The notes under the pieces: generated by a model | Databases searched by the model: none | The model's input: only the letters and a program-made list of their open reading frames with translations | What the model was told of the DNA's origin: nothing | DNA from: Ferruginibacter sp. | Lineage (GTDB): Bacteria; Bacteroidota; Bacteroidia; Chitinophagales; Chitinophagaceae | Assembly (NCBI GenBank): GCA_025362235.1 | Contig: JANYGZ010000023.1 | Coordinates: 1-64,000, forward strand | DNA: 64,000 bases | Direction: 5' to 3' | Program-made: the position numbers and the translations under genes | Shown: positions 1 to 64,000 of the stretch, piece after piece | Position numbering within the stretch: position 1 is the first letter of the stretch | Layout of the letters: each line of letters starts with the position of its first letter

Positions 1-1
1 T

Positions 2-1234
2 GAAAAAGTACAGAAACGTACCATTACCGAAATAGTAAATGCCAGTGGAAAAGTGTACCCCGAAATTGAAGTAAAAGTAAGTCCCGATATCAGTGGCGAA
101 ATAACTGAGCTGACAGTAATTGAAGGTGACAGCGTAAAAAAAGGGCAGACAGTAGCCCGTATTTATGCAGATATTTATAGTATCCAGGCCAACCAGGCCG
201 CAAGCGGCGTGGCACAAAGCCAAGCCCAGGTTGCCAACTCACAGGCAGCATTAGACGCACTAAAAGCACAAATGGAGCAATCGCAAAAAACCTACACCAT
301 GCAAAAGCAATTGTATGATGATAAGGTGATCAGCGCCAACGAATTTAATACAGCCGATGCAGCCTATAAAGCAGCCGTTGCCAATTATAATGCAGCACAG
401 CAGGGCATTAAAGGCGGCCAGGCCGCTGTAAAAAGTGCTGAAAGTAACCTTGCTAAAGCCAATAAGGATTTAAGCAGAACTGCAGTACTGGCCCCAATGG
501 ATGGTGTAGTAAGTTTATTAAGTGTAAAGAAAGGTGAGCGTGTGGTGGGTAGCAATATGATGGCTGGTACAGAAATGCTCCGTATTGCAGATATGAGTAA
601 AATTGAAATAAGGGTAGATGTTGGCGAAAGTGATATACCAAAATTACATTTGGGTGATAGTGCTGTTGTAACTGTTGATGCCTATACAGACAGGAAGTTT
701 AAAGGAATTGTAACACAAATTGCCAGCAGTAATAACGGCGCCAGTACGCAAAGTGCCTTGGCTAACACCAGTACAGATGTAACCAATTATAAAGTGTATA
801 TCCGTTTATTACCTCAAAGCTATGCTGACCTGCTGAGTAAAACCAGCTATCCCTTTAGGCCAGGTATGAGTGCCAGTGCGGATATTCAAACAAAAACCAA
901 TTTCAACGTGTTGAGTGTTCCCATTAATGCCGTTACAACCAGAGAAAAAAATGACAGCACTAAGGCCGTTGTAAAATCACACAATGCAGATGATGCAAGC
1001 GCCAATATAGATGATCTGGATGTGCTTGTTTTTATTTTAAACAAAGACGGATCAGTTAGCAAGGCCAAGGTTAAAACTTCTATACAGGATATTAATTATA
1101 TAGAAGTTACAGAAGGCCTTACAGAAAACCAGGAAGTAATAACAGGGCCGTATGATATTGTAAGTAAAACATTGAAGGAAAAAGACAAAGTAAAAGTAGT
1201 AGACAAAAAAGAATTATTTATACAGAAAAAATAA
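2..1234 (+). CDS. Periplasmic adaptor (HlyD/MacA-like membrane fusion protein), 5' end outside window
   Basis: The reading frame is open from the first bases of the window, so the N-terminus and any membrane anchor lie upstream. The visible 410 residues show the adaptor layout: a lipoyl/barrel-sandwich half (SPDISGEI...EGDSVKKGQ), a long Ala/Gln-rich coiled-coil hairpin, the second lipoyl half (LAPMDGVVSLLSVKKGERV), then a beta-barrel and membrane-proximal region. Such proteins link an inner-membrane ABC or RND pump to an outer-membrane TolC-like channel. The partner genes would be outside the window, so the pump class and substrate cannot be called. A strong hairpin follows the stop codon, so this is the last gene of its operon. 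Confidence 0.88.
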   Translation, partial: EKVQKRTITEIVNASGKVYPEIEVKVSPDISGEITELTVIEGDSVKKGQTVARIYADIYSIQANQAASGVAQSQAQVANSQAALDALKAQMEQSQKTYTMQKQLYDDKVISANEFNTADAAYKAAVANYNAAQQGIKGGQAAVKSAESNLAKANKDLSRTAVLAPMDGVVSLLSVKKGERVVGSNMMAGTEMLRIADMSKIEIRVDVGESDIPKLHLGDSAVVTVDAYTDRKFKGIVTQIASSNNGASTQSALANTSTDVTNYKVYIRLLPQSYADLLSKTSYPFRPGMSASADIQTKTNFNVLSVPINAVTTREKNDSTKAVVKSHNADDASANIDDLDVLVFILNKDGSVSKAKVKTSIQDINYIEVTEGLTENQEVITGPYDIVSKTLKEKDKVKVVDKKELFIQKK

Positions 1235-1250
1235 CTGTTACAATTATTAC

Positions 1251-1290
1251 AAAAAAACCTTGCAATATTTAATTATTGCAAGGTTTTTTT
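1251..1290. terminator. Bidirectional rho-independent terminator
   Basis: A 17-bp perfect inverted repeat (1251-1267 with 1274-1290, 6-nt loop) has an A-run on its left and a T-run on its right. It sits between the convergent adaptor gene and the PurF-like gene, so it can serve both strands. Confidence 0.88.
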
Positions 1291-1343
1291 ATTCTATTAT
1301 TTCGATACTATTTTTTTAAACGAAAAAGTAATATTGATTACAG

Positions 1344-3191
1344 TTAGTAACCTCTTACATTTTTACCCTCCATATAATTTATAAATGCCTTGTTACAAAC
1401 ACGGTTGCCGCCGGGTGTAGGATAATTACCTGTAAAATACCAATCGCCGGTATTGGTAGGACAGGCCAAATGCAGGGTTTCTATAGTTTGATAAATTACT
1501 TCTACGGGTATCGTTATTTCTTTAGCGGTAATAAGTTGTGCAATTTTATTGGAGATATCTTCCAGAGTAAATTGTTTATATACCTGGCGCACTACATTTT
1601 CTGTATGCAACTGGTTGTTTCTTTGCAATTCTTTGCATCTTATTAAAAGATCATCCAGTATTGATTCCTGCTTTCTTTCATGCAATAATTCTATGGCTGC
1701 CTTAAAGGCAATAAAATCGCCCATTTTACTCATGTCTATGCCATAGCAATCCGGGTAACGTATTTGTGGTGCAGAGGAAACTACAATTATTTTTTTAGGT
1801 TCCAGCCTTGCCAGCATACGCACAATACTTTCCCTTAAAGTTGTTCCTCTTACTATAGAATCATCGATCACAACAAGTGTATCTATGCCTTTGCGTACAG
1901 TTCCATATGCAATGTCGTAAACGTGTTGTACCATTTCATTTCTGCTGCTGTCTTCTGTGATAAACGTACGCAGCTTAACATCTTTAATGGCAATTTTTTC
2001 AAAACGTATTTTGCGGCTAATCATTTCCGTTAACTTCTCCTCATCAAAATTATTTCCCCAGCTTAAAATTCTTTCTATCTTAATTTTTTTAAGGTATTCA
2101 TCGGCACCTTTTAAAAGTCCGTAAAATGCTGTTTCTGCAGTATTGGGAATAAAAGAAAAAATGGTATTTTTTAAATCATAATCAACAGCCTTTAAAACCG
2201 GTACACTTAAATACCTTCCAAGTGCTTTTCTTTCTTTATAAATTTTTTCGTCGTTGCCGCGTGAAAAATAAATACGTTCAAAACTACAGGCCTTTCTTTC
2301 CTTGGCTTCAACAATTTGTTCAATGTTATAACTTCCATCGGCATCCACCAGCAAGGCGCAACCCGGCATTAATTCCTGCACTTCGTTTTCGCCTACATTA
2401 AAAGCAGTTCTTATTGCCGCCCTTTCACTTGCAGCAACAATTACTTCTTCATTAACATAGTAATAAGATGGGCGTATACCGTGCGCATCCCGCATAACAA
2501 ATGCTTTACCATTGCCTGTTAATCCACAAAAATTAAAACCGCCGTCAAAAAGCGGAACGGCTTTTTTTAATACTTTAGCTACATCGAGTTGGCCCGGAAA
2601 AGCTTCATCTGCTTTTACTAAAAAGTGATGCAGCACTTCCATCATAGCTGCCAGATCGCTTTGCTTTTGAAATACACCCGGCTCTAAATTAATAAGCCCA
2701 AATAATTCTTCCGTATTTACAAGATTGAAATTACCTGCCAGTGCTAAATTCCTTGCCGGTATTGTATCGCGTTTTATAAAAGGATGGCAAAATTCAACAT
2801 TATTTTTACCCTGTGTACCATACCGTAAATGTCCCAGCAATAATTCACCTAAGTAATTCACATGCCCCTTCATTAACCCCGGATGATTTTTAATATCAGG
2901 CTGATATTTTTCTAGCTCTTCAATTTCTTTTCCAATTTGTAAAAAAAGGTCAGCGATTGGTTGATTGGCACTACTGCGTATACGGTGTAAAAAAGGGTAG
3001 CCAGGCTCTACATTAAGTTTTACTGTTGCAATACCGGCGCCATCCTGGCCACGGTTATGTTGTTTTTCCATCAGCAGGTACAGCTTGTTAAGACCGTACA
3101 AAACTGAGCCATATTGCTGTTGATAATAACTGAAAGGTTTGCGAAGGCGAATGAAGGCAAGGCCACATTCGTGTTTAATTTCGTCGCTCAT
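1344..3191 (-). CDS. purF: PurF-like amidophosphoribosyltransferase (long Bacteroidota form)
   Basis: The 615-aa protein has an N-terminal class-II glutamine amidotransferase domain. Its candidate nucleophile is Cys9 (KHECGLAF), with RGQDGAGI and LGHLRYGTQG further on. A type-I phosphoribosyltransferase domain follows, with the PRPP loop VVIDDSIVRGTT near residue 442. PurF makes phosphoribosylamine from PRPP and glutamine, the first step of purine synthesis. Eight residues precede Cys9, so propeptide removal would be needed to free the catalytic cysteine, as in Bacillus PurF. At 615 aa it is over 100 residues longer than E. coli PurF (about 505 aa). A second canonical PurF elsewhere in the genome would not be surprising, so a specialised role is possible. 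Confidence 0.85.
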   Translation of the reverse strand: MSDEIKHECGLAFIRLRKPFSYYQQQYGSVLYGLNKLYLLMEKQHNRGQDGAGIATVKLNVEPGYPFLHRIRSSANQPIADLFLQIGKEIEELEKYQPDIKNHPGLMKGHVNYLGELLLGHLRYGTQGKNNVEFCHPFIKRDTIPARNLALAGNFNLVNTEELFGLINLEPGVFQKQSDLAAMMEVLHHFLVKADEAFPGQLDVAKVLKKAVPLFDGGFNFCGLTGNGKAFVMRDAHGIRPSYYYVNEEVIVAASERAAIRTAFNVGENEVQELMPGCALLVDADGSYNIEQIVEAKERKACSFERIYFSRGNDEKIYKERKALGRYLSVPVLKAVDYDLKNTIFSFIPNTAETAFYGLLKGADEYLKKIKIERILSWGNNFDEEKLTEMISRKIRFEKIAIKDVKLRTFITEDSSRNEMVQHVYDIAYGTVRKGIDTLVVIDDSIVRGTTLRESIVRMLARLEPKKIIVVSSAPQIRYPDCYGIDMSKMGDFIAFKAAIELLHERKQESILDDLLIRCKELQRNNQLHTENVVRQVYKQFTLEDISNKIAQLITAKEITIPVEVIYQTIETLHLACPTNTGDWYFTGNYPTPGGNRVCNKAFINYMEGKNVRGY

Positions 3192-3207
3192 GAAAATTTA
3201 TAAGTTG

Positions 3208-3228
3208 CAAAGTTACATCATTGCAAAA
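3208..3228 (-). promoter_or_regulatory. Bacteroidota-type promoter for the purF-like gene
   Basis: On the minus strand TTTTGCAA (3221-3228) precedes TAACTTTG (3208-3215), which matches TAnnTTTG, 17 bases before the ATG. The gap between the two boxes is shorter than usual, so the upstream box is less certain than the downstream one. Confidence 0.5.
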
Positions 3229-3230
3229 TA

Positions 3231-3256
3231 AAAATCCCGGCTATTGAGCGGGGATT
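3231..3256 (-). terminator. Likely terminator of the barrel-protein gene
   Basis: On the minus strand AATCCC pairs with GGGATT across a 12-nt loop and is followed by a T-rich tract. It lies just beyond the stop codon of the minus-strand gene ending at 3278. The stem is only 6 bp. Confidence 0.5.
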
Positions 3257-3277
3257 GAAATATATTTTGTTAAAGAC

Positions 3278-4027
3278 TTAAAGTCCGCTTAAAGTAAGGC
3301 CAATTTGATAAGGCTTAATGGGCGCTCCAGCTCCATCTTTTAAAAATGAGGATAGTGTGTATGCACTAAAAATAGAAAAATGGCCGTAACCAACCCTCGC
3401 AGTTGCTGCGAAACGGGTAGTATTAAAAAAATTACTTTTGCTAAGTTTTTCGGTATATTCATTAAGTGTTGCACCGGTTTTAGTGACCCATGTTTTCCCT
3501 TTTGTGTGTACATTTATCATGGTTCCTATTTTTATGCCTAATGCAGCTTTCCAGCTTTTTGCCTCATCGGCCGGGTTTGAAGTGTACCTTAATTCAATAG
3601 GTGCTTCTAAATAAGTATTGACCAGTTTATACTTTTTAAAATGATTTGCTGAATCTAAATTTGTAAAAGGAAGCCTGGCTGTTTGTGTAGTAATGCCTAT
3701 ATCTGCTTTCTCAAAAAATATACTGCTGGAACTTACACCTATGCCAAATGCTACACTCAACACAGGATTGGTTTTAAACCTTTTGTTCAGCATTATATAT
3801 CCATTAAAACCCCTCGAAAATCCGTGCTGAATAGTTTTGATGCTATCCGGCATGTTAAGCCATCCATCATAACTGGCCTGAAGCATAAGATGATCGCCGG
3901 AGCGGCTAAGGTCAATTTTACTCCAATCAGTTTTGGGTTTTGCCTGCTTGGTAGAATCGGTTTTTGTTTGGGCAAAAACTGCAGAAAAGGAAATAAGTGC
4001 AATTACTATAAATGCAATTTTCTTCAT
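3278..4027 (-). CDS. PorT-like outer-membrane beta-barrel protein, exported
   Basis: From the ATG at 4027 the product is 249 aa and starts with a clear signal peptide (MKKIAFIVIALISFSAVFAQ). A longer frame reaching 4138 would run back through the tRNA next door, so the internal start is preferred. The mature part alternates hydrophobic and polar residues and ends with a hydrophobic strand (YQIGLTLSGL), as expected for a small outer-membrane barrel of the PorT/OMP_b-brl type. Its specific role cannot be told. It is transcribed away from the tRNA and stands alone, with a weak terminator after it. Confidence 0.65.
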   Translation of the reverse strand: MKKIAFIVIALISFSAVFAQTKTDSTKQAKPKTDWSKIDLSRSGDHLMLQASYDGWLNMPDSIKTIQHGFSRGFNGYIMLNKRFKTNPVLSVAFGIGVSSSSIFFEKADIGITTQTARLPFTNLDSANHFKKYKLVNTYLEAPIELRYTSNPADEAKSWKAALGIKIGTMINVHTKGKTWVTKTGATLNEYTEKLSKSNFFNTTRFAATARVGYGHFSIFSAYTLSSFLKDGAGAPIKPYQIGLTLSGL

Positions 4028-4129
4028 AATGTAATCTTGAGTGGCAAAAATAATAGCCAGCAGGGTTAATGAAAGGTTAAATGAAATTAAAAAAATTGCC
4101 CGAAGTAAATCCGGGCTAATCATTATTTG

Positions 4130-4203
4130 TGGGCCCACCTGGGCTCGAACCAGGGACCACCTGATTATGAGTCAGGTGCTCTAACCAACTGAGCTATAGG
4201 CCC
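4130..4203 (-). tRNA. tRNA with CAU anticodon (Ile2/lysidine type or elongator Met)
   Basis: The minus strand folds as a 74-nt cloverleaf. The acceptor GGGCCTA pairs with TGGGCCC (one G-U), the D arm is standard, the anticodon loop CTCATAA carries CAT, the T arm is CCTGG/CCAGG, and the discriminator is A. CCA is not encoded. The arm TGACTCATAATCA resembles tRNA-Ile2, whose CAU is modified to lysidine, but elongator tRNA-Met cannot be excluded from sequence alone. Initiator tRNA is unlikely because the first acceptor pair is a G-C Watson-Crick pair. Confidence 0.93.
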
Positions 4204-4226
4204 TGTTATTTTTACATAACGGAGTG

Positions 4227-4234
4227 CAAAAGTA
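4227..4234 (-). promoter_or_regulatory. TAnnTTTG promoter element for the tRNA
   Basis: TACTTTTG on the minus strand lies 23 bases before the tRNA 5' end and fits the Bacteroidota -7 consensus. A -33 TTG is not obvious. Confidence 0.45.
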
Positions 4235-4246
4235 AGATAAATAAGG

Positions 4247-4254
4247 TAATTTTG
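4247..4254 (+). promoter_or_regulatory. TAnnTTTG promoter element for the HAD gene
   Basis: TAATTTTG lies 17 bases before the ATG of the HAD hydrolase gene. It is divergent from the tRNA promoter and about 12 bp away from it. Confidence 0.45.
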
Positions 4255-4271
4255 AAACCAAAAATAAAATT

Positions 4272-4886
4272 ATGGCAAAAATAAAAAATCTATTGTTTGA
4301 TCTTGGCGGGGTTTTACTTAATATAGATTATAATAAAACAGCCGATGCTTTTAAAAAACTGGGGGTGCAGCAATTTGATGAATTGTATTCCCAATCTGGC
4401 GCAAATCACTTATTTGAGGCATTGGAAACCGGCAAAATTTCTGAGGATGATTTTTATAAAACTATTCTGCAGTATTGTTACCCATCTACCAATAAAGAGC
4501 AGCTTACAACAGCGTGGAATGCCATATTGCTGAATTTTAGAATAAAAAGCCTTCATCACCTTAGTGAATTAAAAAACAAATACAATATTTATTTATTAAG
4601 CAATACTAACAGTATTCATTTAAAAGCCTTTAATAAAATTTTTGATGAAGAAATTGGGAACGGTCATCTTGATGACTATTTTATTAAGGCATATTATTCT
4701 CATAAAATTCACCTGCGCAAACCATATTCATCAACCTATCAATTTGTTTTGGACGATGCAGGTATTTATGCCGAAGAAACACTGTTTATTGATGACTCAA
4801 TAGTAAATATTGAAGGCGCCAAAAAAGCTGGATTGGCAGCACATCATTTATTAGCCGGGCAAAAAATTGAGGATATTACCTTTTAA
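4272..4886 (+). CDS. HAD-superfamily phosphatase (YihX-like)
   Basis: The 204-aa protein has all four HAD motifs: I at FDLGGVLLNID (nucleophile Asp near residue 11), II at LLSNTN, III at the Lys of LRKP, and IV at FIDDSIVNIEGA. The helical cap lies between motifs I and II. Length and the DLGGVLLNID signature match the YihX/glucose-1-phosphate phosphatase-like branch, which dephosphorylates small sugar or nucleotide phosphates in the cytoplasm. The substrate cannot be read from sequence. It is a single-gene unit behind its own promoter and converges on a small membrane-protein gene 19 bp after the stop. Confidence 0.82.
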   Translation: MAKIKNLLFDLGGVLLNIDYNKTADAFKKLGVQQFDELYSQSGANHLFEALETGKISEDDFYKTILQYCYPSTNKEQLTTAWNAILLNFRIKSLHHLSELKNKYNIYLLSNTNSIHLKAFNKIFDEEIGNGHLDDYFIKAYYSHKIHLRKPYSSTYQFVLDDAGIYAEETLFIDDSIVNIEGAKKAGLAAHHLLAGQKIEDITF

Positions 4887-4905
4887 TAATTACACTTCCC
4901 CTTTA

Positions 4906-5157
4906 TCATTTAACTTCTTCAAAGTCAATATAGTCGTCATTTTTGGTTGTTGAATTGACGGGTGGTTTTGTAGAGTTGTAGGCATTATTTTGCTGCTGTT
5001 CGTGTTGTTTCATTTTTTCCTGCATTTGAGCACTCATGTCGCCAAATTGTTTTTTTACCTGCTTAGTAGTTTTAGCTACTGGAATTATCAAATCAAAAAC
5101 TAATTTGTACACCAGGTATAAAATAAAAAGCTCAAAAGCCAGTCTAAAAATATTCAT
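4906..5157 (-). CDS. Small membrane-anchored protein, DUF4834-like
   Basis: From the ATG at 5157 the product is 83 aa. It has one N-terminal membrane segment (IFRLAFELFILYLVYKLVFDLIIPV), then a charged Lys/Gln-rich cytoplasmic tail (KQVKKQFGDMSAQMQEKMKQ) ending in an acidic stretch (DDYIDFEEVK). An upstream in-frame start would add ten hydrophobic residues, but the ATG is followed by a more natural N-terminus. Small proteins with this layout are common next to core genes in Bacteroidota. The function is unknown, and the DUF assignment is from memory of the family's look. Confidence 0.6.
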   Translation of the reverse strand: MNIFRLAFELFILYLVYKLVFDLIIPVAKTTKQVKKQFGDMSAQMQEKMKQHEQQQNNAYNSTKPPVNSTTKNDDYIDFEEVK

Positions 5158-5247
5158 AATGTAAAGGTATAAAGCAATTAAAAACAATCGTGTTAAAAAT
5201 ATATAAATTATTACAAAAATATAATACTCCTGAATGGATACAATTTT

Positions 5248-5274
5248 TTGGTAACAATTATTTTACTATATTTG
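5248..5274 (+). promoter_or_regulatory. Promoter of the rimP-nusA-infB operon
   Basis: TTG at 5248-5250 and TATATTTG at 5267-5274 (TAnnTTTG) are separated by 16 bp, close to the Bacteroidota housekeeping consensus. The inferred transcript starts just downstream and would include the hairpin leader before rimP. Confidence 0.65.
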
Positions 5275-5294
5275 CAGCGGAAAAAGACACAAAT

Positions 5295-5327
5295 GAAGGG
5301 AACGAAGATCGTTCCCTTCTTCTTTTA
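5295..5327 (+). promoter_or_regulatory. Hairpin leader ahead of rimP (candidate attenuator)
   Basis: A perfect 10-bp stem, GAAGGGAACG (5295-5304) with CGTTCCCTTC (5310-5319), closes a 5-nt loop. It is followed by TTCTTTT and then, 10 bases after the stem, the rimP ATG. In shape it is an intrinsic terminator within a 5' leader. Conserved leader structures are known upstream of rimP-nusA-infB in other bacteria, where feedback by ribosome-assembly or termination factors has been proposed. That this one is regulatory is inference. Confidence 0.6.
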
Positions 5328-5329
5328 TT

Positions 5330-5800
5330 ATGACTGAAGTTACAAACATAAAGGCAATTGAAGCATTGATTGGAAGGTTGCTACTAGAAACGGAAGATAT
5401 TTTTTTAGTATCAATAAGTATTAAGCCAACTAATAATATAAAAGTTTACCTCGATGCAGATGCTGGTTTAAATATTGATAAATGTGTTAAAATAAACCGG
5501 GCCATGTACCGCACAATGGAAGAAGAGGGTTGGTATCCTGATGGGGATTTTTCTTTGGAAGTGTCAAGCCCGGGAATAGATGAGCCTTTAAAACTTATAA
5601 GGCAGTATAAAAAAAATATTGGGCGAAATGTTGGGGTAACAATGATGGATGAAACAAAGCAGGAAGGAAAATTATTAGCCGTTACCGAAAATACCATTTC
5701 AATTGAACACACTGAAGGGAAAAATAAAAAAGCGGTTTTAATAACAAAAGAAATTTCGTTTGACAGTATCAAACAAACAATAGTATTGATTTCATTTTAA
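5330..5800 (+). CDS. rimP: Ribosome maturation factor RimP
   Basis: The 156-aa cytoplasmic protein matches RimP in length. It has the N-terminal alpha/beta domain with the family's VSIKPTNNIKVYLDADAG and INRAMYRTMEE elements, the conserved LEVSSPGIDEPL motif near residue 80, and a C-terminal SH3-like barrel. RimP assists late 30S subunit assembly. It is the first gene of the classical rimP-nusA-infB operon, 55 bp before nusA. The gap contains a short GC-rich hairpin (TCCCTGCCGGCGGGGA). The start codon is unambiguous. Confidence 0.95.
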   Translation: MTEVTNIKAIEALIGRLLLETEDIFLVSISIKPTNNIKVYLDADAGLNIDKCVKINRAMYRTMEEEGWYPDGDFSLEVSSPGIDEPLKLIRQYKKNIGRNVGVTMMDETKQEGKLLAVTENTISIEHTEGKNKKAVLITKEISFDSIKQTIVLISF

Positions 5801-5855
5801 TTAAATAATAAAAAATCCCTGCCGGCGGGGATGTAAAGGTGAGGCTGGTAAGTTT

Positions 5856-7106
5856 ATGGCACGTATTAATTTGATTGATTCCTTCCAGGAATTTAAAGAA
5901 GCTGAAAACATTGATCGTCCTACGTTAATGAAAGTAATGGAGGATGTTTTTAAAACATTGATCCGTAAAAAGTACGGCAGCGACGATCAGTTTGATGTAA
6001 TTGTAAATGATCAAAAGGGTGACCTGGAAATTTTCCGTCGCCGGACTATTGTTGATGATGGTGATATATACAATACCTTAACTGAAATTGAATACAGCGA
6101 TGCTATTAAAATAGAACCCGATTATGCTGTTGGTGAAGAGTTATATGAAGAAGTTGATATTCAAAAAGAATTTGGCCGTAGGGCAATATTAGCCGGAAAA
6201 CAAACCCTGGCAAGCCGCATTAATGATTTAAAGAAAAACCTGCTGATAAAAAAATACGAAGACCGTGTAGGCGATATCGTTAGTGGAGAAGTTTACCAGG
6301 TTTGGAAAAAAGAAGTGTTGTTGCTGGATGAAGAAGGCAATGAAATGATTTTACCTAAGTCAGAACAGATACCATCTGATTATTTTAAAAAGGGTGAAAA
6401 TGTAAGAGGCGTTGTTAAAAAAGTTGAATTAAAAAACAGCCAGGCAATAATTGTTGTATCCAGAACAAGCGCATCTTTTTTAGAAAAATTATTGGAAATT
6501 GAAGTGCCGGAAATATTTGATGGTTTAATTGTTGTAAAAAAGATAGTAAGAGACCCGGGCGAAAGAGCAAAAATAGCGGTAGAAAGTTTTGACGACAGGA
6601 TTGATCCCGTAGGTGCCTGTGTTGGTATGAAGGGTAGCCGTATACATGGTATTGTGAGGGAACTAAAGAATGAAAATATCGACGTAATAAACTGGACCAA
6701 TAATATTCAGTTGTTGATACAACGTTCGTTGACACCTGCAAAAATTACCAGTATCGATATTGATGAAGAAAAAAAGCACGCCACTGTATTTTTAAAACCC
6801 GACCAGGTTTCATTGGCAATTGGCCGCCGGGGTGTAAATATTAAATTAGCCTGCGAATTAACAGGGTATGAAATTGATGTTTTCAGGGACAATGAAGGTG
6901 AAGTGGATGAGTTTGATATTGACCTGGAAGAATTTAGTGATGAAATAGAACCATGGGTAATTGAAGCCTTAAAAAAGGTTGGTTGCGATACAGCCCGCTC
7001 TGTACTTGATTTAACAGCAGAGGAATTAGAACGCAGAACAGATTTGGAAAAAGAAACCATTGCGGATGTAATGAGGATTTTAAAAGAAGAATTTGAGAAA
7101 GAATAA
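5856..7106 (+). CDS. nusA: Transcription termination/antitermination factor NusA
   Basis: The 416-aa protein has the NusA N-terminal RNA-polymerase-binding domain, an S1 domain (about residues 135-200, starting GDIVSGEVYQVWKKEV), two KH domains (DPVGACVGMKGSRI and QVSLAIGRRGVNIKLA), and a C-terminal acidic region with one helix-hairpin-helix-like repeat. NusA modulates pausing, termination and rRNA antitermination. Position second in the rimP operon is conserved across bacteria. Its length fits Bacteroidota NusA, which has a shorter C-terminus than the E. coli form. Confidence 0.96.
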   Translation: MARINLIDSFQEFKEAENIDRPTLMKVMEDVFKTLIRKKYGSDDQFDVIVNDQKGDLEIFRRRTIVDDGDIYNTLTEIEYSDAIKIEPDYAVGEELYEEVDIQKEFGRRAILAGKQTLASRINDLKKNLLIKKYEDRVGDIVSGEVYQVWKKEVLLLDEEGNEMILPKSEQIPSDYFKKGENVRGVVKKVELKNSQAIIVVSRTSASFLEKLLEIEVPEIFDGLIVVKKIVRDPGERAKIAVESFDDRIDPVGACVGMKGSRIHGIVRELKNENIDVINWTNNIQLLIQRSLTPAKITSIDIDEEKKHATVFLKPDQVSLAIGRRGVNIKLACELTGYEIDVFRDNEGEVDEFDIDLEEFSDEIEPWVIEALKKVGCDTARSVLDLTAEELERRTDLEKETIADVMRILKEEFEKE

Positions 7107-7182
7107 GGGTATGGAAATGAATTATAAATTAAAAAGAAAAGTATCGCCTATGCATTAAAAGTTATAGGCACATAAAACACGA

Positions 7183-10182
7183 ATGTCAGAAGTAGCAACA
7201 AATACACCAAGATTGATGGCAGCGGCCAAAGAATTTAATATAGGTACAAACACCTTAATTGAATTTCTGGAATCAAAGGGTCTTAGCAATGAAAAGCTGA
7301 ATCCTGGCTCCAAACTTACGGAACAAATGTACCGGGTATTACAGTCAGAGTTTCAACAGGATAAAGTAGCCAAAGAAAAAGCACAAAAGGTTGAATTATC
7401 AAAAGGGGCTGGAGTTACAGAACCGAAAAAGAAAAGAGACGAGGAAGATCTCTCCATAAAAAAGAAAGAATCGGCTGCAATAGTTCCTCCCGTTGTTGAA
7501 AAAGCAGCAGAAGTAAAACCTGTTGAGCAAATATTTCCGGTAACAGAAAAACCTGTTGATGAAAAAAAGGTTACCGCAAAGCCAACTGAAGAAAAGGAAA
7601 TTGTAGCAGAAAAGAGTACCACAAAAAACCCTTCCGACGAAAAATCAAAAGAAACAGGATCTGCAAAAGTTGAACTTACAAAGATAGATGCCCCCGAACT
7701 GGAAGCACCTAAAGTGGTAAAAAAGATTGACCTGGATGCCATTGATTCTTCAACAAGGCCGAAGAAATCTGCTAAAAAAACAGAGGAAAAGGCTGCTGAA
7801 ACAATTGCAAAAAAAGAAAAGGCCCCTATTACTGAAAAACCTGCGGCAATAGTTGAACCCCCGGTAATTACTGAGCCAGCAAAATCTGTTGCATCCGATT
7901 TAAATATTCCTGCTGTTATTGAAAATATAAAGGCAGATAAAATAGAAGGCCCAAAAATTTTAGGTAAAATTGAATTACCTGTTGATAATGATACAAGGCC
8001 GAAAAGGGAAGATGATAAGCGTAAACGCAAGCGTATCCCAATGGAAAGAAAGCCCGGCGCACCTCCGCACCAGGGCCAGCAGGGCGCAGGTCATGCACCA
8101 AGACCCGCCATAAATGAACAAACCCGACATCGTTCAAATACAGGATCGGCACCTGCCGGAAGCAGGCCTGGCGGAGCATCTGGCGTAAACAGGCCAGGTG
8201 GAGGAAATCAGCAAGGTGGTGGTAACAGGTTTAATAATAACCGCAATGCTGCACCAGCTGCACGTACTCAGGACAGGGAAATTGACGCTAAAGAAATTCA
8301 GGATAAAATAAAAGAAACACAGGCCAAATTATCAGGCGGTGGTGGAAGGGGCAAAAGCCTGAAAGCCAAATACCGTAAAGCTAAAAGAGATGAACTGGCG
8401 ATACAAAGAGGTGCTGATGGAGCGGAGAGCAATAAATTACAGGTTACCGAATTTATTTCTGTAAGTGAACTGGCTGGTTTAATGGATGTTAGTTTTGCTG
8501 ACATTATCAGCAAGTGCATGAACCTTGGTATAATGGTATCTATTAACCAACGCTTAGAGGCGGATGTAATTGAGCTGGTAGTGAGCGAATTTAATTATGA
8601 AGTAGAATTCATCGGCGTAGAAGATGCTGCTGAAATGGAAGAGGAAGAGGACGACGATGATATTGAAAATCTTGCACCAAGGGCCCCTATTGTTACCATT
8701 ATGGGACATGTTGACCATGGTAAAACATCTTTACTCGATTATATCCGTAATACCAATGTTATTGCAGGAGAAGCGGGAGGTATTACACAACATATAGGTG
8801 CTTACGAAGTAAAGTTGAAAGATGGAAGAGCCATCACATTTCTTGATACACCGGGCCACGAAGCCTTTACAGCAATGAGGGCACGTGGTGCAAAAGTTAC
8901 CGATATTGCTGTAATTGTAATTGCTGCTGATGATGCAGTAATGCCCCAGACAAAAGAAGCAATTTCACATGCGCAGGCAGCAGGCGTACCCATGATATTT
9001 GCTATTAATAAAATAGACAGGGATGGCTCAAACCCCGAAAAGATAAAAGAACAATTAGCCGCCATGAATATTTTGGTAGAAAGCTGGGGCGGTAAATATC
9101 AAAGCCAGGAAATAAGCGCCAAACAAGGTTTGAATATCGACCTGTTGATGGAAAAAATATTGCTGGAAGCAGATGTGCTGGAACTAAAAGCAAACCCTGT
9201 TAAGGTCGCCAACGGAACAGTTATTGAAGCATCACTTGATAAAGGGCGTGGCTATGTAGCAACAATACTTGTACAAAACGGTACATTGAAGCAAGGCGAT
9301 ATGATTGTTTCTGGTCAAAATTTTGGTAAGGTAAAAGCCATGTACAACGAGCGCAACCAACGCAGCGAAATAGCGCCTCCATCAACACCGGTATTAATAT
9401 TGGGTTTAAATGGTGCACCACAGGCTGGTGAAACATTCAGGGTATATGCAGATGAAAGTGAAGCAAGAGAAAAAGCATACCAGCGCGGACAAATATTAAG
9501 AGAGCAGGGTATGAGGGCCAAAAAACATATCACCCTGGATGAAATTGGCCGTCGTTTGGCATTGGGAAGCTTTAAAGAACTCAACGTTATTATTAAAGGT
9601 GATGTGGATGGATCTGTAGAAGCATTAAGTGATTCTTTACAAAAATTAAGTACGGAAGAAATTGTAATAAAAGTTATTCATAAAGCTGTTGGTGCTATTA
9701 CCGAAAGTGATGTAACATTAGCCAATGCTTCTGATGCTATTATTATTGGTTTCAATGTACGTCCATCTATGCAGGCAGCCCGTTTAGGCGAGCAGGAAGG
9801 TATCCAGATTAAATTATATTCTATTATTTACAATGCTATTGAAGAAATAAGAAGTGCAATGGAAGGTATGCTGGAGCCAGGTGTTGAAGATAAAGTACTG
9901 GCCAATGTAGAAATTAAAGAAATGTATAAGTTTGATAAAGCCACAGTTGCCGGCTGTATTGTACTGGATGGTAAAATTGCAAGAAATAACCGTATTCGTT
10001 TGGTAAGGGATGGTATTGTAATATTTACCGGCGAACTGGGTAGCCTTAAACGTTACCGCGATGATGTAAAAGAAGTAACTACAAATATGGAGTGCGGATT
10101 AACTATTAAGAACTACGCAAACATTGAAGTTGGCGATATAGTAGAAGCATTTGAAGAAGTAGAAGTTAAGCGGACCTTATAA
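7183..10182 (+). CDS. infB: Translation initiation factor IF-2
   Basis: The 999-aa protein has a long charged, low-complexity N-terminus (Lys/Glu/Pro/Ala, then Gly/Arg/Asn-rich, to about residue 400). After it come an IF-2N domain, the GTPase (G1 GHVDHGKTS near 508, G3 DTPGH near 553, G4 NKID near 608), domain II, and the C-terminal domains that bind fMet-tRNA. IF-2 delivers initiator tRNA to the 30S subunit and promotes subunit joining. It ends the rimP-nusA-infB operon and is followed by a terminator. The N-terminal expansion is long but normal for Bacteroidota. Confidence 0.97.
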
Positions 10183-10232
10183 GGAATGTTTACATTTATT
10201 ACAGGTATAAACATTTGTTAAACATAACAACA

Positions 10233-10265
10233 AAAGGGCTATTGATAAAATAGCTCTTTATTTTT
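10233..10265 (+). terminator. Terminator after infB
   Basis: AAAGGGCTAT (10233-10242) pairs with ATAGCTCTTT (10250-10259, one G-U) and is followed by ATTTTT. Confidence 0.75.
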
Positions 10266-10325
10266 GACAGTTGACTGCCGTTTGAACAAATTAGGGAATA
10301 TTTAATAATTTATTGATTGAATAAA

Positions 10326-11747
10326 ATGAATGCACAAATAAAAATTTCCCTCACCTGCCTTATCCTTTTTTTGGGTAGTATAGTTTTTGCACAAACGGTA
10401 CAAACTACTGCACAGGCTACCCAAATTTCGCAAACTGCAAAAGTTACAGCAGATAAGATTATAGCCGTGGTAGGAAATAAGATTATTTTAAAAAGCGATA
10501 TCGACAATTCCCTCGCAGATGCGGTTCGCCAGGGGCAAGAACTGCCGCCCAATGCCTCGTGTTTAATTTTGGAGCAGGCTATGGGCATCAAAGCCCTGGT
10601 AATTCAGGCAGAAAGGGATTCCTTACCTATAACAGATGAAGAAATTGAGTCAAATATTGATAACAGAATCCGCTATTTTATTGGTGCCTATGGTTCTAAA
10701 GAAAAACTGGAAGAAATTTCCGGAAAATCTCTATACCAGATGAAAGAAGATTTTAAAGATCAGTTTAGAGAACAAATACTGGCTGGAGACATGCGCAAAA
10801 AAATTGTGGATGGTATACGCATAACGCCCAATGAAGTAAAAGCTTATTTTGATAAATTACCTAAAGACAGTTTACCTTTTTATGAAAGTGAATTAGAGAT
10901 AGGGCAAATAATTGTGTATCCTAAAGCTAGCAAAGATGCAGATGATTATTGTATAGAGCAGCTGACTGATATTAAAAAACAGGTGGAAAGTGGAAAGAAG
11001 GATTTCAAAAAATTAGCAGATATTTATTCTGATGACGAAGCTACCCAAAAACAAAATGGAGGGGAACTTGAAATAAACAGGACACTGAAAAATTTTGATC
11101 CGATATTTTTAGGTAAAGCCTTTTCCTTAAAAGAAGGCCAGGTAAGCAGCCCTTTTAAAACCCAGTTTGGCTATCACATTATACAAATGGTTAGCCGTGC
11201 CGGTGATGATGCCGTAGTGAGGCACATTTTAAAAATACCTACAATTACCCCAGAGGAAATCCATAAATCAATCAATAAACTCGATACTGTACGATCAAAA
11301 TTAATAGCCGGCACGCTAACCTTTGGTGAAGCAGTTTCAAAATACAACGAAGACGAGAATACCAAATTTACCGGTGGAAGAAAAACAAATGCCGAAGGCA
11401 GTACCTATATCACCATTGACCAGATGGACAAGGATATGGTAGTACTGTTGAAAGATCTACAGGTAGGTCAATTTTCTCAACCAAAAGAATTTGAAAACGA
11501 AAGAAGAAAAAAAGGTATAAGGATTGTTTACCTTTTAAGTAAAACAGAACCCCATAGAGAAAATATAAAAGACGATTATAATAAGATAAGTCAAAGAGCT
11601 CTGGAGCAAAAAAAGAGCGAAGCACTGGAAAATTGGTTTAAAGAAAAAGTAGGCAGTTTTTATGTTAAGCTAGATGCAGAATATCAAAACTGCACTGAAA
11701 TGCAAAAATGGTTAATTCCAACAATGGCTGGCACCGCAGGTAATTAA
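10326..11747 (+). CDS. SurA-like periplasmic peptidylprolyl isomerase / chaperone
   Basis: From the ATG at 10326 the product is 473 aa with a signal peptide (MNAQIKISLTCLILFLGSIVFAQ). A TTG three codons earlier is possible but less likely. A SurA-type helical N-domain starts at ADKIIAVVGNKIILKSDID. Two parvulin domains follow; the first is clear (LEIGQIIVYPKA...GGELEINR...GYHIIQMV) and the second more diverged (VRHILKIPTITPEE...). SurA escorts unfolded outer-membrane proteins through the periplasm. It sits between infB and hflX as its own unit, with terminators on both sides. Confidence 0.87.
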   Translation: MNAQIKISLTCLILFLGSIVFAQTVQTTAQATQISQTAKVTADKIIAVVGNKIILKSDIDNSLADAVRQGQELPPNASCLILEQAMGIKALVIQAERDSLPITDEEIESNIDNRIRYFIGAYGSKEKLEEISGKSLYQMKEDFKDQFREQILAGDMRKKIVDGIRITPNEVKAYFDKLPKDSLPFYESELEIGQIIVYPKASKDADDYCIEQLTDIKKQVESGKKDFKKLADIYSDDEATQKQNGGELEINRTLKNFDPIFLGKAFSLKEGQVSSPFKTQFGYHIIQMVSRAGDDAVVRHILKIPTITPEEIHKSINKLDTVRSKLIAGTLTFGEAVSKYNEDENTKFTGGRKTNAEGSTYITIDQMDKDMVVLLKDLQVGQFSQPKEFENERRKKGIRIVYLLSKTEPHRENIKDDYNKISQRALEQKKSEALENWFKEKVGSFYVKLDAEYQNCTEMQKWLIPTMAGTAGN

Positions 11748-11767
11748 TACAATAAAAATAACTGGCT

Positions 11768-11797
11768 AAAGCGTTCTGATACCTGTCAGAACGCTTT
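11768..11797 (+). terminator. Terminator after the SurA-like gene
   Basis: A 12-bp perfect stem (11768-11779 with 11786-11797) encloses a 6-nt loop, followed by ACTTTTG. The right edge also forms TACTTTTG (11797-11804), a TAnnTTTG match, so termination and the start of hflX transcription may be stacked here. Confidence 0.7.
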
Positions 11798-11858
11798 ACT
11801 TTTGTACAGATGCCCTGCATTTTTAAAACTAATTAATGCCCCTAAAAAATAAGAAATT

Positions 11859-13052
11859 TTGATAGAGAAAAAAAAGCAATTTAAGCAGGAACAAAAAACC
11901 GTATTGGTAGGCATTGTAACCGGTGGCCAAACAGAATTACAGCTAAATGACTATCTTAATGAACTGGCTTTTTTAGCAGAAACCGCTGGCGTAATTACTG
12001 TAAAAAAATTTACACAAAAATTGCCGCATCCAGATAGCAGAACCTTTGTAGGCAAAGGAAAGCTGGAAGAAATAAAAAGGTATGTCAGCCTTCACAGCGA
12101 TGTAGAACTGGTAATTTTTGATGACGAATTAACGGGTTCGCAAATTCAAAACATTGAAAAAGAGATTGGTGTAAAAACCATTGACCGAAGTGATTTAATA
12201 CTTGACATATTTGCCAGCAGGGCCAAAACTGCCCAGGCCCGTACACAGGTAGAACTGGCCCAATACCAATACATTTTACCCCGTTTAAAAGGAATGTGGA
12301 AACATTTGGAAAGACAGGGCGGTGGAGTAGGTACAAGGGGCCCCGGCGAAACTGAAATAGAAACCGACAGGCGTATTGTAAAAGATAAAATTACTTTGTT
12401 ACGTAAACGCTTAGCCGAAATAGATCAGCAATCTTTTACACAAAGAAAAGAAAGGGGTGAGTTTATAAGGGTTTCGCTGGTGGGTTACACCAACGTAGGT
12501 AAATCTACCATTATGAACCTGCTGAGTAAAAGCGAGGTATTTGCAGAAAATAAATTATTTGCTACACTAGATACCACCACAAGAAAAGTGGTGTTTGAAC
12601 AAACGCCTTTCCTGTTAAGCGATACCGTTGGCTTTATCCGAAAGCTGCCTCATCATTTGGTGGAGAGTTTTAAAAGCACGCTTGATGAAGTAAGGGAAGC
12701 AGACATATTATTACATGTTGTTGATATATCCCATCATCAATATGAAGAGCAGTTAGTTGTAGTAAACAAGACCCTGTCTGAATTAGGTGTTAAAGAAAAG
12801 CCTACCGTTACAATTTTTAATAAAATGGATAAATATCAGGAAGAAGCTTTTGATGAATGGCTGGAGGATGATGTAAAAAAAGAAATCCTGGCCGATCTTA
12901 AACAACGCTGGCAAAATGAAACAAGCAATAATTGTGTATTTATTTCTGCCACAGAAAAAACAAATATTGAAGCGCTAAGACAAACTATCTTAAATAAAGT
13001 AAGGGAAATGTATCGTATAAGATACCCATACAAAGCTGAGTATTTTTATTGA
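11859..13052 (+). CDS. hflX: Ribosome-associated GTPase HflX
   Basis: The 397-aa protein has the HflX N-domain with the diagnostic glycine-rich linker GGVGTRGPGETEIETDRR, then a GTPase domain: G1 GYTNVGKST near 208, G3 DTVGF near 257, G4 NKMD near 321. HflX splits stalled or heat-damaged ribosomes. The reading frame has no ATG before the conserved core and an in-frame TAA lies three codons upstream, so the start is TTG at 11859 (or the adjacent ATT). It is followed closely by a Rieske-protein gene. Confidence 0.95.
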   Translation: MIEKKKQFKQEQKTVLVGIVTGGQTELQLNDYLNELAFLAETAGVITVKKFTQKLPHPDSRTFVGKGKLEEIKRYVSLHSDVELVIFDDELTGSQIQNIEKEIGVKTIDRSDLILDIFASRAKTAQARTQVELAQYQYILPRLKGMWKHLERQGGGVGTRGPGETEIETDRRIVKDKITLLRKRLAEIDQQSFTQRKERGEFIRVSLVGYTNVGKSTIMNLLSKSEVFAENKLFATLDTTTRKVVFEQTPFLLSDTVGFIRKLPHHLVESFKSTLDEVREADILLHVVDISHHQYEEQLVVVNKTLSELGVKEKPTVTIFNKMDKYQEEAFDEWLEDDVKKEILADLKQRWQNETSNNCVFISATEKTNIEALRQTILNKVREMYRIRYPYKAEYFY

Positions 13053-13072
13053 TCTCTTTATGCCAACAAAAT

Positions 13073-13435
13073 ATGAAGCATACCAAAAAATACAAATGGC
13101 ATAAAGTGGCGGAGAATATTGGTGAAATAAATTTTTCAGACAATGGCCTCACTGAAATCAAAGTAGCTGATAAAATAATCTGTATTGCTTTCCGTAACAA
13201 TTCACTCACCGCTTGTACACAAAAATGCCCTCATGCAGGAGGAATACTTAGTGATGGATTTATTGATGCCGCGGAAAATATTGTTTGTCCGCTCCACCGC
13301 TACAAGTTTAGCCTCCAAAATGGTAGAAACACCAGCGGTGAAGGTTATTTTTTAAAAACATTTCCTGTAGAAATACGAAATGAAGGGGTATTTATAGGCT
13401 TTGAAGAAAATAACCTGTTTAATTGGCTTAAATAA
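13073..13435 (+). CDS. Small Rieske [2Fe-2S] protein
   Basis: From the ATG at 13073 the product is 120 aa, 20 bp after the hflX stop. It has both Rieske boxes, CPHAGG and CPLHRYKF, giving the Cys-His/Cys-His ligand set for a 2Fe-2S cluster. The rest of the fold resembles the ferredoxin-like NirD/BphF type (QNGRNTSGEGYFLKTFPVEI). Such soluble proteins shuttle electrons to oxygenases or reductases. No redox partner lies next to it, so its partner is unknown. Confidence 0.83.
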   Translation: MKHTKKYKWHKVAENIGEINFSDNGLTEIKVADKIICIAFRNNSLTACTQKCPHAGGILSDGFIDAAENIVCPLHRYKFSLQNGRNTSGEGYFLKTFPVEIRNEGVFIGFEENNLFNWLK

Positions 13436-13449
13436 TTTGATTTAATTTT

Positions 13450-13478
13450 TTGTCTAAAACTAAAATGCCTTATTTTTG
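13450..13478 (+). promoter_or_regulatory. Promoter of tRNA-Asn
   Basis: TTG at 13450-13452 and TATTTTTG at 13471-13478 are 18 bp apart and 23 bases before the tRNA, a good Bacteroidota promoter match. Confidence 0.6.
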
Positions 13479-13501
13479 CCTCCCGATTAAAAACAGCATA
13501 T

Positions 13502-13575
13502 TCCTCCTTAGCTCAGTTGGTTAGAGCATCTGACTGTTAATCAGAGGGTCTCTGGTTCAAGTCCAGAAGGGGGAG
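13502..13575 (+). tRNA. tRNA-Asn (GTT)
   Basis: The 74-nt cloverleaf has acceptor TCCTCCT paired with AGGGGGA (one G-U), anticodon stem CTGAC/ATCAG with loop CTGTTAA (anticodon GTT), T stem TCTGG/CCAGA, and discriminator G. CCA is not encoded. It marks the left edge of the AT-rich accessory segment. tRNA-Asn genes are common integration sites, but I found no repeat of its 3' end further right in the window. Confidence 0.96.
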
Positions 13576-13585
13576 CAGCTACAGT

Positions 13586-13616
13586 AAAGGGTTTCATTAA
13601 ATTGAAACCCTTTTTT
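13586..13616 (+). terminator. Terminator after tRNA-Asn
   Basis: AAAGGGTTTCA (13586-13596) pairs with TGAAACCCTTT (13603-13613), 6-nt loop, followed by T residues. Confidence 0.85.
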
Positions 13617-13784
13617 ATTTCTACGCTCCGACACAATTCCGACACTTTCTCTTCTAATTTGATTTATTTTGGGTCCCTTTATTACTAAAATCTACTTCAT
13701 TTCTTACAAATTATCCTGTAATTCGTGTTATTTTCTATTAAACTTTTATGCCAATAAGAAAATAATTACCTAATTAAAGTTTGA

Positions 13785-14273
13785 TTAAAATGTATCGCCA
13801 ATAATTTTTCCTCCATTCAATTTTATTAAATGGTTAAAAGCTTTCATCATCCTATTAGGCAAATTATCTTTAACAATTGATTTTTCTAATAATAGAGTGA
13901 CCTGATCAACATAAGTAATCGAGTTATCTAAATCATCTTTGCGACTTATCATATTTTCTCCGCTTCCGATTTTGATAAACAACCAAACATTATAAGGCTT
14001 TTCTTCAAATCTGATTTCACCTAATTCTTTAATTGGAATCGAATACTGGGGGGCAATAGTTGTCTCCCTTCCTTTGTAAATATTTTTAGTAGTTGCCACG
14101 ATAATTAAATTTCCCTGCTCAAAATCTACCATGTATTTATGAAATACTTCCACGTCGTCCGAGTAGCCATTAAGTTGGATTTTTTCTTTTATCCACGCTT
14201 GTGTGTCAACCTTACTCTGTCCAAAAAACACCGACGGTAAATAGAAAAAGATAATAGATATTAGAGTTTTCAT
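13785..14273 (-). CDS. Secreted hypothetical protein
   Basis: The 162-aa protein starts with a signal peptide (MKTLISIIFFYLPSVFFGQ). The mature part is soluble and beta-rich. It contains IPIKELGEIRFEEKP and KDDLDNSITYVDQVTLLLEKS, a pattern of short strands followed by an amphipathic helix seen in many small Bacteroidota exported proteins. I do not recognise a family. It is the first gene of the AT-rich segment after tRNA-Asn and is followed upstream (on its strand) by a decayed KTSC fragment. Confidence 0.55.
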   Translation of the reverse strand: MKTLISIIFFYLPSVFFGQSKVDTQAWIKEKIQLNGYSDDVEVFHKYMVDFEQGNLIIVATTKNIYKGRETTIAPQYSIPIKELGEIRFEEKPYNVWLFIKIGSGENMISRKDDLDNSITYVDQVTLLLEKSIVKDNLPNRMMKAFNHLIKLNGGKIIGDTF

Positions 14274-14329
14274 TTTTATAAATTTAAAGAGTTTTTATGG
14301 TGGTGATTACTATTTTTTAAATTTAATTC

Positions 14330-14445
14330 AAACTTTTATTTTTCACAATATTTTGTTCAAAATAAGTAAACTTAGAAGTTGCATTTATAAATCTTCCCCA
14401 AACATTAATCGGAACTCCTTTGTGAATGTATTCCTGTAATTTAAA
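14330..14445 (-). pseudogene. Decayed KTSC-domain fragment
   Basis: On the minus strand the region encodes YIHKGVPINVWGRF followed by INATSKFTYFEQNIVKNKSLN and a stop. This aligns closely with the C-terminus of the ORF at 16704-17267 (YIHKGIPVNVWEDF). No start codon or upstream part of the gene is present, so this is a 3' remnant of a second copy. Confidence 0.7.
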
Positions 14446-14532
14446 TACTGTTTTTTATCTTGTAAAATCTTTTCCGATAACATTTCTAAAACTATTGAAA
14501 AGATAGGTGTATTTCTTTATGTTGACTGATGC

Positions 14533-15390
14533 CTACCAATAAATTTCACCTGTATATTTATTTGCCTTTTTCATTCTTATTATTTCAGATTGATTATAGT
14601 CAAAACCTCTTTTGTTCATTCGAGAACGATAAGCATCATGAAATTCAATTTTATTCCCAAAACCAACGATTTCGGGACGAAATACATAATTTAATCCCAT
14701 GCTCCTTATATTACTTTTGCCAATGCAAGTAGGATAAACAATTCCATCCATCCGCTCGTTTTCCGTACCGGTCGTATCTAAAAAATAATTTGCGACGGCA
14801 GAACTGAATAAATAAACTCGATTGTCTAAAGACGATGGTTTTGTGAATTCAGTTGCAACAATTTTTAGTAAGGATTTTAAGTTATCCTTTTCTATTGGAT
14901 GTGTTGTTAAATCTAGCTGCTCCATACACTTTTTGGTGATGTAGATCAAACCACTATTACTTACCTCAATATTATCAGGCTCAAATATCGAAGTAGCTAA
15001 TAGGTCTTCATTCATTTTCCAAACACTTGTCGTATGGTAAGCTGTTTCCTTTTTATTTTCAGTCCTTACAATTTCTGAAACTTCTGCGAAAGATAGCATT
15101 TCATCATCTGAGCAATAAAATAGGCTTTGGAAGGGTTGGTTACATCTGCCAAATTTTTTGATATTAAAAGAGTCGTTTCGATATGAAATGTCCGAAATGT
15201 TATTGAAAAAGTAATTACCATCACCTTCAGTATGGCACCTAACTCTAAAAAGTATTTTATGGCCTGGAGTTAAATTGAATTTGCAAAAGCTTGGCTTAAG
15301 ATTTGAAAAGAGATTTTTATAAGCACTAAAAATGAGTGTGGGATCTAGCGCTTTTATTTCATCGATAATATTTTGAATGTTTGGAGTCAT
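14533..15390 (-). CDS. RES-domain protein (putative NAD+-consuming toxin-like enzyme)
   Basis: The 285-aa protein carries a RES core: the paired arginines LFRVR (49 and 51), GRCN (Arg82), SLFYCS, the acidic FAEV (Glu103), and a serine pair in VYLFSSAVANYFL (196-197). These fit the Arg-Glu-Ser set that names the family. RES proteins such as MbcT degrade NAD+ by phosphorolysis and usually pair with an Xre/MbcA antitoxin. No such antitoxin is next to it. Instead a 339-aa zinc-finger-like protein lies 52 bp upstream on the same strand, probably co-transcribed. The residue assignment is by eye; activity is inferred. Confidence 0.72.
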   Translation of the reverse strand: MTPNIQNIIDEIKALDPTLIFSAYKNLFSNLKPSFCKFNLTPGHKILFRVRCHTEGDGNYFFNNISDISYRNDSFNIKKFGRCNQPFQSLFYCSDDEMLSFAEVSEIVRTENKKETAYHTTSVWKMNEDLLATSIFEPDNIEVSNSGLIYITKKCMEQLDLTTHPIEKDNLKSLLKIVATEFTKPSSLDNRVYLFSSAVANYFLDTTGTENERMDGIVYPTCIGKSNIRSMGLNYVFRPEIVGFGNKIEFHDAYRSRMNKRGFDYNQSEIIRMKKANKYTGEIYW

Positions 15391-15442
15391 TTACTGGTTC
15401 TATTAATTTTATCCATTCCTGTAAATATTAAATTTTATTAAC

Positions 15443-16462
15443 CTACCTGAGAAGGTGTTCCAAAGAAAGCTGTAAGCATTTTACATAGTTATTAGGATAC
15501 TTTGATTTTAGATTCTCGGCACACAGATGTAGTTGCCAACGAGAGTCCTCATAAGGTAGTCTTTTTGCTATCGAAAGTCTTGTAGCCATATTATGTAGAA
15601 ATTTTTCTGTCTCAAGTTTTGCAAGTTTGGTAATTACATTATTCCAAACCCCTTCATTTACTATTCCTATTAGACCTTCATGCCAAAAGTTTATAACTAA
15701 GTCTTTTTCCAATAAAGTAGATGGGAAACCAGTTTTTGTTTCAAAGTCTACAGAAGCCTGTTCAGAATGCTTAATTAAGTTAATATAAGTTCCAATAAAA
15801 AAAAGTTGAGGGTTTGATGGTGTCGGATGGGGAGTTATGAAGTTTGTAGTACTATCACCTTTATGGTAAGTAGTTAAAATAATTAGCGGAGGATAATTTT
15901 CGAAGTCTTTTGATTTCTCAATTTCCATTATTGGTTTGCTGATTTCAGTGTGAATTATTTCTCTGAGCTGTTCTTGAAAAACTTTTGAGATGAAGACGCT
16001 ACCAATTTCAAGTTCCTGCTGAAGACATTGTCTCCATATTATTGAGTAGAAGTATATTATTATTATATTTCTATTGGGCGAGCTGAAGGAATAATATTTG
16101 TTGCCATTTTTTGTCTTGGAAATAGTTAATTTCCCTGCTGCCAAAGCGTCCGTCAAAACGATAAGTGGATTATTGCATTCACTTTCAATTATTCCAAGCC
16201 TTTTTTCGCATTCGGTACAAAAGATATAATCATCAACATGAGGAGGTTTTCTAATTTCAGGATCTTTATTTGATAGATTTGATCTACCATAATAGGTAGA
16301 GGTTTCGGCTTCATGAGAACAAATTGTGTAAAGCTCCTCTTTATCACGTTCGCCAATGACTCTTTTTGTTATACCGGCAGGGGTGTAATGGGACCCCTTC
16401 TTGTCAGATTTATTAATCTTGCATAATAGACAGATTTCCTCAGTTGTTCTTATTTTGCTCAA
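15443..16462 (-). CDS. Zinc-finger / HNH-like protein paired with the RES gene
   Basis: The 339-aa protein opens with a treble-clef-like metal site: CLLC (11 and 14), a GSHYTP motif (His25) reminiscent of the SHxxP element of HNH-related proteins, then FCTEC (82 and 85). The rest is alpha/beta with no recognised domain, including NFWHEGLIGIVNEGVWNNV and a helical C-terminus. No ATG starts the frame, so TTG at 16462 is used. It is the upstream partner of the RES-domain gene, with a 52-bp gap. It could be an effector, an antitoxin-like partner or a nuclease; sequence alone does not decide. Confidence 0.62.
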   Translation of the reverse strand: MSKIRTTEEICLLCKINKSDKKGSHYTPAGITKRVIGERDKEELYTICSHEAETSTYYGRSNLSNKDPEIRKPPHVDDYIFCTECEKRLGIIESECNNPLIVLTDALAAGKLTISKTKNGNKYYSFSSPNRNIIIIYFYSIIWRQCLQQELEIGSVFISKVFQEQLREIIHTEISKPIMEIEKSKDFENYPPLIILTTYHKGDSTTNFITPHPTPSNPQLFFIGTYINLIKHSEQASVDFETKTGFPSTLLEKDLVINFWHEGLIGIVNEGVWNNVITKLAKLETEKFLHNMATRLSIAKRLPYEDSRWQLHLCAENLKSKYPNNYVKCLQLSLEHLLR

Positions 16463-16703
16463 GACCTATTTATTTATTCATTTAATAATTCGCAAAAAAA
16501 ATATGGCGTCCGATCCTTTTTAAAATATATCCTTAATTATCTTTCCGTTCAATAGTGTAACTAAATGTTCAAAAGCTTTTTATTCGATGAAATCCTGACC
16601 AAAAATTGGAAAGGTCAATAATAAACAAATTACTGCTAAGCCTATACCCATTTCCGAATTTTGTATTTTTAAAATTTATTTGCCATAAATAAAAAATGAG
16701 CAG

Positions 16704-17267
16704 CTAATTCAATTTTAAAGGATACCTATTTTTTATATTATAATCATAGAACGATCCCTTAGACGATGAATTTTTAAAATCTTCCCAAACATTAACGGGA
16801 ATTCCTTTATGAATGTATTCTCTATTTTTGATAGTTGTATAAATAAAATACCCCGTAATCCCATCACAACTATAATATTTTGCAGAGGTTATCCACGAAC
16901 TATCTGACGTATTTGCCCCTTCTTTTATCTTAAATGTACTGCTTTTTACCAAACTTATTGCTTGTGTATAAGAACGAAAAGTTTCGGGCAATTTGCTACA
17001 ATCTTGTGAATTACAAGAAAGGGCAATTACTATTATCAGCGCTATTGTGGAAAATCCACGAGTTTTGCCCCACTTCCGCCACGCCAATTTGAACGTAAAA
17101 ATGAATGGGGAATAAGGGTCAGGATTGCCGGTATTTCCAATCAGTTGGTCTTCCCGTGCATTAATAAAGTAATCTATGTATTTCGAGTTGTTGAGATGGT
17201 TAAAAGGGTCGCAATCAGGAAACCTTATTTTTACTTTACTTTCAATTATTTTTTTTAACTGTTTCAT
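16704..17267 (-). CDS. Chimeric ORF: truncated hotdog thioesterase N-terminus joined to a KTSC lipoprotein C-terminus
   Basis: The first ~43 residues (KVKIRFPDCDPFNHLNNSKY and IDYFINAREDQLIG) are the start of a 4HBT/YbgC-like acyl-CoA thioesterase, including the catalytic-type Asp-x-x-x-His region. After a short unrelated stretch (about residues 44-72) comes a lipoprotein-like hydrophobic segment with lipobox ALSC, then a KTSC domain (SSWITSAKYYS ... YIHKGIPVNVWEDF ... GSFYDYNIKNRYPL). Intact thioesterases of this family are about 130 aa or more, so it is cut short. The KTSC gene has lost its own start. This is best explained by a deletion or recombination fusing two genes; whether the product is made is unclear. 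Confidence 0.6.
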   Translation of the reverse strand: MKQLKKIIESKVKIRFPDCDPFNHLNNSKYIDYFINAREDQLIGNTGNPDPYSPFIFTFKLAWRKWGKTRGFSTIALIIVIALSCNSQDCSKLPETFRSYTQAISLVKSSTFKIKEGANTSDSSWITSAKYYSCDGITGYFIYTTIKNREYIHKGIPVNVWEDFKNSSSKGSFYDYNIKNRYPLKLN

Positions 17268-17300
17268 TTTGAAATATATTTATAGTGGGTTTAATAAAGT

Positions 17301-17582
17301 CTATAAAATTCCAGCTTCAAGTAAATCTAAGTAGATAAAATCGGGCGATTTTACTCCAGCATCAGCTCTGATTTTAACAAGTTTGGGAGAGTTAAAGAAA
17401 AGCTTTGCATTTTCCAATGAATTCCAGGCTGAAAAATGTACAATTTTGTTCGCATCGTTTTCATATTTTAGAACTTGATACGATATTTCTCCAGCTTTTT
17501 TTCTAACTTCTGATGCGTTATCAAATATTTTTTTCCAGGATAGATAGTCTTCAACTTCGTGAATGATTAATATATATTTCAT
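17301..17582 (-). CDS. Small ABM/DUF1330-like ferredoxin-fold protein
   Basis: The 93-aa protein (MKYILIIHEVEDYLSWKKIF ... KIVHFSAWNSLENAKLFFNS) looks like a dimeric alpha/beta-barrel protein of the antibiotic-biosynthesis-monooxygenase superfamily, which includes small haem- or quinone-acting enzymes and many of unknown role. It is full length for that fold. It lies 33 bp before the chimeric thioesterase ORF and downstream of a palindrome identical in pattern to the one before tetR, so it is probably a target of that repressor. Confidence 0.62.
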   Translation of the reverse strand: MKYILIIHEVEDYLSWKKIFDNASEVRKKAGEISYQVLKYENDANKIVHFSAWNSLENAKLFFNSPKLVKIRADAGVKSPDFIYLDLLEAGIL

Positions 17583-17740
17583 ATTGATAAATTTTTAAGT
17601 GATTTGTTTTTCTGAATAATTTGCTCTTCAGAAAAGCCTAAAATAGTTGGGGTTTTTACCTTCAAAAGATTTAGATAAATACATAATAATAGGCAACAAA
17701 TGCTTCAATTGTATTTATTTCCATTTTTAAAGGTTTTATT

Positions 17741-17760
17741 AATATACCAAACGGTATATT
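17741..17760. promoter_or_regulatory. TetR operator, copy 1
   Basis: AATATACC-AAAC-GGTATATT is a perfect 8+8 inverted repeat with a 4-nt centre. It shares ATATACC-N4-GGTATAT with the site at 18404-18421. It lies between tetR and the ABM-like gene, upstream of the latter. Confidence 0.75.
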
Positions 17761-17775
17761 ATAGTTCAAATTTTT

Positions 17776-18366
17776 TTATTTTTTCAAATCATTAATAATC
17801 CTTTCCAAATAATCCATTGATAAGTTGAGTGAAGTAATTTTACCTGTTGCTTTTGATTGTAAAACCCCACCTTGAATTAGTGAAATAAGAACTGCAATGA
17901 ATTCATTTATATTAGTTCCTGGTTTGATTTCTTTGTTCTCTATGCCTGATTTCAATTGTCGCTCAAGAGCATTTTTCCAAAATGTATAGGCATTTGCTGC
18001 TTTTGCTTTTAGTAAAAGATGTGTATCGTCGGCTTCGGCAGCAGTATTTGTTACAGGACAACCCGAGTTTAAAAAAGGTAATTTTAAATAGTTACGATAC
18101 GTTTCTGGGTACACCAGTAGTTTATCTATAATGGAATTTCTAGCTTCCATTTTTGCCTTAATATAAACAACAACCCTTTCAAAATTATAATCAAAAGAAG
18201 CTAAAGCTACGTGGTCTTTATTTTCGAAATTACCATAAATACTACCTTTTGTTAATCCTGTTGCATTGGTTATATCATTTATAGATGTGCCGGCAAATCC
18301 TTTAGCATTAAAGATAGGAGCTGTTTTTTCTATTATAAATTGCCTGGTACGTTCTGCTTTTGACAT
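17776..18366 (-). CDS. TetR/AcrR-family transcriptional regulator
   Basis: From the ATG at 18366 the product is 196 aa (ATG at 18369 or TTG at 18372 would add one or two Met). The N-terminal helix-turn-helix is canonical: RTRQFIIEKTAPIFNAKGFA, then GTSINDITNATGLTKGSIYGNF. The C-terminal ligand domain has the TetR_C look of oxidoreductase-linked members (LNSGCPVTNTAAEADDTH). Members of this class repress nearby detoxification enzymes. Two near-identical palindromes flank the gene, indicating autoregulation and control of the ABM-like/thioesterase genes downstream. Confidence 0.88.
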   Translation of the reverse strand: MSKAERTRQFIIEKTAPIFNAKGFAGTSINDITNATGLTKGSIYGNFENKDHVALASFDYNFERVVVYIKAKMEARNSIIDKLLVYPETYRNYLKLPFLNSGCPVTNTAAEADDTHLLLKAKAANAYTFWKNALERQLKSGIENKEIKPGTNINEFIAVLISLIQGGVLQSKATGKITSLNLSMDYLERIINDLKK

Positions 18367-18403
18367 CATCAAACTGTATTAATTTCATACAAATGTATTT
18401 AAA

Positions 18404-18421
18404 ATATACCGAATGGTATAT
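18404..18421. promoter_or_regulatory. TetR operator, copy 2
   Basis: ATATACC-GAAT-GGTATAT is a perfect 7+7 inverted repeat 38 bp upstream of the tetR start codon, matching copy 1 at all 14 arm positions. It implies autorepression. Confidence 0.78.
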
Positions 18422-18600
18422 AATTCTAAAAATTTTAAGGCATTGTGTAATATAAGAATAAAAAAAGAAGCTTTGTCTTGCTGATTTTTAATATAAAGTT
18501 GATAAGAATTCCGGCAGCAGGTATGGGTGGGTTGTGCGTTGGCATTTTTTACTCTTTTGCAAGGTTGGCTTTGTGTCGGGGTTTTGTGTGCCTTGAAAAT

Positions 18601-18829
18601 GTGCTCACAGGGGAGCCAAACTTTAAGCGACGGTGTGGAAAATGACAACACGATATCGGTAATGACAGGCGGCGTGTTTGCGGGTTATAAGTTTCTGCCA
18701 TTTGTAGATTTTTATGCTAATTATGGAGGTATACTTACAGGGGATAATGGTGCAAGATCTGAAATGGTACGGCTGAATTTGGTGATTAGTTATATCAACA
18801 TGAAAAAATACAAGACCACTTCGAATTAA
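18601..18829 (+). pseudogene. Truncated 3' end of an outer-membrane barrel/transporter gene
   Basis: An open frame ending at 18829 encodes about 65 residues with barrel-type strands (NTISVMTGGVFAGYKFLPFV then DFYANYGGILTGDNGA then MVRLNLVISYINMKKYK). This resembles the C-terminal strands of phenol-degradation-type channel proteins. The frame continues upstream into sequence that does not look coding (18527-18600), and there is no signal peptide, so the 5' part is missing. The break lies in a G/T-rich stretch that may be a repeat or recombination point. Confidence 0.55.
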
Positions 18830-19139
18830 TCAAAGGTGAGGCAGGATGCTAATGCCTGGTGTGTATCTGCACGCATCCAAACAAAAAATCAAACAGCTCC
18901 TGAAGACACTAGCTATTGAAGGACCACAGGCAAAATAAATATAAATTATATTGTTTCATTTTACAATTAAGGTTAATGCTCAATCCTTAATGGAGATATA
19001 CCAATTTCCCAATCCCTCAAGCAAAATGGTGTATAGCATATGCGTTTGTTTTCCCAACTACTTCACTCCCTTCATCTATCTGTAAGTATCTGAGTTCAAT
19101 AGAATTCCTTAATATAAATTATATTTAAGAAAAAAATTA
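18830..19139. other. Non-coding stretch before the TPR gene
   Basis: I see no gene here. An open stretch around 18840-18935 (reading GRMLMPGVYLHASKQKIKQL in one frame) may be a relic but has no recognised family. The rest is AT-rich with no clear promoter. Confidence 0.35.
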
Positions 19140-20297
19140 ATGATAGCTCCCTCGCATCAAGAACTTTTACAACAAGCAAAACAACTATTTAATGAAAAAA
19201 AATTTCAAGAACTTATTACCTTATTAGATGATCAGACATTGATGCAATATAATAGTGCCAGTTTACTTGCCTATAGAGCAAGAGCTCATGATGCTTCTGG
19301 TGAAACCGAATTCAGTTTTTTATATGCCCAAAATGCTGTTGACACTGACTCATCATTAGCGCTGGCATATTTTTCTAGGGCTATTGCATTTCAAACCCTA
19401 AAAGATTACGAGAAATCGATTGAAGATTATAATAAAGTAATTGCTTTAGATGACAAATATGTAGCTGCTTATATTAATCGTGGAAATGTTTGGACTGCTA
19501 TGAAACAATTTGACAAAGCAATTGAAGATTATAATAAAGCTATTCTTATAGATGACAATCGTTTTGAAGCATATCTTAACCGTGGAATTGCATGGTTTGT
19601 TTTAGAAGATTGTGAAAAAGCAATAGAAGATTATAATAAGACTATTCTTTTAAACGACAGAAATATACAAGCTTATATTAATCGTGGAAATGTTTGGACT
19701 GTTATGAAACAATTTGACAAAGCAATGGAAGATTATAATAAAGCTATTACTTTGGATGATAAATATACAGAAGCTTATAATAATCGTGGAAGTGCATGGT
19801 CTTCTATGAAGGATTATGAGAAATCAATAGAAGATTATAATAAAGCTATTCTTTTAAATGATAAATATGAAGAAGCGTATCGTAACCGTGCAAATGTTTG
19901 GAGTAGCATGAAAAAATACGACAAGGCAATAGAAGATTATAATAAAGCTATTCTTTTAAATGACAAATATGTAGAAGCTTACCATGATCGTGGAAATACA
20001 TTTCTTTTTCAAGAAGAATATACTCAAGCCATTCAAGATTATAGGAGAGCAATTAAATTAGATCCTTTTTTCCCATTGCCTTATTATACTATGGGAACTG
20101 TCTATTACAATTTAGAAAAATACAGTTTATCGTTGGCTAGTTTCAAAAGGGCTTACTATCTTAAATGCTATCAAGTTGGCGAAGTAATTAATATTTTTGA
20201 AAAGATTTTTTACGCCCCCTATTTTTTCAAAAAAATCATCCTTGAACTTGATATTGAAAGTGCTTTAAAATTTTATATTCAAACATTACCAGCATAA
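19140..20297 (+). CDS. TPR-repeat protein
   Basis: The 385-aa protein is built from about nine or ten tetratricopeptide repeats of 34 residues. The central six (residues about 80-290) are nearly identical (WxxMKxxDKAIEDYNKAIxL-DDKYxEAYxNRGN). At DNA level the phrase GAAGATTATAATAAAG recurs every 102 bp from 19421 to 19931, showing recent tandem duplication. TPRs form protein-binding solenoids. There is no signal peptide. The frame stops at 20297, but coding-like sequence carries straight on in another frame into the next ORF, suggesting a frameshift within a single ~800-aa protein. Confidence 0.82.
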   Translation: MIAPSHQELLQQAKQLFNEKKFQELITLLDDQTLMQYNSASLLAYRARAHDASGETEFSFLYAQNAVDTDSSLALAYFSRAIAFQTLKDYEKSIEDYNKVIALDDKYVAAYINRGNVWTAMKQFDKAIEDYNKAILIDDNRFEAYLNRGIAWFVLEDCEKAIEDYNKTILLNDRNIQAYINRGNVWTVMKQFDKAMEDYNKAITLDDKYTEAYNNRGSAWSSMKDYEKSIEDYNKAILLNDKYEEAYRNRANVWSSMKKYDKAIEDYNKAILLNDKYVEAYHDRGNTFLFQEEYTQAIQDYRRAIKLDPFFPLPYYTMGTVYYNLEKYSLSLASFKRAYYLKCYQVGEVINIFEKIFYAPYFFKKIILELDIESALKFYIQTLPA

Positions 20298-20299
20298 TA

Positions 20300-21601
20300 G
20301 AAATTTGTAAACCCTGGGACGATTACCTAGAATATCAGCGAATCAATGATTTTGATAAAAATCACCCTCATTACTTTAATAGGATTGAGGCAGTGGTAAA
20401 TTTTCGCATGGGAAATTCTATTGCTGCTTTTGAAATCTTCGATACAAAATTTTGCAATAGTAAAATGCCCCATCTTCTTACTTTAAGGGATCAATATTAT
20501 TTTATCAAATCTGCAATCGATTTTCTTGAACCGTTTGAGTACATTTTTTCTTTAGCTCTGATTCAGGTTGAACTTGAAGGTAATTACGATAATTGTAACC
20601 GCTATTATGCTGGGCAATTGTACTATTTAAATAATAACCTAGACATCGCCTTGGAATATTTTAATAAATGTGAAAATTTTTTGCCGGCAGCTTATGCAAA
20701 GATGGCTATATATAAAGCAAAAAACGATGATTTAAAATTAAACAATACAGCAATTGAAATTGAGAAAATGGAAGATGATGGAGTTAATAATTATCATTTT
20801 ATAAATGGAATTACTCCTTTAAATGTGGAAAAAGGTCAACCTTTTGAAATGGTTTATAATCAAATTTTGGAGATAACTTATTATTATGAATTAATTGAAG
20901 AGATAAATGATGTTAGAATTTTACTTGGAAATGAAAATACATATTCTGATATTGGATTCGATAATTTATTGCATTTTGAAAGCGCATTGCAAAATGAAAT
21001 AGATATACAGTATAGATTAAAAGAATTTAAGGAAGTTGAGAACGAAATGATTCAACAGCTAAGAGAGTGTGCCAAAAAATTAAATAAAGCTGAGATTTAT
21101 AAGGAAATATTTTATAACAAAGAAGCTCACGATTTATTTAAAGAAATAACCGCAGATATTTTAGTAAAGCCAATTGAAGTTTCAATAGAATATTTACTTG
21201 CACTAAGAATTCATAAACCCGTTATCGAACTAAGTTGGTATCATAAAATAATTTTATATTTCTATTTGGATAATGAACTTGATATAGAAACTACCCTTCG
21301 TCTTTGGCTATATACCATAAAGATTAATTCAATGGGAAGCGGTTACAAATCTTTATCAAAAGAAGAAAATAAAAATCTATCTTTTGGAATAGACTTATTT
21401 GCCGTAATTCTTCATCTACCCATTAAATTAATCTATAAAACTTTTTATACTGTATTTAAAATTACTCATTTGAATTTAGAAGAGGAGAAAACTCCTATTA
21501 ATCAAACTACAGATTATGAAGATTTTGAGAACAATTATTACGAGAATATTGGATTTATGATTGAAGTAGAAGCAAAAAAAATTAAAACAATTTTCAGTTA
21601 G
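20300..21601 (+). CDS. Hypothetical protein, probably the frameshifted continuation of the TPR gene
   Basis: ORF callers would start at GTG 20393 (402 aa). However, the same frame is open from 20258, and the stretch from 20300 (EICKPWDDYLEYQRINDFDK) already looks coding, yet it contains no ATG. The simplest reading is that this is the C-terminal half of the TPR protein, shifted by one base near 20260-20300. The sequence is helical and TPR-like at first (residues about 30-150), then has no recognised domain; FGIDLFAVILHLPIKLIYKT is hydrophobic. It could instead be a separate gene using a rare start, or a programmed frameshift. Confidence 0.5.
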   Translation, partial: EICKPWDDYLEYQRINDFDKNHPHYFNRIEAVVNFRMGNSIAAFEIFDTKFCNSKMPHLLTLRDQYYFIKSAIDFLEPFEYIFSLALIQVELEGNYDNCNRYYAGQLYYLNNNLDIALEYFNKCENFLPAAYAKMAIYKAKNDDLKLNNTAIEIEKMEDDGVNNYHFINGITPLNVEKGQPFEMVYNQILEITYYYELIEEINDVRILLGNENTYSDIGFDNLLHFESALQNEIDIQYRLKEFKEVENEMIQQLRECAKKLNKAEIYKEIFYNKEAHDLFKEITADILVKPIEVSIEYLLALRIHKPVIELSWYHKIILYFYLDNELDIETTLRLWLYTIKINSMGSGYKSLSKEENKNLSFGIDLFAVILHLPIKLIYKTFYTVFKITHLNLEEEKTPINQTTDYEDFENNYYENIGFMIEVEAKKIKTIFS

Positions 21602-21635
21602 TAATATTTAATAGTAGTCAAATGTGACCTAATTA

Positions 21636-21675
21636 TAATAAAGGGTTTCAACAAGTGAAGCCCTTTATTATTTTG
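21636..21675. terminator. Bidirectional terminator
   Basis: A 15-bp stem (21636-21650 with 21656-21670, one G-U) with a 5-nt loop has an A-rich left side and TTTT on the right. It separates the convergent TPR-region ORF and the peptidase gene. Confidence 0.8.
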
Positions 21676-21702
21676 TCTTTCAGACTTTTCGAATTTTGTA
21701 CA

Positions 21703-23274
21703 TCATCTTTGTTCCCCGGTTGCTTTTGGCAAATCTTTCCTGGGTAATTTTTCATCCCTGTTGGCAGTATTGTACACACAGGCAGCAACGATAGTGGCTG
21801 CCTGTGTAAGATCGGCAGCAATCAAATGATCGTAACTGTCCATATTGGTATGATGTGTTCTTGTGCCATACTCAATACCATCCTGTATAAACTGAAAACC
21901 CGGAATACCCACTGCATTAAAAGATAAATGATCTGTACCGCCGGTATTGGAAAGGGTTACTGTTGCTGCCCCTAAACTATTAAAAGGTTCAAACCATTGG
22001 GTAAAAACAGGTTTTACCTTTTCATTTCCCTGCAAATAAATCCCCCTTATTTTTCCTGTGCCATTGTCCAAATTAAAATAGGCCGATACTTTTGCATGCT
22101 CGTCTTTTAGCTCCATGGTTGCCGGGTCTGCAAAGTGATTTTTAACATACGCACGGGAGCCCAGTAAACCCTGCTCTTCACCGCTCCACAAAACAATGCG
22201 TATGGTGCGTCTTGGCTTTAGCCCGCTTTGTTTTAATATCCTGATGGCTTCCATCATCACGGCACATCCTGCTCCATTATCCGTAGCACCGGTAGCACTT
22301 TGCCAGCTATCAAGATGGCCACCCAGCATTACCAGTTCATTGCTTAAATCGGTACCTTTTATTTCGGCTACTACATTATATCCTTTAAGATCTTTATTGT
22401 TGAATTCTGTTTGTACATCTACATCCAATTTTACGGGATAATTGTTATCGGTCAGCCTCTGAATAGTCAAATAGTCTTCCATGGCCACCATAATATCCAG
22501 CACATTTTCGGGATCGTTTGCACCATAAAGGCCACCACCCTGTACAAATAAAGTTCCATCATACCCTGCTGGCGTCATACTTAAAACAGCAACGGCACCT
22601 TCCTGGCCAGCCATATCTCTTAATTTTGAGGCAACTGAATTTCTGTTACGCAATTGCTGTTCCCGCCTGCGGCGTGCCTCAGCAGTGTCGGTCGCCGGCG
22701 GCGGTGGCGGTGGCGGAGCTGCATTGGCCATCTTGGTTAATTCTTCATCCGTAAGCCTGGTGGCATCTGGTTTAAAACTTTGTTTTAATGTATCGTTACG
22801 GTAAAGCAATACAATCTTTCCTTTTATCTTACTACGATAGCCTTCCAATGCAACAGAATCATTTGCTTTTACCAATAACACGTCGGCACTTTTTAAACCG
22901 CCTGTTCCCTTTGTCCATGTTTTTGGAAAGCCAATCAATGGGCGGTAATAAGGTGCTGTAAGAGCGATGTATGATTTTTTTAATTCCCAGCTCTTTCCAA
23001 AATCTCCCCATGGTTCAAGGGCAGCATTGGTTAAACCCCATTTTTCCATTTCGGTACGGGCCCAATTAGCAGCCCTGAAATATCCCGGCGAGTTAGTAAG
23101 CCTTGACCCGGAAACATCCGTTAAATGAAAAGCAATGTCCATCACTTTTGAATTATCAAGACCTTCTTTTTTTATTGTATTGATGGCGTCCATGTCCACT
23201 TTTTCCTGGGCATATAAACCCGAAATAAGCAATGAGACGGCTATAAATAAACCAATTATTTTTTCATGTTGCAT
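21703..23274 (-). CDS. Exported M28-family zinc aminopeptidase/carboxypeptidase
   Basis: The 523-aa protein has a signal peptide ending near LLISGLYAQ, a PA-like insertion with a Pro-rich low-complexity run (APPPPPPPATDTAEARRRRE, about residues 180-205), and an M28 catalytic core. The metal and catalytic motifs are visible: GGHLDSW near 317, TDNGAG, EEQGLLGSR near 364, then GGTDHLSF and THHTNMDSYD for the last ligands. M28 enzymes cleave single amino acids or dipeptides outside the cytoplasm, likely for peptide scavenging. It is a single-gene unit, transcribed away from a REP-rich spacer. Confidence 0.9.
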   Translation of the reverse strand: MQHEKIIGLFIAVSLLISGLYAQEKVDMDAINTIKKEGLDNSKVMDIAFHLTDVSGSRLTNSPGYFRAANWARTEMEKWGLTNAALEPWGDFGKSWELKKSYIALTAPYYRPLIGFPKTWTKGTGGLKSADVLLVKANDSVALEGYRSKIKGKIVLLYRNDTLKQSFKPDATRLTDEELTKMANAAPPPPPPPATDTAEARRRREQQLRNRNSVASKLRDMAGQEGAVAVLSMTPAGYDGTLFVQGGGLYGANDPENVLDIMVAMEDYLTIQRLTDNNYPVKLDVDVQTEFNNKDLKGYNVVAEIKGTDLSNELVMLGGHLDSWQSATGATDNGAGCAVMMEAIRILKQSGLKPRRTIRIVLWSGEEQGLLGSRAYVKNHFADPATMELKDEHAKVSAYFNLDNGTGKIRGIYLQGNEKVKPVFTQWFEPFNSLGAATVTLSNTGGTDHLSFNAVGIPGFQFIQDGIEYGTRTHHTNMDSYDHLIAADLTQAATIVAACVYNTANRDEKLPRKDLPKATGEQR

Positions 23275-23389
23275 TCATTTTAGTAAATGAAAGTTAACCA
23301 AATTAATTTAATAGCATGATGGAAGAAACAACAGGTTGCAAAAAAATTTTCTTTAGTGTTTGTGCAATGAGCCGGGGCAGGAAAGTAAA

Positions 23390-23572
23390 GAATGGCCGTT
23401 GAGTCGTTTAGACGTTTAGGTGGAAAGCAAGTAAGCACATTCAACGCCTTAACGGCAAGGCAAAAGAAAGAATGGCCGGGGAGTCGTTTAGACGGTAAGA
23501 TGTAAAGAAATAAAAACGCCTCAACGCCTTACCGGCAAAACTAACCAAACAAAAACGCCTCAACGGCAAATT
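23390..23572. repeat. Cluster of five REP-like units in inverted arrangement
   Basis: Units read AATGGCCGTTGAGTCGTTTA (23391-23410 on) and a diverged copy near 23471, alternating with reverse-oriented AACGCCTTAACGGC-type units near 23442, 23514 and 23551. Forward and reverse units can pair into hairpins (first with second, third with fourth). A further unit lies at 60022-60049. They lie in the 378-bp spacer between the peptidase and aquaporin genes. Confidence 0.7.
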
Positions 23573-23652
23573 TTCCACAATAAAAAAAGGGATGAACTGT
23601 TTTGTAAACTTGTCATCCCTATTAGCATGTCAGTAAAGGTATCCGGAGATTT

Positions 23653-24354
23653 TTATTCTTTTGTTTCCAAAAATGTTTTCCAAATACCTGCACCCAGTAA
23701 TCCACCTGCAATGGGTGCTACAATAAACAACCATAATTGCGACAGTGCTTTACCACCCGCAAAAATAGCTGGCCCAATGCTGCGTGCCGGGTTTACAGAA
23801 GTACCGGTAATTGGTATTGCTACCATGTGAATCAACACTAATGTGATACCTATGGCCAGCCCCGCCATATTTGGATTGCCTTGTTTTGAAGTAGTTGCAA
23901 AAATTACCAGCAAAAAAAGACAGGTCATTACTACTTCGGTAATAATTGCAGAGCACATAGAATAACCGCCCAGGTATCCTTCGCCCCATCCATTGCTTCC
24001 TAAACCCCATTCTTTAAGGGCCACAAAATCCAGTCTGCCGCTTAAAATAATATACAAAACTCCTGCACCCGCAATAGCACCTAATACCTGTGATATTATA
24101 TAGCCAATGGTATCCTGCACAGATAATTTACCGGCAGCAAGCATAGCAATACTTATAGCAGGGTTTATATGACAACCTGATATTGGTCCAATAGCATAAG
24201 CCATAGCCACTACTGCCAACCCAAAAGCAAGTGCTATACCAAGTACCCCCAAAGCAGCAGGCCCCGTATTCAAAATGCTGGAAATAACGGCAGAGCCGCA
24301 GCCAAAAAGCACTAAACAAAAAGTGCCAATAAATTCTGCAATATTTTTTTTCAT
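23653..24354 (-). CDS. aqpZ: Aquaporin Z-type water channel
   Basis: The 233-aa protein has six membrane segments and both half-helix signatures: HINPAISIAM (about 63-72) and SVNPARSIGPA (about 185-195). It keeps the AqpZ-like N-terminus AEFIGTFCLVLFGCGSAV and a long loop rich in Gly/Trp. Length and motifs match the water-selective AqpZ branch more than the glycerol facilitator branch, which has Asp after the second NPAR. It is monocistronic. A second, shorter MIP gene occurs at 52826 in a different context. Confidence 0.9.
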   Translation of the reverse strand: MKKNIAEFIGTFCLVLFGCGSAVISSILNTGPAALGVLGIALAFGLAVVAMAYAIGPISGCHINPAISIAMLAAGKLSVQDTIGYIISQVLGAIAGAGVLYIILSGRLDFVALKEWGLGSNGWGEGYLGGYSMCSAIITEVVMTCLFLLVIFATTSKQGNPNMAGLAIGITLVLIHMVAIPITGTSVNPARSIGPAIFAGGKALSQLWLFIVAPIAGGLLGAGIWKTFLETKE

Positions 24355-24558
24355 ATTTAAATTAGTTTCAATAAAGGTGTACTTTATTTATTGTAAACTG
24401 AGCTGTTTTTTTACAGTTCTATAAAATTGTGTATAAGTAACCTATAGATGTTAATTTGTATCTTTAAAAAAGAAATCAAAAAAATATACTGTTGCAATTG
24501 ATACAATAATTATCAGCTTACCAATTTATTTAACTGCTGTAAAAACAAAATAAAAAAT

Positions 24559-25281
24559 ATGAAGAAAATATTACCGGCTTTTTTTATTTGCCTTGCTGTT
24601 AATACCCATGCACAGGATATTGTACAGCAGATGTATGCAAAGTATGCAAAAAATTTCCGCAAGTCTTTATCATTTGTACAGCAAACAGGTAGCTACAGCA
24701 ACGACTCATTAATTAAAACAACTACCTGGTACGAAGTATTGGTTTATCCTGATAAATTAAGAATTGATATAGATAAGCCCGCAGACGGGAATACCATTTT
24801 TTTTGTAAACGATTCTGTTTACCGTGCTCAAAATGGCCAGGTAAAAAACATGGGGTACCAGCCGCACGATTTGCTATTTGTATTGGGCGGTATGTATTCA
24901 TTTCCGCTTGATAAAGTGTACGCCAAATTAAAAGCCATAGGATATAATACAGATAAAAGTTTTGAAACAATATGGAAAGGAAGAAAAGTAATAGTAACAG
25001 GTACTGATAAAGAAGAAACAGAAAGCAACCAGTTTTGGGTTGACAAAGAAAAACTGGTTACCCTAAGAATATTAAATAATAAAGACGGGCAAAAAACAGA
25101 AACTATTTGTGCAGACTATATTCCATTGGGGAGTAACCTGTGCGAAACATCCATTGAATTTTATATAAATGGAAAATTGCGCCAGACAGAAAAATACGCA
25201 GAAATAAAAGAAAATGTAAAGGTTGATATGGGATACCTTGATCCTTACAAAATGGGAAAGGTAAAATTCTGGAACAACTAA
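24559..25281 (+). CDS. Exported LolA-fold-like protein
   Basis: The 240-aa protein has a signal peptide (MKKILPAFFICLAVNTHAQ) and a mature part with successive beta-strands (TTTWYEVLVYPDKLRIDI, NTIFFVNDSVYRAQNG, NQFWVDKEKLVTLRI). This resembles the half-barrel of LolA and related periplasmic lipid-binding proteins. The usual Arg and dipeptide signatures of true LolA are not evident, so a lipoprotein-carrier role is not claimed. It lies 24 bp before the pullulanase gene and may be co-transcribed with it. Confidence 0.5.
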   Translation: MKKILPAFFICLAVNTHAQDIVQQMYAKYAKNFRKSLSFVQQTGSYSNDSLIKTTTWYEVLVYPDKLRIDIDKPADGNTIFFVNDSVYRAQNGQVKNMGYQPHDLLFVLGGMYSFPLDKVYAKLKAIGYNTDKSFETIWKGRKVIVTGTDKEETESNQFWVDKEKLVTLRILNNKDGQKTETICADYIPLGSNLCETSIEFYINGKLRQTEKYAEIKENVKVDMGYLDPYKMGKVKFWNN

Positions 25282-25305
25282 AAACTATAATAAAGCAAAA
25301 CAATA

Positions 25306-27270
25306 ATGCTGCTGTTTAATGCCCGTTTCATGAATGCAAATTATTTACAGCAAGGCGAAAATGAAAAAGAACTTTTTCCTAATTATTACGGTAACGACTT
25401 AGGTTTAACATGGTCCGCACAACAATCGGCTTTTCGTATTTGGGCACCTGTTGCCGACAGGGCACAATTAAAATTATATAACCAGTGTACTGGCGGAAAA
25501 ATACTCCAAACCATTGAATTAGAAAAAGCAGAACAGGGAACCTGGGTGGCAACCATCCCGCGCAATAAAGAGGGATTATATTATACTTTTTGTATTGAAT
25601 ACAATGGCGGGTGGCTTGAGGATGTACCCGATCCCTATGCAAAAGCAACCGGCACCAATGGCAAACGTGCAATGATTATTGATTTAAAGAAAACCAATCC
25701 TGATGACTGGGCAAACGACGAATCACCTCCATTGAAAAACCCTACCGATGCTATTATTTACGAGTTACATATACGGGACGCCAGTATCAACGCCAATAGT
25801 GGTATTAACGGTAAAGGAAAATTTTTAGGGCTTACCGAAACAGGCACCAAAAATAATGAAGGCTTTGCTACAGGTATTGATCATTTAATAGAATTGGGTG
25901 TAACGCATATTCACCTGCTGCCGTTTTTTGATTTTAATTCGGTAGATGAATCGGATACAGTAAATGCACAATACAATTGGGGATACGATCCATTAAATTA
26001 TAACAGCCCCGAAGGTTCTTATGCAACCAATACTGAAGATGGCAGTGTGCGGATAAGAGAATTAAAAAAGCTTATCAAAACATTTCATGATAATGGATTA
26101 GCAGTGGTAATGGATGTTGTGTACAATCATACTGCACTAACCGAACATTCCTATTTTAATCAACTGGTGCCTGGTTATTATTACCGCAAAACAAAGGAGG
26201 GTGCATTTAGTAATGCTACAGCATGTGGCAATGAAACCGCCAGCGAAAAAGAAATGATGCGGATGTTTATGCTTCAATCTGTTTTGTATTGGGTAACCGA
26301 GTATCATGTAGACGGTTTTAGATTCGACCTGATGGGGGTGCATGATATTGAAACAATGAATATAATTTCGGCAGCAGTACACAAAATAAAACCAGGGATA
26401 TTATTGTATGGCGAGGGTTGGGTGCCGGGCAGTTCTACCCTGCCGGAAACTGTGCTGGCAGTAAAAAAGAATTCAGCTTTGTTAAATGATATTGCAGTAT
26501 TTAGCGACGAGCTGCGGGACGGTATTAAAGGCGCTGTATTTGATGATGCCAGTAAAGGTTTTGTAAGCAACAACCCAGGTATGGAAGAAAGCGTAAAATT
26601 TGGTATTGTTGCCGCCTGCGAACACCCACAGGTTATTTACAGCAAGGTAAATTATAGCAAAGCAGCTTATGCCAAATCGCCGGGTAATATCATTAACTAT
26701 GCCGACTGCCATGACAATCACACACTATGGGACAAACTATGTATTAGTGCCGCCAGCGCAACAAACGAAGAAAGAATATCAATGCATAAACTGGCATTAT
26801 CTATTGTGCTTACTTCGCAAGGCATTCCTTTTTTACATGCAGGTACAGAGTTTTTGCGCAGCAAAAAAGGTATAGAAAATTCTTATAACTCACCCGACAG
26901 TATAAATGCTATTGACTGGAGTTTAAAAACAAAAAATAGAGAAGTGTTTAGTTATGTGCAGCAATTAATAAAAATGCGAAAGGAACATCCGGCATTTACC
27001 CTGCAAACAGCAGCGCAAATAAAAGATAACTTCCATTTTTTTGAAACTGTTCCTGGTGTAATTGGTTATCAAATAAACGGCACTGCGGTAAACGACAGCT
27101 GGCAACAAATACAGCTTTGGTTTAATGGAACCAATGTTGAAAATACAATTGCACAACCAATAAAAACAATTTTTAAAAAAGCCATTGAAAACAATTTTTT
27201 TGTTGTTCCCGAACCTGCGGATATATTGATATTACAGCCATATAGCTGTACTTTAATTTACAGCGATTGA
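25306..27270 (+). CDS. pulA: Type I pullulanase (GH13)
   Basis: The 654-aa enzyme has an N-terminal CBM48-like domain (WSAQQSAFRIWAPVADRAQL), then a GH13 catalytic barrel. Diagnostic is YNWGYDPLNYNSPEGSY, the type I pullulanase signature; further motifs are DVVYNHT, DGFRFDLMG (nucleophile Asp near 341), GEGW (acid/base Glu near 371) and DCHDNHTLWD. It cleaves alpha-1,6 branch points of pullulan, starch or glycogen. No signal peptide is visible, so it probably acts on glycogen-derived dextrins in the cytoplasm. The ATG at 25306 is used; a start at 25330 is possible. Confidence 0.92.
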   Translation: MLLFNARFMNANYLQQGENEKELFPNYYGNDLGLTWSAQQSAFRIWAPVADRAQLKLYNQCTGGKILQTIELEKAEQGTWVATIPRNKEGLYYTFCIEYNGGWLEDVPDPYAKATGTNGKRAMIIDLKKTNPDDWANDESPPLKNPTDAIIYELHIRDASINANSGINGKGKFLGLTETGTKNNEGFATGIDHLIELGVTHIHLLPFFDFNSVDESDTVNAQYNWGYDPLNYNSPEGSYATNTEDGSVRIRELKKLIKTFHDNGLAVVMDVVYNHTALTEHSYFNQLVPGYYYRKTKEGAFSNATACGNETASEKEMMRMFMLQSVLYWVTEYHVDGFRFDLMGVHDIETMNIISAAVHKIKPGILLYGEGWVPGSSTLPETVLAVKKNSALLNDIAVFSDELRDGIKGAVFDDASKGFVSNNPGMEESVKFGIVAACEHPQVIYSKVNYSKAAYAKSPGNIINYADCHDNHTLWDKLCISAASATNEERISMHKLALSIVLTSQGIPFLHAGTEFLRSKKGIENSYNSPDSINAIDWSLKTKNREVFSYVQQLIKMRKEHPAFTLQTAAQIKDNFHFFETVPGVIGYQINGTAVNDSWQQIQLWFNGTNVENTIAQPIKTIFKKAIENNFFVVPEPADILILQPYSCTLIYSD

Positions 27271-27380
27271 ATTTTTATTTACAAAAAAAATTCGGCAAAA
27301 TCAGCTGTAACATTAATAAATGGGTTATTTATCCAAATGATACAAAAGGCACTGACAACCTGGTGCTGATTACCGTATAA

Positions 27381-27527
27381 TACAATTACCCCATTTGGCG
27401 AAAACTAAATATTGGTTTACAAATCAATTATTATAAACGAACTGCAGAGTATAATGATTTCTCCGATTTTCGAAATATCAAAAATGAATATTATAATTTT
27501 AGGGCAATGATAAGTTTTGGGTTGTAA
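27381..27527 (+). pseudogene. Remnant of a beta-barrel protein C-terminus
   Basis: The frame encodes WRKLNIGLQINYYKRTAEYN then DFSDFRNIKNEYYNFRAMIS and ends FGL-stop, the pattern of the last strands of an outer-membrane barrel. It has no start codon or signal peptide and is closed upstream by TAA, so only a fragment remains. Confidence 0.5.
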
Positions 27528-27619
27528 ATTTATTGGCCGTAATTCTTTTCTTTCTTAAAACAGTAGGCCATCTTAAAGCTTCATACTATGATCAAAAAGT
27601 GGTTTTCTCACAAATCAGG

Positions 27620-27713
27620 TTTCACACAAAGAACGCAACGAAAACAAAGAACACAAAGCAATACATTGTTGTATTCTTCTTTGTAAACTTTGTATTCTTT
27701 GTCTCTTTGTGTG
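27620..27713. repeat. Large imperfect inverted repeat of CACAAAG units
   Basis: TTTCACACAAAG and further ACAAAG/ACACAAAG units on the left (27620-27658) mirror CTTTGT units and CTTTGTGTGAAA on the right (27676-27713). The two arms could form a stem of about 35 bp with bulges in single-stranded DNA or RNA. It fills most of the gap before the esterase/SMP-30 gene. Confidence 0.65.
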
Positions 27714-27811
27714 AAATAAATTTATTTTTTTAAAACTTTTGCTTATTGCTATAAAAAGAATACAGAACTTTAGAAGAAAAATATTTATTCCATTATTTAA
27801 ATGCTTCCATT

Positions 27812-29566
27812 ATGAATAAATTATTTCTACTTGTATTGCTTTTAGTTTTGCCAGTTATATTTTTTGGCCAGGCTCCGGCAATAAAATATGATACAGACTC
27901 TGCTTCCATAGAACAGCTTGGCGTACCAAAGGGAGAAATTTTAAAATTTACTTTCGAAAGTTCTAAAATATTCCCTGGTACATCGCGGCAATACTGGGTA
28001 TACGTGCCTGCACAATACCAGCCCGAAAAACCAGCCTGTGTGTATATTAACCAGGACGGTATTCAATGGAAAGCTCCAACCGTATTTGACAACCTGATAT
28101 ATAAACATGAAATGCCTGTTACTATTGGCATTTTTATTACGCCCGGCCGTGTAGTTGCTGCCAATGCGCAAACTGCCAATGACCGCTTTAACCGAAGTTT
28201 TGAATATGATGGCTTGGGAGATGCTTATGCCCGTTTTTTACTGGAAGAAATTTTACCTGAAGTAGAAAAACAAAAAACAAGTGATGGTCGTGCCATCCGT
28301 TTATCAAAAAATGGCAACGACCGTGCCATTGGCGGATCAAGCAGCGGTGCTGTTTGCGCATTTACTGCAGCATGGGAACATCCAAAAGAATTTACACGGG
28401 TGTTTAGTGCTATTGGTACATACATTGGTCTCCGGGGTGCAGAACGTTACCCAACATTGATAAGAAAATACGAGCCCAAACCGATAAGGGTTTTTTTACA
28501 GGATGGATCAAACGATTTAAATATTTATGCCGGCGATTGGTGGATGGCCAATGAAACAATGGAAAGGGCACTAACATTTGCCGGTTACGAACACGAACAT
28601 GTTTGGGGAGCCGATGGCCATAACGGTAACCAGGGTACTTCAATTTTTCCTGCTGCCATGCGGTGGTTATGGAAAGGCTGGCCATCCGCTATAACAACCG
28701 GATCATCGAAGAACCAGTTCTTAAGCAGTATATTAATTCCAGGGCAGGATTGGGAACTGATTGGTGAAGGGTACACATTTACAGAAGGCACGGCAGCCGA
28801 TGCAACCGGCACTGTTTTTTTTCATGATATCCCCAATTCAAAAACATATAAAGTATCTACCGATGGAAAATTATCAACACTGCCAGTGAATGCAAAAAAA
28901 GCAAGTGGTACTACTTTTGGCGCAGATGGAAAACGCTATACAGCTGCAGGTGGAGCAAAGCAAATAATAAGTTATGATGGTAACGAAAAAGAAACAGTAA
29001 TGGCCGATTCAATTTCGGGCAACGACCTGGTAATGGCAAAAAATGGCAACCTGTATGTTACCTCGCCTGATGGAACTGAAAAGCCTGGAAAAATATATCT
29101 TATACGGCCCAATGGCCAAAAAATTATTGTTGATGAAGGAATAAAATTTCCCAACGGCATTACCTTTACACCCGATCAAACACAATTGTATGTTACAGAA
29201 TCTACTTCGCATTGGATGTGGATATATTCGATAAATACTGATGGGACACTAGCCAATAAACAACGGTATGGCTGGCTGCATGTACCCGATGGCAGCAACA
29301 ATGCATGGGCAGATGGGCTTAAATGCGATACTGCCGGCAGGGTGTATGTGTGCACAAATCTCGGCATACAGGTACTTGACCAGCTTGGCCGTGTAAATGC
29401 CATTATACCTGTGCCCAGCGGGCAAGTTAGTAATTGCTGTTTTGGTGGCGTTGATTTTAATATTTTATACATTTCCTGTAATGATAAAATATACCGTAGA
29501 AGATTAAACACACGGGGAGCCAATTCATTTGAAAATCCCTACAACCCTAAAATTCCAAATCTTTAA
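27812..29566 (+). CDS. Exported esterase fused to an SMP-30/gluconolactonase-like propeller
   Basis: The 584-aa protein has a signal peptide (LLVLPVIFFGQ). Residues about 40-285 form an alpha/beta hydrolase of the Fes/esterase-D type, with nucleophile motif GGSSSGA, an Asp in FLQDGSNDLN and a His in GHNGNQG. Residues about 305-575 form a six-bladed propeller of the SMP-30/gluconolaconase/LRE type (FTEGTAADATGTVFFHD, FPNGITFTPDQTQLYVTES, DGLKCDTAGRVYVCT). Both halves look intact. The combination suggests deesterification followed by lactone or sugar-acid processing of plant-derived compounds in the periplasm; that is inference. Confidence 0.82.
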   Translation: MNKLFLLVLLLVLPVIFFGQAPAIKYDTDSASIEQLGVPKGEILKFTFESSKIFPGTSRQYWVYVPAQYQPEKPACVYINQDGIQWKAPTVFDNLIYKHEMPVTIGIFITPGRVVAANAQTANDRFNRSFEYDGLGDAYARFLLEEILPEVEKQKTSDGRAIRLSKNGNDRAIGGSSSGAVCAFTAAWEHPKEFTRVFSAIGTYIGLRGAERYPTLIRKYEPKPIRVFLQDGSNDLNIYAGDWWMANETMERALTFAGYEHEHVWGADGHNGNQGTSIFPAAMRWLWKGWPSAITTGSSKNQFLSSILIPGQDWELIGEGYTFTEGTAADATGTVFFHDIPNSKTYKVSTDGKLSTLPVNAKKASGTTFGADGKRYTAAGGAKQIISYDGNEKETVMADSISGNDLVMAKNGNLYVTSPDGTEKPGKIYLIRPNGQKIIVDEGIKFPNGITFTPDQTQLYVTESTSHWMWIYSINTDGTLANKQRYGWLHVPDGSNNAWADGLKCDTAGRVYVCTNLGIQVLDQLGRVNAIIPVPSGQVSNCCFGGVDFNILYISCNDKIYRRRLNTRGANSFENPYNPKIPNL

Positions 29567-29591
29567 TTGTATTCACTATAACAAAATAAAA

Positions 29592-29626
29592 ATGCTGATG
29601 CATTTATTGAATAAAAGCATCAGCAT
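29592..29626. terminator. Terminator between convergent genes
   Basis: A 10-bp perfect stem, ATGCTGATGC with GCATCAGCAT, with a 15-nt A/T loop lies between the esterase fusion gene and the small membrane-protein gene. The T-run is weak on either side. Confidence 0.5.
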
Positions 29627-29652
29627 CTAATAATAAAATTTCCATCACATAT

Positions 29653-29808
29653 CTATACAGAAGACCTACCACCTATTACCCGCATTATTATAGCAATGAT
29701 AGCAATTACCAACAGTACGTGAATTAATCCACCGGCACTGTAAGCAAACACTCCAATAGCCCATCCAATAATGAGTATTACCGCAACAACATAAAGTAAG
29801 TTATTCAT
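29653..29808 (-). CDS. Lmo0937-family small membrane protein
   Basis: This 51-aa ORF begins MNNLLYVVAVILIIGWAIGV. It has two membrane helices split by a Gly-rich turn (FAYSAGGLIHVLLVIAIIAI) and a short basic tail (MRVIGGRSSV). It matches the common Lmo0937/DUF5670 family, found widely in stress-associated contexts, with no known biochemical role. The start is the only ATG that gives a full first helix. A 14-bp motif shared with the region upstream of the gene at 40264 lies 114 bp before the start. Confidence 0.8.
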   Translation of the reverse strand: MNNLLYVVAVILIIGWAIGVFAYSAGGLIHVLLVIAIIAIIMRVIGGRSSV

Positions 29809-30138
29809 AACATTGTTTTTATTAGTTAAAGATATTTTCTATTATTCCATTATTGTACCAGATTATTATAACTCAAAATAAAAATTTAAAAAGGGCTACT
29901 GCTGCTTTTGTGTACCAAGGCGGGGATTATTTTACCCAGTATGTTTATAACACCTCACCCTTTTATTTTTTATTTATATGCTTTGTCATTTTAAAAAAGT
30001 AACTGTAGCGGGACTTTATTTTTTAAGAAAGCATCAATTACAATCCCAAAAACAACAATTTTTTTATTTCGCCATTCCTTTAACTTTATACTACCTTAGG
30101 GATGTCTTTTATTAAATTATAATTCTAACAAAGCTGCC
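29809..30138. other. Intergenic region with shared 14-bp motif
   Basis: No gene is visible. The notable item is GGGGATTATTTTAC at 29922-29935, repeated exactly at 40410-40423. Both are upstream of minus-strand genes encoding membrane proteins. Confidence 0.5.
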
Positions 30139-30843
30139 ATGAAAAATAAAATATCCCCTAAAAAAGTATGCCTTGTTATAAGCATACTCTGGTTGTTACT
30201 ACCGGTTAATACAATATCTCAAACCGTTAAAAAAAATACGGCCGATACCGGATGGAGACAACTTTTTAATGGCAAAGACCTCCTCGGGTGGAAACATGTA
30301 GGCAAAGGCACCAGCGTATTGGAGTACGGTATGATACATGGCAAGGGTGGCATGGGCCTTTTGTATTATGCAAATGAAAAATTTAGCAATTGCACCATCA
30401 GGGTGGTATACAAAATGCAGAAAGAAAATAGCAATTCAGGCGTATTTATCCGCATACCCATACAGCCTTTGGAAGAATGGATGCCTGTATTTTATGGGTA
30501 CGAAGTACAGATTGATAATCATCCGGAAACGAGTGGTGAAGATGATTACCATATTACGGGAACCTTATATTCCTTAACAAAGCCATTGGCCAAACCGGGC
30601 AAACCCGGCCCAGAATGGAACACCATGGAAATTACGCTGGATGGCCCACACACCATGGTGTATGTAAATGGCCAAAAAGTTACCGACTATACAGAAGGCG
30701 ATCCAACACCGGAACGTAAATTTGATTTTGAACCAATGCGGGGCAGAAGGCCGGATGTTGGCTATATCGGTTTACAAAACCATGGTGACGATGATGTGGT
30801 TTACTTTAAAGAAGTTGCTGTAAAACCGATTGTTAAAAAATAA
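30139..30843 (+). CDS. DUF1080 (3-keto-disaccharide hydrolase-like) exported protein
   Basis: The 234-aa protein has a signal peptide (ILWLLLPVNTISQ) and a single DUF1080 jelly-roll domain, opening with the hallmark WRQLFNGKDLLGWK and continuing with NSGVFIRIP and GYIGLQNHGDDDVVYFKEV. This concanavalin-like family includes hydrolases or lyases of 3-keto-glycosides. It lies 11 bp before a Gfo/Idh/MocA dehydrogenase gene. That pairing fits a pathway in which a sugar is oxidised at C3 and the glycosidic bond is then cut. The exact sugar is unknown. Confidence 0.85.
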   Translation: MKNKISPKKVCLVISILWLLLPVNTISQTVKKNTADTGWRQLFNGKDLLGWKHVGKGTSVLEYGMIHGKGGMGLLYYANEKFSNCTIRVVYKMQKENSNSGVFIRIPIQPLEEWMPVFYGYEVQIDNHPETSGEDDYHITGTLYSLTKPLAKPGKPGPEWNTMEITLDGPHTMVYVNGQKVTDYTEGDPTPERKFDFEPMRGRRPDVGYIGLQNHGDDDVVYFKEVAVKPIVKK

Positions 30844-30854
30844 TAATTACCGCC

Positions 30855-32378
30855 ATGAAAAAAATAAAAAACACTTCATCAAATAAAAAAACAAGCCGGA
30901 AAGATTTTATAAAAAAAACTACATTGGCAACAGCCGTTTTTTATATTGTACCCCGTTTTGTATTAGGCGGAAAAGGTTTTGTGGCACCCAGCGATAAATT
31001 ATACATCGCCGCGGTAGGTTGTGGTGGCGAGGCAGAAAATGATATTCATCATTATGCCACTGCACCAAAAAAAAATGCAACCATTGCTTTTTTGTGCGAT
31101 GTAGATGAGCGGCAGGCCGCACCCCGCCGGAAGGAATTTCCTGCTGCAAAATTTTACCACGACTGGCGGGAAATGTTTGAAAAAGAAAACAAAAATTTTG
31201 ATGCAGTTACGGTAGCTATACCCGATCATAACCATGCTGTTGTTGGCCTAAGCGCCATGAAATTAAATAAACATTTATACCTTCAAAAACCTTTAACGCA
31301 TGATATTTATGAGGCCCGTGTGCTCACCGAAGCAGCAAAAAAATATAAGGTAGTTACACAAATGGGCGACCAGGGTGCCAGCTGTGATGGTATGCGCACC
31401 ATGCGTGAATGGTTTGAAGCGGGGCTTATAGGCGATATAGAAAAAGTATATTGCTGGACGGACAGGCCTGTTTGGCCGCAAGGTATTCAATGGCCTAAAT
31501 CAACACCGGTAGTGCCCAAAGAACTTAATTGGGACCTGTGGCTGGGTACAGCACAACAAACAAATTATATTGATAACCTTGTTCCATTTAACTGGCGTGG
31601 CTGGTGGAGCTTTGGTACCGGTGCCCTTGGCGATATGGGTTGTCATATAATGGGACCTCCATTTAAATTACTGGAACTGGGTTACCCAACAGATGTTTCG
31701 GGTAGCGCCAGTACGGTGTACAATGGAATTTTTAAAGAAGGCATTTATCCAGAAAGCGGCCCCGTTTCCAGCTCAATAAAATTTGTGTTTAAACAAAAAA
31801 ATGGCAACAATTTAAACCTGTATTGGATGGATGGCGGTATTACCCCTGAGCGGCTTACAGAGTTGGACCCCGATGTAAATATGAACGATGCGTTGGGCGA
31901 CTTTCCGGGTGAAAATGATTTTGAAGGTTGTACCCTTTTTGTTGGAACAAAGGGGAAAGTCTCCTGTGGCTGGGGCGGTAGTCATCCAAGGCTATTGCCG
32001 CTTTCGCTCAATAAAGATGTGCATGTGCCGGAAAAATATCCACGTGTTGAAGGTGGTATGGATGGCCATTGGTGGCAATGGGTCGATGCCAGTATTGCGG
32101 GCTATGGAAAAATGGAAACAGACTCTCCTTTTATTGGCTATGCAGGGCCATTGACCGAAACTGTATTGCTGGGTAATTTATTATTGCGGAGTTTTAATAT
32201 TCAGCAAAAAATAAAACGCAACGACCCTGTATATGGAAATATGGAAGGTTACAAATTTAACGGCAGGTATATCGATTTAAAATGGGATGGAGAAAATATG
32301 AAGATCACCAATTTTGAACCCGCCAATCAATTTATAAAAAGAGAATACAGAAGTGGGTGGGGATCGCTTACATTGTAA
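30855..32378 (+). CDS. Exported Gfo/Idh/MocA-family oxidoreductase
   Basis: The 507-aa protein starts with a basic leader (SRKDFIKKTTLATAVFYIVP), a Tat-like exported N-terminus with a diverged twin-arginine motif (only one Arg, SRK). A Rossmann NAD(P) domain follows (LYIAAVGCGGEAENDIHHYA), then FLCDVDE, the catalytic-type EKP region replaced by LQKPLTHD, and the C-terminal substrate domain (FNWRGWWSFGTGALGDMGCH). The long C-terminus is typical of Bacteroidota and Planctomycetes secreted members. It is co-transcribed with the DUF1080 gene 11 bp before it and probably oxidises a sugar or glycoside. Confidence 0.85.
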   Translation: MKKIKNTSSNKKTSRKDFIKKTTLATAVFYIVPRFVLGGKGFVAPSDKLYIAAVGCGGEAENDIHHYATAPKKNATIAFLCDVDERQAAPRRKEFPAAKFYHDWREMFEKENKNFDAVTVAIPDHNHAVVGLSAMKLNKHLYLQKPLTHDIYEARVLTEAAKKYKVVTQMGDQGASCDGMRTMREWFEAGLIGDIEKVYCWTDRPVWPQGIQWPKSTPVVPKELNWDLWLGTAQQTNYIDNLVPFNWRGWWSFGTGALGDMGCHIMGPPFKLLELGYPTDVSGSASTVYNGIFKEGIYPESGPVSSSIKFVFKQKNGNNLNLYWMDGGITPERLTELDPDVNMNDALGDFPGENDFEGCTLFVGTKGKVSCGWGGSHPRLLPLSLNKDVHVPEKYPRVEGGMDGHWWQWVDASIAGYGKMETDSPFIGYAGPLTETVLLGNLLLRSFNIQQKIKRNDPVYGNMEGYKFNGRYIDLKWDGENMKITNFEPANQFIKREYRSGWGSLTL

Positions 32379-32436
32379 AAATTTTTGCATCTTTAGCTGT
32401 TTCTTTATCGACAAGACAAGTAGAGGATTAATAATT

Positions 32437-33096
32437 TTAACTTGATATTTCTTTAACCAAAAACTCACTTATAATATTGGGTTGCTTGTAAACCATAAAA
32501 TGATCTCCATTTTTAATCCTTATCTGTGGCTTATCAATTAATATTATTGGAAATGTTTTATCTAAATCGCCGTGAATTTGTATAATTTTTGTTGTTGGTA
32601 ATGTATTCGGGTTTTTCCATTCTGAGAGATTTTTAAAAGCCCATTGTAAATATGTATTTGACTGTTTATTGAACATATCTATAAATAATCCTTTTTCTTC
32701 TTCGGTCTTATACCCATGACGATTCCCCCAAAAATTTAATGTATTTGTAACCAGATATTTCGTAAAAAACTTGTAAAATCTTAACGGAGCTGCCAACTTA
32801 AAATGAAATGGAAGTTCATTTCTTGACTTGATGCTTGAAATCAATACAATTTTATGTACTTTTTTTATAGCCGCAATTTCCTGGCTAATAACTCCCCCAA
32901 ATGAATGACCAACTAAAATTATTTCTTCATGATTTTCTTCAATAGTAGATGATAGCCTTGTAGCATAACTGGTGATACTTTCTTTACTACTAAGTGGTTC
33001 AATCCATTCAACATATTGAACGTCCAGTCCACCTAAGTTTAATTTCTGAAATATTCTGTTATCAAAGCCAAGTCCTGGAATAAAATAAATTTTCAT
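32437..33096 (-). CDS. Alpha/beta hydrolase
   Basis: The 219-aa protein has the oxyanion-strand motif IPGLGFDNRIF, the nucleophile elbow GHSFGG near residue 85, a late acid (HGDLDKTFP) and a final His in KNGDHFMVYK, so the triad looks complete. It is short for the family and lacks a large cap. It has no signal peptide, so it is probably a cytoplasmic esterase or hydrolase of unknown substrate. It converges on the oxidoreductase gene and backs onto the repeat-bracketed cassette. Its composition is more AT-rich than the neighbouring core genes. Confidence 0.72.
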   Translation of the reverse strand: MKIYFIPGLGFDNRIFQKLNLGGLDVQYVEWIEPLSSKESITSYATRLSSTIEENHEEIILVGHSFGGVISQEIAAIKKVHKIVLISSIKSRNELPFHFKLAAPLRFYKFFTKYLVTNTLNFWGNRHGYKTEEEKGLFIDMFNKQSNTYLQWAFKNLSEWKNPNTLPTTKIIQIHGDLDKTFPIILIDKPQIRIKNGDHFMVYKQPNIISEFLVKEISS

Positions 33097-33213
33097 TGAT
33101 TACTTTTAATAATTTACAGCACCTCGCTTTTTTTGTAGAAAATTTTCCGTTACAAAACAAATATACTTACAAGATGAATAGATTAAACTCTTGTATGATT
33201 TTTACACACTCTA

Positions 33214-33320
33214 TTCCACGCACAGTTTCCTGAAAGGAACTGTGCGTACTACGGAGCAATACATTTAACCCAATGAAGATTTGTATTTTTCCTTCCCTTT
33301 ACATCATTTGCCTATGTCCC
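33214..33320. repeat. Direct repeat bracketing a two-gene cassette, left copy
   Basis: About 107 bp match the segment at 34310-34417 in the same orientation with a few substitutions. Shared blocks include ACTGTGCGTACTA, GGAGCAATACATTTA and ATGAAGATTTGTATTTTTCC. Each copy begins with a hairpin (GCACAGT paired with ACTGTGC). The rest of the 33097-33512 gap shows no convincing gene. Confidence 0.75.
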
Positions 33321-33512
33321 CAAACACTGCATTTAGTTAATCGTAGTGCTTAAATTCTATTCTTTCCCCCTTGTTCCGGTGATGGACTGGAGTAGAAAAT
33401 ATTTTTTTAAACCCTGCGTATATCCCTGATGCGTTGACAGGCGTGCTTAAACCGAGTCTATAGCCCCCTAATTTACTCCAAACATTTGCCCCTTTTTTGG
33501 TATCTTGTGACA

Positions 33513-34040
33513 GTGAAAAAAGCAAAAATAAATTACCTGGATTTTGAGGTCGACAAACTTACCCGTTCTATAGAAAATGTTTCAACGGGTGACAGTTTTC
33601 CAACAGAAATTTCTTTTTTATTGAAATCGGATTTAAAATTAGTAACAAAGAAAAATGGGTGGTTGTTTAACTGGAAAAAAGAATTGGATGCCCCGGAAAA
33701 GGAAGTTTATAAACTTACTATTCAAGGCAATCCGACAATAATTCAAGGATTGGTAAGCTTAAGTATTGAACCTGACCATATGTATATGTACCTAATTGAA
33801 AGCGCTCCATTTAATAAAGGGAAATCAAAAATTTATTTAGGAGTTCCGGGAAACCTGGTTGCTTATGCCTGCAGGCTTTCTTTCCAAAGAGGGTTTGATG
33901 GGTTTATTGCATTTCATTCAAAAACAAAACTTATTAATCATTACATAAAAAGCTTAGGGGCATTTCATGTTGGCGGTCTTTTAAAGACTATAGATTCGCT
34001 GCCAGCTAAAACATTAATCGAAAAATACTTTAAATCATAA
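33513..34040 (+). CDS. GNAT-like hypothetical protein, first gene of the cassette
   Basis: Taking GTG at 33513 (GTG at 33507 and TTG at 33486 are alternatives), the product is 175 aa. It begins VKKAKINYLDFEVDKLTRSI. The second half has acetyltransferase features: SLSIEPDHMYMYLIESAPFN, then GVPGNLVAYACRLSFQRGFDG where a CoA loop would sit, then FIAFHSKTKLINHYIKSLGA, a GNAT-type helix-strand ending. The assignment is by fold pattern only. Its stop is 3 bp before a 58-aa ORF, a spacing typical of coupled pairs such as toxin-antitoxin genes, and the pair is bracketed by direct repeats. Confidence 0.55.
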   Translation: MKKAKINYLDFEVDKLTRSIENVSTGDSFPTEISFLLKSDLKLVTKKNGWLFNWKKELDAPEKEVYKLTIQGNPTIIQGLVSLSIEPDHMYMYLIESAPFNKGKSKIYLGVPGNLVAYACRLSFQRGFDGFIAFHSKTKLINHYIKSLGAFHVGGLLKTIDSLPAKTLIEKYFKS

Positions 34041-34043
34041 ATC

Positions 34044-34220
34044 ATGGGCTTAATTAAAGAACCTTTAGATGTCGACTTTTATGTACAGTCAAAACCTTTA
34101 ACACAAAAGGAAAGAGAAGCTATTAGTGAACATATACGTAAATACAAGGAGAAAATTGCAAAACAAAAAAGCAGGAGGCTTTCTGTAAAAAAGAATGCTC
34201 CTGTTAAATTAAAAGTATAA
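34044..34220 (+). CDS. Small basic protein, second gene of the cassette
   Basis: This 58-aa ORF (MGLIKEPLDVDFYVQSKPLT, then KEREAISEHIRKYKEKIAKQ and a Lys/Arg-rich tail) starts 3 bp after the GNAT-like gene. It looks like an extended N-terminal segment followed by one amphipathic helix, similar in layout to small antitoxins or partner peptides. I recall near-identical short ORFs behind similar genes in other Bacteroidota but cannot verify this here. There is no transmembrane segment. Confidence 0.6.
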   Translation: MGLIKEPLDVDFYVQSKPLTQKEREAISEHIRKYKEKIAKQKSRRLSVKKNAPVKLKV

Positions 34221-34309
34221 GCACAAAATTGGGCAGCTTAATTTATCTGTGACACTATAACATAAGTGAAATTATTTTGTCCTGACAGAGTCAATATGTT
34301 TTGTCCCTC

Positions 34310-34417
34310 TTCCCGGCACAGTCTGATGCAAGGGACTGTGCGTACTAAGGAGCAATACATTTAGCCTATGAAGATTTGTATTTTTCCTTCCAAATTACAT
34401 CCGTGGCCAGTGTCCCT
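34310..34417. repeat. Direct repeat bracketing a two-gene cassette, right copy
   Basis: Same orientation and layout as the copy at 33214-33320. The hairpin here is GCACAGTC with GACTGTGC around a 10-nt loop. The two copies are 1.1 kb apart. Confidence 0.75.
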
Positions 34418-34503
34418 GCTAATGCTTTCAGTAATGAATTAAAGTAAAAGAAGCAGTTTGCAAAGAATCACAAACAAATTATCAAAAGTCATACCCTATC
34501 AGA

Positions 34504-35517
34504 ATGAATACAAAAAAAACAGCCATAGCATACTCGGTTTTAGAACTGGCAACCATCATTGAAGGAAAAAAAGCAGCAGATAGTTTTCATAACAGCAGCG
34601 AACTGGCACAACTCGCAGAACAATTAGGATATACCCGTTTTTGGCTGGCAGAACACCATAACATGGCAAGTGTAGCCAGCTCTGCTACAGCCGTATTAAT
34701 TGGTTTTATAGCCGGTGCCACTAAAACTATCAGGGTAGGATCAGGTGGTATTATGTTGCCAAATCATGCCCCCTTAATAGTGGCAGAACAATTTGGTACG
34801 CTGGCATCTTTATATCCACATCGCATCGATCTTGGGTTAGGCAGGGCGCCTGGTACAGACCAGCTTACAGCCATGGCCATAAGAGGAGAAAACTTTAGGG
34901 CAGAATATAATTTTCCAAAAGATATACAGCGGCTTCAAACTTTTTTTTCTGCGGAAAATTCCACCAGTAATATAAGGGCCATTCCTGGTGAAGGTCTTGA
35001 CATTCCGATATGGATATTAGGTTCCAGCACGGATAGCGCAAGAGTGGCTGCAGCCATGGGGTTACCGTATGCCTTTGCCAGTCATTTTGCACCGGCATAT
35101 TTTTTAGAAGCCATCCGTTTGTACAGGCAAAATTTTGAGCCCTCTGCAACATTGCAACAACCATATGTTATGGCATGTGTAAACGTAGTGGCAGCCGATA
35201 CAGATGCCGAAGCAAATATGCTGGCCACCTCTGTACAACAATTATTACTGGGAGTAATTACCAATAAACGCAGGTTATTACAGGCGCCGGTTAGCAGTAT
35301 CAATAATCTCTGGACCGAGGCCGAAGCTGCTGCTGTAGAGCAAATGCTCACCTACTCTTTTATTGGCAGTAAAGAAAAAATTAAAAACAGGATGCAATTA
35401 TTTCTTGAACAAACACAAGTGAACGAGATAATGGTAACATCACATATTTTTGATCATGCAGCAAGGTTATATTCCTACAAACTTTTTGCAGGGATAATGA
35501 ACAGTATGCATATTTAA
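34504..35517 (+). CDS. LLM-class flavin-dependent monooxygenase
   Basis: The 337-aa cytoplasmic protein is a full-length bacterial-luciferase-like oxidoreductase. Features are [12 protein letters not shown] near residue 45, the glycine-rich [15 protein letters not shown], the [20 protein letters not shown] stretch and [10 protein letters not shown]. These define the subfamily often annotated MsnO8/YhbW-like. Such enzymes use reduced FMN and oxygen on small organic substrates. No flavin reductase neighbour is present. It is a single-gene unit just right of the repeat-bracketed cassette. Confidence 0.88.
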
Positions 35518-35563
35518 TAATATGTGCTGTATACATGGTTGCAAAATATTTATTGTAAGTATA

Positions 35564-35806
35564 TCAGTTGTTTAATCTTGATCTGTGCAGGAGAGCTTCT
35601 ATCAAAACAGAGTTATCCGTTATTGAAAAAGCAATTATCCAATCATTAAAATAAATACACCGAAGGTTTAGCAGATTAAAAGTAAGATTATTGCAAAGTT
35701 TGATTTGTTGTGGCTGTATAAGTGTTTTTTGTAAAAATAATTCGTAACGATTCAGCCAGCGTAACCCCGCATCTTTTGTATTTTTAGATTCAATATAATT
35801 AACCAA
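35564..35806 (-). CDS. ParE/RelE-like toxin, possibly N-terminally damaged
   Basis: The 80-aa ORF has a toxin-like body (VNYIESKNTKDAGLRWLNRY) and a C-terminus typical of RelE/ParE folds (CIYFNDWIIAFSITDNSVLI followed by HRSRL). No ATG is available. The frame runs back without interruption to the stop codon of the upstream antitoxin-like ORF, so the start must be TTG at 35806 or another rare codon. It is shorter at the N-terminus than usual ParE proteins of about 95-100 aa. It may be a decayed copy or may be translated by coupling. Confidence 0.5.
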   Translation of the reverse strand: MVNYIESKNTKDAGLRWLNRYELFLQKTLIQPQQIKLCNNLTFNLLNLRCIYFNDWIIAFSITDNSVLIEALLHRSRLNN

Positions 35807-35839
35807 TTGATCAGGGTACCCAATGCATTGGCGGTATAA

Positions 35840-36076
35840 TTAATCTGCATTATAATTTGTTCTGATTACCTGGTGGGCATCTGTCATACTAACGATACCG
35901 CTTTTGCGGCTGGTTTCAATCAAATGGGTCAATTGCTGAGGTGTAAGTGGCTTACCCGGAAGAAAAATATTATCATCACAAACATCTACCAATGATAATT
36001 GTAAATGATTTTGATGGGCAAAGGCAAGCAGTTTGTTGACATTCTCCTTATCGGTATTTTTTAATTGCAAAAGCAT
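35840..36076 (-). CDS. Antitoxin-like small protein
   Basis: From the ATG at 36076 the product is 78 aa (MLLQLKNTDKENVNKLLAFA then HQNHLQLSLVDVCDDN, ending GIVSMTDAHQVIRTNYNAD). The upstream in-frame extension to 36154 is not favoured. The size, the position directly before a ParE/RelE-like ORF in the same frame, and the charged helical N-terminus fit an antitoxin, but no DNA-binding motif is clear. The function call rests mainly on context. Confidence 0.45.
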   Translation of the reverse strand: MLLQLKNTDKENVNKLLAFAHQNHLQLSLVDVCDDNIFLPGKPLTPQQLTHLIETSRKSGIVSMTDAHQVIRTNYNAD

Positions 36077-36316
36077 AGCGTAAATATACAAAATAATATT
36101 CCATTTTTCCTCTTTCCCCGTTACAGCAGAAGCCGCCTTCTCGTCTCCTGCCAAAGGCGAATAAGATTGAGGAAGCTATAAATAAGGTTTTGTTTCACCA
36201 TAAAAAGTGTAAGCATAAAAAAGAACCCAATTAATATGCAGTAATTTTATTGCACGCAAATTGATAATCTTACCGAACCTTACCCATCACAATTTGAAGT
36301 AAGCCAATTCAAATTA

Positions 36317-37165
36317 TTAAAGGCTATCCTTTGCTATAACACTCCAGTCGTCATTACCATGACCTTTGGCTATCCATTTATCCATTGCAGTTGCAATAGC
36401 GGGTATAATGGCTAAATCTGTTGCGGCTTCTTTGGCAGCATCCATCATTAACCCTGCATCTTTTCGTGCCATATTCAATTCCCATGATGGTTCATTAAAC
36501 TTCGCTTCTGATATTTTCTTTAACCGTGCAGGCACCATTGCGCCCGGGTTCCAGTTATTGAACAGCGTAAGCAGTTCCGATGGCTGTATTCCATGCACCT
36601 TAGCCAGCGCCAATGAATCGGCAAGCCCGGCAGTAAGACTTAATAAAAAAAGATTTCCTGATAATTTAATGCCTGCTGCTTTACCTTCTTCTGCACCAAA
36701 GTTGATGAGCTTACCAGTCATTTTAGATAGCGCTGGTTCCTGCTTTTCAATTAGGGATTGATCACCTGAAACAAGCATAAAACCTGTACTTTCCAAAGCA
36801 TTCTGCGGCCCCATGAAAACAGGTGCATGAAGATAGGTAAAGCCTTTACTTTTCCAATAACCTGTTCTCTGTATAGCTCCTTTTACAGAAGTGGTTGTAT
36901 GGTCTATGATCATCGCTCCATGCTGCAATCCTTTGCTTGCAGATGCCAGAACCTCATCAACAGTTGCATCATCTTTGAGTGTAACATGAATAATATCCGC
37001 TCCCTGCACTGCTTCATAAATATTACCGAAGGCCTTTGCACCATATTCTTCCAATGCTTTTGCCTTAGATAAAGTGCGGTTCCAAACCTGTACGGTTTCG
37101 CCTTTCTGAAGCATTGCTTTAACGAAATTTGATCCTAATAGTCCCATCCCTAAAAATGCTTTCAT
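36317..37165 (-). CDS. NAD(P)-dependent beta-hydroxyacid dehydrogenase family protein
   Basis: From the ATG at 37165 the product is 282 aa. It starts MKAFLGMGLLGSNFVKAMLQ, the Rossmann GxGxxG-type motif (here GMGLLG) of the 3-hydroxyisobutyrate/tartronate-semialdehyde reductase family. It has the NRT cofactor loop (VWNRTLSKAKAL), the substrate-loop DHTTTSVKGAIQ, and the catalytic Lys region GNLFLLSLTAGLADSLAL, in which the usual GxxxKxxxN lysine (here IKLSGNLF) can be placed. A longer ORF upstream to 37219 adds an unlikely leader. It probably reduces a small semialdehyde or similar; the substrate is unknown. Confidence 0.82.
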   Translation of the reverse strand: MKAFLGMGLLGSNFVKAMLQKGETVQVWNRTLSKAKALEEYGAKAFGNIYEAVQGADIIHVTLKDDATVDEVLASASKGLQHGAMIIDHTTTSVKGAIQRTGYWKSKGFTYLHAPVFMGPQNALESTGFMLVSGDQSLIEKQEPALSKMTGKLINFGAEEGKAAGIKLSGNLFLLSLTAGLADSLALAKVHGIQPSELLTLFNNWNPGAMVPARLKKISEAKFNEPSWELNMARKDAGLMMDAAKEAATDLAIIPAIATAMDKWIAKGHGNDDWSVIAKDSL

Positions 37166-37547
37166 ACTACAAATATTTTTTGTAAAGTTAATGAAACGGC
37201 TTCTGATGTTGTTGCCCAAAAGCCTTACTTATCACACAATAAAAAAAACTACTCAGCGGTGATTTGTGGGATGAAGCTACATCTGAAGACCGGCCTTCAA
37301 TATTCAACTTTAATTAATAAAGTTTATACATAGCCCTATATTTTACATTAAAAAAGGGCATTCATAAGAAAATAGCTAAATTAACAATTCTGTAATTTTA
37401 TTAAAGAATAAAAATATTGTTAAATAGAATGCTGGGTCTAATTATAAGATAAGAATAACTTTGGTTAAATATTTACAACTGGCCTCATTATTTACTCTAA
37501 AATAAAAACCGGCAACCATTTTGCATTTTAAAACCTAAAAAGTATTC
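37166..37547. other. Intergenic region, nothing recognised
   Basis: AT-rich 382-bp gap between divergent genes. I see no ORF, strong repeat or clear hairpin, and no convincing promoter match. Confidence 0.5.
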
Positions 37548-38525
37548 ATGAAATTTTCAGTAAAAAATACCTGGTCAATAATCAAACAGTCTTTTTCGGA
37601 TTTTATAGATATAAAAGTTTTTAAGCTAAGTGCGGCACTTGCATTCTATACCATTTTTTCATTGCCTGCAATGCTCATTATAGTTATTGCAGTAAGCGAT
37701 ATTTTTTATGGGCGTGCAGCTATTGAAGGTACATTATATCACCAGATATCAGAGTTTGTAGGAACCAGTGCTGCATTGCAAATACAGGATACCATTCGCA
37801 GTGCAGCTTTATCAAAAGCCAGTTTCTTTGCGACGATGGTTGGTATTATTACTTTATTGATTGGCGCTACCAGTGTATTCAGCGAAATACAGGACTCTAT
37901 CAATTATATCTGGAAATTAAAAGCCAAACCACGTAAAGGAATGGGGGTTTTAAAAGTGCTCATTAACCGCCTGCTTTCATTTTCTATTGTAGTAAGTCTG
38001 GGTTTTTTATTATTGGTATCACTACTCATAAACGGAGCGATGGATGCGCTCATTGACCGGCTTACTCAACTGTTTCCCGAATTAAAAGTGATGTTGGTAT
38101 ATGTGTTTAATATTATCCTCACTTTTGGTATTACCACTTTATTATTTGCCATTATTTTTAAGGTATTGCCCGATGCCCGTATAAAATGGAAGCATGTACG
38201 GGCAGGTGCTTTTACAACCGCAATACTTTTTATGGCAGGAAAATTTTTAATAGGTTTTTATTTGGGTCATAGCCGGCTTTCTTCTATTTATGGAACGGCT
38301 GGTTCTGTAATTGTAGTACTGTTATGGGTATACTATTCTGCCATGATATTATATTTTGGGGCAGTTTTTACACATGTATATGCTACACATAGCGGCTCAA
38401 GAATTTATCCCAATAGCTATGCGGTTTGGGTACAGGAAATAGAAATAGAATCTTTAAAATCTATACAGGAGCAACCAGAAACAAAAGAAGTGATAAAAAC
38501 TACCGATACAGCACCTGAGTTATGA
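37548..38525 (+). CDS. YihY/BrkB-family inner-membrane protein
   Basis: The 325-aa protein has about six membrane helices. It begins with the cytoplasmic SFSDFIDIKVFKLSAALAFYT segment and carries the family hallmarks ALAFYTIFSLPAMLI, SVFSEIQDSINYIW (QdslNxiW-like), and GTAGSVIVVLLWVYYSAMIL with FGAVFTHVYA near the end. The C-terminal tail is Glu/Lys-rich and cytoplasmic. The family was once called ribonuclease BN in error; its transport or envelope function is unsettled. It is monocistronic here. Confidence 0.9.
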   Translation: MKFSVKNTWSIIKQSFSDFIDIKVFKLSAALAFYTIFSLPAMLIIVIAVSDIFYGRAAIEGTLYHQISEFVGTSAALQIQDTIRSAALSKASFFATMVGIITLLIGATSVFSEIQDSINYIWKLKAKPRKGMGVLKVLINRLLSFSIVVSLGFLLLVSLLINGAMDALIDRLTQLFPELKVMLVYVFNIILTFGITTLLFAIIFKVLPDARIKWKHVRAGAFTTAILFMAGKFLIGFYLGHSRLSSIYGTAGSVIVVLLWVYYSAMILYFGAVFTHVYATHSGSRIYPNSYAVWVQEIEIESLKSIQEQPETKEVIKTTDTAPEL

Positions 38526-38950
38526 GGCATTGCAACCCATACCTCTTTTTAGTTCCGTATCTACCTGTTTGATTATCAGGTAAAATTAAGCCATTACCAA
38601 AAGGTCCTTGCTGAAAATTTTATATGTGTATACAATAAAATTTTGTTGAATTACGTTTATACTTCGGCTGAGTGGTAAACTGGCATTTGATCTAATACCA
38701 GCATTGCTATCCATGTAAAGTGATGCTTAAAAAGGCCTGTGCTGATTATTTTACCACAATTATGCCTTCCAATTTCCTTTTCCTTTTTAATCGTTTAAAA
38801 CCAAAATGAGCAAGACGAAATGTGTTGAAAAATGCACTAGTTGGAAATAGCCTGTACTCATCAGGGATCAAAAGTTTTTTGATATTTAAAAGTTCAAGCG
38901 GTATCCTATACAAACCTTAAACTATTAGATAACATTCAAAAAATTTAAAA
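38526..38950. other. Intergenic region, nothing recognised
   Basis: A 425-bp gap before a very small ORF. I see no coding pattern, tRNA or strong inverted repeat. Confidence 0.4.
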
Positions 38951-39076
38951 ATGGAAAAGATTATTACAAAAATTAAAGGTAGTTCAAAAAGAGAATTACT
39001 TATTGCATCATTCGGCGTAATGCTGTTTAGTGCTTCAACTGTTTACCTTTGTGCTTACATGGCCACAGCAGGCTAA
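38951..39076 (+). CDS. Tiny single-membrane-helix protein
   Basis: A 41-aa ORF with a basic start (MEKIITKIKGSSKRE) and one membrane helix (LLIASFGVMLFSASTVYLCA), ending YMATAG. It is followed 9 bp later by a strong terminator hairpin, which supports it being a real transcription unit. The function is unknown. Confidence 0.5.
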   Translation: MEKIITKIKGSSKRELLIASFGVMLFSASTVYLCAYMATAG

Positions 39077-39085
39077 CAAAATTTA

Positions 39086-39118
39086 ACTGGCGTAAGAGAA
39101 GTCTTATGCCAGTTTTTT
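39086..39118 (+). terminator. Terminator after the tiny ORF
   Basis: ACTGGCGTAAGA (39086-39097) pairs with TCTTATGCCAGT (39102-39113, one mismatch) around a 4-nt loop and is followed by six T. Confidence 0.85.
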
Positions 39119-39209
39119 ATTTGCAGCAGTCAATGCTCTCTATTTACATAGTAGGTTACACAAGATTTAAAAACTGGTTATTTGCACCATGCTATTATAG
39201 CGCTTCAAT

Positions 39210-39248
39210 AAAAACAACGGGCCCGGAAATAAAATTTCTGGGCCCGTT
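39210..39248 (-). terminator. Terminator of the coiled-coil gene
   Basis: On the minus strand AACGGGCCCAGAAA pairs with TTTCCGGGCCCGTT (one mismatch), followed by GTTTTTATT. It lies 39 bases past the stop of the minus-strand gene ending at 39287. Confidence 0.8.
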
Positions 39249-39286
39249 ATCATTTTTTAGAGGTTACGTAAAACTATACTTTTAAA

Positions 39287-40264
39287 CTAGCTGAATAAGC
39301 CGCCTTTTTTTAATTCCTGTACACCTTCGCCAATTAAAAACCCATTTTGATAAATCATTATTTTATAGGTTCCCTGTTGAAAAGCAGTACCAGGTACAAA
39401 AGCAAACTCTACATTTTTCTTTTTAGCGGTTTCAATTTCTACAGGCAATTTTGCAGTGTAGTTTTTATCACCTTCGTCACGTGTGGTAAACATTCCTGTT
39501 CCGTTTGAAAGTGACTTTCCATCAGGGCCAATTACCACTACATATACATCTGTTGAACCGGGTTCTGCAATACGGTTGCTAACATCAAAGTTTACTAAAA
39601 ATTTGTCTACACGTTTTGCAGTTGTAGAAACTTTTTCTTTACCATTGCTTTTTACATTTAACGGTGTAACAACAATATTAAATGCATTTAATGTAGAAGC
39701 TACATCTACTTCCTTAACAAGACTGTCTTTTACTGTTGTTGTTGCAGCAAGGTCCTGTGTTACTTTTTCTTTTTCCTGTGTCAAAACTGTTTTTTCAGCG
39801 GTTAATATTCCATTTTCCAGTGTAAGCTTTGCTATATCTTGCTCATACGAAGAAATTTTATCGTTCAGTGACGCAATCAATTCTTTAGCTTTTGCAAGTT
39901 CGGCAGCAGTTGCATTTTTCTTATTTAAAATACTGCGTATCTCTTTTTTTACTTTTGAAATATCTGCCTTTTTTGCTGTTAGCTCTTTATTTAAATTAAT
40001 ATTTACTGTTGCTGTAGAATCAAGCCTGGCAAGTGATACATCAAAGCTTTTTTGGATATTGATTTTGTCATCAGTTACTTTTACAATTTGTATGTCTTTT
40101 TGCTGGATGGTTTGTGTAGTCTCACTTTTATCATAAGCTACATAACCACCAAAGCCAACCAGGCAAGCGGCCATTATACCAATAGCAGTATTTTTACCAT
40201 TATTTTTACGAGGTATTTGTTTTACATTTTCTTCTGAAGAAAATAAATCGTTTGATGTGTTCAT
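39287..40264 (-). CDS. Membrane-anchored coiled-coil protein, Bacteroidota-specific hypothetical
   Basis: The 325-aa protein has a short cytoplasmic N-terminus (NDLFSSEENVKQIPRKNNGK), one membrane helix (TAIGIMAACLVGFGGYVAY), a long coiled coil of Lys/Glu/Ala heptads (about residues 75-185, including ELTAKKADISKVKKEIRSIL) and a C-terminal beta-sandwich-like domain (VDKFLVNFDVSNRIAEPGST, DVYVVVIGPDGKSLSNG, GTYKIMIYQNGFLIGEG). It is probably periplasmic beyond the helix. No function is known. It is followed by a strong terminator and preceded by a long AT-rich leader containing the shared 14-bp motif. Confidence 0.65.
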   Translation of the reverse strand: MNTSNDLFSSEENVKQIPRKNNGKNTAIGIMAACLVGFGGYVAYDKSETTQTIQQKDIQIVKVTDDKINIQKSFDVSLARLDSTATVNINLNKELTAKKADISKVKKEIRSILNKKNATAAELAKAKELIASLNDKISSYEQDIAKLTLENGILTAEKTVLTQEKEKVTQDLAATTTVKDSLVKEVDVASTLNAFNIVVTPLNVKSNGKEKVSTTAKRVDKFLVNFDVSNRIAEPGSTDVYVVVIGPDGKSLSNGTGMFTTRDEGDKNYTAKLPVEIETAKKKNVEFAFVPGTAFQQGTYKIMIYQNGFLIGEGVQELKKGGLFS

Positions 40265-40740
40265 AATAATTGTTTTTATGATTAATAAATTAAATAGTTT
40301 TTAAAATTTGTTTTGATAAATTATTTATTGGTACCTATACCCTACATTTCCAAAACCGTGCCATTCTAAAAAATGCGTTTTAATTCAAACTAAAAAACTT
40401 TTAAATGTTGGGGATTATTTTACGCAAATCAGGATTATTACGTATAAAAAATAAAAAAATTTAACTGAAAAAAATATTCGAAATAATAGGTATGTTAAAT
40501 TTATCTGGAAATAATTTTAACTTTTATTCGAACGATAAATCGGCTTTTGCTTTTTTCGACTAAATATACTTAACCAAGAATTTTAGAATGCTTGTATTAC
40601 AATTAACTTAATCGTTGAAAATACCATAAGAAAAAACAAACGGATAAAACAAGCTTTCACTTTTCAGTATCACTAAGGGTTTACCTTTTGCCCAATCCCA
40701 TACGATTATTGCCATGCTTGAACGTTTTATTTCTAAGAAA
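40265..40740. other. Intergenic region with shared 14-bp motif
   Basis: A 476-bp AT-rich gap. GGGGATTATTTTAC at 40410-40423 is identical to 29922-29935 and again lies 5' of a minus-strand membrane-protein gene (146 bp upstream). No gene is seen. Confidence 0.5.
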
Positions 40741-41712
40741 CTATTGCAGGCTCTGCTTCGGTACACCCGTAAAACTTAGTTTAACAGGTAATATAAATCC
40801 CTTATCATCAAAAAATAATTGTTCAATACAGGTAGCACGGTTATTTGCAGCTGTTTCACCAAGCGGCCTTCTGTGATACACTATATACCATAGATCTTTT
40901 TTTTTGTTGTGCATTATAGAATGATGACCGGCACCAGTTGCAATGGTACTATCCTGTTGCAATATTTTACCTACTCTTTCAAAAGGGCCAAAAGGACTGT
41001 CAGCCACCGCATAAGCAACAGAATAATCAGGACCTGTCCAGCCACCTTCGCTCCACATGAAATAATATTTATTGTTACGCATAAACATAAATGGTCCTTC
41101 TACATAACCACTTGGTGTAATTTCTTTAAACATTTCACCATTGGCAAAAGGAACTATTGCAGTAAAATCGTTTTTTAAGCGGGCTATATTGCAATGCTGC
41201 CATCCTCCATAAATAATATAGTATTGGCCGTCTTTATCTTTAAACACAAACTGGTCTATTGGCTGGGCACCGTTGTAAAATTTATCAATTAATGGTTTGC
41301 CCAAATAGTCTTTAAAGGGTCCTTCAGGTTTATCGGCAACAGCAACGCCAATGCCACCATATTCCTTATTGCTTTGTATATCGTTGGCAGCAAAAAAGAA
41401 ATAATATTTTTTATCTTTTTCAACTATAGCAGGAGCCCACATGGCACGCGTGGCCCATTTAACAGCGGCAGTATCCAAAATACGGGGATGTGTTTTCCAT
41501 TGCACAAGGTCTTCAGAAGAAAAAGCGTCAAAGAAAACCTGCTTTTCATATTTGTCCGAATACGTTGGATATATCCAGTACTGGTTATTAAAAATAGCTG
41601 CTTCAGGATCGGCATACCAGCCTTTAATAACAGGGTTACCCGATGTTGCAGGTTGTGCAATAACGGCACAAATGAGAAAGCAAAATAAAGTGGTGCTATA
41701 AATATATTTCAT
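40741..41712 (-). CDS. Exported GH43-family glycoside hydrolase
   Basis: From the ATG at 41712 the product is 323 aa with a signal peptide (MKYIYSTTLFCFLICAVIAQ). The five-bladed propeller of GH43 is recognisable by its three acidic sites: the base Asp in IKGWYADPEA, the pKa-modulating Asp in GAQPIDQFVF and the acid Glu in SGYVEGPFMF. These enzymes release arabinose, xylose or galactose from plant polymers. The sequence WAPAIVEKDKKYYFFFAAND is typical. It starts 13 bp after the beta-lactamase-like gene, so the two are probably co-transcribed. Confidence 0.9.
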   Translation of the reverse strand: MKYIYSTTLFCFLICAVIAQPATSGNPVIKGWYADPEAAIFNNQYWIYPTYSDKYEKQVFFDAFSSEDLVQWKTHPRILDTAAVKWATRAMWAPAIVEKDKKYYFFFAANDIQSNKEYGGIGVAVADKPEGPFKDYLGKPLIDKFYNGAQPIDQFVFKDKDGQYYIIYGGWQHCNIARLKNDFTAIVPFANGEMFKEITPSGYVEGPFMFMRNNKYYFMWSEGGWTGPDYSVAYAVADSPFGPFERVGKILQQDSTIATGAGHHSIMHNKKKDLWYIVYHRRPLGETAANNRATCIEQLFFDDKGFILPVKLSFTGVPKQSLQ

Positions 41713-41725
41713 ACTATTGTTTATT

Positions 41726-42616
41726 TTATTGTACAGGTGCAATCCACTTTGAATCTTTATTAAAATATTGCCATAACAAGGCTGATAATTTTCTTGTAAG
41801 TACCCATGCCTCGTTAGAAGTTTCCCAACTTTGATCTTTATTGTTCTTCGTAAAAATGCTTACAATATAGGGGTTTGTTTTACTGTTTACATACATCACT
41901 TCGCTGCGGCTTTCATCTACGGCACCGTTTTTATCAGCGATAAAAATACCCGGCGGCACCTGGCTCATGGCCTCTTCATCCCAATACTGACGACCCAATA
42001 AGCGCAACATTTTTTCGCTTGAAGCCTTGCTTAAAATATTACCATTTGCAATTCTTTCCATGAAGCTTTCCATTTCACGGGGTGTTGTTTGTCCCCAGCC
42101 ATACATAGTTCTATTCACTTCTCTTCCTGGCGTTCTGCTGTTGACACGGGTGGCTTTAAAACCAATGCTGTCCAGTATTTCATTGATGCGTGAACCACCG
42201 CCAGCAATACTTTGCAGCCAAAGGCTTGCTGTATTATCACTGGTAGTAAGCATCAGCATCATTACTTTGCTTAACTCAATTTTTTCACTGTCTTTAAAAG
42301 AGCCTAAAATATCTTCTCCTTCATACAACAAAGAATCTTTGTAAATCAATTGCTGGTGATATTGTAAAGCCCCTTTTTCCATTTTATCCATAATACCGGT
42401 AAGGATAGAAATTTTTACAATACTTGCCGTTGGAAAAATTGTGTCTGCATTTATCGATACTATTTTATTATGTTTCAGGTCGTGTATATAAATACCGATA
42501 TCTCCATTAAACCCTTTTACAAGATGCTCAATTTGCTGTTGTAATTTTTTATCTGTTTTTTGCGCCATTGCTATTACAGGAATCAGCAGGCATAGAAATA
42601 AAAGTTTTTTACCCAT
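41726..42616 (-). CDS. Class A beta-lactamase-like serine hydrolase
   Basis: The 296-aa protein has a signal peptide (LLFLCLLIPVIAMAQ). It carries the penicillin-binding signatures: SxxK as SIVK (Ser65-Lys68), SDN (126-128), and KNG (229-231) in place of the usual KTG. The omega-loop region has REVNRT (Glu166, Asn168), but the ExxLN spacing of true class A enzymes is not met. It may therefore be a weak beta-lactamase or another serine hydrolase. It is the first gene of a probable two-gene operon with GH43. Confidence 0.75.
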   Translation of the reverse strand: MGKKLLFLCLLIPVIAMAQKTDKKLQQQIEHLVKGFNGDIGIYIHDLKHNKIVSINADTIFPTASIVKISILTGIMDKMEKGALQYHQQLIYKDSLLYEGEDILGSFKDSEKIELSKVMMLMLTTSDNTASLWLQSIAGGGSRINEILDSIGFKATRVNSRTPGREVNRTMYGWGQTTPREMESFMERIANGNILSKASSEKMLRLLGRQYWDEEAMSQVPPGIFIADKNGAVDESRSEVMYVNSKTNPYIVSIFTKNNKDQSWETSNEAWVLTRKLSALLWQYFNKDSKWIAPVQ

Positions 42617-42760
42617 AAAATTTATTAGTGCCTTGAAGTTAGGGTTTTATATTATTTTGTGGCTCTAAAAGGAAATAGAATTTTAGAAAAAAACAAAATT
42701 TTCCTACCCATTTCATTAAGGATGATACAAAGTTTGTCACATTAGTTTAATTTAAAAATA

Positions 42761-43450
42761 ATGGATTGTAAAAAAGAAGCTGCCCGGAAGGCTATAACTT
42801 TTATAAAAAGTAAAAACACCATAGGACTGGGCGCAGGTTCCACCATTGCCTTTATGATTGAATTTTTAGCAGAAGAAGTAAAAAAAGGAGTGGAGTTAAA
42901 ATTGCTGACATCTTCATTTACTACGCACCAGTTATTATTACAAAATGGATTTGCGGTTCAGGCTATTAGTGATGTAGAGGAGATTGATATTTATTTTGAT
43001 GGCTGTGATCAGTTCGACAAAGATTTGAATGCATTAAAAAGTGGTGGGGGCATTCATACCCGTGAAAAATTACTGGCATCAATGGCCAAACAATTTATAT
43101 TGGTAGGCGATGAGGCAAAGTATTCAGAACAGCTGGGCACTGCATTTCCGTTGGTGGTTGAGTTATTGCCAGAATCATATAGTTATGTTTTGGCAACTAT
43201 ACAAAAATTACTTCCGGCTGTAAAAATAATACTACGAACAAGTGATAAAAAAGATGGGGCAGCTATTACGGAAAATGGCAATTATCTGGTAGATTGCTGG
43301 TTTACAAATTGGCCTGATCTTGGATTGCTTAATACACAGCTTAAAACAATTACAGGTGTAGTGGAAACTTCTTTATTTTATCAGCTTGCAGATAAGGCTA
43401 TCATTGCGGGAAAGGACGGAATCAGGGTTCTGCAAAAAAATAGGGAATAA
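42761..43450 (+). CDS. rpiA: Ribose-5-phosphate isomerase A
   Basis: The 229-aa protein matches RpiA throughout: the phosphate/sugar loop GLGAGST (22-28), YFDGCDQ (Asp80 and Asp83), KSGGG (Lys93), and a conserved tail (GVVETSLFYQLADKAIIAG). It interconverts ribose-5-phosphate and ribulose-5-phosphate in the pentose phosphate pathway. It is divergent from the beta-lactamase-like gene and is followed 33 bp later by an alpha/beta hydrolase gene on the same strand. Confidence 0.93.
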   Translation: MDCKKEAARKAITFIKSKNTIGLGAGSTIAFMIEFLAEEVKKGVELKLLTSSFTTHQLLLQNGFAVQAISDVEEIDIYFDGCDQFDKDLNALKSGGGIHTREKLLASMAKQFILVGDEAKYSEQLGTAFPLVVELLPESYSYVLATIQKLLPAVKIILRTSDKKDGAAITENGNYLVDCWFTNWPDLGLLNTQLKTITGVVETSLFYQLADKAIIAGKDGIRVLQKNRE

Positions 43451-43483
43451 ATTATTTGCCGGCATAATACATTATTTTAAAAT

Positions 43484-44329
43484 ATGCAGATAACTAAAAA
43501 CATAATAATACCCGGAGCAGGAAATTTACCGATGGCACTGGATATTTTCTTTAAAGATGATGGTGAAAAAAAGTCGGTAATAATTTATGTGCATGGGTTT
43601 AATGGATTTAAAGACTGGGGTAATTTTGACCTGGTTGCCCAAAGATTTTCGGCTACAGATTTTGTTTTAGTGAAATTTAATTTTTCGCATAATGGTACCA
43701 CTCCCGAACAGCCTGAAGAATTTGGTAACCTGGAAGCATTTGGCAATAATAATTATTCAAAACAATTGCAGGATCTTGGGCTGGTCATCGACTGGGTTTG
43801 CAATCCTTCAAATGGCTATCATCACGCAATAGACACCAATCAAATTTATTTGATTGGCCATAGCATGGGTGGTGGTATTTCAATATTACAGTCTGCCAAT
43901 GATAAACGTGTAAAAAAATTAATAACATGGGCAGCCATTAGCGAATGCAAAACACCATGGGGCAGCTGGCCAGCCAAAAAAATAGAACACTGGAAAAAAA
44001 CCGGCGTTGAATATTATACCAATGCACGTACGAATCAGCAAATGCCCCTCTATTACCAGTTGTATGAAGACTATATGCAAAATCAGCAAAAGCTGGATAT
44101 ACAACAAGCCATCAAAGGCCTCAACATTCCTATATTGATTTGTCATGGAACCTATGATATTTCAGTACCGATAGAAAAGGCAATTGAATTAAATAGCTGG
44201 CAGCCCGCTGCGCAATTATTTACAGTAGACAGCAATCATGTATTTGGTCGAAAGCATCCATGGACCGAAAAAGAATTACCTGCAGCAATGGATGCTGTAA
44301 TAAAAGCAAGCCTGCAATTTTTAGCATAG
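43484..44329 (+). CDS. Alpha/beta hydrolase (dienelactone-hydrolase-like)
   Basis: The 281-aa cytoplasmic protein has IYVHGFNGFKDWG (oxyanion region), nucleophile elbow GHSMGGG near residue 127, the acid in CHGTYDISVP, and His in DSNHVFGRKHPW. The triad looks complete. The family includes carboxylesterases and dienelactone hydrolases; the substrate is unknown. It lies 33 bp after rpiA and may share its transcript. Confidence 0.8.
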   Translation: MQITKNIIIPGAGNLPMALDIFFKDDGEKKSVIIYVHGFNGFKDWGNFDLVAQRFSATDFVLVKFNFSHNGTTPEQPEEFGNLEAFGNNNYSKQLQDLGLVIDWVCNPSNGYHHAIDTNQIYLIGHSMGGGISILQSANDKRVKKLITWAAISECKTPWGSWPAKKIEHWKKTGVEYYTNARTNQQMPLYYQLYEDYMQNQQKLDIQQAIKGLNIPILICHGTYDISVPIEKAIELNSWQPAAQLFTVDSNHVFGRKHPWTEKELPAAMDAVIKASLQFLA

Positions 44330-44440
44330 CATTTTTTGTTTTAAAGTTCAATTGTAAAAAAATCAACCAATTCTTTTTTCAGTGAAACAGTTTTGTTAGA
44401 TTACACAATAATTGTAAAAACGACACTTAAGCCATCTAAA

Positions 44441-47400
44441 ATGAAAATTACTAAACACCTCCCTGGTAATTATTTACCATTCCTGCATTTGTTTGTATTT
44501 ATTTGTTTGCTTGCCTCCTGTAATAATGCAGGTTCAGATAAAACAATAAAAGCAGATAACAAACCAGACAGCCTTACTGAACAGCAAAAGCACCTTCCTG
44601 AAAATGCCTTGAAGGGGCTTACCATTGCACCTGGTTTAGAAGTACATGCTTTTGCTACCGAACCCATGTTAAAAAACCCTACAGATATTGATGTAGATGA
44701 ACGTGGCAGGATTTGGGTTTGCGAAGCGTATAATTACCGGCCTGCTATCAATGGCAATCCTACGAATGCCCTGGGCGACCGAATTATGATATTGCAGGAC
44801 AATGATGGCGATGGAAAAGCAGATACGGCAAAAGTATTTTACCAGGGGCCGGAAATAAATGCCCCGCTCGGCATTTGTGTGTTGGGCAATAAAGTGATTG
44901 TTTCTCAAAGCCCCAACGTATGGGTATTTTACGATGATAATGGAGATGATAAGGCAGACCGTAAAGAATTATTATTTACCGGCATTAAAGGCGAGCAGCA
45001 CGATCATGGCGTACATGCATTTACGTTTGGACCCGATGGAAAATTATATTTTAATATGGGCAACGCCGGGGAAACACTGAAAGATAAAATTGGTAAAGAT
45101 GTAAGGGACCAGGATGGTGATGTAATTGGTCAAAAGAAGTATAAACAGGGAATGGTTTTTCGCTGCGATATGGATGGCTCGCACGTAGAATGTTTGGGCA
45201 ATAATTTTCGTAATCCTTATGAAGTGGCTGTTGACAGTTATGGCACTTTATGGCAAAGTGATAATGATGATGATGGCAACCGTGGCACAAGAATAAATTA
45301 TGTAATGCAATACGGCAACTATGGTTATACCGATGAAATGACCGGTGCCGGCTGGCAGGCAAACCGTACCAATGTAGAAGATTCTGTACCACTGAAACAC
45401 TGGCACCTAAATGACCCCGGCGAAGTACCCAATTTGTTGCAAACCTATGCAGGCTCGCCAACAGGCATTATTGTTTACGAAGGTTCCTTATTACCGGCAC
45501 AGTTTCACAACCAGGTAATACATTGCGATGCAGGGCCCAATGTGGTACGCAGTTACCCCGTTACAAAAAGCGGCGCAGGCTACACTGCAGAAACTGTCAA
45601 TATTTTAAAGGGCGATAAAGATCAATGGTTTCGCCCTGCCGATGTAACTGTTGCACCTGATGGTTCGCTGATTATTGCAGACTGGTACGATCCCGGTGTG
45701 GGCGGCCATGCAGCCGGCGATCAAACACGAGGAAGAATTTACAGGGTGGCCCCGCCTGCATCAAAATATACTATTTCAAAACAAGACTACAGCACACCGC
45801 AGGGCGCTATCGCTGCTTTGCAAAATCCTAATTTAGATATCCGCTATCATGCCTTTACTGCGTTACAGCAAATGGGTGATAAGGCAATTCCGGAGCTCGA
45901 AAAATTCTGGACAAGTGCGCAGGATCCACGCATGGCTGCAAGGGCATTTTGGGTGCTGGTAAAAATGCCAAAAGCAACTGCGCAAAAATATATTCAGCAG
46001 GCAATCAAATTGAACAATCCCGATTTACGCATCACTGGCATCAGGGCTGCTGTAGAATTAAATATGGATATTATTGGTGTAGTAAGTGCGTTAGTACATG
46101 ATGCTAATCCGCAGGTACGCCGTGAATGTGCGCTGGCATTGCGTCACAATAAATCGGCTGAAGCAGCTGAACTATGGGCAACACTTGCCATGCAACATGA
46201 TGGCAAAGACCGCTGGTACCTGGAAGCGCTGGGCATTGGTGCAGACAGGCAATGGGATAAATTTTTTACTGCATACCTGGCCATGGTAAAAGATCCTTTG
46301 CAACACAATGCAACGACAGATATTGTATGGCGGGCCCGTACCGACAAGGCAGTACCTTATTTAGCCATGCTTGCTGCCGACAGCAAACAACCTTTGCAAA
46401 ACAGGTTACGGTATTTCAGGGCATTTGATTTTAACCCCGGACCGGCAAAATCTGCATTATTATTAAAGATGATTGCTGATAACAGCAGCAATGATATTGC
46501 CTTAAATAAACTGGTGCTGCATGCGCTTGATATAAAAACCGTAACCAATTCTGTGGTGGCACAAAAAGCATTGACGGAAGTATTGCAGTCATTAAACGGA
46601 ACGGATGAATATATTGAACTGGTAACCCGCTACGAAATAAAATCACAAAACGAAAACCTGTTGCAACTGGCAATCACTAAGCCGCATGAATCTGTTGGCA
46701 AAAATGCCGCTGGTTTATTATTTCATCTTGGCGGAAGTAAATTAATCTGGAACGTCATCAACGGAAAAGATTCTGCACAGCAGAATAATTTACTTACTGC
46801 ATTGGCTGGTGTTGGCAGCAAAGAATCAATTGATATGCTTCAGACAATTGCTTTATCAAACAAATATGATATGGCTTTAAGAAAACAGGCAGCACATAAA
46901 ATTGGCAATAGCGGGAGCGGTGAAGACAGGGTGCTTGCCATTTTAAAAGATAAAAAAGTACCCGCAGAATTAATACCCGCTTTAGTTGCCGGTGTAAGCG
47001 GTGCATGGCGTGGATCTGTACGTTCAGAAGCTGCCAGTTATTTACCCGATGATGGCAAAAATAAAACAGTTAAACCTGAGCCCACCATGCCGGAACTGAT
47101 TGCGCTTAAAGCCAGTGCAGAAGATGGTAAAAAAATATTTGCTGCAATCTGTGCCGTTTGCCATAAGATAAACACTACCGGCTATGATTTTGGCCCGGGC
47201 CTTTCTGAAATTGGTGCCAAGTTACCCAAGGAAAGCCTTTTGGAAGCAATCGTTCATCCATCAGCCGGTATTGGTTTTGGTTACGAAGGATGGGTATTAA
47301 AAATGAAAGATGGCTCTACCTTGTCGGGTATTATTTCAAGCAAAACAGAAACAGATATTGATATTAAATTTCCCGGCGGCTCGCATCAGCAAATAAAAAC

Positions 47401-47524
47401 AGCCAATGTTTTAACCATGACGCAAATGAAACAATCCATGATGACAGAGGGTTTATACGAAAATATGTCGCCACAGGATTTGGCCAACCTGTTGGATTAT
47501 CTTGAAGGGCTGAAGAAAAAATAA
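44441..47524 (+). CDS. Large lipoprotein: propeller, HEAT-like repeats and C-terminal haem-binding cytochrome-like domain
   Basis: From the ATG at 44441 the product is 1027 aa. The leader ends in a lipobox (CLLASC), so it is probably outer-membrane or periplasm anchored. After a membrane-bound-dehydrogenase-type beta-propeller (about residues 60-450; DEDGRIWV-like strands, DNDGDGKADTAKVFY) come HEAT-like repeats (450-850) and a PVC-type haem site CAVCH near 903, followed by a short cytochrome-c-like fold. The layout matches the TIGR02604-type proteins of Bacteroidota and Planctomycetes, thought to oxidise sugars. The upstream start at 44393 is not favoured. Confidence 0.87.
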   Translation: MKITKHLPGNYLPFLHLFVFICLLASCNNAGSDKTIKADNKPDSLTEQQKHLPENALKGLTIAPGLEVHAFATEPMLKNPTDIDVDERGRIWVCEAYNYRPAINGNPTNALGDRIMILQDNDGDGKADTAKVFYQGPEINAPLGICVLGNKVIVSQSPNVWVFYDDNGDDKADRKELLFTGIKGEQHDHGVHAFTFGPDGKLYFNMGNAGETLKDKIGKDVRDQDGDVIGQKKYKQGMVFRCDMDGSHVECLGNNFRNPYEVAVDSYGTLWQSDNDDDGNRGTRINYVMQYGNYGYTDEMTGAGWQANRTNVEDSVPLKHWHLNDPGEVPNLLQTYAGSPTGIIVYEGSLLPAQFHNQVIHCDAGPNVVRSYPVTKSGAGYTAETVNILKGDKDQWFRPADVTVAPDGSLIIADWYDPGVGGHAAGDQTRGRIYRVAPPASKYTISKQDYSTPQGAIAALQNPNLDIRYHAFTALQQMGDKAIPELEKFWTSAQDPRMAARAFWVLVKMPKATAQKYIQQAIKLNNPDLRITGIRAAVELNMDIIGVVSALVHDANPQVRRECALALRHNKSAEAAELWATLAMQHDGKDRWYLEALGIGADRQWDKFFTAYLAMVKDPLQHNATTDIVWRARTDKAVPYLAMLAADSKQPLQNRLRYFRAFDFNPGPAKSALLLKMIADNSSNDIALNKLVLHALDIKTVTNSVVAQKALTEVLQSLNGTDEYIELVTRYEIKSQNENLLQLAITKPHESVGKNAAGLLFHLGGSKLIWNVINGKDSAQQNNLLTALAGVGSKESIDMLQTIALSNKYDMALRKQAAHKIGNSGSGEDRVLAILKDKKVPAELIPALVAGVSGAWRGSVRSEAASYLPDDGKNKTVKPEPTMPELIALKASAEDGKKIFAAICAVCHKINTTGYDFGPGLSEIGAKLPKESLLEAIVHPSAGIGFGYEGWVLKMKDGSTLSGIISSKTETDIDIKFPGGSHQQIKTANVLTMTQMKQSMMTEGLYENMSPQDLANLLDYLEGLKKK

Positions 47525-47546
47525 AACCCCTATTAGTGGCAATAGT

Positions 47547-48290
47547 ATGAAGATTTTACACACTATCTTAATCATAATAATTTTTGCCAGTTGTAAGACT
47601 GAGTATAAAGAAGTTGTTGAAAAATACAAAAATGGCAGCCCTAAAAACATTTGCATTTTCGAAAATAAAGACAACAAAAAAGACTACCAGATTATTTGGT
47701 ACTTTGAAGATGGACAGATTCAATTTCATGGAACTGTTAAAAACGGAAAGTTCGTCGGACAAAAACTAAATTATTATGCCAATGGAAAACTAAAACAAAT
47801 CGATAGTATTATAAATCCATGTGACCTTGACTTTTGCTGTTGTGATGGAAAAGTAGTACGATATAACACAAGTGGTAAATTAACTGAAGACTATGAAAAT
47901 AGAAATGGTGTAGAAAATGGATTAGTGCGAACCTATTACAATAATGGGAATATAAAATACACTTATTACATGACTGACGGAAAGAAAAATGGGGTTGAGC
48001 GTAAATATTTTGACAATGGAGTACTACAAGATAAAGTAGAATACGAAAATGACCTAGTAAAGGGCGAACAAACATTATTTAATAAAAAAGGTGATACGAC
48101 TGCAATCTTTTACTATTATGATCACAAAAATCAATTTCCCATGAAGTTTTGGAAGGACAATAATTGTAAACTATATGGAAACCTAATTCCGGAAACTAAT
48201 AAAGTATTATGGATTTGGAAAAACGCAAATGGAATTGAAATCAAAAGACAATCGGTAAACAATACTGATACTTTATCCATACCAGATTAA
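47547..48290 (+). CDS. MORN-repeat (YwqK-family) lipoprotein
   Basis: The 247-aa protein has a lipoprotein leader (MKILHTILIIIIFASC). Repeats of the form YYNNGNIKYTYYMTDGKKNG and KYFDNGVLQDKVEYEND form an antiparallel MORN-type sheet. Automatic pipelines often call this family 'toxin-antitoxin system YwqK antitoxin', but nothing here supports that; it is more likely an envelope protein. It follows the large lipoprotein gene by 22 bp. The Cys cluster DFCCCD near residue 95 is unusual. Confidence 0.7.
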   Translation: MKILHTILIIIIFASCKTEYKEVVEKYKNGSPKNICIFENKDNKKDYQIIWYFEDGQIQFHGTVKNGKFVGQKLNYYANGKLKQIDSIINPCDLDFCCCDGKVVRYNTSGKLTEDYENRNGVENGLVRTYYNNGNIKYTYYMTDGKKNGVERKYFDNGVLQDKVEYENDLVKGEQTLFNKKGDTTAIFYYYDHKNQFPMKFWKDNNCKLYGNLIPETNKVLWIWKNANGIEIKRQSVNNTDTLSIPD

Positions 48291-48322
48291 GCCTCCGGCA
48301 TTTAACATTGCGCAGATTGAGT

Positions 48323-48416
48323 TAATTTCATTTTACCAAGGCGTTCAAATTTTTAGCCTTTTTATGCAGCCTTGATTTTTTTGTTACTTTTCTTTAGCAA
48401 GAAAAAAAATAAATAC
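48323..48416 (+). repeat. Partial, diverged copy of the 230-bp dispersed repeat
   Basis: It matches the last ~95 bp of the elements at 57182-57411 and 62299-62528 (AATTTCATTTTA, TTTTTAGC, TTTATGCAGCCTTGAT), but the final hairpin arm is degraded. It lies in the spacer before the acyl-CoA ligase gene. Confidence 0.7.
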
Positions 48417-48467
48417 GGTATCCTTTAAATTAAAAACTATTTTATCCAATAAAATTAAAAACACCCC

Positions 48468-50111
48468 ATGCCAACATCCTCCCCACTGAACCAATTTCTT
48501 AAATGGGAAAAAGAAATTCACAATAATATTTTTTTACGCCAGCCTTTTAACGGCCAATGGAAAACATGGACATGGGCAGCAGCGGGCATCGAATGCAGAA
48601 AGATGGCGCATGCATTACAATTAATTGGTTTGCCCCACGGCAGCCACGTTGCCATTCTTTCAAAAAACTGTGTACACTGGATAATGGCTGATATTGCCAT
48701 TATGATGGCGGGTTATGTATCGGTGCCGGTTTATCCTTCTTTATCTGCCGCTTCTATAAAACCCATTCTTAAACATAGTGATACCAAAGTAATCATTGTT
48801 GGCAAGCTGGATGATTACAATGAACAAAAAGCAGGTATACCCGAAAATATTATTGTAATTAGTATTGAAGCCTATGGCATAAAGGAAGAACAAACCTGGG
48901 AAAAAACCATCAACATCCTGAAGCCTGTTAAGGAAGTATACAACTGGCAACAAGATGATATACTTACCATCATTTACACTTCCGGTACAACCGGAAATCC
49001 AAAAGGGGTGATGCATGCTGTAAGTGCGATAGATGCTGTATTACCGGTTACGAGTACTGAATTAAAATTATCTACAAGGCTTCAACTTTTTTCTTATTTG
49101 CCACTAAGCCATATTGCAGAACGGCTGGCTGGTGAAATGAATGGACTTTATAATGGCGGTACCATTAGTTTTAGTGAAAGCCTGTCAAGCTTTGCAGAAA
49201 ACCTCGCTGATACCCAACCGGATTGTTTTTTAGGAGTACCACGTATATGGGCCAAGTTGAGAGAAGGTGTGCTAAAAAAAATGCCTCAAAAAAAATTAAA
49301 CCTATTGCTGGGCATTCCTTTATTAAATAATGTGGTAAAGAAAAGTATCCGCAAAAAATTGGGTCTTTCAAAAGCTTCAACTATTCTTTGCGGGGCCGCT
49401 CCCATTGGGATCGACCTGTTACTTTGGTTTGAAAAATTGGGTATTAAAATTTTAGTAGCTTATGGCATGACGGAAGATTGTGTGTACAACCATATTGAAA
49501 GACCGGATGATTACAGGCTTGGTTCTGTTGGCAAACCACTGCCAGGACTGCAAACAAAAATTTCAGCCGAAGGTGAGATAAGGGTAAAAAGTAAAGGCAA
49601 CATGAAAGGTTATTATAAAGAACCTTTATTAACTGCTGAAGCATTTGATGAAGAAGGTTATTTGAAAACAGGTGATATGGGCGAATACGATGCTGATGGT
49701 TTTTTATTTATCACCGGCAGGGTAAAAGATCAGTTTAAAACAGATAAAGGAAAATATATTTCGCCCAGCCCTATCGAAATAAAACTAATGGAGAATACAG
49801 ACATTGAACAGGTATGTGTTGTTGGTATGGGCATTCCCCAGCCCATTGCATTAATTAATTTATCAGAGGCTGCAAAACTAAAAACAGCCGCTGAAATAAA
49901 AGCAAGTTTATCCGCCACGCTTACTGCATTAAACCCTTCGCTGGAAAAATTTGAACGGCTCGAAAAAGCCGTAATCATAAAAGAAAACTGGACCATTGAA
50001 AATGGTTTATTGACCCCTTCTTTAAAAATAAAAAGAAACCTTGTTGAAAAAGGGCTGCATTCATTTTACCCAAAATGGTTTAATGAAGCGGAGCAGGTAG
50101 TATGGGAGTAA
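48468..50111 (+). CDS. AMP-dependent acyl-CoA synthetase (long-chain fatty-acid ligase-like)
   Basis: The 547-aa protein carries the adenylate-forming motifs: A3 IIYTSGTTGNPKG near residue 165, A5 YGMTEDC near 325, A7 KTGDMGEYDADGFLFITGR and A8 KDQFKTDKGKYISP, plus the conserved LSHIAERL used by long-chain ligases. The length suits a compact FadD-like enzyme of the long-chain group. It activates fatty acids to acyl-CoA in the cytoplasm. It is monocistronic. The usual final catalytic Lys in the last ~20 residues is not certain by eye. Confidence 0.88.
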   Translation: MPTSSPLNQFLKWEKEIHNNIFLRQPFNGQWKTWTWAAAGIECRKMAHALQLIGLPHGSHVAILSKNCVHWIMADIAIMMAGYVSVPVYPSLSAASIKPILKHSDTKVIIVGKLDDYNEQKAGIPENIIVISIEAYGIKEEQTWEKTINILKPVKEVYNWQQDDILTIIYTSGTTGNPKGVMHAVSAIDAVLPVTSTELKLSTRLQLFSYLPLSHIAERLAGEMNGLYNGGTISFSESLSSFAENLADTQPDCFLGVPRIWAKLREGVLKKMPQKKLNLLLGIPLLNNVVKKSIRKKLGLSKASTILCGAAPIGIDLLLWFEKLGIKILVAYGMTEDCVYNHIERPDDYRLGSVGKPLPGLQTKISAEGEIRVKSKGNMKGYYKEPLLTAEAFDEEGYLKTGDMGEYDADGFLFITGRVKDQFKTDKGKYISPSPIEIKLMENTDIEQVCVVGMGIPQPIALINLSEAAKLKTAAEIKASLSATLTALNPSLEKFERLEKAVIIKENWTIENGLLTPSLKIKRNLVEKGLHSFYPKWFNEAEQVVWE

Positions 50112-50215
50112 TTTTTTTATCCGGGATACGACAGGGCTTGGCAAATTGTTAACGGCTGCTAAGGAAACTGCACCCCGATACCGCAGGTTTGATTTGTCTA
50201 GCTTGTATATAATCT

Positions 50216-52387
50216 TTAGAACTTTATTTTTAGTCCGCCGTTTAAAACAAAACCGTCTACGGGTGCATAGATGTCACGAAAGGTTGGGTTTGTAATTGTT
50301 CCTGTGTAAATGGTATCAAACTTTGTTTGTCGTGTGTCAGTAAAATTTTCAAAGTTGGCGAAGATTGAAAAATTTTTCCAAATTTTTTCAATGATAAATC
50401 CTGTGAGCCAATATTGCTTTCCGGTTGCTCCGTCATTCAGTTTTTGCGGGCTGAAATAATATGCCTCCAAACCAATTTTCAATTTGTCATCAATCTCATA
50501 AACCAAAACATTATTCAACCGGTGTCGTGCTACCAAAGGGAATTCTGTTGTTGTGGTATAATGTTGTTTCACATCAGCTAAAGTATAGCCTGCAAAAAGT
50601 TTAAAATTTTTGTAAATAAGTATGATGTTTGTTTCCATTCCCTTTGTGTTAATAAAGCCGTTAGGCCGCAGGTATTGAAAGTAACCATTTGCAATTGGAG
50701 TAAGCACTAACGGATTGCCAATTTGGGTATAGAAAAAAAGTTGATTAATGCTAAGAGAAGCTTTGCCGTTAAACAGACCTGTTCGGTAATTGATGTCGAA
50801 ATTTCCACCGTATGAGTTTTCTGCATGGGTGTTTTTTACGTCGATAGGCAAAATATTTTTAAACTGAATTTTTTCTCCGTCTTCTGTAAATACAGTTGGT
50901 GTTTTGTAACCAACCCCTCCGCCAATTCGTGAAGTGAAGTGTTGGTTTATTTTGAACAATGCAGAAATTCGTGGAAGCAGAAAAAATCCATAATCATTTT
51001 GATAGTCGCCTCTTAAACCTGTTTCAAGTACAATAATTTTTGAAGCGTTCCAGGTGTTTTGAACAAATGCGCCAATGGTTGATTGATTGTAATTAACCGG
51101 AATAATTGTGTCGTGTTTGTCTTGTGTGAATTTGTCGGTAAGGAAATTTATGCCACCGACCCATTCTGATTTTTCTTTCTTGTAATTGTAATCAACTTCT
51201 GTGTAAGTGGAAAGTTGCACTCCAGAAAATGTATAGTCAGGAATTTGAATGGAACGATTATAATAACTTACACTGTTTTTAAAATCCCATTGAGCGTTGC
51301 TATTTATTGTATGCACAAAAGAAAGCTGTGTGCTGTAACGGTTCGTTTTATTTTTTTCAAAGTACGAATGTATGCTGTCTGCTTTTCCTTCAATGTATTT
51401 TATATCGCCACCAATGCGGTTTTCAAGTGTTGCATTTACTCCAAAGTTCATTGTTGTTTTGTTGTTGAAGTAGAAAAATATTTTTGGATTAAATGTAAAT
51501 CGGTTAAACTTTGGAATTGCTGTTAAGCCAATGTTGGCAGGATCGTAAGGTGTGCCGTGATTGTATGAGGCAAAAATTGTTGTTGCTGTTTTCTTAAACT
51601 TTTGAGAATAGAATCCACTTGCATCCAATCCTAACGCAGATGTGCCGTTGAGAATAAATTTTAATTCTCTTTCTTCCTTCGGAGATTTTGAAACAAGATT
51701 TACTAAACCTGCAATTGCCCCGCCACCATACAACGTAGAAGCAGAACCTTTGATAACTTCTACTTGCTTTAAGTCAAGCGGAACTATTTGTAAAAGCCCT
51801 AATCCTCCCGAAAAGCCCGAATACAAAGGAAAACCGTCACGAATTATTTGAGTGTATTTTCCATTAAGGCCCTGAATACGGATGGAAGAATTGTAACTCG
51901 TTGCTGATGTTTGTTGTGTTTGTATTCCTGTGCTTTCATTCAGCATCATCCTGATGTCGCCTGGTTTCATATTTCCCTTCTCTTCCAATTCTTCACCTGA
52001 TATTGTTTCAACTCTTGTAGGGATGTTAGCAATGGAATGGCTGCTTCTTGTGGCAGTAATCACTACTTCTTCATTTTCCTTCTCTGCTTCATCTAAAAGT
52101 ATTTCAATTGGGTCATCGGAACCTAGCGGAAAGGTCAGCAATAATTCTTTGTCCTGAAAACCAACACGAGAGATAACAATTTCCTGTTTACCTGCCATAA
52201 TATTTTTCAGGATGACAAAACCCGAACTATCAGCAGCAGTTGATTTGTTGATTGTTTTTATTGTAACAGTAGCGCCCTGCAAAGGTTGTATTTCTTTGCT
52301 GTCTTTAATAAATGCTTTAAAAGTATTTTGGGCATTTGTAATTACAGTGCATAGCATAACTATGCTAATGAGCATTATTTTTTTCAT
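50216..52387 (-). CDS. TonB-dependent receptor with N-terminal carboxypeptidase-like domain
   Basis: The 723-aa protein has a signal peptide (LISIVMLCTVITNAQ), a carboxypeptidase-regulatory-like domain (about 20-110), a plug with the TonB-region ATRSSHSIANIPTRVETISG, and a 22-strand barrel ending in a hydrophobic C-terminal strand (GFVLNGGLKIKF). It is not a SusC, because no SusD gene follows. The downstream end of the ArsR-led run and the DUF6660 gene next door suggest import of a metal or metalloid-linked ligand; this is inference from context. Confidence 0.88.
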   Translation of the reverse strand: MKKIMLISIVMLCTVITNAQNTFKAFIKDSKEIQPLQGATVTIKTINKSTAADSSGFVILKNIMAGKQEIVISRVGFQDKELLLTFPLGSDDPIEILLDEAEKENEEVVITATRSSHSIANIPTRVETISGEELEEKGNMKPGDIRMMLNESTGIQTQQTSATSYNSSIRIQGLNGKYTQIIRDGFPLYSGFSGGLGLLQIVPLDLKQVEVIKGSASTLYGGGAIAGLVNLVSKSPKEERELKFILNGTSALGLDASGFYSQKFKKTATTIFASYNHGTPYDPANIGLTAIPKFNRFTFNPKIFFYFNNKTTMNFGVNATLENRIGGDIKYIEGKADSIHSYFEKNKTNRYSTQLSFVHTINSNAQWDFKNSVSYYNRSIQIPDYTFSGVQLSTYTEVDYNYKKEKSEWVGGINFLTDKFTQDKHDTIIPVNYNQSTIGAFVQNTWNASKIIVLETGLRGDYQNDYGFFLLPRISALFKINQHFTSRIGGGVGYKTPTVFTEDGEKIQFKNILPIDVKNTHAENSYGGNFDINYRTGLFNGKASLSINQLFFYTQIGNPLVLTPIANGYFQYLRPNGFINTKGMETNIILIYKNFKLFAGYTLADVKQHYTTTTEFPLVARHRLNNVLVYEIDDKLKIGLEAYYFSPQKLNDGATGKQYWLTGFIIEKIWKNFSIFANFENFTDTRQTKFDTIYTGTITNPTFRDIYAPVDGFVLNGGLKIKF

Positions 52388-52463
52388 TTCATTTTAAAAT
52401 TGATTGACAATAAAGAGGAACAAACCCTGTCCTTTAACCACTAGTTTGCTTATAAGATATGTG

Positions 52464-52772
52464 TCAACAAATTTTAGGCGGCTGCCAAAAAGAAGAAATG
52501 TATTGTGGGAAATATAATGGTGTGTAATGGGGAAAAGCAGGACCGGTCAACTGTTTTGGGGTGTTAACCTCGATAGAATTTGTCGTTATAGTGAAGCCTG
52601 CACAATTGCCGCATAAAGTAAAGGGTGAACAGTTTTTACAATCGTCTTTATGTTTATGGGTGTCGTTTGAGTTTGATTGTACTGTTGTGTCATTACAATT
52701 GTCAACCGCACAACATGGAACTGTTGATAGTAACAGAATATAAACAGCAAATATGAATGTGAAGATTTTCAC
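52464..52772 (-). CDS. Small Cys/His-rich exported protein, DUF6660-like
   Basis: The 102-aa protein starts at GTG 52772 with a signal peptide (MKIFTFIFAVYILLLSTVPC), and the mature part is full of Cys and His (CCAVDNCND, HKHKDDCKNCSPFTLCGNC). The pattern suggests metal binding in the periplasm. Small proteins of this kind sit beside TonB receptors and copper/metal efflux genes in many Bacteroidota. The family name is from memory. It lies between the TonB receptor and the aquaporin-family gene. Confidence 0.65.
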   Translation of the reverse strand: MKIFTFIFAVYILLLSTVPCCAVDNCNDTTVQSNSNDTHKHKDDCKNCSPFTLCGNCAGFTITTNSIEVNTPKQLTGPAFPHYTPLYFPQYISSFWQPPKIC

Positions 52773-52825
52773 TGCCGCAAAGGTAAGTCATGTGTTTGGT
52801 TGTAGGTTGTTATGTCGGGAAAATT

Positions 52826-53464
52826 TTACTTTGTATACTTCCAGGCAAATGTCCCCATCATTGCACCCAACACCGGTGCTGTTAAATAAATCCAGAGCGT
52901 GGTGATATTACCGGAAACAATTGCAGGCGACAAACTTCTTGCAGGGTTCATGGATGCACCACAAATTGGCCCGGCAAACATTGCCTCTAACAACACTGTG
53001 CCGCCAATAGCAAGCCCTGCCATGGTACCTGTTTCTTTTGAGCCTTGTGAAGTGAACAGGATAACAAGCATTAAAATAAATGTGAGTATAATTTCTAAAA
53101 CAAAGGATTGAAGGTTTGAACCAACGGGAATAGTCGCCCCTAAATTAATATTGGTGAGAAACAATAATTTTAAAACTCCGGTTGCTATAAATGCTCCGGT
53201 TATTTGTGCGGCGATATAAGGCAGTATTTCTTTTTTAGGAAAGAGACCTGCTAATGAAAAAGCAATTGTAACTGCAGGATTAAGATGCGCCCCTGATGTA
53301 TTGCCAAAAGCATAGATCATAGCAGTAACAATAAGACCAAATGTTATTGCAATACCGATATGGCCAACCTGTCCGTTGGTTTGCTGATCAATAATTATTG
53401 CCCCTGTACCACAAAAAACCAATGCAAAAGTTCCGATAAGTTCAGCAATGTATTTTTTCATCAT
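52826..53464 (-). CDS. MIP-family (aquaporin-like) channel in the ArsR-led cluster
   Basis: The 212-aa protein has six membrane segments and both asparagine signatures, HLNPAVTIAF (about 61-70) and SMNPARSLSPA (about 174-184). It is shorter than the AqpZ gene at 23653 and differs in sequence, so it is a paralogue rather than a duplicate. In some bacteria an MIP channel (AqpS) replaces the arsenite pump next to ars genes. The start is immediately after the GcvH-like stop (0-bp gap), so they are clearly co-transcribed. Confidence 0.85.
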   Translation of the reverse strand: MMKKYIAELIGTFALVFCGTGAIIIDQQTNGQVGHIGIAITFGLIVTAMIYAFGNTSGAHLNPAVTIAFSLAGLFPKKEILPYIAAQITGAFIATGVLKLLFLTNINLGATIPVGSNLQSFVLEIILTFILMLVILFTSQGSKETGTMAGLAIGGTVLLEAMFAGPICGASMNPARSLSPAIVSGNITTLWIYLTAPVLGAMMGTFAWKYTK

Positions 53465-53845
53465 TTAGTTGCCAGTTAGTTTATTGTACGCTGCTGCATT
53501 TAAAAGAGTATTGATTTCTGCGGTGTTCGCTATTTCAATTTTCATCATCCAGCCTTCGCCGTATGGGTCACTGTTAATTAGTGTTGGGTCTTGTAACAAT
53601 TTTTTATTTGTCGCAATTACTTTACCTGAAACTGGCATAAACAAATCGCTTACAGTTTTAATGGCTTCTATAGAACCAAATACTTTGTCTTGCTCAAAAC
53701 TATAATCAATGTTGGGTAAGTCGGCATAAACAATTTCCCCTAATTCGCTTTGTGCAAATTCTGTAATGCCGATTGTGCCTGTATTTCCGTCAATGCGCAG
53801 CCATGTATGCTCTTTTGAGTAAAATAAATCTGCTGTAAAATTCAT
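53465..53845 (-). CDS. gcvH: GcvH-like lipoyl carrier protein
   Basis: From the ATG at 53845 the product is 126 aa, full length for glycine-cleavage H protein. The lipoylation site is SIEAIKTVSDLFMP (Lys63), the glycine-rich end YGEGWMMKIEI is intact, and the fold elements EHTWLRID and GEIVYADLP are standard. None of the other glycine-cleavage genes is nearby. Its position among metalloid-response genes is unusual and suggests either a second, specialised H-like lipoyl carrier or simple hitchhiking. A longer upstream ORF is not favoured. Confidence 0.88.
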   Translation of the reverse strand: MNFTADLFYSKEHTWLRIDGNTGTIGITEFAQSELGEIVYADLPNIDYSFEQDKVFGSIEAIKTVSDLFMPVSGKVIATNKKLLQDPTLINSDPYGEGWMMKIEIANTAEINTLLNAAAYNKLTGN

Positions 53846-53870
53846 GCTATTTTTATTTGGTTGTAAATAC

Positions 53871-54365
53871 TTAATCAACACCAACAACTGCACTTCTTCT
53901 TTCAAGAAAAACATTGTCCCGCCAAACGTCTTTCATTTTGCCGATTTTCTTCCGGTAACCAACAATCCTGAAACCGTTCTTTTCGTGCATAACAATGCTT
54001 GGTTTGTTTTCTGGAAAAATACCCGATTGTAATGTCCAGAAACCATTTTTCTCACTTTCTATAATCAATGTTTGTAAAAGTACTGAGCCAATTTTTTTGC
54101 CCCTGGCGTTAGCTGCTACATACACACTTACTTCTGCAACACCTGCATACACACACCTGCCGGAAACGGCTGTAAGTGCTGCCCATCCCACTACTTCATC
54201 ATTTTCAATAGCAACAAAGCGGCAGGTTTCAACATGTGCTGCATCCCATTCTTGCCATTTGGGTGAATCGGTTTGAAAAGTAGCATTGCCTGTGGCAATA
54301 CCTTCTTCATAAATTTTTTTTACCGCTTCCCAATGTTGAGGAAGCATCGATGTTATATGTATCAT
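53871..54365 (-). CDS. GNAT acetyltransferase (ArsN/phosphinothricin-type)
   Basis: From the ATG at 54365 the product is 164 aa (MIHITSMLPQHWEAVKKIYE). The coenzyme-A loop ARGKKIGS and the conserved Glu in GVAEVSVYV match the PAT/ArsN group, whose members acetylate phosphinothricin, methionine sulfone or arsenic-containing analogues. The SGIFPENKPSIVMHEKNGFR stretch is highly typical. It starts 1 bp beyond the end of the metallophosphoesterase gene, so the two are tightly linked. Confidence 0.85.
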   Translation of the reverse strand: MIHITSMLPQHWEAVKKIYEEGIATGNATFQTDSPKWQEWDAAHVETCRFVAIENDEVVGWAALTAVSGRCVYAGVAEVSVYVAANARGKKIGSVLLQTLIIESEKNGFWTLQSGIFPENKPSIVMHEKNGFRIVGYRKKIGKMKDVWRDNVFLERRSAVVGVD

Positions 54366-54366
54366 A

Positions 54367-55140
54367 TTAAAAACCTTTGCGTAACATGTCTGCATATTCG
54401 TTTGGTAATGGACTGCCCTCAACGGCTTTGGCGGCTGTTTCAATATCATAATTAAAACGGATAAATTCTACCTTGATGCTGTCTTTATCTGTAACAGAAC
54501 TGTTGTCGTTGATGGTAAGCAGTACATAACCGCCTTGTGGGTTGCCGTCTTTTGGCTTACCAACTGAACCAATATTTACGGCATGGCGAAAGTGGTTTTG
54601 CCTATCAATACCAGAATTTAAAATACGGTGATAAGGTTTGTGCGTATGCCCAAAACACATGATGTCTGCATTGGCCTGTTCCATAATACGGAGCATACTT
54701 TTTTCTTCACGGTCTTCAAAAAGGTATTCATTTATTTTTCTTGGGCTGCCATGTACCAACAGCAAATTCAGTTTATCTTCATTCAGTTGAAACTCTATTT
54801 TGATATGTGCAGGAAGCGTACGCAAATATTTTCTTTCGGCATCTTTCATTATCGAGTTGGTGAATGAAATAGATATTTTGCCCATATCCTTTTCCGGCTC
54901 TGTTTTGTAGGCACAGCCACATTCATCGCTCATGCGCCCGATACCAAAATCGTAGTTACCTGCAATGGTGGGAATTTTGCGCTTTTTTATTTCATTCACA
55001 ACTTCGTTTGGCCAAATGTTGTAGCCGACCAAATCGCCTAAGCAATAAATGGCATCGGGGTTCCGCTTATCCATGTCTTTAAAAAATGCTTCCAATGCCG
55101 GAAGGTTTGCATGGATATCGCTGAATAATGCAATGTTCAT
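54367..55140 (-). CDS. Metallophosphoesterase (YfcE/MPE family)
   Basis: From the ATG at 55140 the product is 257 aa with the full two-metal site: SDIHANL (Asp and His), GDLVGY (Asp), GNYD (Asn), VHGSP (His) and GHTH (His, His). The spacing fits calcineurin-like phosphoesterases of the YfcE/MPE branch, hydrolysing phosphodiesters or phosphomonoesters in the cytoplasm. An internal TGGC-like Cys pair (SDECGCAYK) is notable. Its presence in an ArsR-led cluster is not standard and is one reason the cluster is of interest. Confidence 0.88.
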   Translation of the reverse strand: MNIALFSDIHANLPALEAFFKDMDKRNPDAIYCLGDLVGYNIWPNEVVNEIKKRKIPTIAGNYDFGIGRMSDECGCAYKTEPEKDMGKISISFTNSIMKDAERKYLRTLPAHIKIEFQLNEDKLNLLLVHGSPRKINEYLFEDREEKSMLRIMEQANADIMCFGHTHKPYHRILNSGIDRQNHFRHAVNIGSVGKPKDGNPQGGYVLLTINDNSSVTDKDSIKVEFIRFNYDIETAAKAVEGSPLPNEYADMLRKGF

Positions 55141-55151
55141 TTTGTAAATTT

Positions 55152-55775
55152 TTAGTTTGCTTCTTGCTTTATAAAACTGCAAAAAAGAAAATCCTGTGTT
55201 GTTTTAAATGGGGTTATGTGCTTTTCGGTCAGGCACTTTATTTTTTTAAATCCATTTTCAAGTTCTGCTTCGAGGGTATTTTCGCTGTATTGCTTAATGT
55301 AGAGCCCGCTGCATTTTTTGGGCCCGTCTTTACTAAAAGTGCCGATGGTTACAAAACCATTTTCCTTTAAGGCCTGCCTGGCTGTTGAAAGATAATGTAC
55401 TATTTGTGGCTTTGTTGTAAGGAAATGAAAAGTTGCCCTGTCGTGCCAAAAATCGTAGGTGGTGTTTGGGTGAAAATCGTTGATGTCTGAAACAACCCAA
55501 TTCACTTTAGCTGCTTTTTCTGCAAGCCGTTTCTTTGATTTTTTCAATGCCTGTTCACTAATATCAAGTACGGTAATGTTTTCAAAGCCTTCATCCAAAA
55601 GGAAGTCGACAAGCTTGCTGTCACCACCACCAATATCAATGATACTGGCCGACTTTGAAAGCCCGGCATTGTGAATAAAGTCAAGGGATGTAGCAGGTAT
55701 TTCCTGTGTCCAGCTTACTTCATCTGGTTGTTTTGCAGCATAAATTTTCTCCCAATGGTTTTTTTTATTTTCCAT
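55152..55775 (-). CDS. Class I SAM-dependent methyltransferase
   Basis: From the ATG at 55775 the product is 207 aa. The SAM-binding motif SIIDIGGGDSKLVDFLL is clear, and the family signature DFWHDRATFHFLT (here TYDFWHDRATFHFLTTK) with GPKKCSGLYI identifies a group often found in metal-resistance clusters. It lacks the four-Cys arrangement of true arsenite methyltransferase ArsM, so methylation of arsenic itself is not implied. The downstream gene starts 12 bp away. Confidence 0.85.
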   Translation of the reverse strand: MENKKNHWEKIYAAKQPDEVSWTQEIPATSLDFIHNAGLSKSASIIDIGGGDSKLVDFLLDEGFENITVLDISEQALKKSKKRLAEKAAKVNWVVSDINDFHPNTTYDFWHDRATFHFLTTKPQIVHYLSTARQALKENGFVTIGTFSKDGPKKCSGLYIKQYSENTLEAELENGFKKIKCLTEKHITPFKTTQDFLFCSFIKQEAN

Positions 55776-55786
55776 TTTTTTTATAT

Positions 55787-56260
55787 TTAGCAGCAGCCGC
55801 TTCCCGGAGTGCAACAACTTTGATCAGCCGTTTGTAATCCCGTTAACTGAACTTTTTGTTTTGATAGCGGAATGCCGCAGGAATCACTTGCCAAACAGGC
55901 CGTTTGCTTTGATACCAGTAAAAAGTCTTTTCCATTAAAATGCAAATCATACTTACCAATGGTATCCGACTGATATTCTACTTCAATTTCCAGGTCGCCG
56001 ATACCTAATTTATTTTCTGACAGTGCAATGATCTTTGCTAATTTTTGAGGTTTTAAGCGATGCTCAAAATCATTGGCATCCCAAAGCTGAAAGTTGACGG
56101 TTTTTTCAAGGCGTTCTGTACCGCCGCAGTCAATAAAATGTTTTGTAACAAGCCCCACTTCTGTAACATGAAAATGTTCCGGGACATATCCGCCCGTTGG
56201 CAGTTTAAAATTTACAGCTTCGGCTGTTGTAAGGTGTTTTTTAATTTCTGATAATTTCAT
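55787..56260 (-). CDS. DUF6428-family protein, Cys-rich C-terminus
   Basis: The 157-aa protein matches the DUF6428 pattern (KHLTTAEAVNFKLPTGGYVP, EHFHVTEVGLVTKHFIDCGG), a small cupin-like fold, and ends with a cysteine-rich tail (TACLASDSCGIPL ... DQSCCTPGSGCC). DUF6428 genes often follow arsR in Bacteroidota. The tail (six Cys) suggests metal or metalloid binding. Between arsR and this gene lies a decayed four-helix-bundle gene, so the two may have been closer originally. Confidence 0.8.
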   Translation of the reverse strand: MKLSEIKKHLTTAEAVNFKLPTGGYVPEHFHVTEVGLVTKHFIDCGGTERLEKTVNFQLWDANDFEHRLKPQKLAKIIALSENKLGIGDLEIEVEYQSDTIGKYDLHFNGKDFLLVSKQTACLASDSCGIPLSKQKVQLTGLQTADQSCCTPGSGCC

Positions 56261-56285
56261 ATGATTAATCTTTAATTACGAATGT

Positions 56286-56645
56286 TTAATTACGAATTTG
56301 TTTTGTATTCAATTTATCTTTTATTGTTCTCTGAATAGCTCCGATTATCTTTAATATTTCTTCTATATCCGTTAGCAGCTTTGCGATTGTTCTTTGTCAA
56401 AGTATCCAGTTTCTGTGAGCAATAGGATCCAGTATTTGGTTTCCCTTACTTCCTTATATGCAATGGTAATTTTGCAAAAAAATCTTTACCCTATTGCCCA
56501 CCTATTGCTTCTTCAATATTGGCCCCACTGGATGTTCCACATCTAAGCAACTGTTTTGAAAGCGTAAATTCTTTCTTTTCTTCGCATAGGTATTTATAAA
56601 CTTTTACAACCCTTACAGCAAACTGAAAACTTTTTTGTTGTATGA
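56286..56645 (-). pseudogene. Decayed four-helix-bundle (S23/23S-rRNA intervening-sequence-type) gene
   Basis: Minus-strand fragments in three frames align with this common family: VVKVYKYLCEEKKEFTLSKQ with LLRCGTSSGANIEEAIGGQ, then a TAG and KDFFAK, a frameshift, ITIAYKEVRETKYWILLLTE with TGYFDKEQSQS, another frameshift, and KLLTDIEEILKIIGAIQRTI up to the stop at 56286. One stop and two frameshifts make it non-functional. It lies between arsR and the DUF6428 gene. Confidence 0.8.
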
Positions 56646-56729
56646 TATTTTATTTCATTTTTTTGAAATTTAATAATCATAATTAAAATTTTGCAACTCG
56701 TAATTCATAATTGACAATTCGAAATTGAA

Positions 56730-57062
56730 TTAACAACAGTTTGATTTTTTAACTTCCATTTTACTTGAAACGCTGGTAAAATAATTTTGCAGTTTTTGAA
56801 ATATCTTTTCATCGATGCAATAGCAAATGGCATTTCCTTCAATTTCCCCTTTTATTAATCCGGCATTTTTTAATTCTTTAAGGTGTTGCGAAACAGTCGG
56901 CTGTGCTAGGGGCAATTCATTTACGATATCGCCGCAAATGCAGGTGTCAACCTTTAGCAGGTAATCAATAATGGCAACCCTTGCAGGGTGCCCCAACGCT
57001 TTTGCCAATGTAGCAATGGCGTTTTGCTTATCGGTAAAATGATCTGTTTTGGTTGCTCCCAT
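56730..57062 (-). CDS. arsR: ArsR/SmtB-family metalloregulatory repressor
   Basis: The 110-aa protein is a winged-helix ArsR repressor: [15 protein letters not shown], then [11 protein letters not shown] with the Cys41-x-Cys43 pair in the metalloid-sensing position, [19 protein letters not shown] for the recognition helix, and [10 protein letters not shown] for the wing. The tail ends KKSNCC with two further Cys. In well-studied members, As(III)/Sb(III) binding to the CxC site releases DNA. A perfect palindrome lies 10 bp before the start codon, so it probably represses itself and the following operon. Confidence 0.9.
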
Positions 57063-57072
57063 AATTATAATT

Positions 57073-57088
57073 TAATATTGCAATATTA
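57073..57088. promoter_or_regulatory. ArsR operator (16-bp perfect palindrome)
   Basis: TAATATTG|CAATATTA is a perfect 8+8 palindrome 10 bp upstream of the arsR start codon. Sequences of this kind (AT-rich arms around TTGCAA) are typical ArsR-family operators. A looser inverted repeat, AAAGATTT with AAATCTTT, is at 57093-57118 next to it. Confidence 0.75.
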
Positions 57089-57181
57089 CGATAAAGATTT
57101 GAAATACAAAAAATCTTTACAATTATTTTATGCCTGCTATAGCAAAGTTTTAGGATAATAAAGAATAACCGCATATTCTTT

Positions 57182-57411
57182 ACGGCCTCATAAAAAAAGC
57201 GTTAAGAAAATTTGAATGATTGTCGTTAAGAAATGAAATTATTGTTACAAATGTTTGGCTTTGCTATTAGCCTGTAAGTCGCACAAAAGCTGGGATACAT
57301 TTTTTTGTTTGAGCAAATTTCATTTTAGACAAGCATTCAGATTTTTAGCTTTTTTTATGCAGCCTTGATTTTTTTTGTTTCTTTTTTGCATCAAGGCAAA
57401 AAAGAAAATAG
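57182..57411 (+). repeat. 230-bp dispersed repeat, copy A
   Basis: Nearly identical to the 62299-62528 element throughout, with scattered substitutions. It contains CGGCCTCATAAAAAAAGCG at the left end and a hairpin near the right end (GCCTTGAT with ATCAAGGC around a T-rich loop). A shorter related copy is at 48323-48416. It lies in the gap between arsR and the kinase gene and encodes no protein I recognise. Confidence 0.85.
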
Positions 57412-57466
57412 GCACTGCCCTTACTTGGTAAGACTTTACAACCAATATAGATTATCCTATAAAGTT

Positions 57467-58360
57467 TTATATACACAAAGCTGCAGCGCCAATAATGCCT
57501 GCATCGTTTCCAAGGCTGGCCTCGTCAATGCTAAATGGTTTTAAATGATAACCTGTAAGCCTTTTGGCCAGAATATTATGAATGGGTTTTTTCATAAACC
57601 GCAAACAGGGAGATAAGCCTCCGCCAACATATATAGTGGGTATATCAAAAAGCTGGATAAAAATTGCAACAGCTTTACCAAAATCAGCACCAAACAAATC
57701 AAATATTTTTAAAGCCAGTTCATCATTTTCAAGAGCTGCATTATACAAATCAATAGTGTTGAGGTTTTGCAGTTGCAATTTTGTTTTTGTTGTGGTGTTT
57801 GCCTGCAATTGCAGTTTGGCCAAATTCAATAATCCATCTTTTGATACCAGTTCTTCCGCAGTTCTTTCTCCAAAAAGATGTATCATTCCCAATTCGGGCC
57901 CATTGCCATTAGCACCTGTATAAATTTTACCATCATCTATTATGGCCGAACCCATTCCTGTTCCCAATGTAATATATCCAAAACTATCTTCTTTAATATT
58001 TTTACAAAATTTGTAGGCTCCGTACGCAGCCGCATTAGCGTCGTTTGAAAAATAAAATTTTACACCGGGGAAATTATGTTTTAGTGCATTAATAAAACCA
58101 TCACCTTCTATTTCAGTAAGATTAGGAATTTCAATTAAACAATCCTCCGATTTTGAAACAAAGCCGGGCACACCAATACCAGCAGATACAATACCATCTT
58201 TATTAATGATCGGTTTCAGCCATGCTATCACATTTTCAATAAAATTTCCTTTGCGCAAGTCCGCAATTTCCACAGATGCTTTTTCTGTAATTTCTCCTTC
58301 ACTATTTGCCAGCCCTGTTTTAATGGAAGTGCCGCCGATATCAATTCCTAATAATGCCAT
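57467..58360 (-). CDS. ROK-family sugar kinase (glucokinase-like)
   Basis: The 297-aa protein has the ROK ATP-binding motif GIDIGGTSIKTGLA at the N-terminus, the catalytic Asp in YFSNDANAAAYGAY near residue 115, and GYITLGTGMGSAII. The zinc-binding CxCGxxGC motif of many ROK kinases is missing (the region reads GMIHLFGERTAEELVS). That fits the polyphosphate/ATP glucokinase-like branch. It phosphorylates a hexose, most likely glucose. It overlaps no other gene and is followed by a NagB-like gene on the same strand. Confidence 0.87.
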   Translation of the reverse strand: MALLGIDIGGTSIKTGLANSEGEITEKASVEIADLRKGNFIENVIAWLKPIINKDGIVSAGIGVPGFVSKSEDCLIEIPNLTEIEGDGFINALKHNFPGVKFYFSNDANAAAYGAYKFCKNIKEDSFGYITLGTGMGSAIIDDGKIYTGANGNGPELGMIHLFGERTAEELVSKDGLLNLAKLQLQANTTTKTKLQLQNLNTIDLYNAALENDELALKIFDLFGADFGKAVAIFIQLFDIPTIYVGGGLSPCLRFMKKPIHNILAKRLTGYHLKPFSIDEASLGNDAGIIGAAALCI

Positions 58361-58369
58361 TGTATATAA

Positions 58370-59074
58370 TTATATTGTTTGTTCGTCAATAAAACATTGC
58401 ACGTTATTATGCAGCCATAAAAAAGATGCAGGTATTTGCGAGGTGATTTTTTTTGAGAGAAATTTTGCAACAATATCTTTTTTGTTTTGTCCCGTTACAA
58501 GCATCACAATTTGCCTGCTCTGTAATATATCTGCCATTCCCAATGTGAGCCCATAAGTGGGTTGGGTGCCCATTTCACTGGCCATAGAATGTTGCATGCT
58601 TTTCTCAGACAAAGTTGCAATATGGCAATTAGGTTCTAACAGTTCCGCAGGTTCGTTAAACGCAATATGTCCATTTAAACCTAGGCCTAATATACAAATA
58701 TCAATGGGGCCATTGGCAGCTAAAATAGTTTGCATAGCAGCTATTTCATTTACTGGGTGCTCACTGTTGCTTTGAAATGCGAAATAACGTTCAGGTGAAA
58801 TTTCCAAAGGTTTTATAAGATGCTGCTGAAGGTACTGCTCGCAGGTTTGGGCATTATCCATCGAAACACCACCCCACTCATCTAGTTTAATAACACGTAA
58901 TTGAGAACTGTCAAAATTGGCCTTTTGTGCAATGAGCAGTTTGTACGTTTTTGTAGGCGAATTGCCTGTGGCCGCACATAGCAACAGGTCTGGCTTTTGC
59001 CTGATGGCTTCTGCTATTACAGAAGAGGCTATTTCAGCCATTGTTGTTGTATCTTTTACAAAGCGGATATCCAT
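58370..59074 (-). CDS. NagB/AgaI-type glucosamine/galactosamine-6-phosphate isomerase-deaminase
   Basis: The 234-aa protein has the NagB/RpiA/CoA-fold motifs: LCAATGNSPTKTYKLLIA, IKLDEWGG (catalytic-type Asp), and ILGLGLNGHIAFNEPAE containing the His. Length is close to NagB, and the sequence leans to the AgaI galactosamine branch. It converts hexosamine-6-phosphate to fructose-6-phosphate-level sugars with ammonia release. It is 9 bp from the ROK kinase gene, so both are probably one operon for amino-sugar or hexose entry. Confidence 0.87.
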   Translation of the reverse strand: MDIRFVKDTTTMAEIASSVIAEAIRQKPDLLLCAATGNSPTKTYKLLIAQKANFDSSQLRVIKLDEWGGVSMDNAQTCEQYLQQHLIKPLEISPERYFAFQSNSEHPVNEIAAMQTILAANGPIDICILGLGLNGHIAFNEPAELLEPNCHIATLSEKSMQHSMASEMGTQPTYGLTLGMADILQSRQIVMLVTGQNKKDIVAKFLSKKITSQIPASFLWLHNNVQCFIDEQTI

Positions 59075-59113
59075 TTAATAAAGATACACAATCACAGTAG
59101 TTGTGTTATTTTT

Positions 59114-59857
59114 CTACTCGGGTATTATTTTCTCGTACAATAAAAAATGCTGTATTGGCAAAAAATCACCTTTGTAATTTAATGTAAACCCATTTGCTTT
59201 TAGCTCCCTGTTAAGCTGGGTTACGGAGGTTTTATGAAGTGCTTTGATCGGTACCGAGGGATCTTCGCCGCGAAATTCAATCAATAATAGTTTTCCATTT
59301 TGTTTTAATGTTTTCCGGACTGCCTGTAACATTTCGGCAGGAAAATCCAATTCGTGGTAAACATCTACCATTATCGCTAAATCAATGCTGTTATCCGGCA
59401 GGTTGGGTGAATGGTTAGAACCTTTTACAATTTCAACAACACTGTCTTTTAAAAGCAATTTTTTGTTCCTTAAATAACTGATCATTTCATCCTGTACCTC
59501 CACGGCAAATATTTTACCCTTTGGTACTTTGCGGGAAAGTTTAAAACTATAATAACCGGTTCCGGCGCCAATATCGGCCACAATGCCATTAACCGGCAAG
59601 CTAATTTTTTCAATCGCAAGATTGGTATTCTCTTCTATGTTCCGGTTATCCCTTTCCAGCCATTCGCTGCCGGCTGCTCCCATTATGTGTGCAATTTCCC
59701 TTCCCATGTAAAATTTTCCAATACCATCCCGGGAGGCTTTTTGATAGGTGTAGACTGAATCTGTTGCGGTCTTTTGAACAATACTATTTTGTTGCGAAGT
59801 ACATTTTTCGAAACATGCCACACTAACTAAAAAAATTATCGCCAATTTTATTTTCAT
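59114..59857 (-). CDS. Exported SAM-methyltransferase-fold protein
   Basis: The 247-aa protein has a hydrophobic leader (LAIIFLVSVACFEKC, a possible lipobox at SVAC) directly followed by a typical class I methyltransferase domain: VADIGAGTGYYSF (94-106), FAVEVQDEM, PDNSIDLAIMVDVYHEL, GKLLLIEFRGED. A SAM-dependent enzyme outside the cytoplasm would lack cofactor, so this is an odd combination. It may bind another ligand, may be exported by mistake of prediction, or may be inner-membrane anchored facing inwards. Similar proteins occur in several Bacteroidota. Confidence 0.75.
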   Translation of the reverse strand: MKIKLAIIFLVSVACFEKCTSQQNSIVQKTATDSVYTYQKASRDGIGKFYMGREIAHIMGAAGSEWLERDNRNIEENTNLAIEKISLPVNGIVADIGAGTGYYSFKLSRKVPKGKIFAVEVQDEMISYLRNKKLLLKDSVVEIVKGSNHSPNLPDNSIDLAIMVDVYHELDFPAEMLQAVRKTLKQNGKLLLIEFRGEDPSVPIKALHKTSVTQLNRELKANGFTLNYKGDFLPIQHFLLYEKIIPE

Positions 59858-60021
59858 ACGTGAAAGGTTGAATAAAGATGATATTACTAGAGAATCAATG
59901 TTTGAGCCAAACTTATCGTTTATGCAAATACTGCTACTTAAATATAAATCATTGTTTGATTACTGTAATCTTTGTATTTTCATCATACCAATCATTAATA
60001 TAAAATAAGCGACAAATAAAT

Positions 60022-60049
60022 AAAAACGTCTCAACGACTTAACGGCATT
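60022..60049 (-). repeat. REP-like unit, isolated copy
   Basis: AAAACGTCTCAACGACTTAACGGCATT is the reverse complement of the unit at 23391-23415 with a few differences. It lies before the biotin carrier gene. Confidence 0.55.
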
Positions 60050-60092
60050 GTTTGCATTTAAAATGCATTGCCATCGATTAAAATTTTTCGGT

Positions 60093-60584
60093 ATGACAGA
60101 CAAAAGCATCCGCTATAAAATAAAAGTAAATGGGTTTGAATTTGAATTTTCTGAAGAGCAGGTAAATGCCTTTGACATCGTAAAAAAATCTGCTGTTGAA
60201 TTCAATCTTTTGAAAGACCACCGCTCGGTAAACACAAAATTGCTTATCGCAGATAACACTGCTAAAAATACAACCATAGAAATCGAGGGGGAAATATATA
60301 CGGTTACTATCAAAAATGAACTGGACCAGGTGCTGGAAAATATGGGCTTTGGTTTGGCCATCAATAAACAGGTAAAAGAAATAAAAGCCCCCATGCCGGG
60401 GCTGGTTTTGGAAATAGCTGTAACAGAAGGGCAACAGGTAAATGAAGGTGACAAGATTTTAATACTGGGCGCCATGAAGATGGAGAATAGCATTGCGGTA
60501 AGTGTAAATGCAACTATCAAACGCATTGCCGTTACAGCCGGTGATGCGGTTGAAAAAGGGCAGGTATTGGTAGAGCTGGAATAG
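60093..60584 (+). CDS. Biotin carboxyl carrier protein of an acyl-CoA carboxylase
   Basis: From the ATG at 60093 the product is 163 aa: an N-terminal alpha/beta extension, then a C-terminal biotinyl domain with the motif GAMKMEN (biotinylated Lys129) and the half-domain repeat PMPGLVLEIAVTEGQQVNEG. This carries CO2 from the biotin carboxylase to the carboxyltransferase. The next genes encode the other two subunits, so it belongs to a propionyl-/methylcrotonyl- or acetyl-CoA carboxylase. The frame upstream to 60048 adds an unlikely N-terminus. Confidence 0.88.
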   Translation: MTDKSIRYKIKVNGFEFEFSEEQVNAFDIVKKSAVEFNLLKDHRSVNTKLLIADNTAKNTTIEIEGEIYTVTIKNELDQVLENMGFGLAINKQVKEIKAPMPGLVLEIAVTEGQQVNEGDKILILGAMKMENSIAVSVNATIKRIAVTAGDAVEKGQVLVELE

Positions 60585-60669
60585 GGAAAAAATAAAAAAC
60601 AGTTACTAGATTGTTGCTGACTATAATCTTCGACAATCTTTTCAAGCTATTGCTGGGATTAGGGTCTAA

Positions 60670-60706
60670 GCTCCCCTCGCCTTTGGAGAGGGGTTGGGGG
60701 TGAGGT
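60670..60706 (+). repeat. GC-rich hairpin element between carboxylase genes
   Basis: CTCCCCTCGCC and GGAGAGGGG pair across a short loop, followed by TTGGGGGTGAGG. Hairpins of this type occur scattered in Bacteroidota genomes; the copy here is between the carrier and biotin-carboxylase genes and could act as an mRNA stem or weak terminator. Confidence 0.55.
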
Positions 60707-60758
60707 CAGGTTTAGTGCAACCAACAGGAATTTTTTATTAAAGAACAAATACAACAGT

Positions 60759-62231
60759 ATGCAAAAAATATTAGTAGCCAACCGCGGAGAAATTGCTTTA
60801 CGCATTTTGCGGACCATCCGTAAAATGGGTATTCAGTCAGTAGCGGTTTTTTCGGAGGCCGACAGAAATTCGCCGCACGTATTATTTGCAGACGAAGCTG
60901 TCTGTTTAGGCGCTGCGCCATCGAGCCAGTCTTATTTAAACGGTGATAAAATAATTGAGTTTTGTGCAGCACTAAAAGTAGATGCGATTCATCCCGGTTA
61001 TGGTTTCCTTAGCGAAAATGCCAACTTTGCCCAAAAGGTTGAAGATGCCGGAATTAATTTTATTGGTCCAACTGCCAAAGCCATGCGGATAATGGGTTCT
61101 AAGCTTGCCGCCAAAGAATGTGTTAAACAATATAATATTCCCATGGTGCCGGGCATTGATAAAGCCATAGAAAATATTACCATTGCAAAAAAAACTGCCA
61201 GTCAAATAGGCTATCCCATTCTCATAAAAGCGTCTGCGGGCGGCGGTGGCAAGGGCATGCGGATTGTAGAGAAGGAATCGGAATTTGAAGAACAAATGCA
61301 AAGAGCCGTAAGCGAAGCCAAGGCTGCCTTTGGAGATGGCGCTGTTTTTATAGAAAAATATGTAGGCTCGCCCCGCCATATAGAAGTACAGGTATTGGCA
61401 GATAAACAGGGCAATACGGTTCATTTATTTGAACGGGAATGCAGTATACAAAGAAGGCACCAGAAAGTAATTGAAGAATCCCCCTCTTCCATACTAACAC
61501 CTGAGCTCAGAAAAAAAATGGGTGAGGCCGCTGTGATGGTAGCAAAATCATGCAATTATACCAGCACCGGTACAGTTGAATTTTTAATGGATGAAAAACT
61601 GAATTTTTATTTTCTTGAAATGAATACAAGGCTGCAGGTTGAGCATCCCGTTACAGAAATGATAACAGGTATTGACCTTGTAGAAGAACAAATAAAAATA
61701 GCCCGTGGTGAACCGCTTGGTTTTACCCAGGATGATATTGCCATCAACGGGCATGCGTTGGAACTGCGGGTATACGCAGAAGATCCCCTGAATAATTTTC
61801 TTCCCTCCATCGGCACATTAACCAAATATGTAAAACCAACAGGCGATGGAATAAGGGTAGATGATGGGTATGAGGAAGGGATGGATATTCCTATTTATTA
61901 CGACCCGATGATTGCCAAACTTGCGGTGCATGGCAAAGACAGAAACGAAGCAATACAAAAAATGAAAAGGGCCATTAAAGAATATATTATCGAAGGCGTG
62001 GCCACCACATTACCATTCGGAACTTTTGTTTTTGAGCAGGAAGCATTTTTATCAGGTAATTATGATACTCATTTTGTAAAGGATCATTATACGCCAGAAA
62101 AAATAAAAGAAAAACAAAAAGCCAATGCAGCAATAGCAGCCATTGTTGCATTGCGATACCGGCTGGAACAACAAAAAATCACCAACCCGGTCATCAACAA
62201 AACCACTAGTTGGAAAAGAAGGCTGGCTTAG
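60759..62231 (+). CDS. accC: Biotin carboxylase subunit of an acyl-CoA carboxylase
   Basis: The 490-aa protein has the full biotin-carboxylase layout: N-domain with MQKILVANRGEIALRILRTI, ATP-grasp with the glycine-rich loop ASAGGGGKGMRIVEK near 160, catalytic LFERECSIQRRHQKVIEE, EMNTRLQVEHPVTE, and the C-terminal lid. It carboxylates biotin using ATP and bicarbonate. It is 174 bp from the carrier gene and 387 bp before the carboxyltransferase gene, with a dispersed repeat in between. Confidence 0.93.
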   Translation: MQKILVANRGEIALRILRTIRKMGIQSVAVFSEADRNSPHVLFADEAVCLGAAPSSQSYLNGDKIIEFCAALKVDAIHPGYGFLSENANFAQKVEDAGINFIGPTAKAMRIMGSKLAAKECVKQYNIPMVPGIDKAIENITIAKKTASQIGYPILIKASAGGGGKGMRIVEKESEFEEQMQRAVSEAKAAFGDGAVFIEKYVGSPRHIEVQVLADKQGNTVHLFERECSIQRRHQKVIEESPSSILTPELRKKMGEAAVMVAKSCNYTSTGTVEFLMDEKLNFYFLEMNTRLQVEHPVTEMITGIDLVEEQIKIARGEPLGFTQDDIAINGHALELRVYAEDPLNNFLPSIGTLTKYVKPTGDGIRVDDGYEEGMDIPIYYDPMIAKLAVHGKDRNEAIQKMKRAIKEYIIEGVATTLPFGTFVFEQEAFLSGNYDTHFVKDHYTPEKIKEKQKANAAIAAIVALRYRLEQQKITNPVINKTTSWKRRLA

Positions 62232-62298
62232 TAAAACAAAGATTAATAAACATATACCAATAAGTATAGGTTAATAATAATATTCGCAAAAGGAAGGC

Positions 62299-62528
62299 AC
62301 GGCCTCATAAAAAAAGCGTTAAGAAAATTTGAATACTTGTCGTTAAGAAATGAAATTGATGTTACAAATGTTTGGCTTTGATATTAGCATGTAAGTCGCA
62401 CAAAAGCATGGTAATATTTTGCAGCTCGAGCTAATTTCATTTTAGACAAGTATGCAAATTTTTAGCTTTTTTTATGCAGCCTTGATCTTTTTTGTTACTT
62501 TTTTGCATCAAGGCAAAAAAGTAAATAG
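62299..62528 (+). repeat. 230-bp dispersed repeat, copy B
   Basis: Same length and orientation as the element at 57182-57411. The region spans most of the gap between the biotin carboxylase and the carboxyltransferase genes, so it lies inside the likely operon transcript. Its right-end hairpin (GCCTTGAT with ATCAAGGC) is intact. Confidence 0.85.
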
Positions 62529-62618
62529 AGACCACCAATATTGGAGGAAAGGCTTTTCGATCGATATGTAGTATTCCATAAAACCAAAAAATAAACAGTT
62601 GATATATAAAATAAACGC

Positions 62619-64000
62619 ATGAAATCAAAGGCCGATCTATTAAAACAAAAACTGGAAGAAGGAAAACTAGGCGGCGGAGCCGAAAGAAACACCACGCAAC
62701 ATAAAAAAGGAAAATTAACCGCCAGGGAAAGAATCAGTTTATTAATGGACGAAGGTTCGTTTGAAGAAATTGGTGCACTGGTGGTACACCGTACCATAGA
62801 TTTTGGTATGGAAGATCAGCAGTTTTATGGCGACGGTGTTATAACAGGTTATGGTACGGTCAATGGCAGGCTGGTATATGTTTTTGCGCAGGACTTTACT
62901 GTTTTCGGCGGCTCCTTATCTGAAACACATGCAGAAAAAATTTGCAAAATAATGGACCTTGCCATGAAGACCGGCGCACCCATGATAGGGCTCAATGATT
63001 CGGGTGGTGCCAGAATACAGGAAGGTGTAAGATCGCTGGGTGGCTACGCAGATATTTTTTACCGCAATGTTTTATCGTCAGGTGTTATACCACAAATTTC
63101 TGCCATCATGGGGCCATGCGCAGGTGGTGCCGTGTATTCACCTGCCATAACAGATTTTACACTGATGGTAGAAAATACCAGCTATATGTTTGTAACCGGG
63201 CCCAATGTAGTAAAAACCGTAACCAACGAAGAAGTGAGTTCCGAAGAACTCGGTGGTGCCTCTACCCATTCTACCAAATCGGGGGTTACGCATTTAACTG
63301 CCGCCAACGATATGGAATGTATTGAGCAGGTAAAAAAACTGTTAAGTTATATGCCGCAAAACTGCGAGGATATCTCGCCCAAAGATGCGTACACGCCGCA
63401 GGATGAAACAAGGGAGCAACTGGAAAAAATCATCCCCGCAAGTACCAACCAGCCTTATGATATGCGTGATGTTATTGCGGGCATTTGTGATGCCGGTTCT
63501 TTTTTTGAAATACATAAAACCTATGCAGAAAATATTGTGGTAGGGTTTGCCAGGTTAGCCGGCCGAAGTATTGGTATTGTTGCCAACCAGCCCGCCTGTC
63601 TTGCCGGGGTATTGGATATTGACAGTTCCAAAAAAGGTGCAAGGTTTACCCGATTTTGCGATTGCTTTAATATTCCTTTACTGGTGCTGGTAGATGTGCC
63701 TGGTTTTTTGCCGGGCACCGACCAGGAATGGCATGGCATTATTACCAATGGCGCTAAATTATTATATGCATTAAGCGAAGCCACGGTGCCACGTGTTACC
63801 GTAATAACCCGAAAGGCTTACGGCGGCGCTTATGATGTAATGAACTCAAAACATATTGGGGCTGATATGAATTTTGCATGGCCCACTGCAGAGATAGCCG
63901 TAATGGGTGCAAGAGGCGCCAGTGAAATAATTTTTAAAAAAGAAATTTCAGAAGCAGCTGACCCTGCAAAAAAATTATTGGAAAAAGAAGCCGAGTATGC
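62619..64000 (+). CDS. Acyl-CoA carboxylase carboxyltransferase subunit, 3' end outside window
   Basis: The frame is open from the ATG at 62619 to the window end (460 residues visible of about 510-540). It matches PccB/MmdA-type carboxyltransferases: [73 protein letters not shown] (CoA-site glycines), [36 protein letters not shown]. It transfers the biotin carboxyl to propionyl-CoA or a similar acyl-CoA. It completes the three-subunit set begun by the carrier and biotin carboxylase. Confidence 0.93.

Follow-up and report, generated by a model that had tools for sequence, protein, structure and literature searches.

The nine-gene cluster headed by an ArsR repressor in the analysed stretch of Ferruginibacter sp. 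DNA (64,000 nucleotides, hereafter the window) can be read with good confidence as an arsenic-detoxification operon, in which a Car1-type metallophosphoesterase would act as arsenate reductase and a channel would take the place of a pump. The earlier note had described a candidate new metalloid-response module lacking reductase and pump; the metalloid-response character holds and the co-occurrence of the genes recurs elsewhere, but the lack of reductase and pump most likely does not stand and the kind of operon is known. The new part, found in no paper, is the GcvH-like lipoyl carrier that accompanies the Car1-type enzyme.

Organization of the cluster

All nine genes are open reading frames on the minus strand (Table 1) and placed as reported before, with a CxC-sensor ArsR (C41-I-C43; C-terminal CC) and a perfect 16-bp palindrome at the head. 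Judging from the sequence, the unit is headed by an As(III)-type CxC ArsR, as an ArsR-regulated arsenic operon is, and As(III) would, by analogy with the family, release this repressor from the palindrome. In 49 of 90 DUF6428 loci, the palindrome core ATTGCAAT occurs between -90 and +20 relative to the ArsR match, and an ArsR-DUF6428 pair heads ars operons in many Bacteroidota. The 90 loci (window included, duplicate L057 dropped) were scored with self-chosen bit-score thresholds and a 6-kb radius; counts were made by tblastn, and the ORF caller hid genes (e.g. in L019, L041, L093, L151, L155-L157 and GcvH of L239).

Table 1. Features of the ArsR-headed cluster, with positions in the window.
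Feature	Position	Strand	Basis
ArsR/SmtB repressor	56730-57062	-	HTH_5 46 bits; NF033788 69.4 bits vs cut-off 55
DUF6428, Cys-rich tail CCTPGSGCC	55787-56260	-	PF20001 221 bits
Class I SAM methyltransferase	55152-55775	-	matches no ArsM model
Car1-type metallophosphoesterase, predicted arsenate reductase (C74-G-C76, GNYD)	54367-55140	-	PF12850 79.9 bits; alignment; fold
GNAT acetyltransferase, ArsN1-related	53871-54365	-	NF040503 126.9 bits, cut-off 170
ars-clade GcvH-like lipoyl carrier, candidate lipoyl-lysine K63	53465-53845	-	GCV_H 131 bits; TIGR00527 135.8 bits
MIP channel	52826-53464	-	MIP 177 bits
DUF6660, small Cys/His-rich protein, hydrophobic N-terminus	52464-52772	-	PF20365 39 bits
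TonB-dependent receptor	50216-52387	-	Plug domain
Candidate ArsR operator, perfect 16-bp palindrome TAATATTGCAATATTA	57073-57088		sequence
469-bp gap with apparent decayed gene, minus strand	56261-56729		six-frame reading

The tight packing noted earlier applies from DUF6428 to the MIP gene, where 11, 11, 1, 25 and 0 bases separate the genes, followed by 53 bases to DUF6660 and 76 bp from there to the receptor. It does not apply to ArsR and DUF6428, which are loosely spaced (469 bases); the apparent decayed gene in this gap presumably encoded a protein of the four-helix-bundle type, judged by eye.

The metallophosphoesterase as a predicted Car1-type arsenate reductase

The cluster had been described as being without a reductase, which is most likely wrong, for its phosphoesterase (C74-G-C76) agrees with arsenate reductases of the Car1 type. 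Its residues point to it as probably the "missing" enzyme, of a type already in print. According to PMC12124457 (2025), Car1 of Rufibacter tibetensis is an As(V) reductase for which Cys74 and Cys76 are essential, and the relative studied there lies in an ars operon, as does the window protein. Car1 itself (Shen et al. 2024, Mol Microbiol, as cited in PMC12124457) is likewise a metallophosphoesterase with its cysteines at the same numbers as in the window protein, a likeness of description and residue numbers; unlike Car1, the window enzyme is paired with a lipoyl carrier. Since the phosphoesterase fits this type, it belongs to the known ars parts, contrary to its earlier description as non-standard.

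A calcineurin-like fold with the ligands of a two-metal site is indicated by the PF12850 match and by Foldseek (3rqz, E 2.7e-15). D8, H10, D36, N62, H130, H165 and H167, the residues that normally bind the metals in this fold, are invariant in 15/15 aligned proteins, as is C76. C74 is kept in 14 of them; the exception, L102, has Phe there yet carries GcvH. The structural model is of low confidence at residues 64-75, beside the Cys pair. Arsenate inside the cell would be reduced by this enzyme, with the two-metal site, which holds arsenate in Car1, binding the substrate and C74 and C76 performing the redox step; for the window enzyme, the reduction step is deduced from the conserved residues.

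It is very improbable that the protein is instead a hydrolase (e.g. of arsenate esters or nucleotides) in an operon directed at As(III) or organoarsenicals only. The fold and the nearest structures, one of them an Ap4A hydrolase, are those of phosphoesterases, and the ArsN-like GNAT and the methyltransferase suggest organic arsenic. This reading is opposed by the conserved C74-G-C76 with GNYD (GNHD in most of the non-CGC paralogues read), by the Car1 activity reported in PMC12124457 and by the inverse relation of phosphoesterase and ArsC among the DUF6428 loci. A phosphoesterase was found within 6 kb in 16 of the 90 loci, 15 of which have no ArsC there, while ArsC was present in 71 of the 74 loci without phosphoesterase and missing in three (Fisher p 2.7e-13, uncorrected for kinship). 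In an even sample of the phylum, the CGC type was found at 18 of 28 places, with ArsR near 15 and ArsC near 3 of these 18.

The replacement is not absolute. Car1 and ArsC occur together in L027, L143, L147 and L154 and on plasmids of Hymenobacter, Mucilaginibacter and Rubrobacter, which rules out a strict exchange of the one for the other. Furthermore, ArsC of the CTGNSCRS or CTHNSARS type is encoded somewhere in 9 of the 23 phosphoesterase-bearing genomes searched. In the window's own genome (98% complete), neither ACR3 nor a PF03960 or long-type ArsC was found; its sole LMW phosphatase, located beside a hisS-like gene, has a CLGNICRSP loop of the tyrosine-phosphatase type. Gene-by-gene reading bore out that ArsC, ACR3 and ArsB are absent among the nine genes of the cluster, which sets it apart from classical ars operons, where ArsC is combined with ArsB or ACR3; the genome-wide search covered ACR3 and ArsC.

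The MIP channel and proposed arsenite exit

The MIP protein contains two NPA boxes and is nearest to NIPs among solved MIPs, the best-scoring relatives being plant NIP2-1 (Lsi1; PDB 7nl4 and 7cjs). Its selectivity filter was read from the alignment as F42/A161/A170/R176. The filter of NIP2-1 is an open G/S/G/R, and with this difference the protein is not assigned to the Lsi1-type NIP2 channels. The claim that the cluster lacks a pump is most likely wrong as well, given that the MIP seems, from gene context, to take the place of ACR3: none was found within 6 kb of the MIP gene in 3/3 MIP loci among the DUF6428 loci and in 4/4 of the even sample, the window being counted in both. As(OH)3 would leave the cell down its gradient through this NIP-like channel. 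PMC4435449 lists 18 of 18 ars MIPs as standing alone. In the AqpS operon of Sinorhizobium meliloti, according to PMC6205960 and PMC4435449, an MIP channel is likewise present instead of an arsenite pump; the reductase there is ArsC, in contrast to the Car1 type of the window, whose channel is NIP-like by nearest structure.

Other members of the cluster

Accessory roles are presumed for DUF6428, the GNAT and the methyltransferase. The DUF6428 model is confident over residues 1-120, and comparison with solved structures gave no match (best E 0.16). By gene order (L114 compared with PMC10652896), DUF6428 is probably mrArsU of Mucilaginibacter. The ars operons of Mucilaginibacter gossypii P3 share with the window arsR, mrarsU (DUF6428 by gene order) and arsN, and include two metallophosphoesterases described as uncharacterised; ArsC and ACR3 are present and GcvH and MIP unlisted, the opposite of the window (PMC10652896).

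The GNAT had been called ArsN-type. It is ArsN1a-like, but remains below the curated ArsN1 cut-off. The methyltransferase is indeed not ArsM, as no ArsM was among its 18 NCBIfam matches at E 0.01. It shares three cysteines with its Bacteroidota relatives and may or may not be an arsenic enzyme: two plasmid relatives adjoin sulfur-related genes, while a third does not. It was found in only 3 of the 90 DUF6428 loci and DUF6660 in only 6, each count including the window; DUF6660 also lies near ars genes in L041, L072 and L093. With DUF6660 this rare, membership of the TonB receptor and DUF6660 in the arsenic module is unsupported; the place of the receptor in the ars unit is uncertain, and both proteins perhaps form a separate metal module.

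The GcvH-like carrier and its tie to Car1

The lipoyl carrier, rightly singled out before as a non-standard ars part, is the odd component of the cluster. Lysine 63 is found in 13/13 members of the ars clade, which have no conserved Cys of their own in the alignment. In the tree, these proteins form a separate, long-branched clade (support 100/100; row L179 left out, L181 and L102_ars being the same protein, and two label changes stemming from labelling).

A CGC-type phosphoesterase and an ars-clade GcvH recur together in 13 distinct loci, window included (L102 having lost Cys74), which, together with the widespread ArsR-DUF6428 pair, answers the question of conserved co-occurrence in the affirmative. 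The two genes are direct neighbours in eight of these loci, with about 14-35 bases between match ends, and not directly adjacent in five (window, L016, L027, L240 and L241). Such recurrence argues against a chance gathering of unrelated genes behind ArsR, an extremely improbable explanation, although the rarity of the methyltransferase and of DUF6660 in the loci counted above would suit it. In G891, a stop lies inside the GcvH reading frame.

Among the DUF6428 loci, GcvH was found within 6 kb in seven, all with phosphoesterase (7/7), and in none of the 74 without it. Matches to the ars-clade profile of at least 189 bits came from seven genomes (two in the profile, five not), and a Car1 cluster was present in 7/7; the next-best ordinary GcvH proteins of the class sample (178.8-182 bits) were near Car1 in 0/7. 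Because GcvH was near only 2 of the 18 CGC-type places of the even sample (16/18 without), Car1 needs no GcvH in general.

Possible roles of the lipoyl carrier

The oxidised C74-C76 pair would need re-reduction. Lipoamide dehydrogenase would recharge the dedicated GcvH-like carrier, which would in turn either re-reduce this pair or pass As(III) onward. From gene association, dihydrolipoyl-GcvH is tentatively proposed as the electron donor of Car1, a role that is possible but less likely than not. Against it count the reported coupling of Car1 to thioredoxin and the 16/18 CGC-type places without GcvH. Ohr, a peroxidase reduced by a lipoyl protein and named with dihydrolipoamide in PDB titles, offers a precedent for a thiol detoxification enzyme fed by a lipoylated protein, with a different enzyme and substrate.

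A rather doubtful alternative is that the carrier buffers or relays As(III), its dihydrolipoyl dithiol taking As(III) from Car1 to ACR3 or the channel with no electron donation. As(III) is bound by the vicinal dithiols of lipoic acid, and 9 of the 13 loci have GcvH placed between car1 and acr3 (L027, L056, L071, L097 from Soonwooa buanensis, L102, L148, L237, L238 and L239). The order differs, however, in L016, L240, L241 and the window; for the window and L241, As(III) would have to exit by a passive channel, and the missing conserved Cys also weighs against a relay.

It is unlikely that the paralogue is a spare glycine cleavage H protein, induced to replace an arsenite-poisoned copy. As(III) inhibits lipoyl enzymes, and the protein passes the gcvH equivalog cut-off (TIGR00527, 115.85 bits); on the other hand, it belongs to the separate clade, an ordinary gcvH is located elsewhere in its own genome, and the clade goes with Car1 rather than with ars operons in general (7/7 against 0/74).

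For arsenate detoxification, the proposed donor role would amount to a lipoyl-dependent arsenate reductase, in which members of a dedicated GcvH-like clade, with lipoamide dehydrogenase recharging them, might serve some Bacteroidota as the cognate electron donors for Car1-type reductases, a tentative proposal. A carrier private to Car1 reduces the oddity of the cluster to a simple enzyme question, namely which protein re-reduces Car1. The results also suggest that ars operons scored as reductase-less may hold a Car1-type enzyme, which bears on surveys that count arsC. If the proposal is true, a lipoyl carrier would be a third reductant for arsenate detoxification besides glutaredoxin and thioredoxin, and lipoic acid, which arsenite classically attacks, would have a part in detoxifying that same compound.

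Layout of the cluster

The nine genes (ArsR, DUF6428, methyltransferase, phosphoesterase, GNAT, GcvH, MIP, DUF6660 and TonB receptor) were found by sequence check at the positions claimed in the earlier note, all on the minus strand. The family names given there hold overall in domain searches, but two call for caution: the GNAT is a relative of ArsN1 that scores below the curated cut-off (126.9 against 170 bits), and no match of the methyltransferase to any ArsM model was found. Gaps from DUF6428 through MIP are at most 25 bases each. ArsR lies 469 bases upstream of DUF6428, while 53 and 76 bases precede DUF6660 and the TonB receptor, respectively, which are perhaps a separate metal module. 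At 49 of 90 loci, the core of the candidate operator is found close to where ArsR starts. The methyltransferase shares three cysteines with its counterparts in ars loci L040, L055 and L238, with that of L078, which sits some 6 kb away from an ars operon, and with a plasmid-borne one from Runella that neighbours sulfur-related and thioredoxin genes. Only one of the three is retained in two proteobacterial relatives.

Features of the window and of two other loci
Feature	Location	Coordinates	Strand	Sequence	Basis
Perfect palindrome, candidate ArsR operator	window	57073-57088		TAATATTGCAATATTA	sequence
Apparent decayed four-helix-bundle type gene in the ArsR-DUF6428 gap, stops in all frames	window	56261-56729	minus		by eye
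Methyltransferase	window	55152-55775	minus		
DUF6660 and TonB receptor pair; also present close to ars genes at L041, L072 and L093; DUF6660-like gene (by eye) adjoins a CusA-like pump in L238	window	50216-52772	minus		
Decayed second ars locus (ArsR, DUF6428, MIP and ArsC fragments)	L024, genome G029	11282-13280			
ArsR-ArsM-MIP-phosphate transporter-Car1-UspA-like-GcvH; PiT-type transporter inside the arsenic cluster	L241	1717-7857			transporter by eye

DUF6428 in ars operons

At least 589 confirmed DUF6428 relatives were obtained from a scan of genome contigs, the best 80 of which were kept; ten further loci came from nine relatives (59 genomes searched, match in 10 including that of the window). 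In this set, skewed to proteins resembling the DUF6428 of the window, ArsR-DUF6428-ArsC-ACR3 is the commonest gene order, so that DUF6428 regularly takes second place in the ars operons of Bacteroidota. Gene order probably identifies it as the mrarsU described in Mucilaginibacter gossypii P3, whose operon reads arsR-mrarsU-arsN-arsC-hp-acr3-me1-me2 (PMC10652896) and is matched by a Mucilaginibacter robiniae plasmid. A single Chryseobacterium daeguense contig carries two near-identical ars regions (L056, L057), separated by about 46 kb.

A Car1-type phosphoesterase

The absence of a reductase, as claimed from the sequence earlier, most likely does not hold: the phosphoesterase carries Cys74 and Cys76 at the Car1 positions and fits a reductase type already in print. 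In PMC12124457, Car1 of Rufibacter tibetensis is described as an As(V) reductase with an essential cysteine pair, and both cysteines bear the same numbers in the window protein. The phosphoesterases with this C74-G-C76 (CGC-type) that were read have a GNYD motif versus GNHD in most non-CGC paralogues with the motif read (GNQD in the second copy of L016; motif not found in L136), which points to an altered active site. Relatives bearing CGC are also found in ars clusters of Actinomycetota and Bacillota. Six loci (L100, L107, L114, L144, L145 and L147) harbor a duplicated pair, a CGC-type GNYD copy followed by one with GNHD but without CGC.

Phosphoesterase and ArsC were inversely related. In tblastn counts within 6 kb at 90 loci (90 fetched plus the window, minus duplicate L057), both were present at one locus, only the phosphoesterase at 15, only ArsC at 71 and neither at three (Fisher p 2.7e-13, without correction for kinship); for the 82 loci with at least 4.5 kb downstream, the values were 1, 12, 67 and 2. 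An even sample of 395 Bacteroidota genomes yielded 28 places with a phosphoesterase match in 23 genomes, 18 CGC-type (window included) and 10 not. Within 6 kb of the 18 were ArsR (15), ACR3 (9, two of them weak with 31-32% identity), MIP (4), ArsC (3) and GcvH (2), leaving 15 without ArsC nearby. ArsC may be encoded elsewhere in these genomes: a CTGNSCRS- or CTHNSARS-type protein was found in 9 of 23 phosphoesterase-bearing genomes searched, and a long-type ArsC in 6 of 20.

A proposed exit route

No ACR3 was found in the Ferruginibacter genome, and the MIP seems to take its place: no MIP locus had ACR3 within 6 kb (0 of three in the 90-locus set, one being the decayed L024, and 0 of four among the 18 CGC-type places, window included in both). 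Loci L149 and L241 have ArsM, MIP and Car1 without ACR3, and the genome with L024 also carries Car1 locus L016. According to PMC4435449, 18 of 18 ars MIPs occur without another transporter. Neither PF03960 nor long-type ArsC was found in the Ferruginibacter genome, the sole LMW phosphatase of which has a tyrosine-phosphatase loop. The genome-wide search covered ACR3 and ArsC; with an assembly of 111 contigs at 98.25% completeness, their absence is likely, though short of proof. The closest solved structure to the MIP is plant NIP2-1. Alignment gives F42/A161/A170/R176 at the filter positions, and small residues at two of them suggest a pore wider than that of aquaporin Z.

The lipoyl carrier

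Car1 and GcvH of the ars-linked type share a cluster in 13 distinct loci (window, L016, L027, L056, L071, L097, L102, L148 and L237-L241), gcvH directly following car1 in eight (L056, L071, L097, L102, L148, L237-L239), with one or more genes between them in the others (window, L016, L027, L240, L241). These GcvH form one clade on a long branch (support 100/100; 24 rows, no outgroup, bootstrap not fully settled), and all 13 members retain the lipoyl-lysine position (eight in profile A3 of this clade, plus L237-L241). The A3 profile was run over three overlapping sets: 395 genomes from the class, 395 from the order to which G334 belongs and 396 from the window's own order. Seven genomes scored at least 189 bits (G000, G219, G985, G891, G1455, G1352, G1457), five of them new, as G000 and G219 were already in the profile; in all seven a CGC-type Car1 is encoded in the same cluster. 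The seven next-best matches in the class sample (178.8-182 bits) were ordinary GcvH, none near Car1. Three observations speak against a GcvH-Car1 pairing: L102, alone of the 16 phosphoesterases in the 90-locus set, has Phe for Cys74; in G891 a stop codon interrupts the GcvH frame; and L016 has a GcvH that departs at several otherwise conserved positions. The Ferruginibacter genome encodes a second, ordinary gcvH; instead of an electron donor, the ars-linked one may be a spare glycine-cleavage part or a buffer for As(III). Outside the ars clade, a pair of GcvH-like genes, one divergent, with one gene between them, was seen in G334 (L250), and a similar pair in G453.

Proposed mechanism

The analysis establishes the gene content, the conserved residues, the linkage and the GcvH clade; the roles that follow are inferred. 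ArsR would govern induction, the phosphoesterase would reduce As(V) and the product would leave through the MIP channel, with GcvH as putative lipoyl electron donor. Car1 is reportedly coupled to thioredoxin. Ohr, which is fed by a lipoyl donor, offers a precedent for such a role of GcvH; PDB titles name Ohr with dihydrolipoamide. A literature search covering few subscription papers turned up none that describes gcvH as part of an ars operon, which is weak evidence of novelty. The cluster thus belongs to a familiar class, arsenic operons with a published type of reductase; the new part is its specific lipoyl-carrier partner, in no paper found and easy to test.
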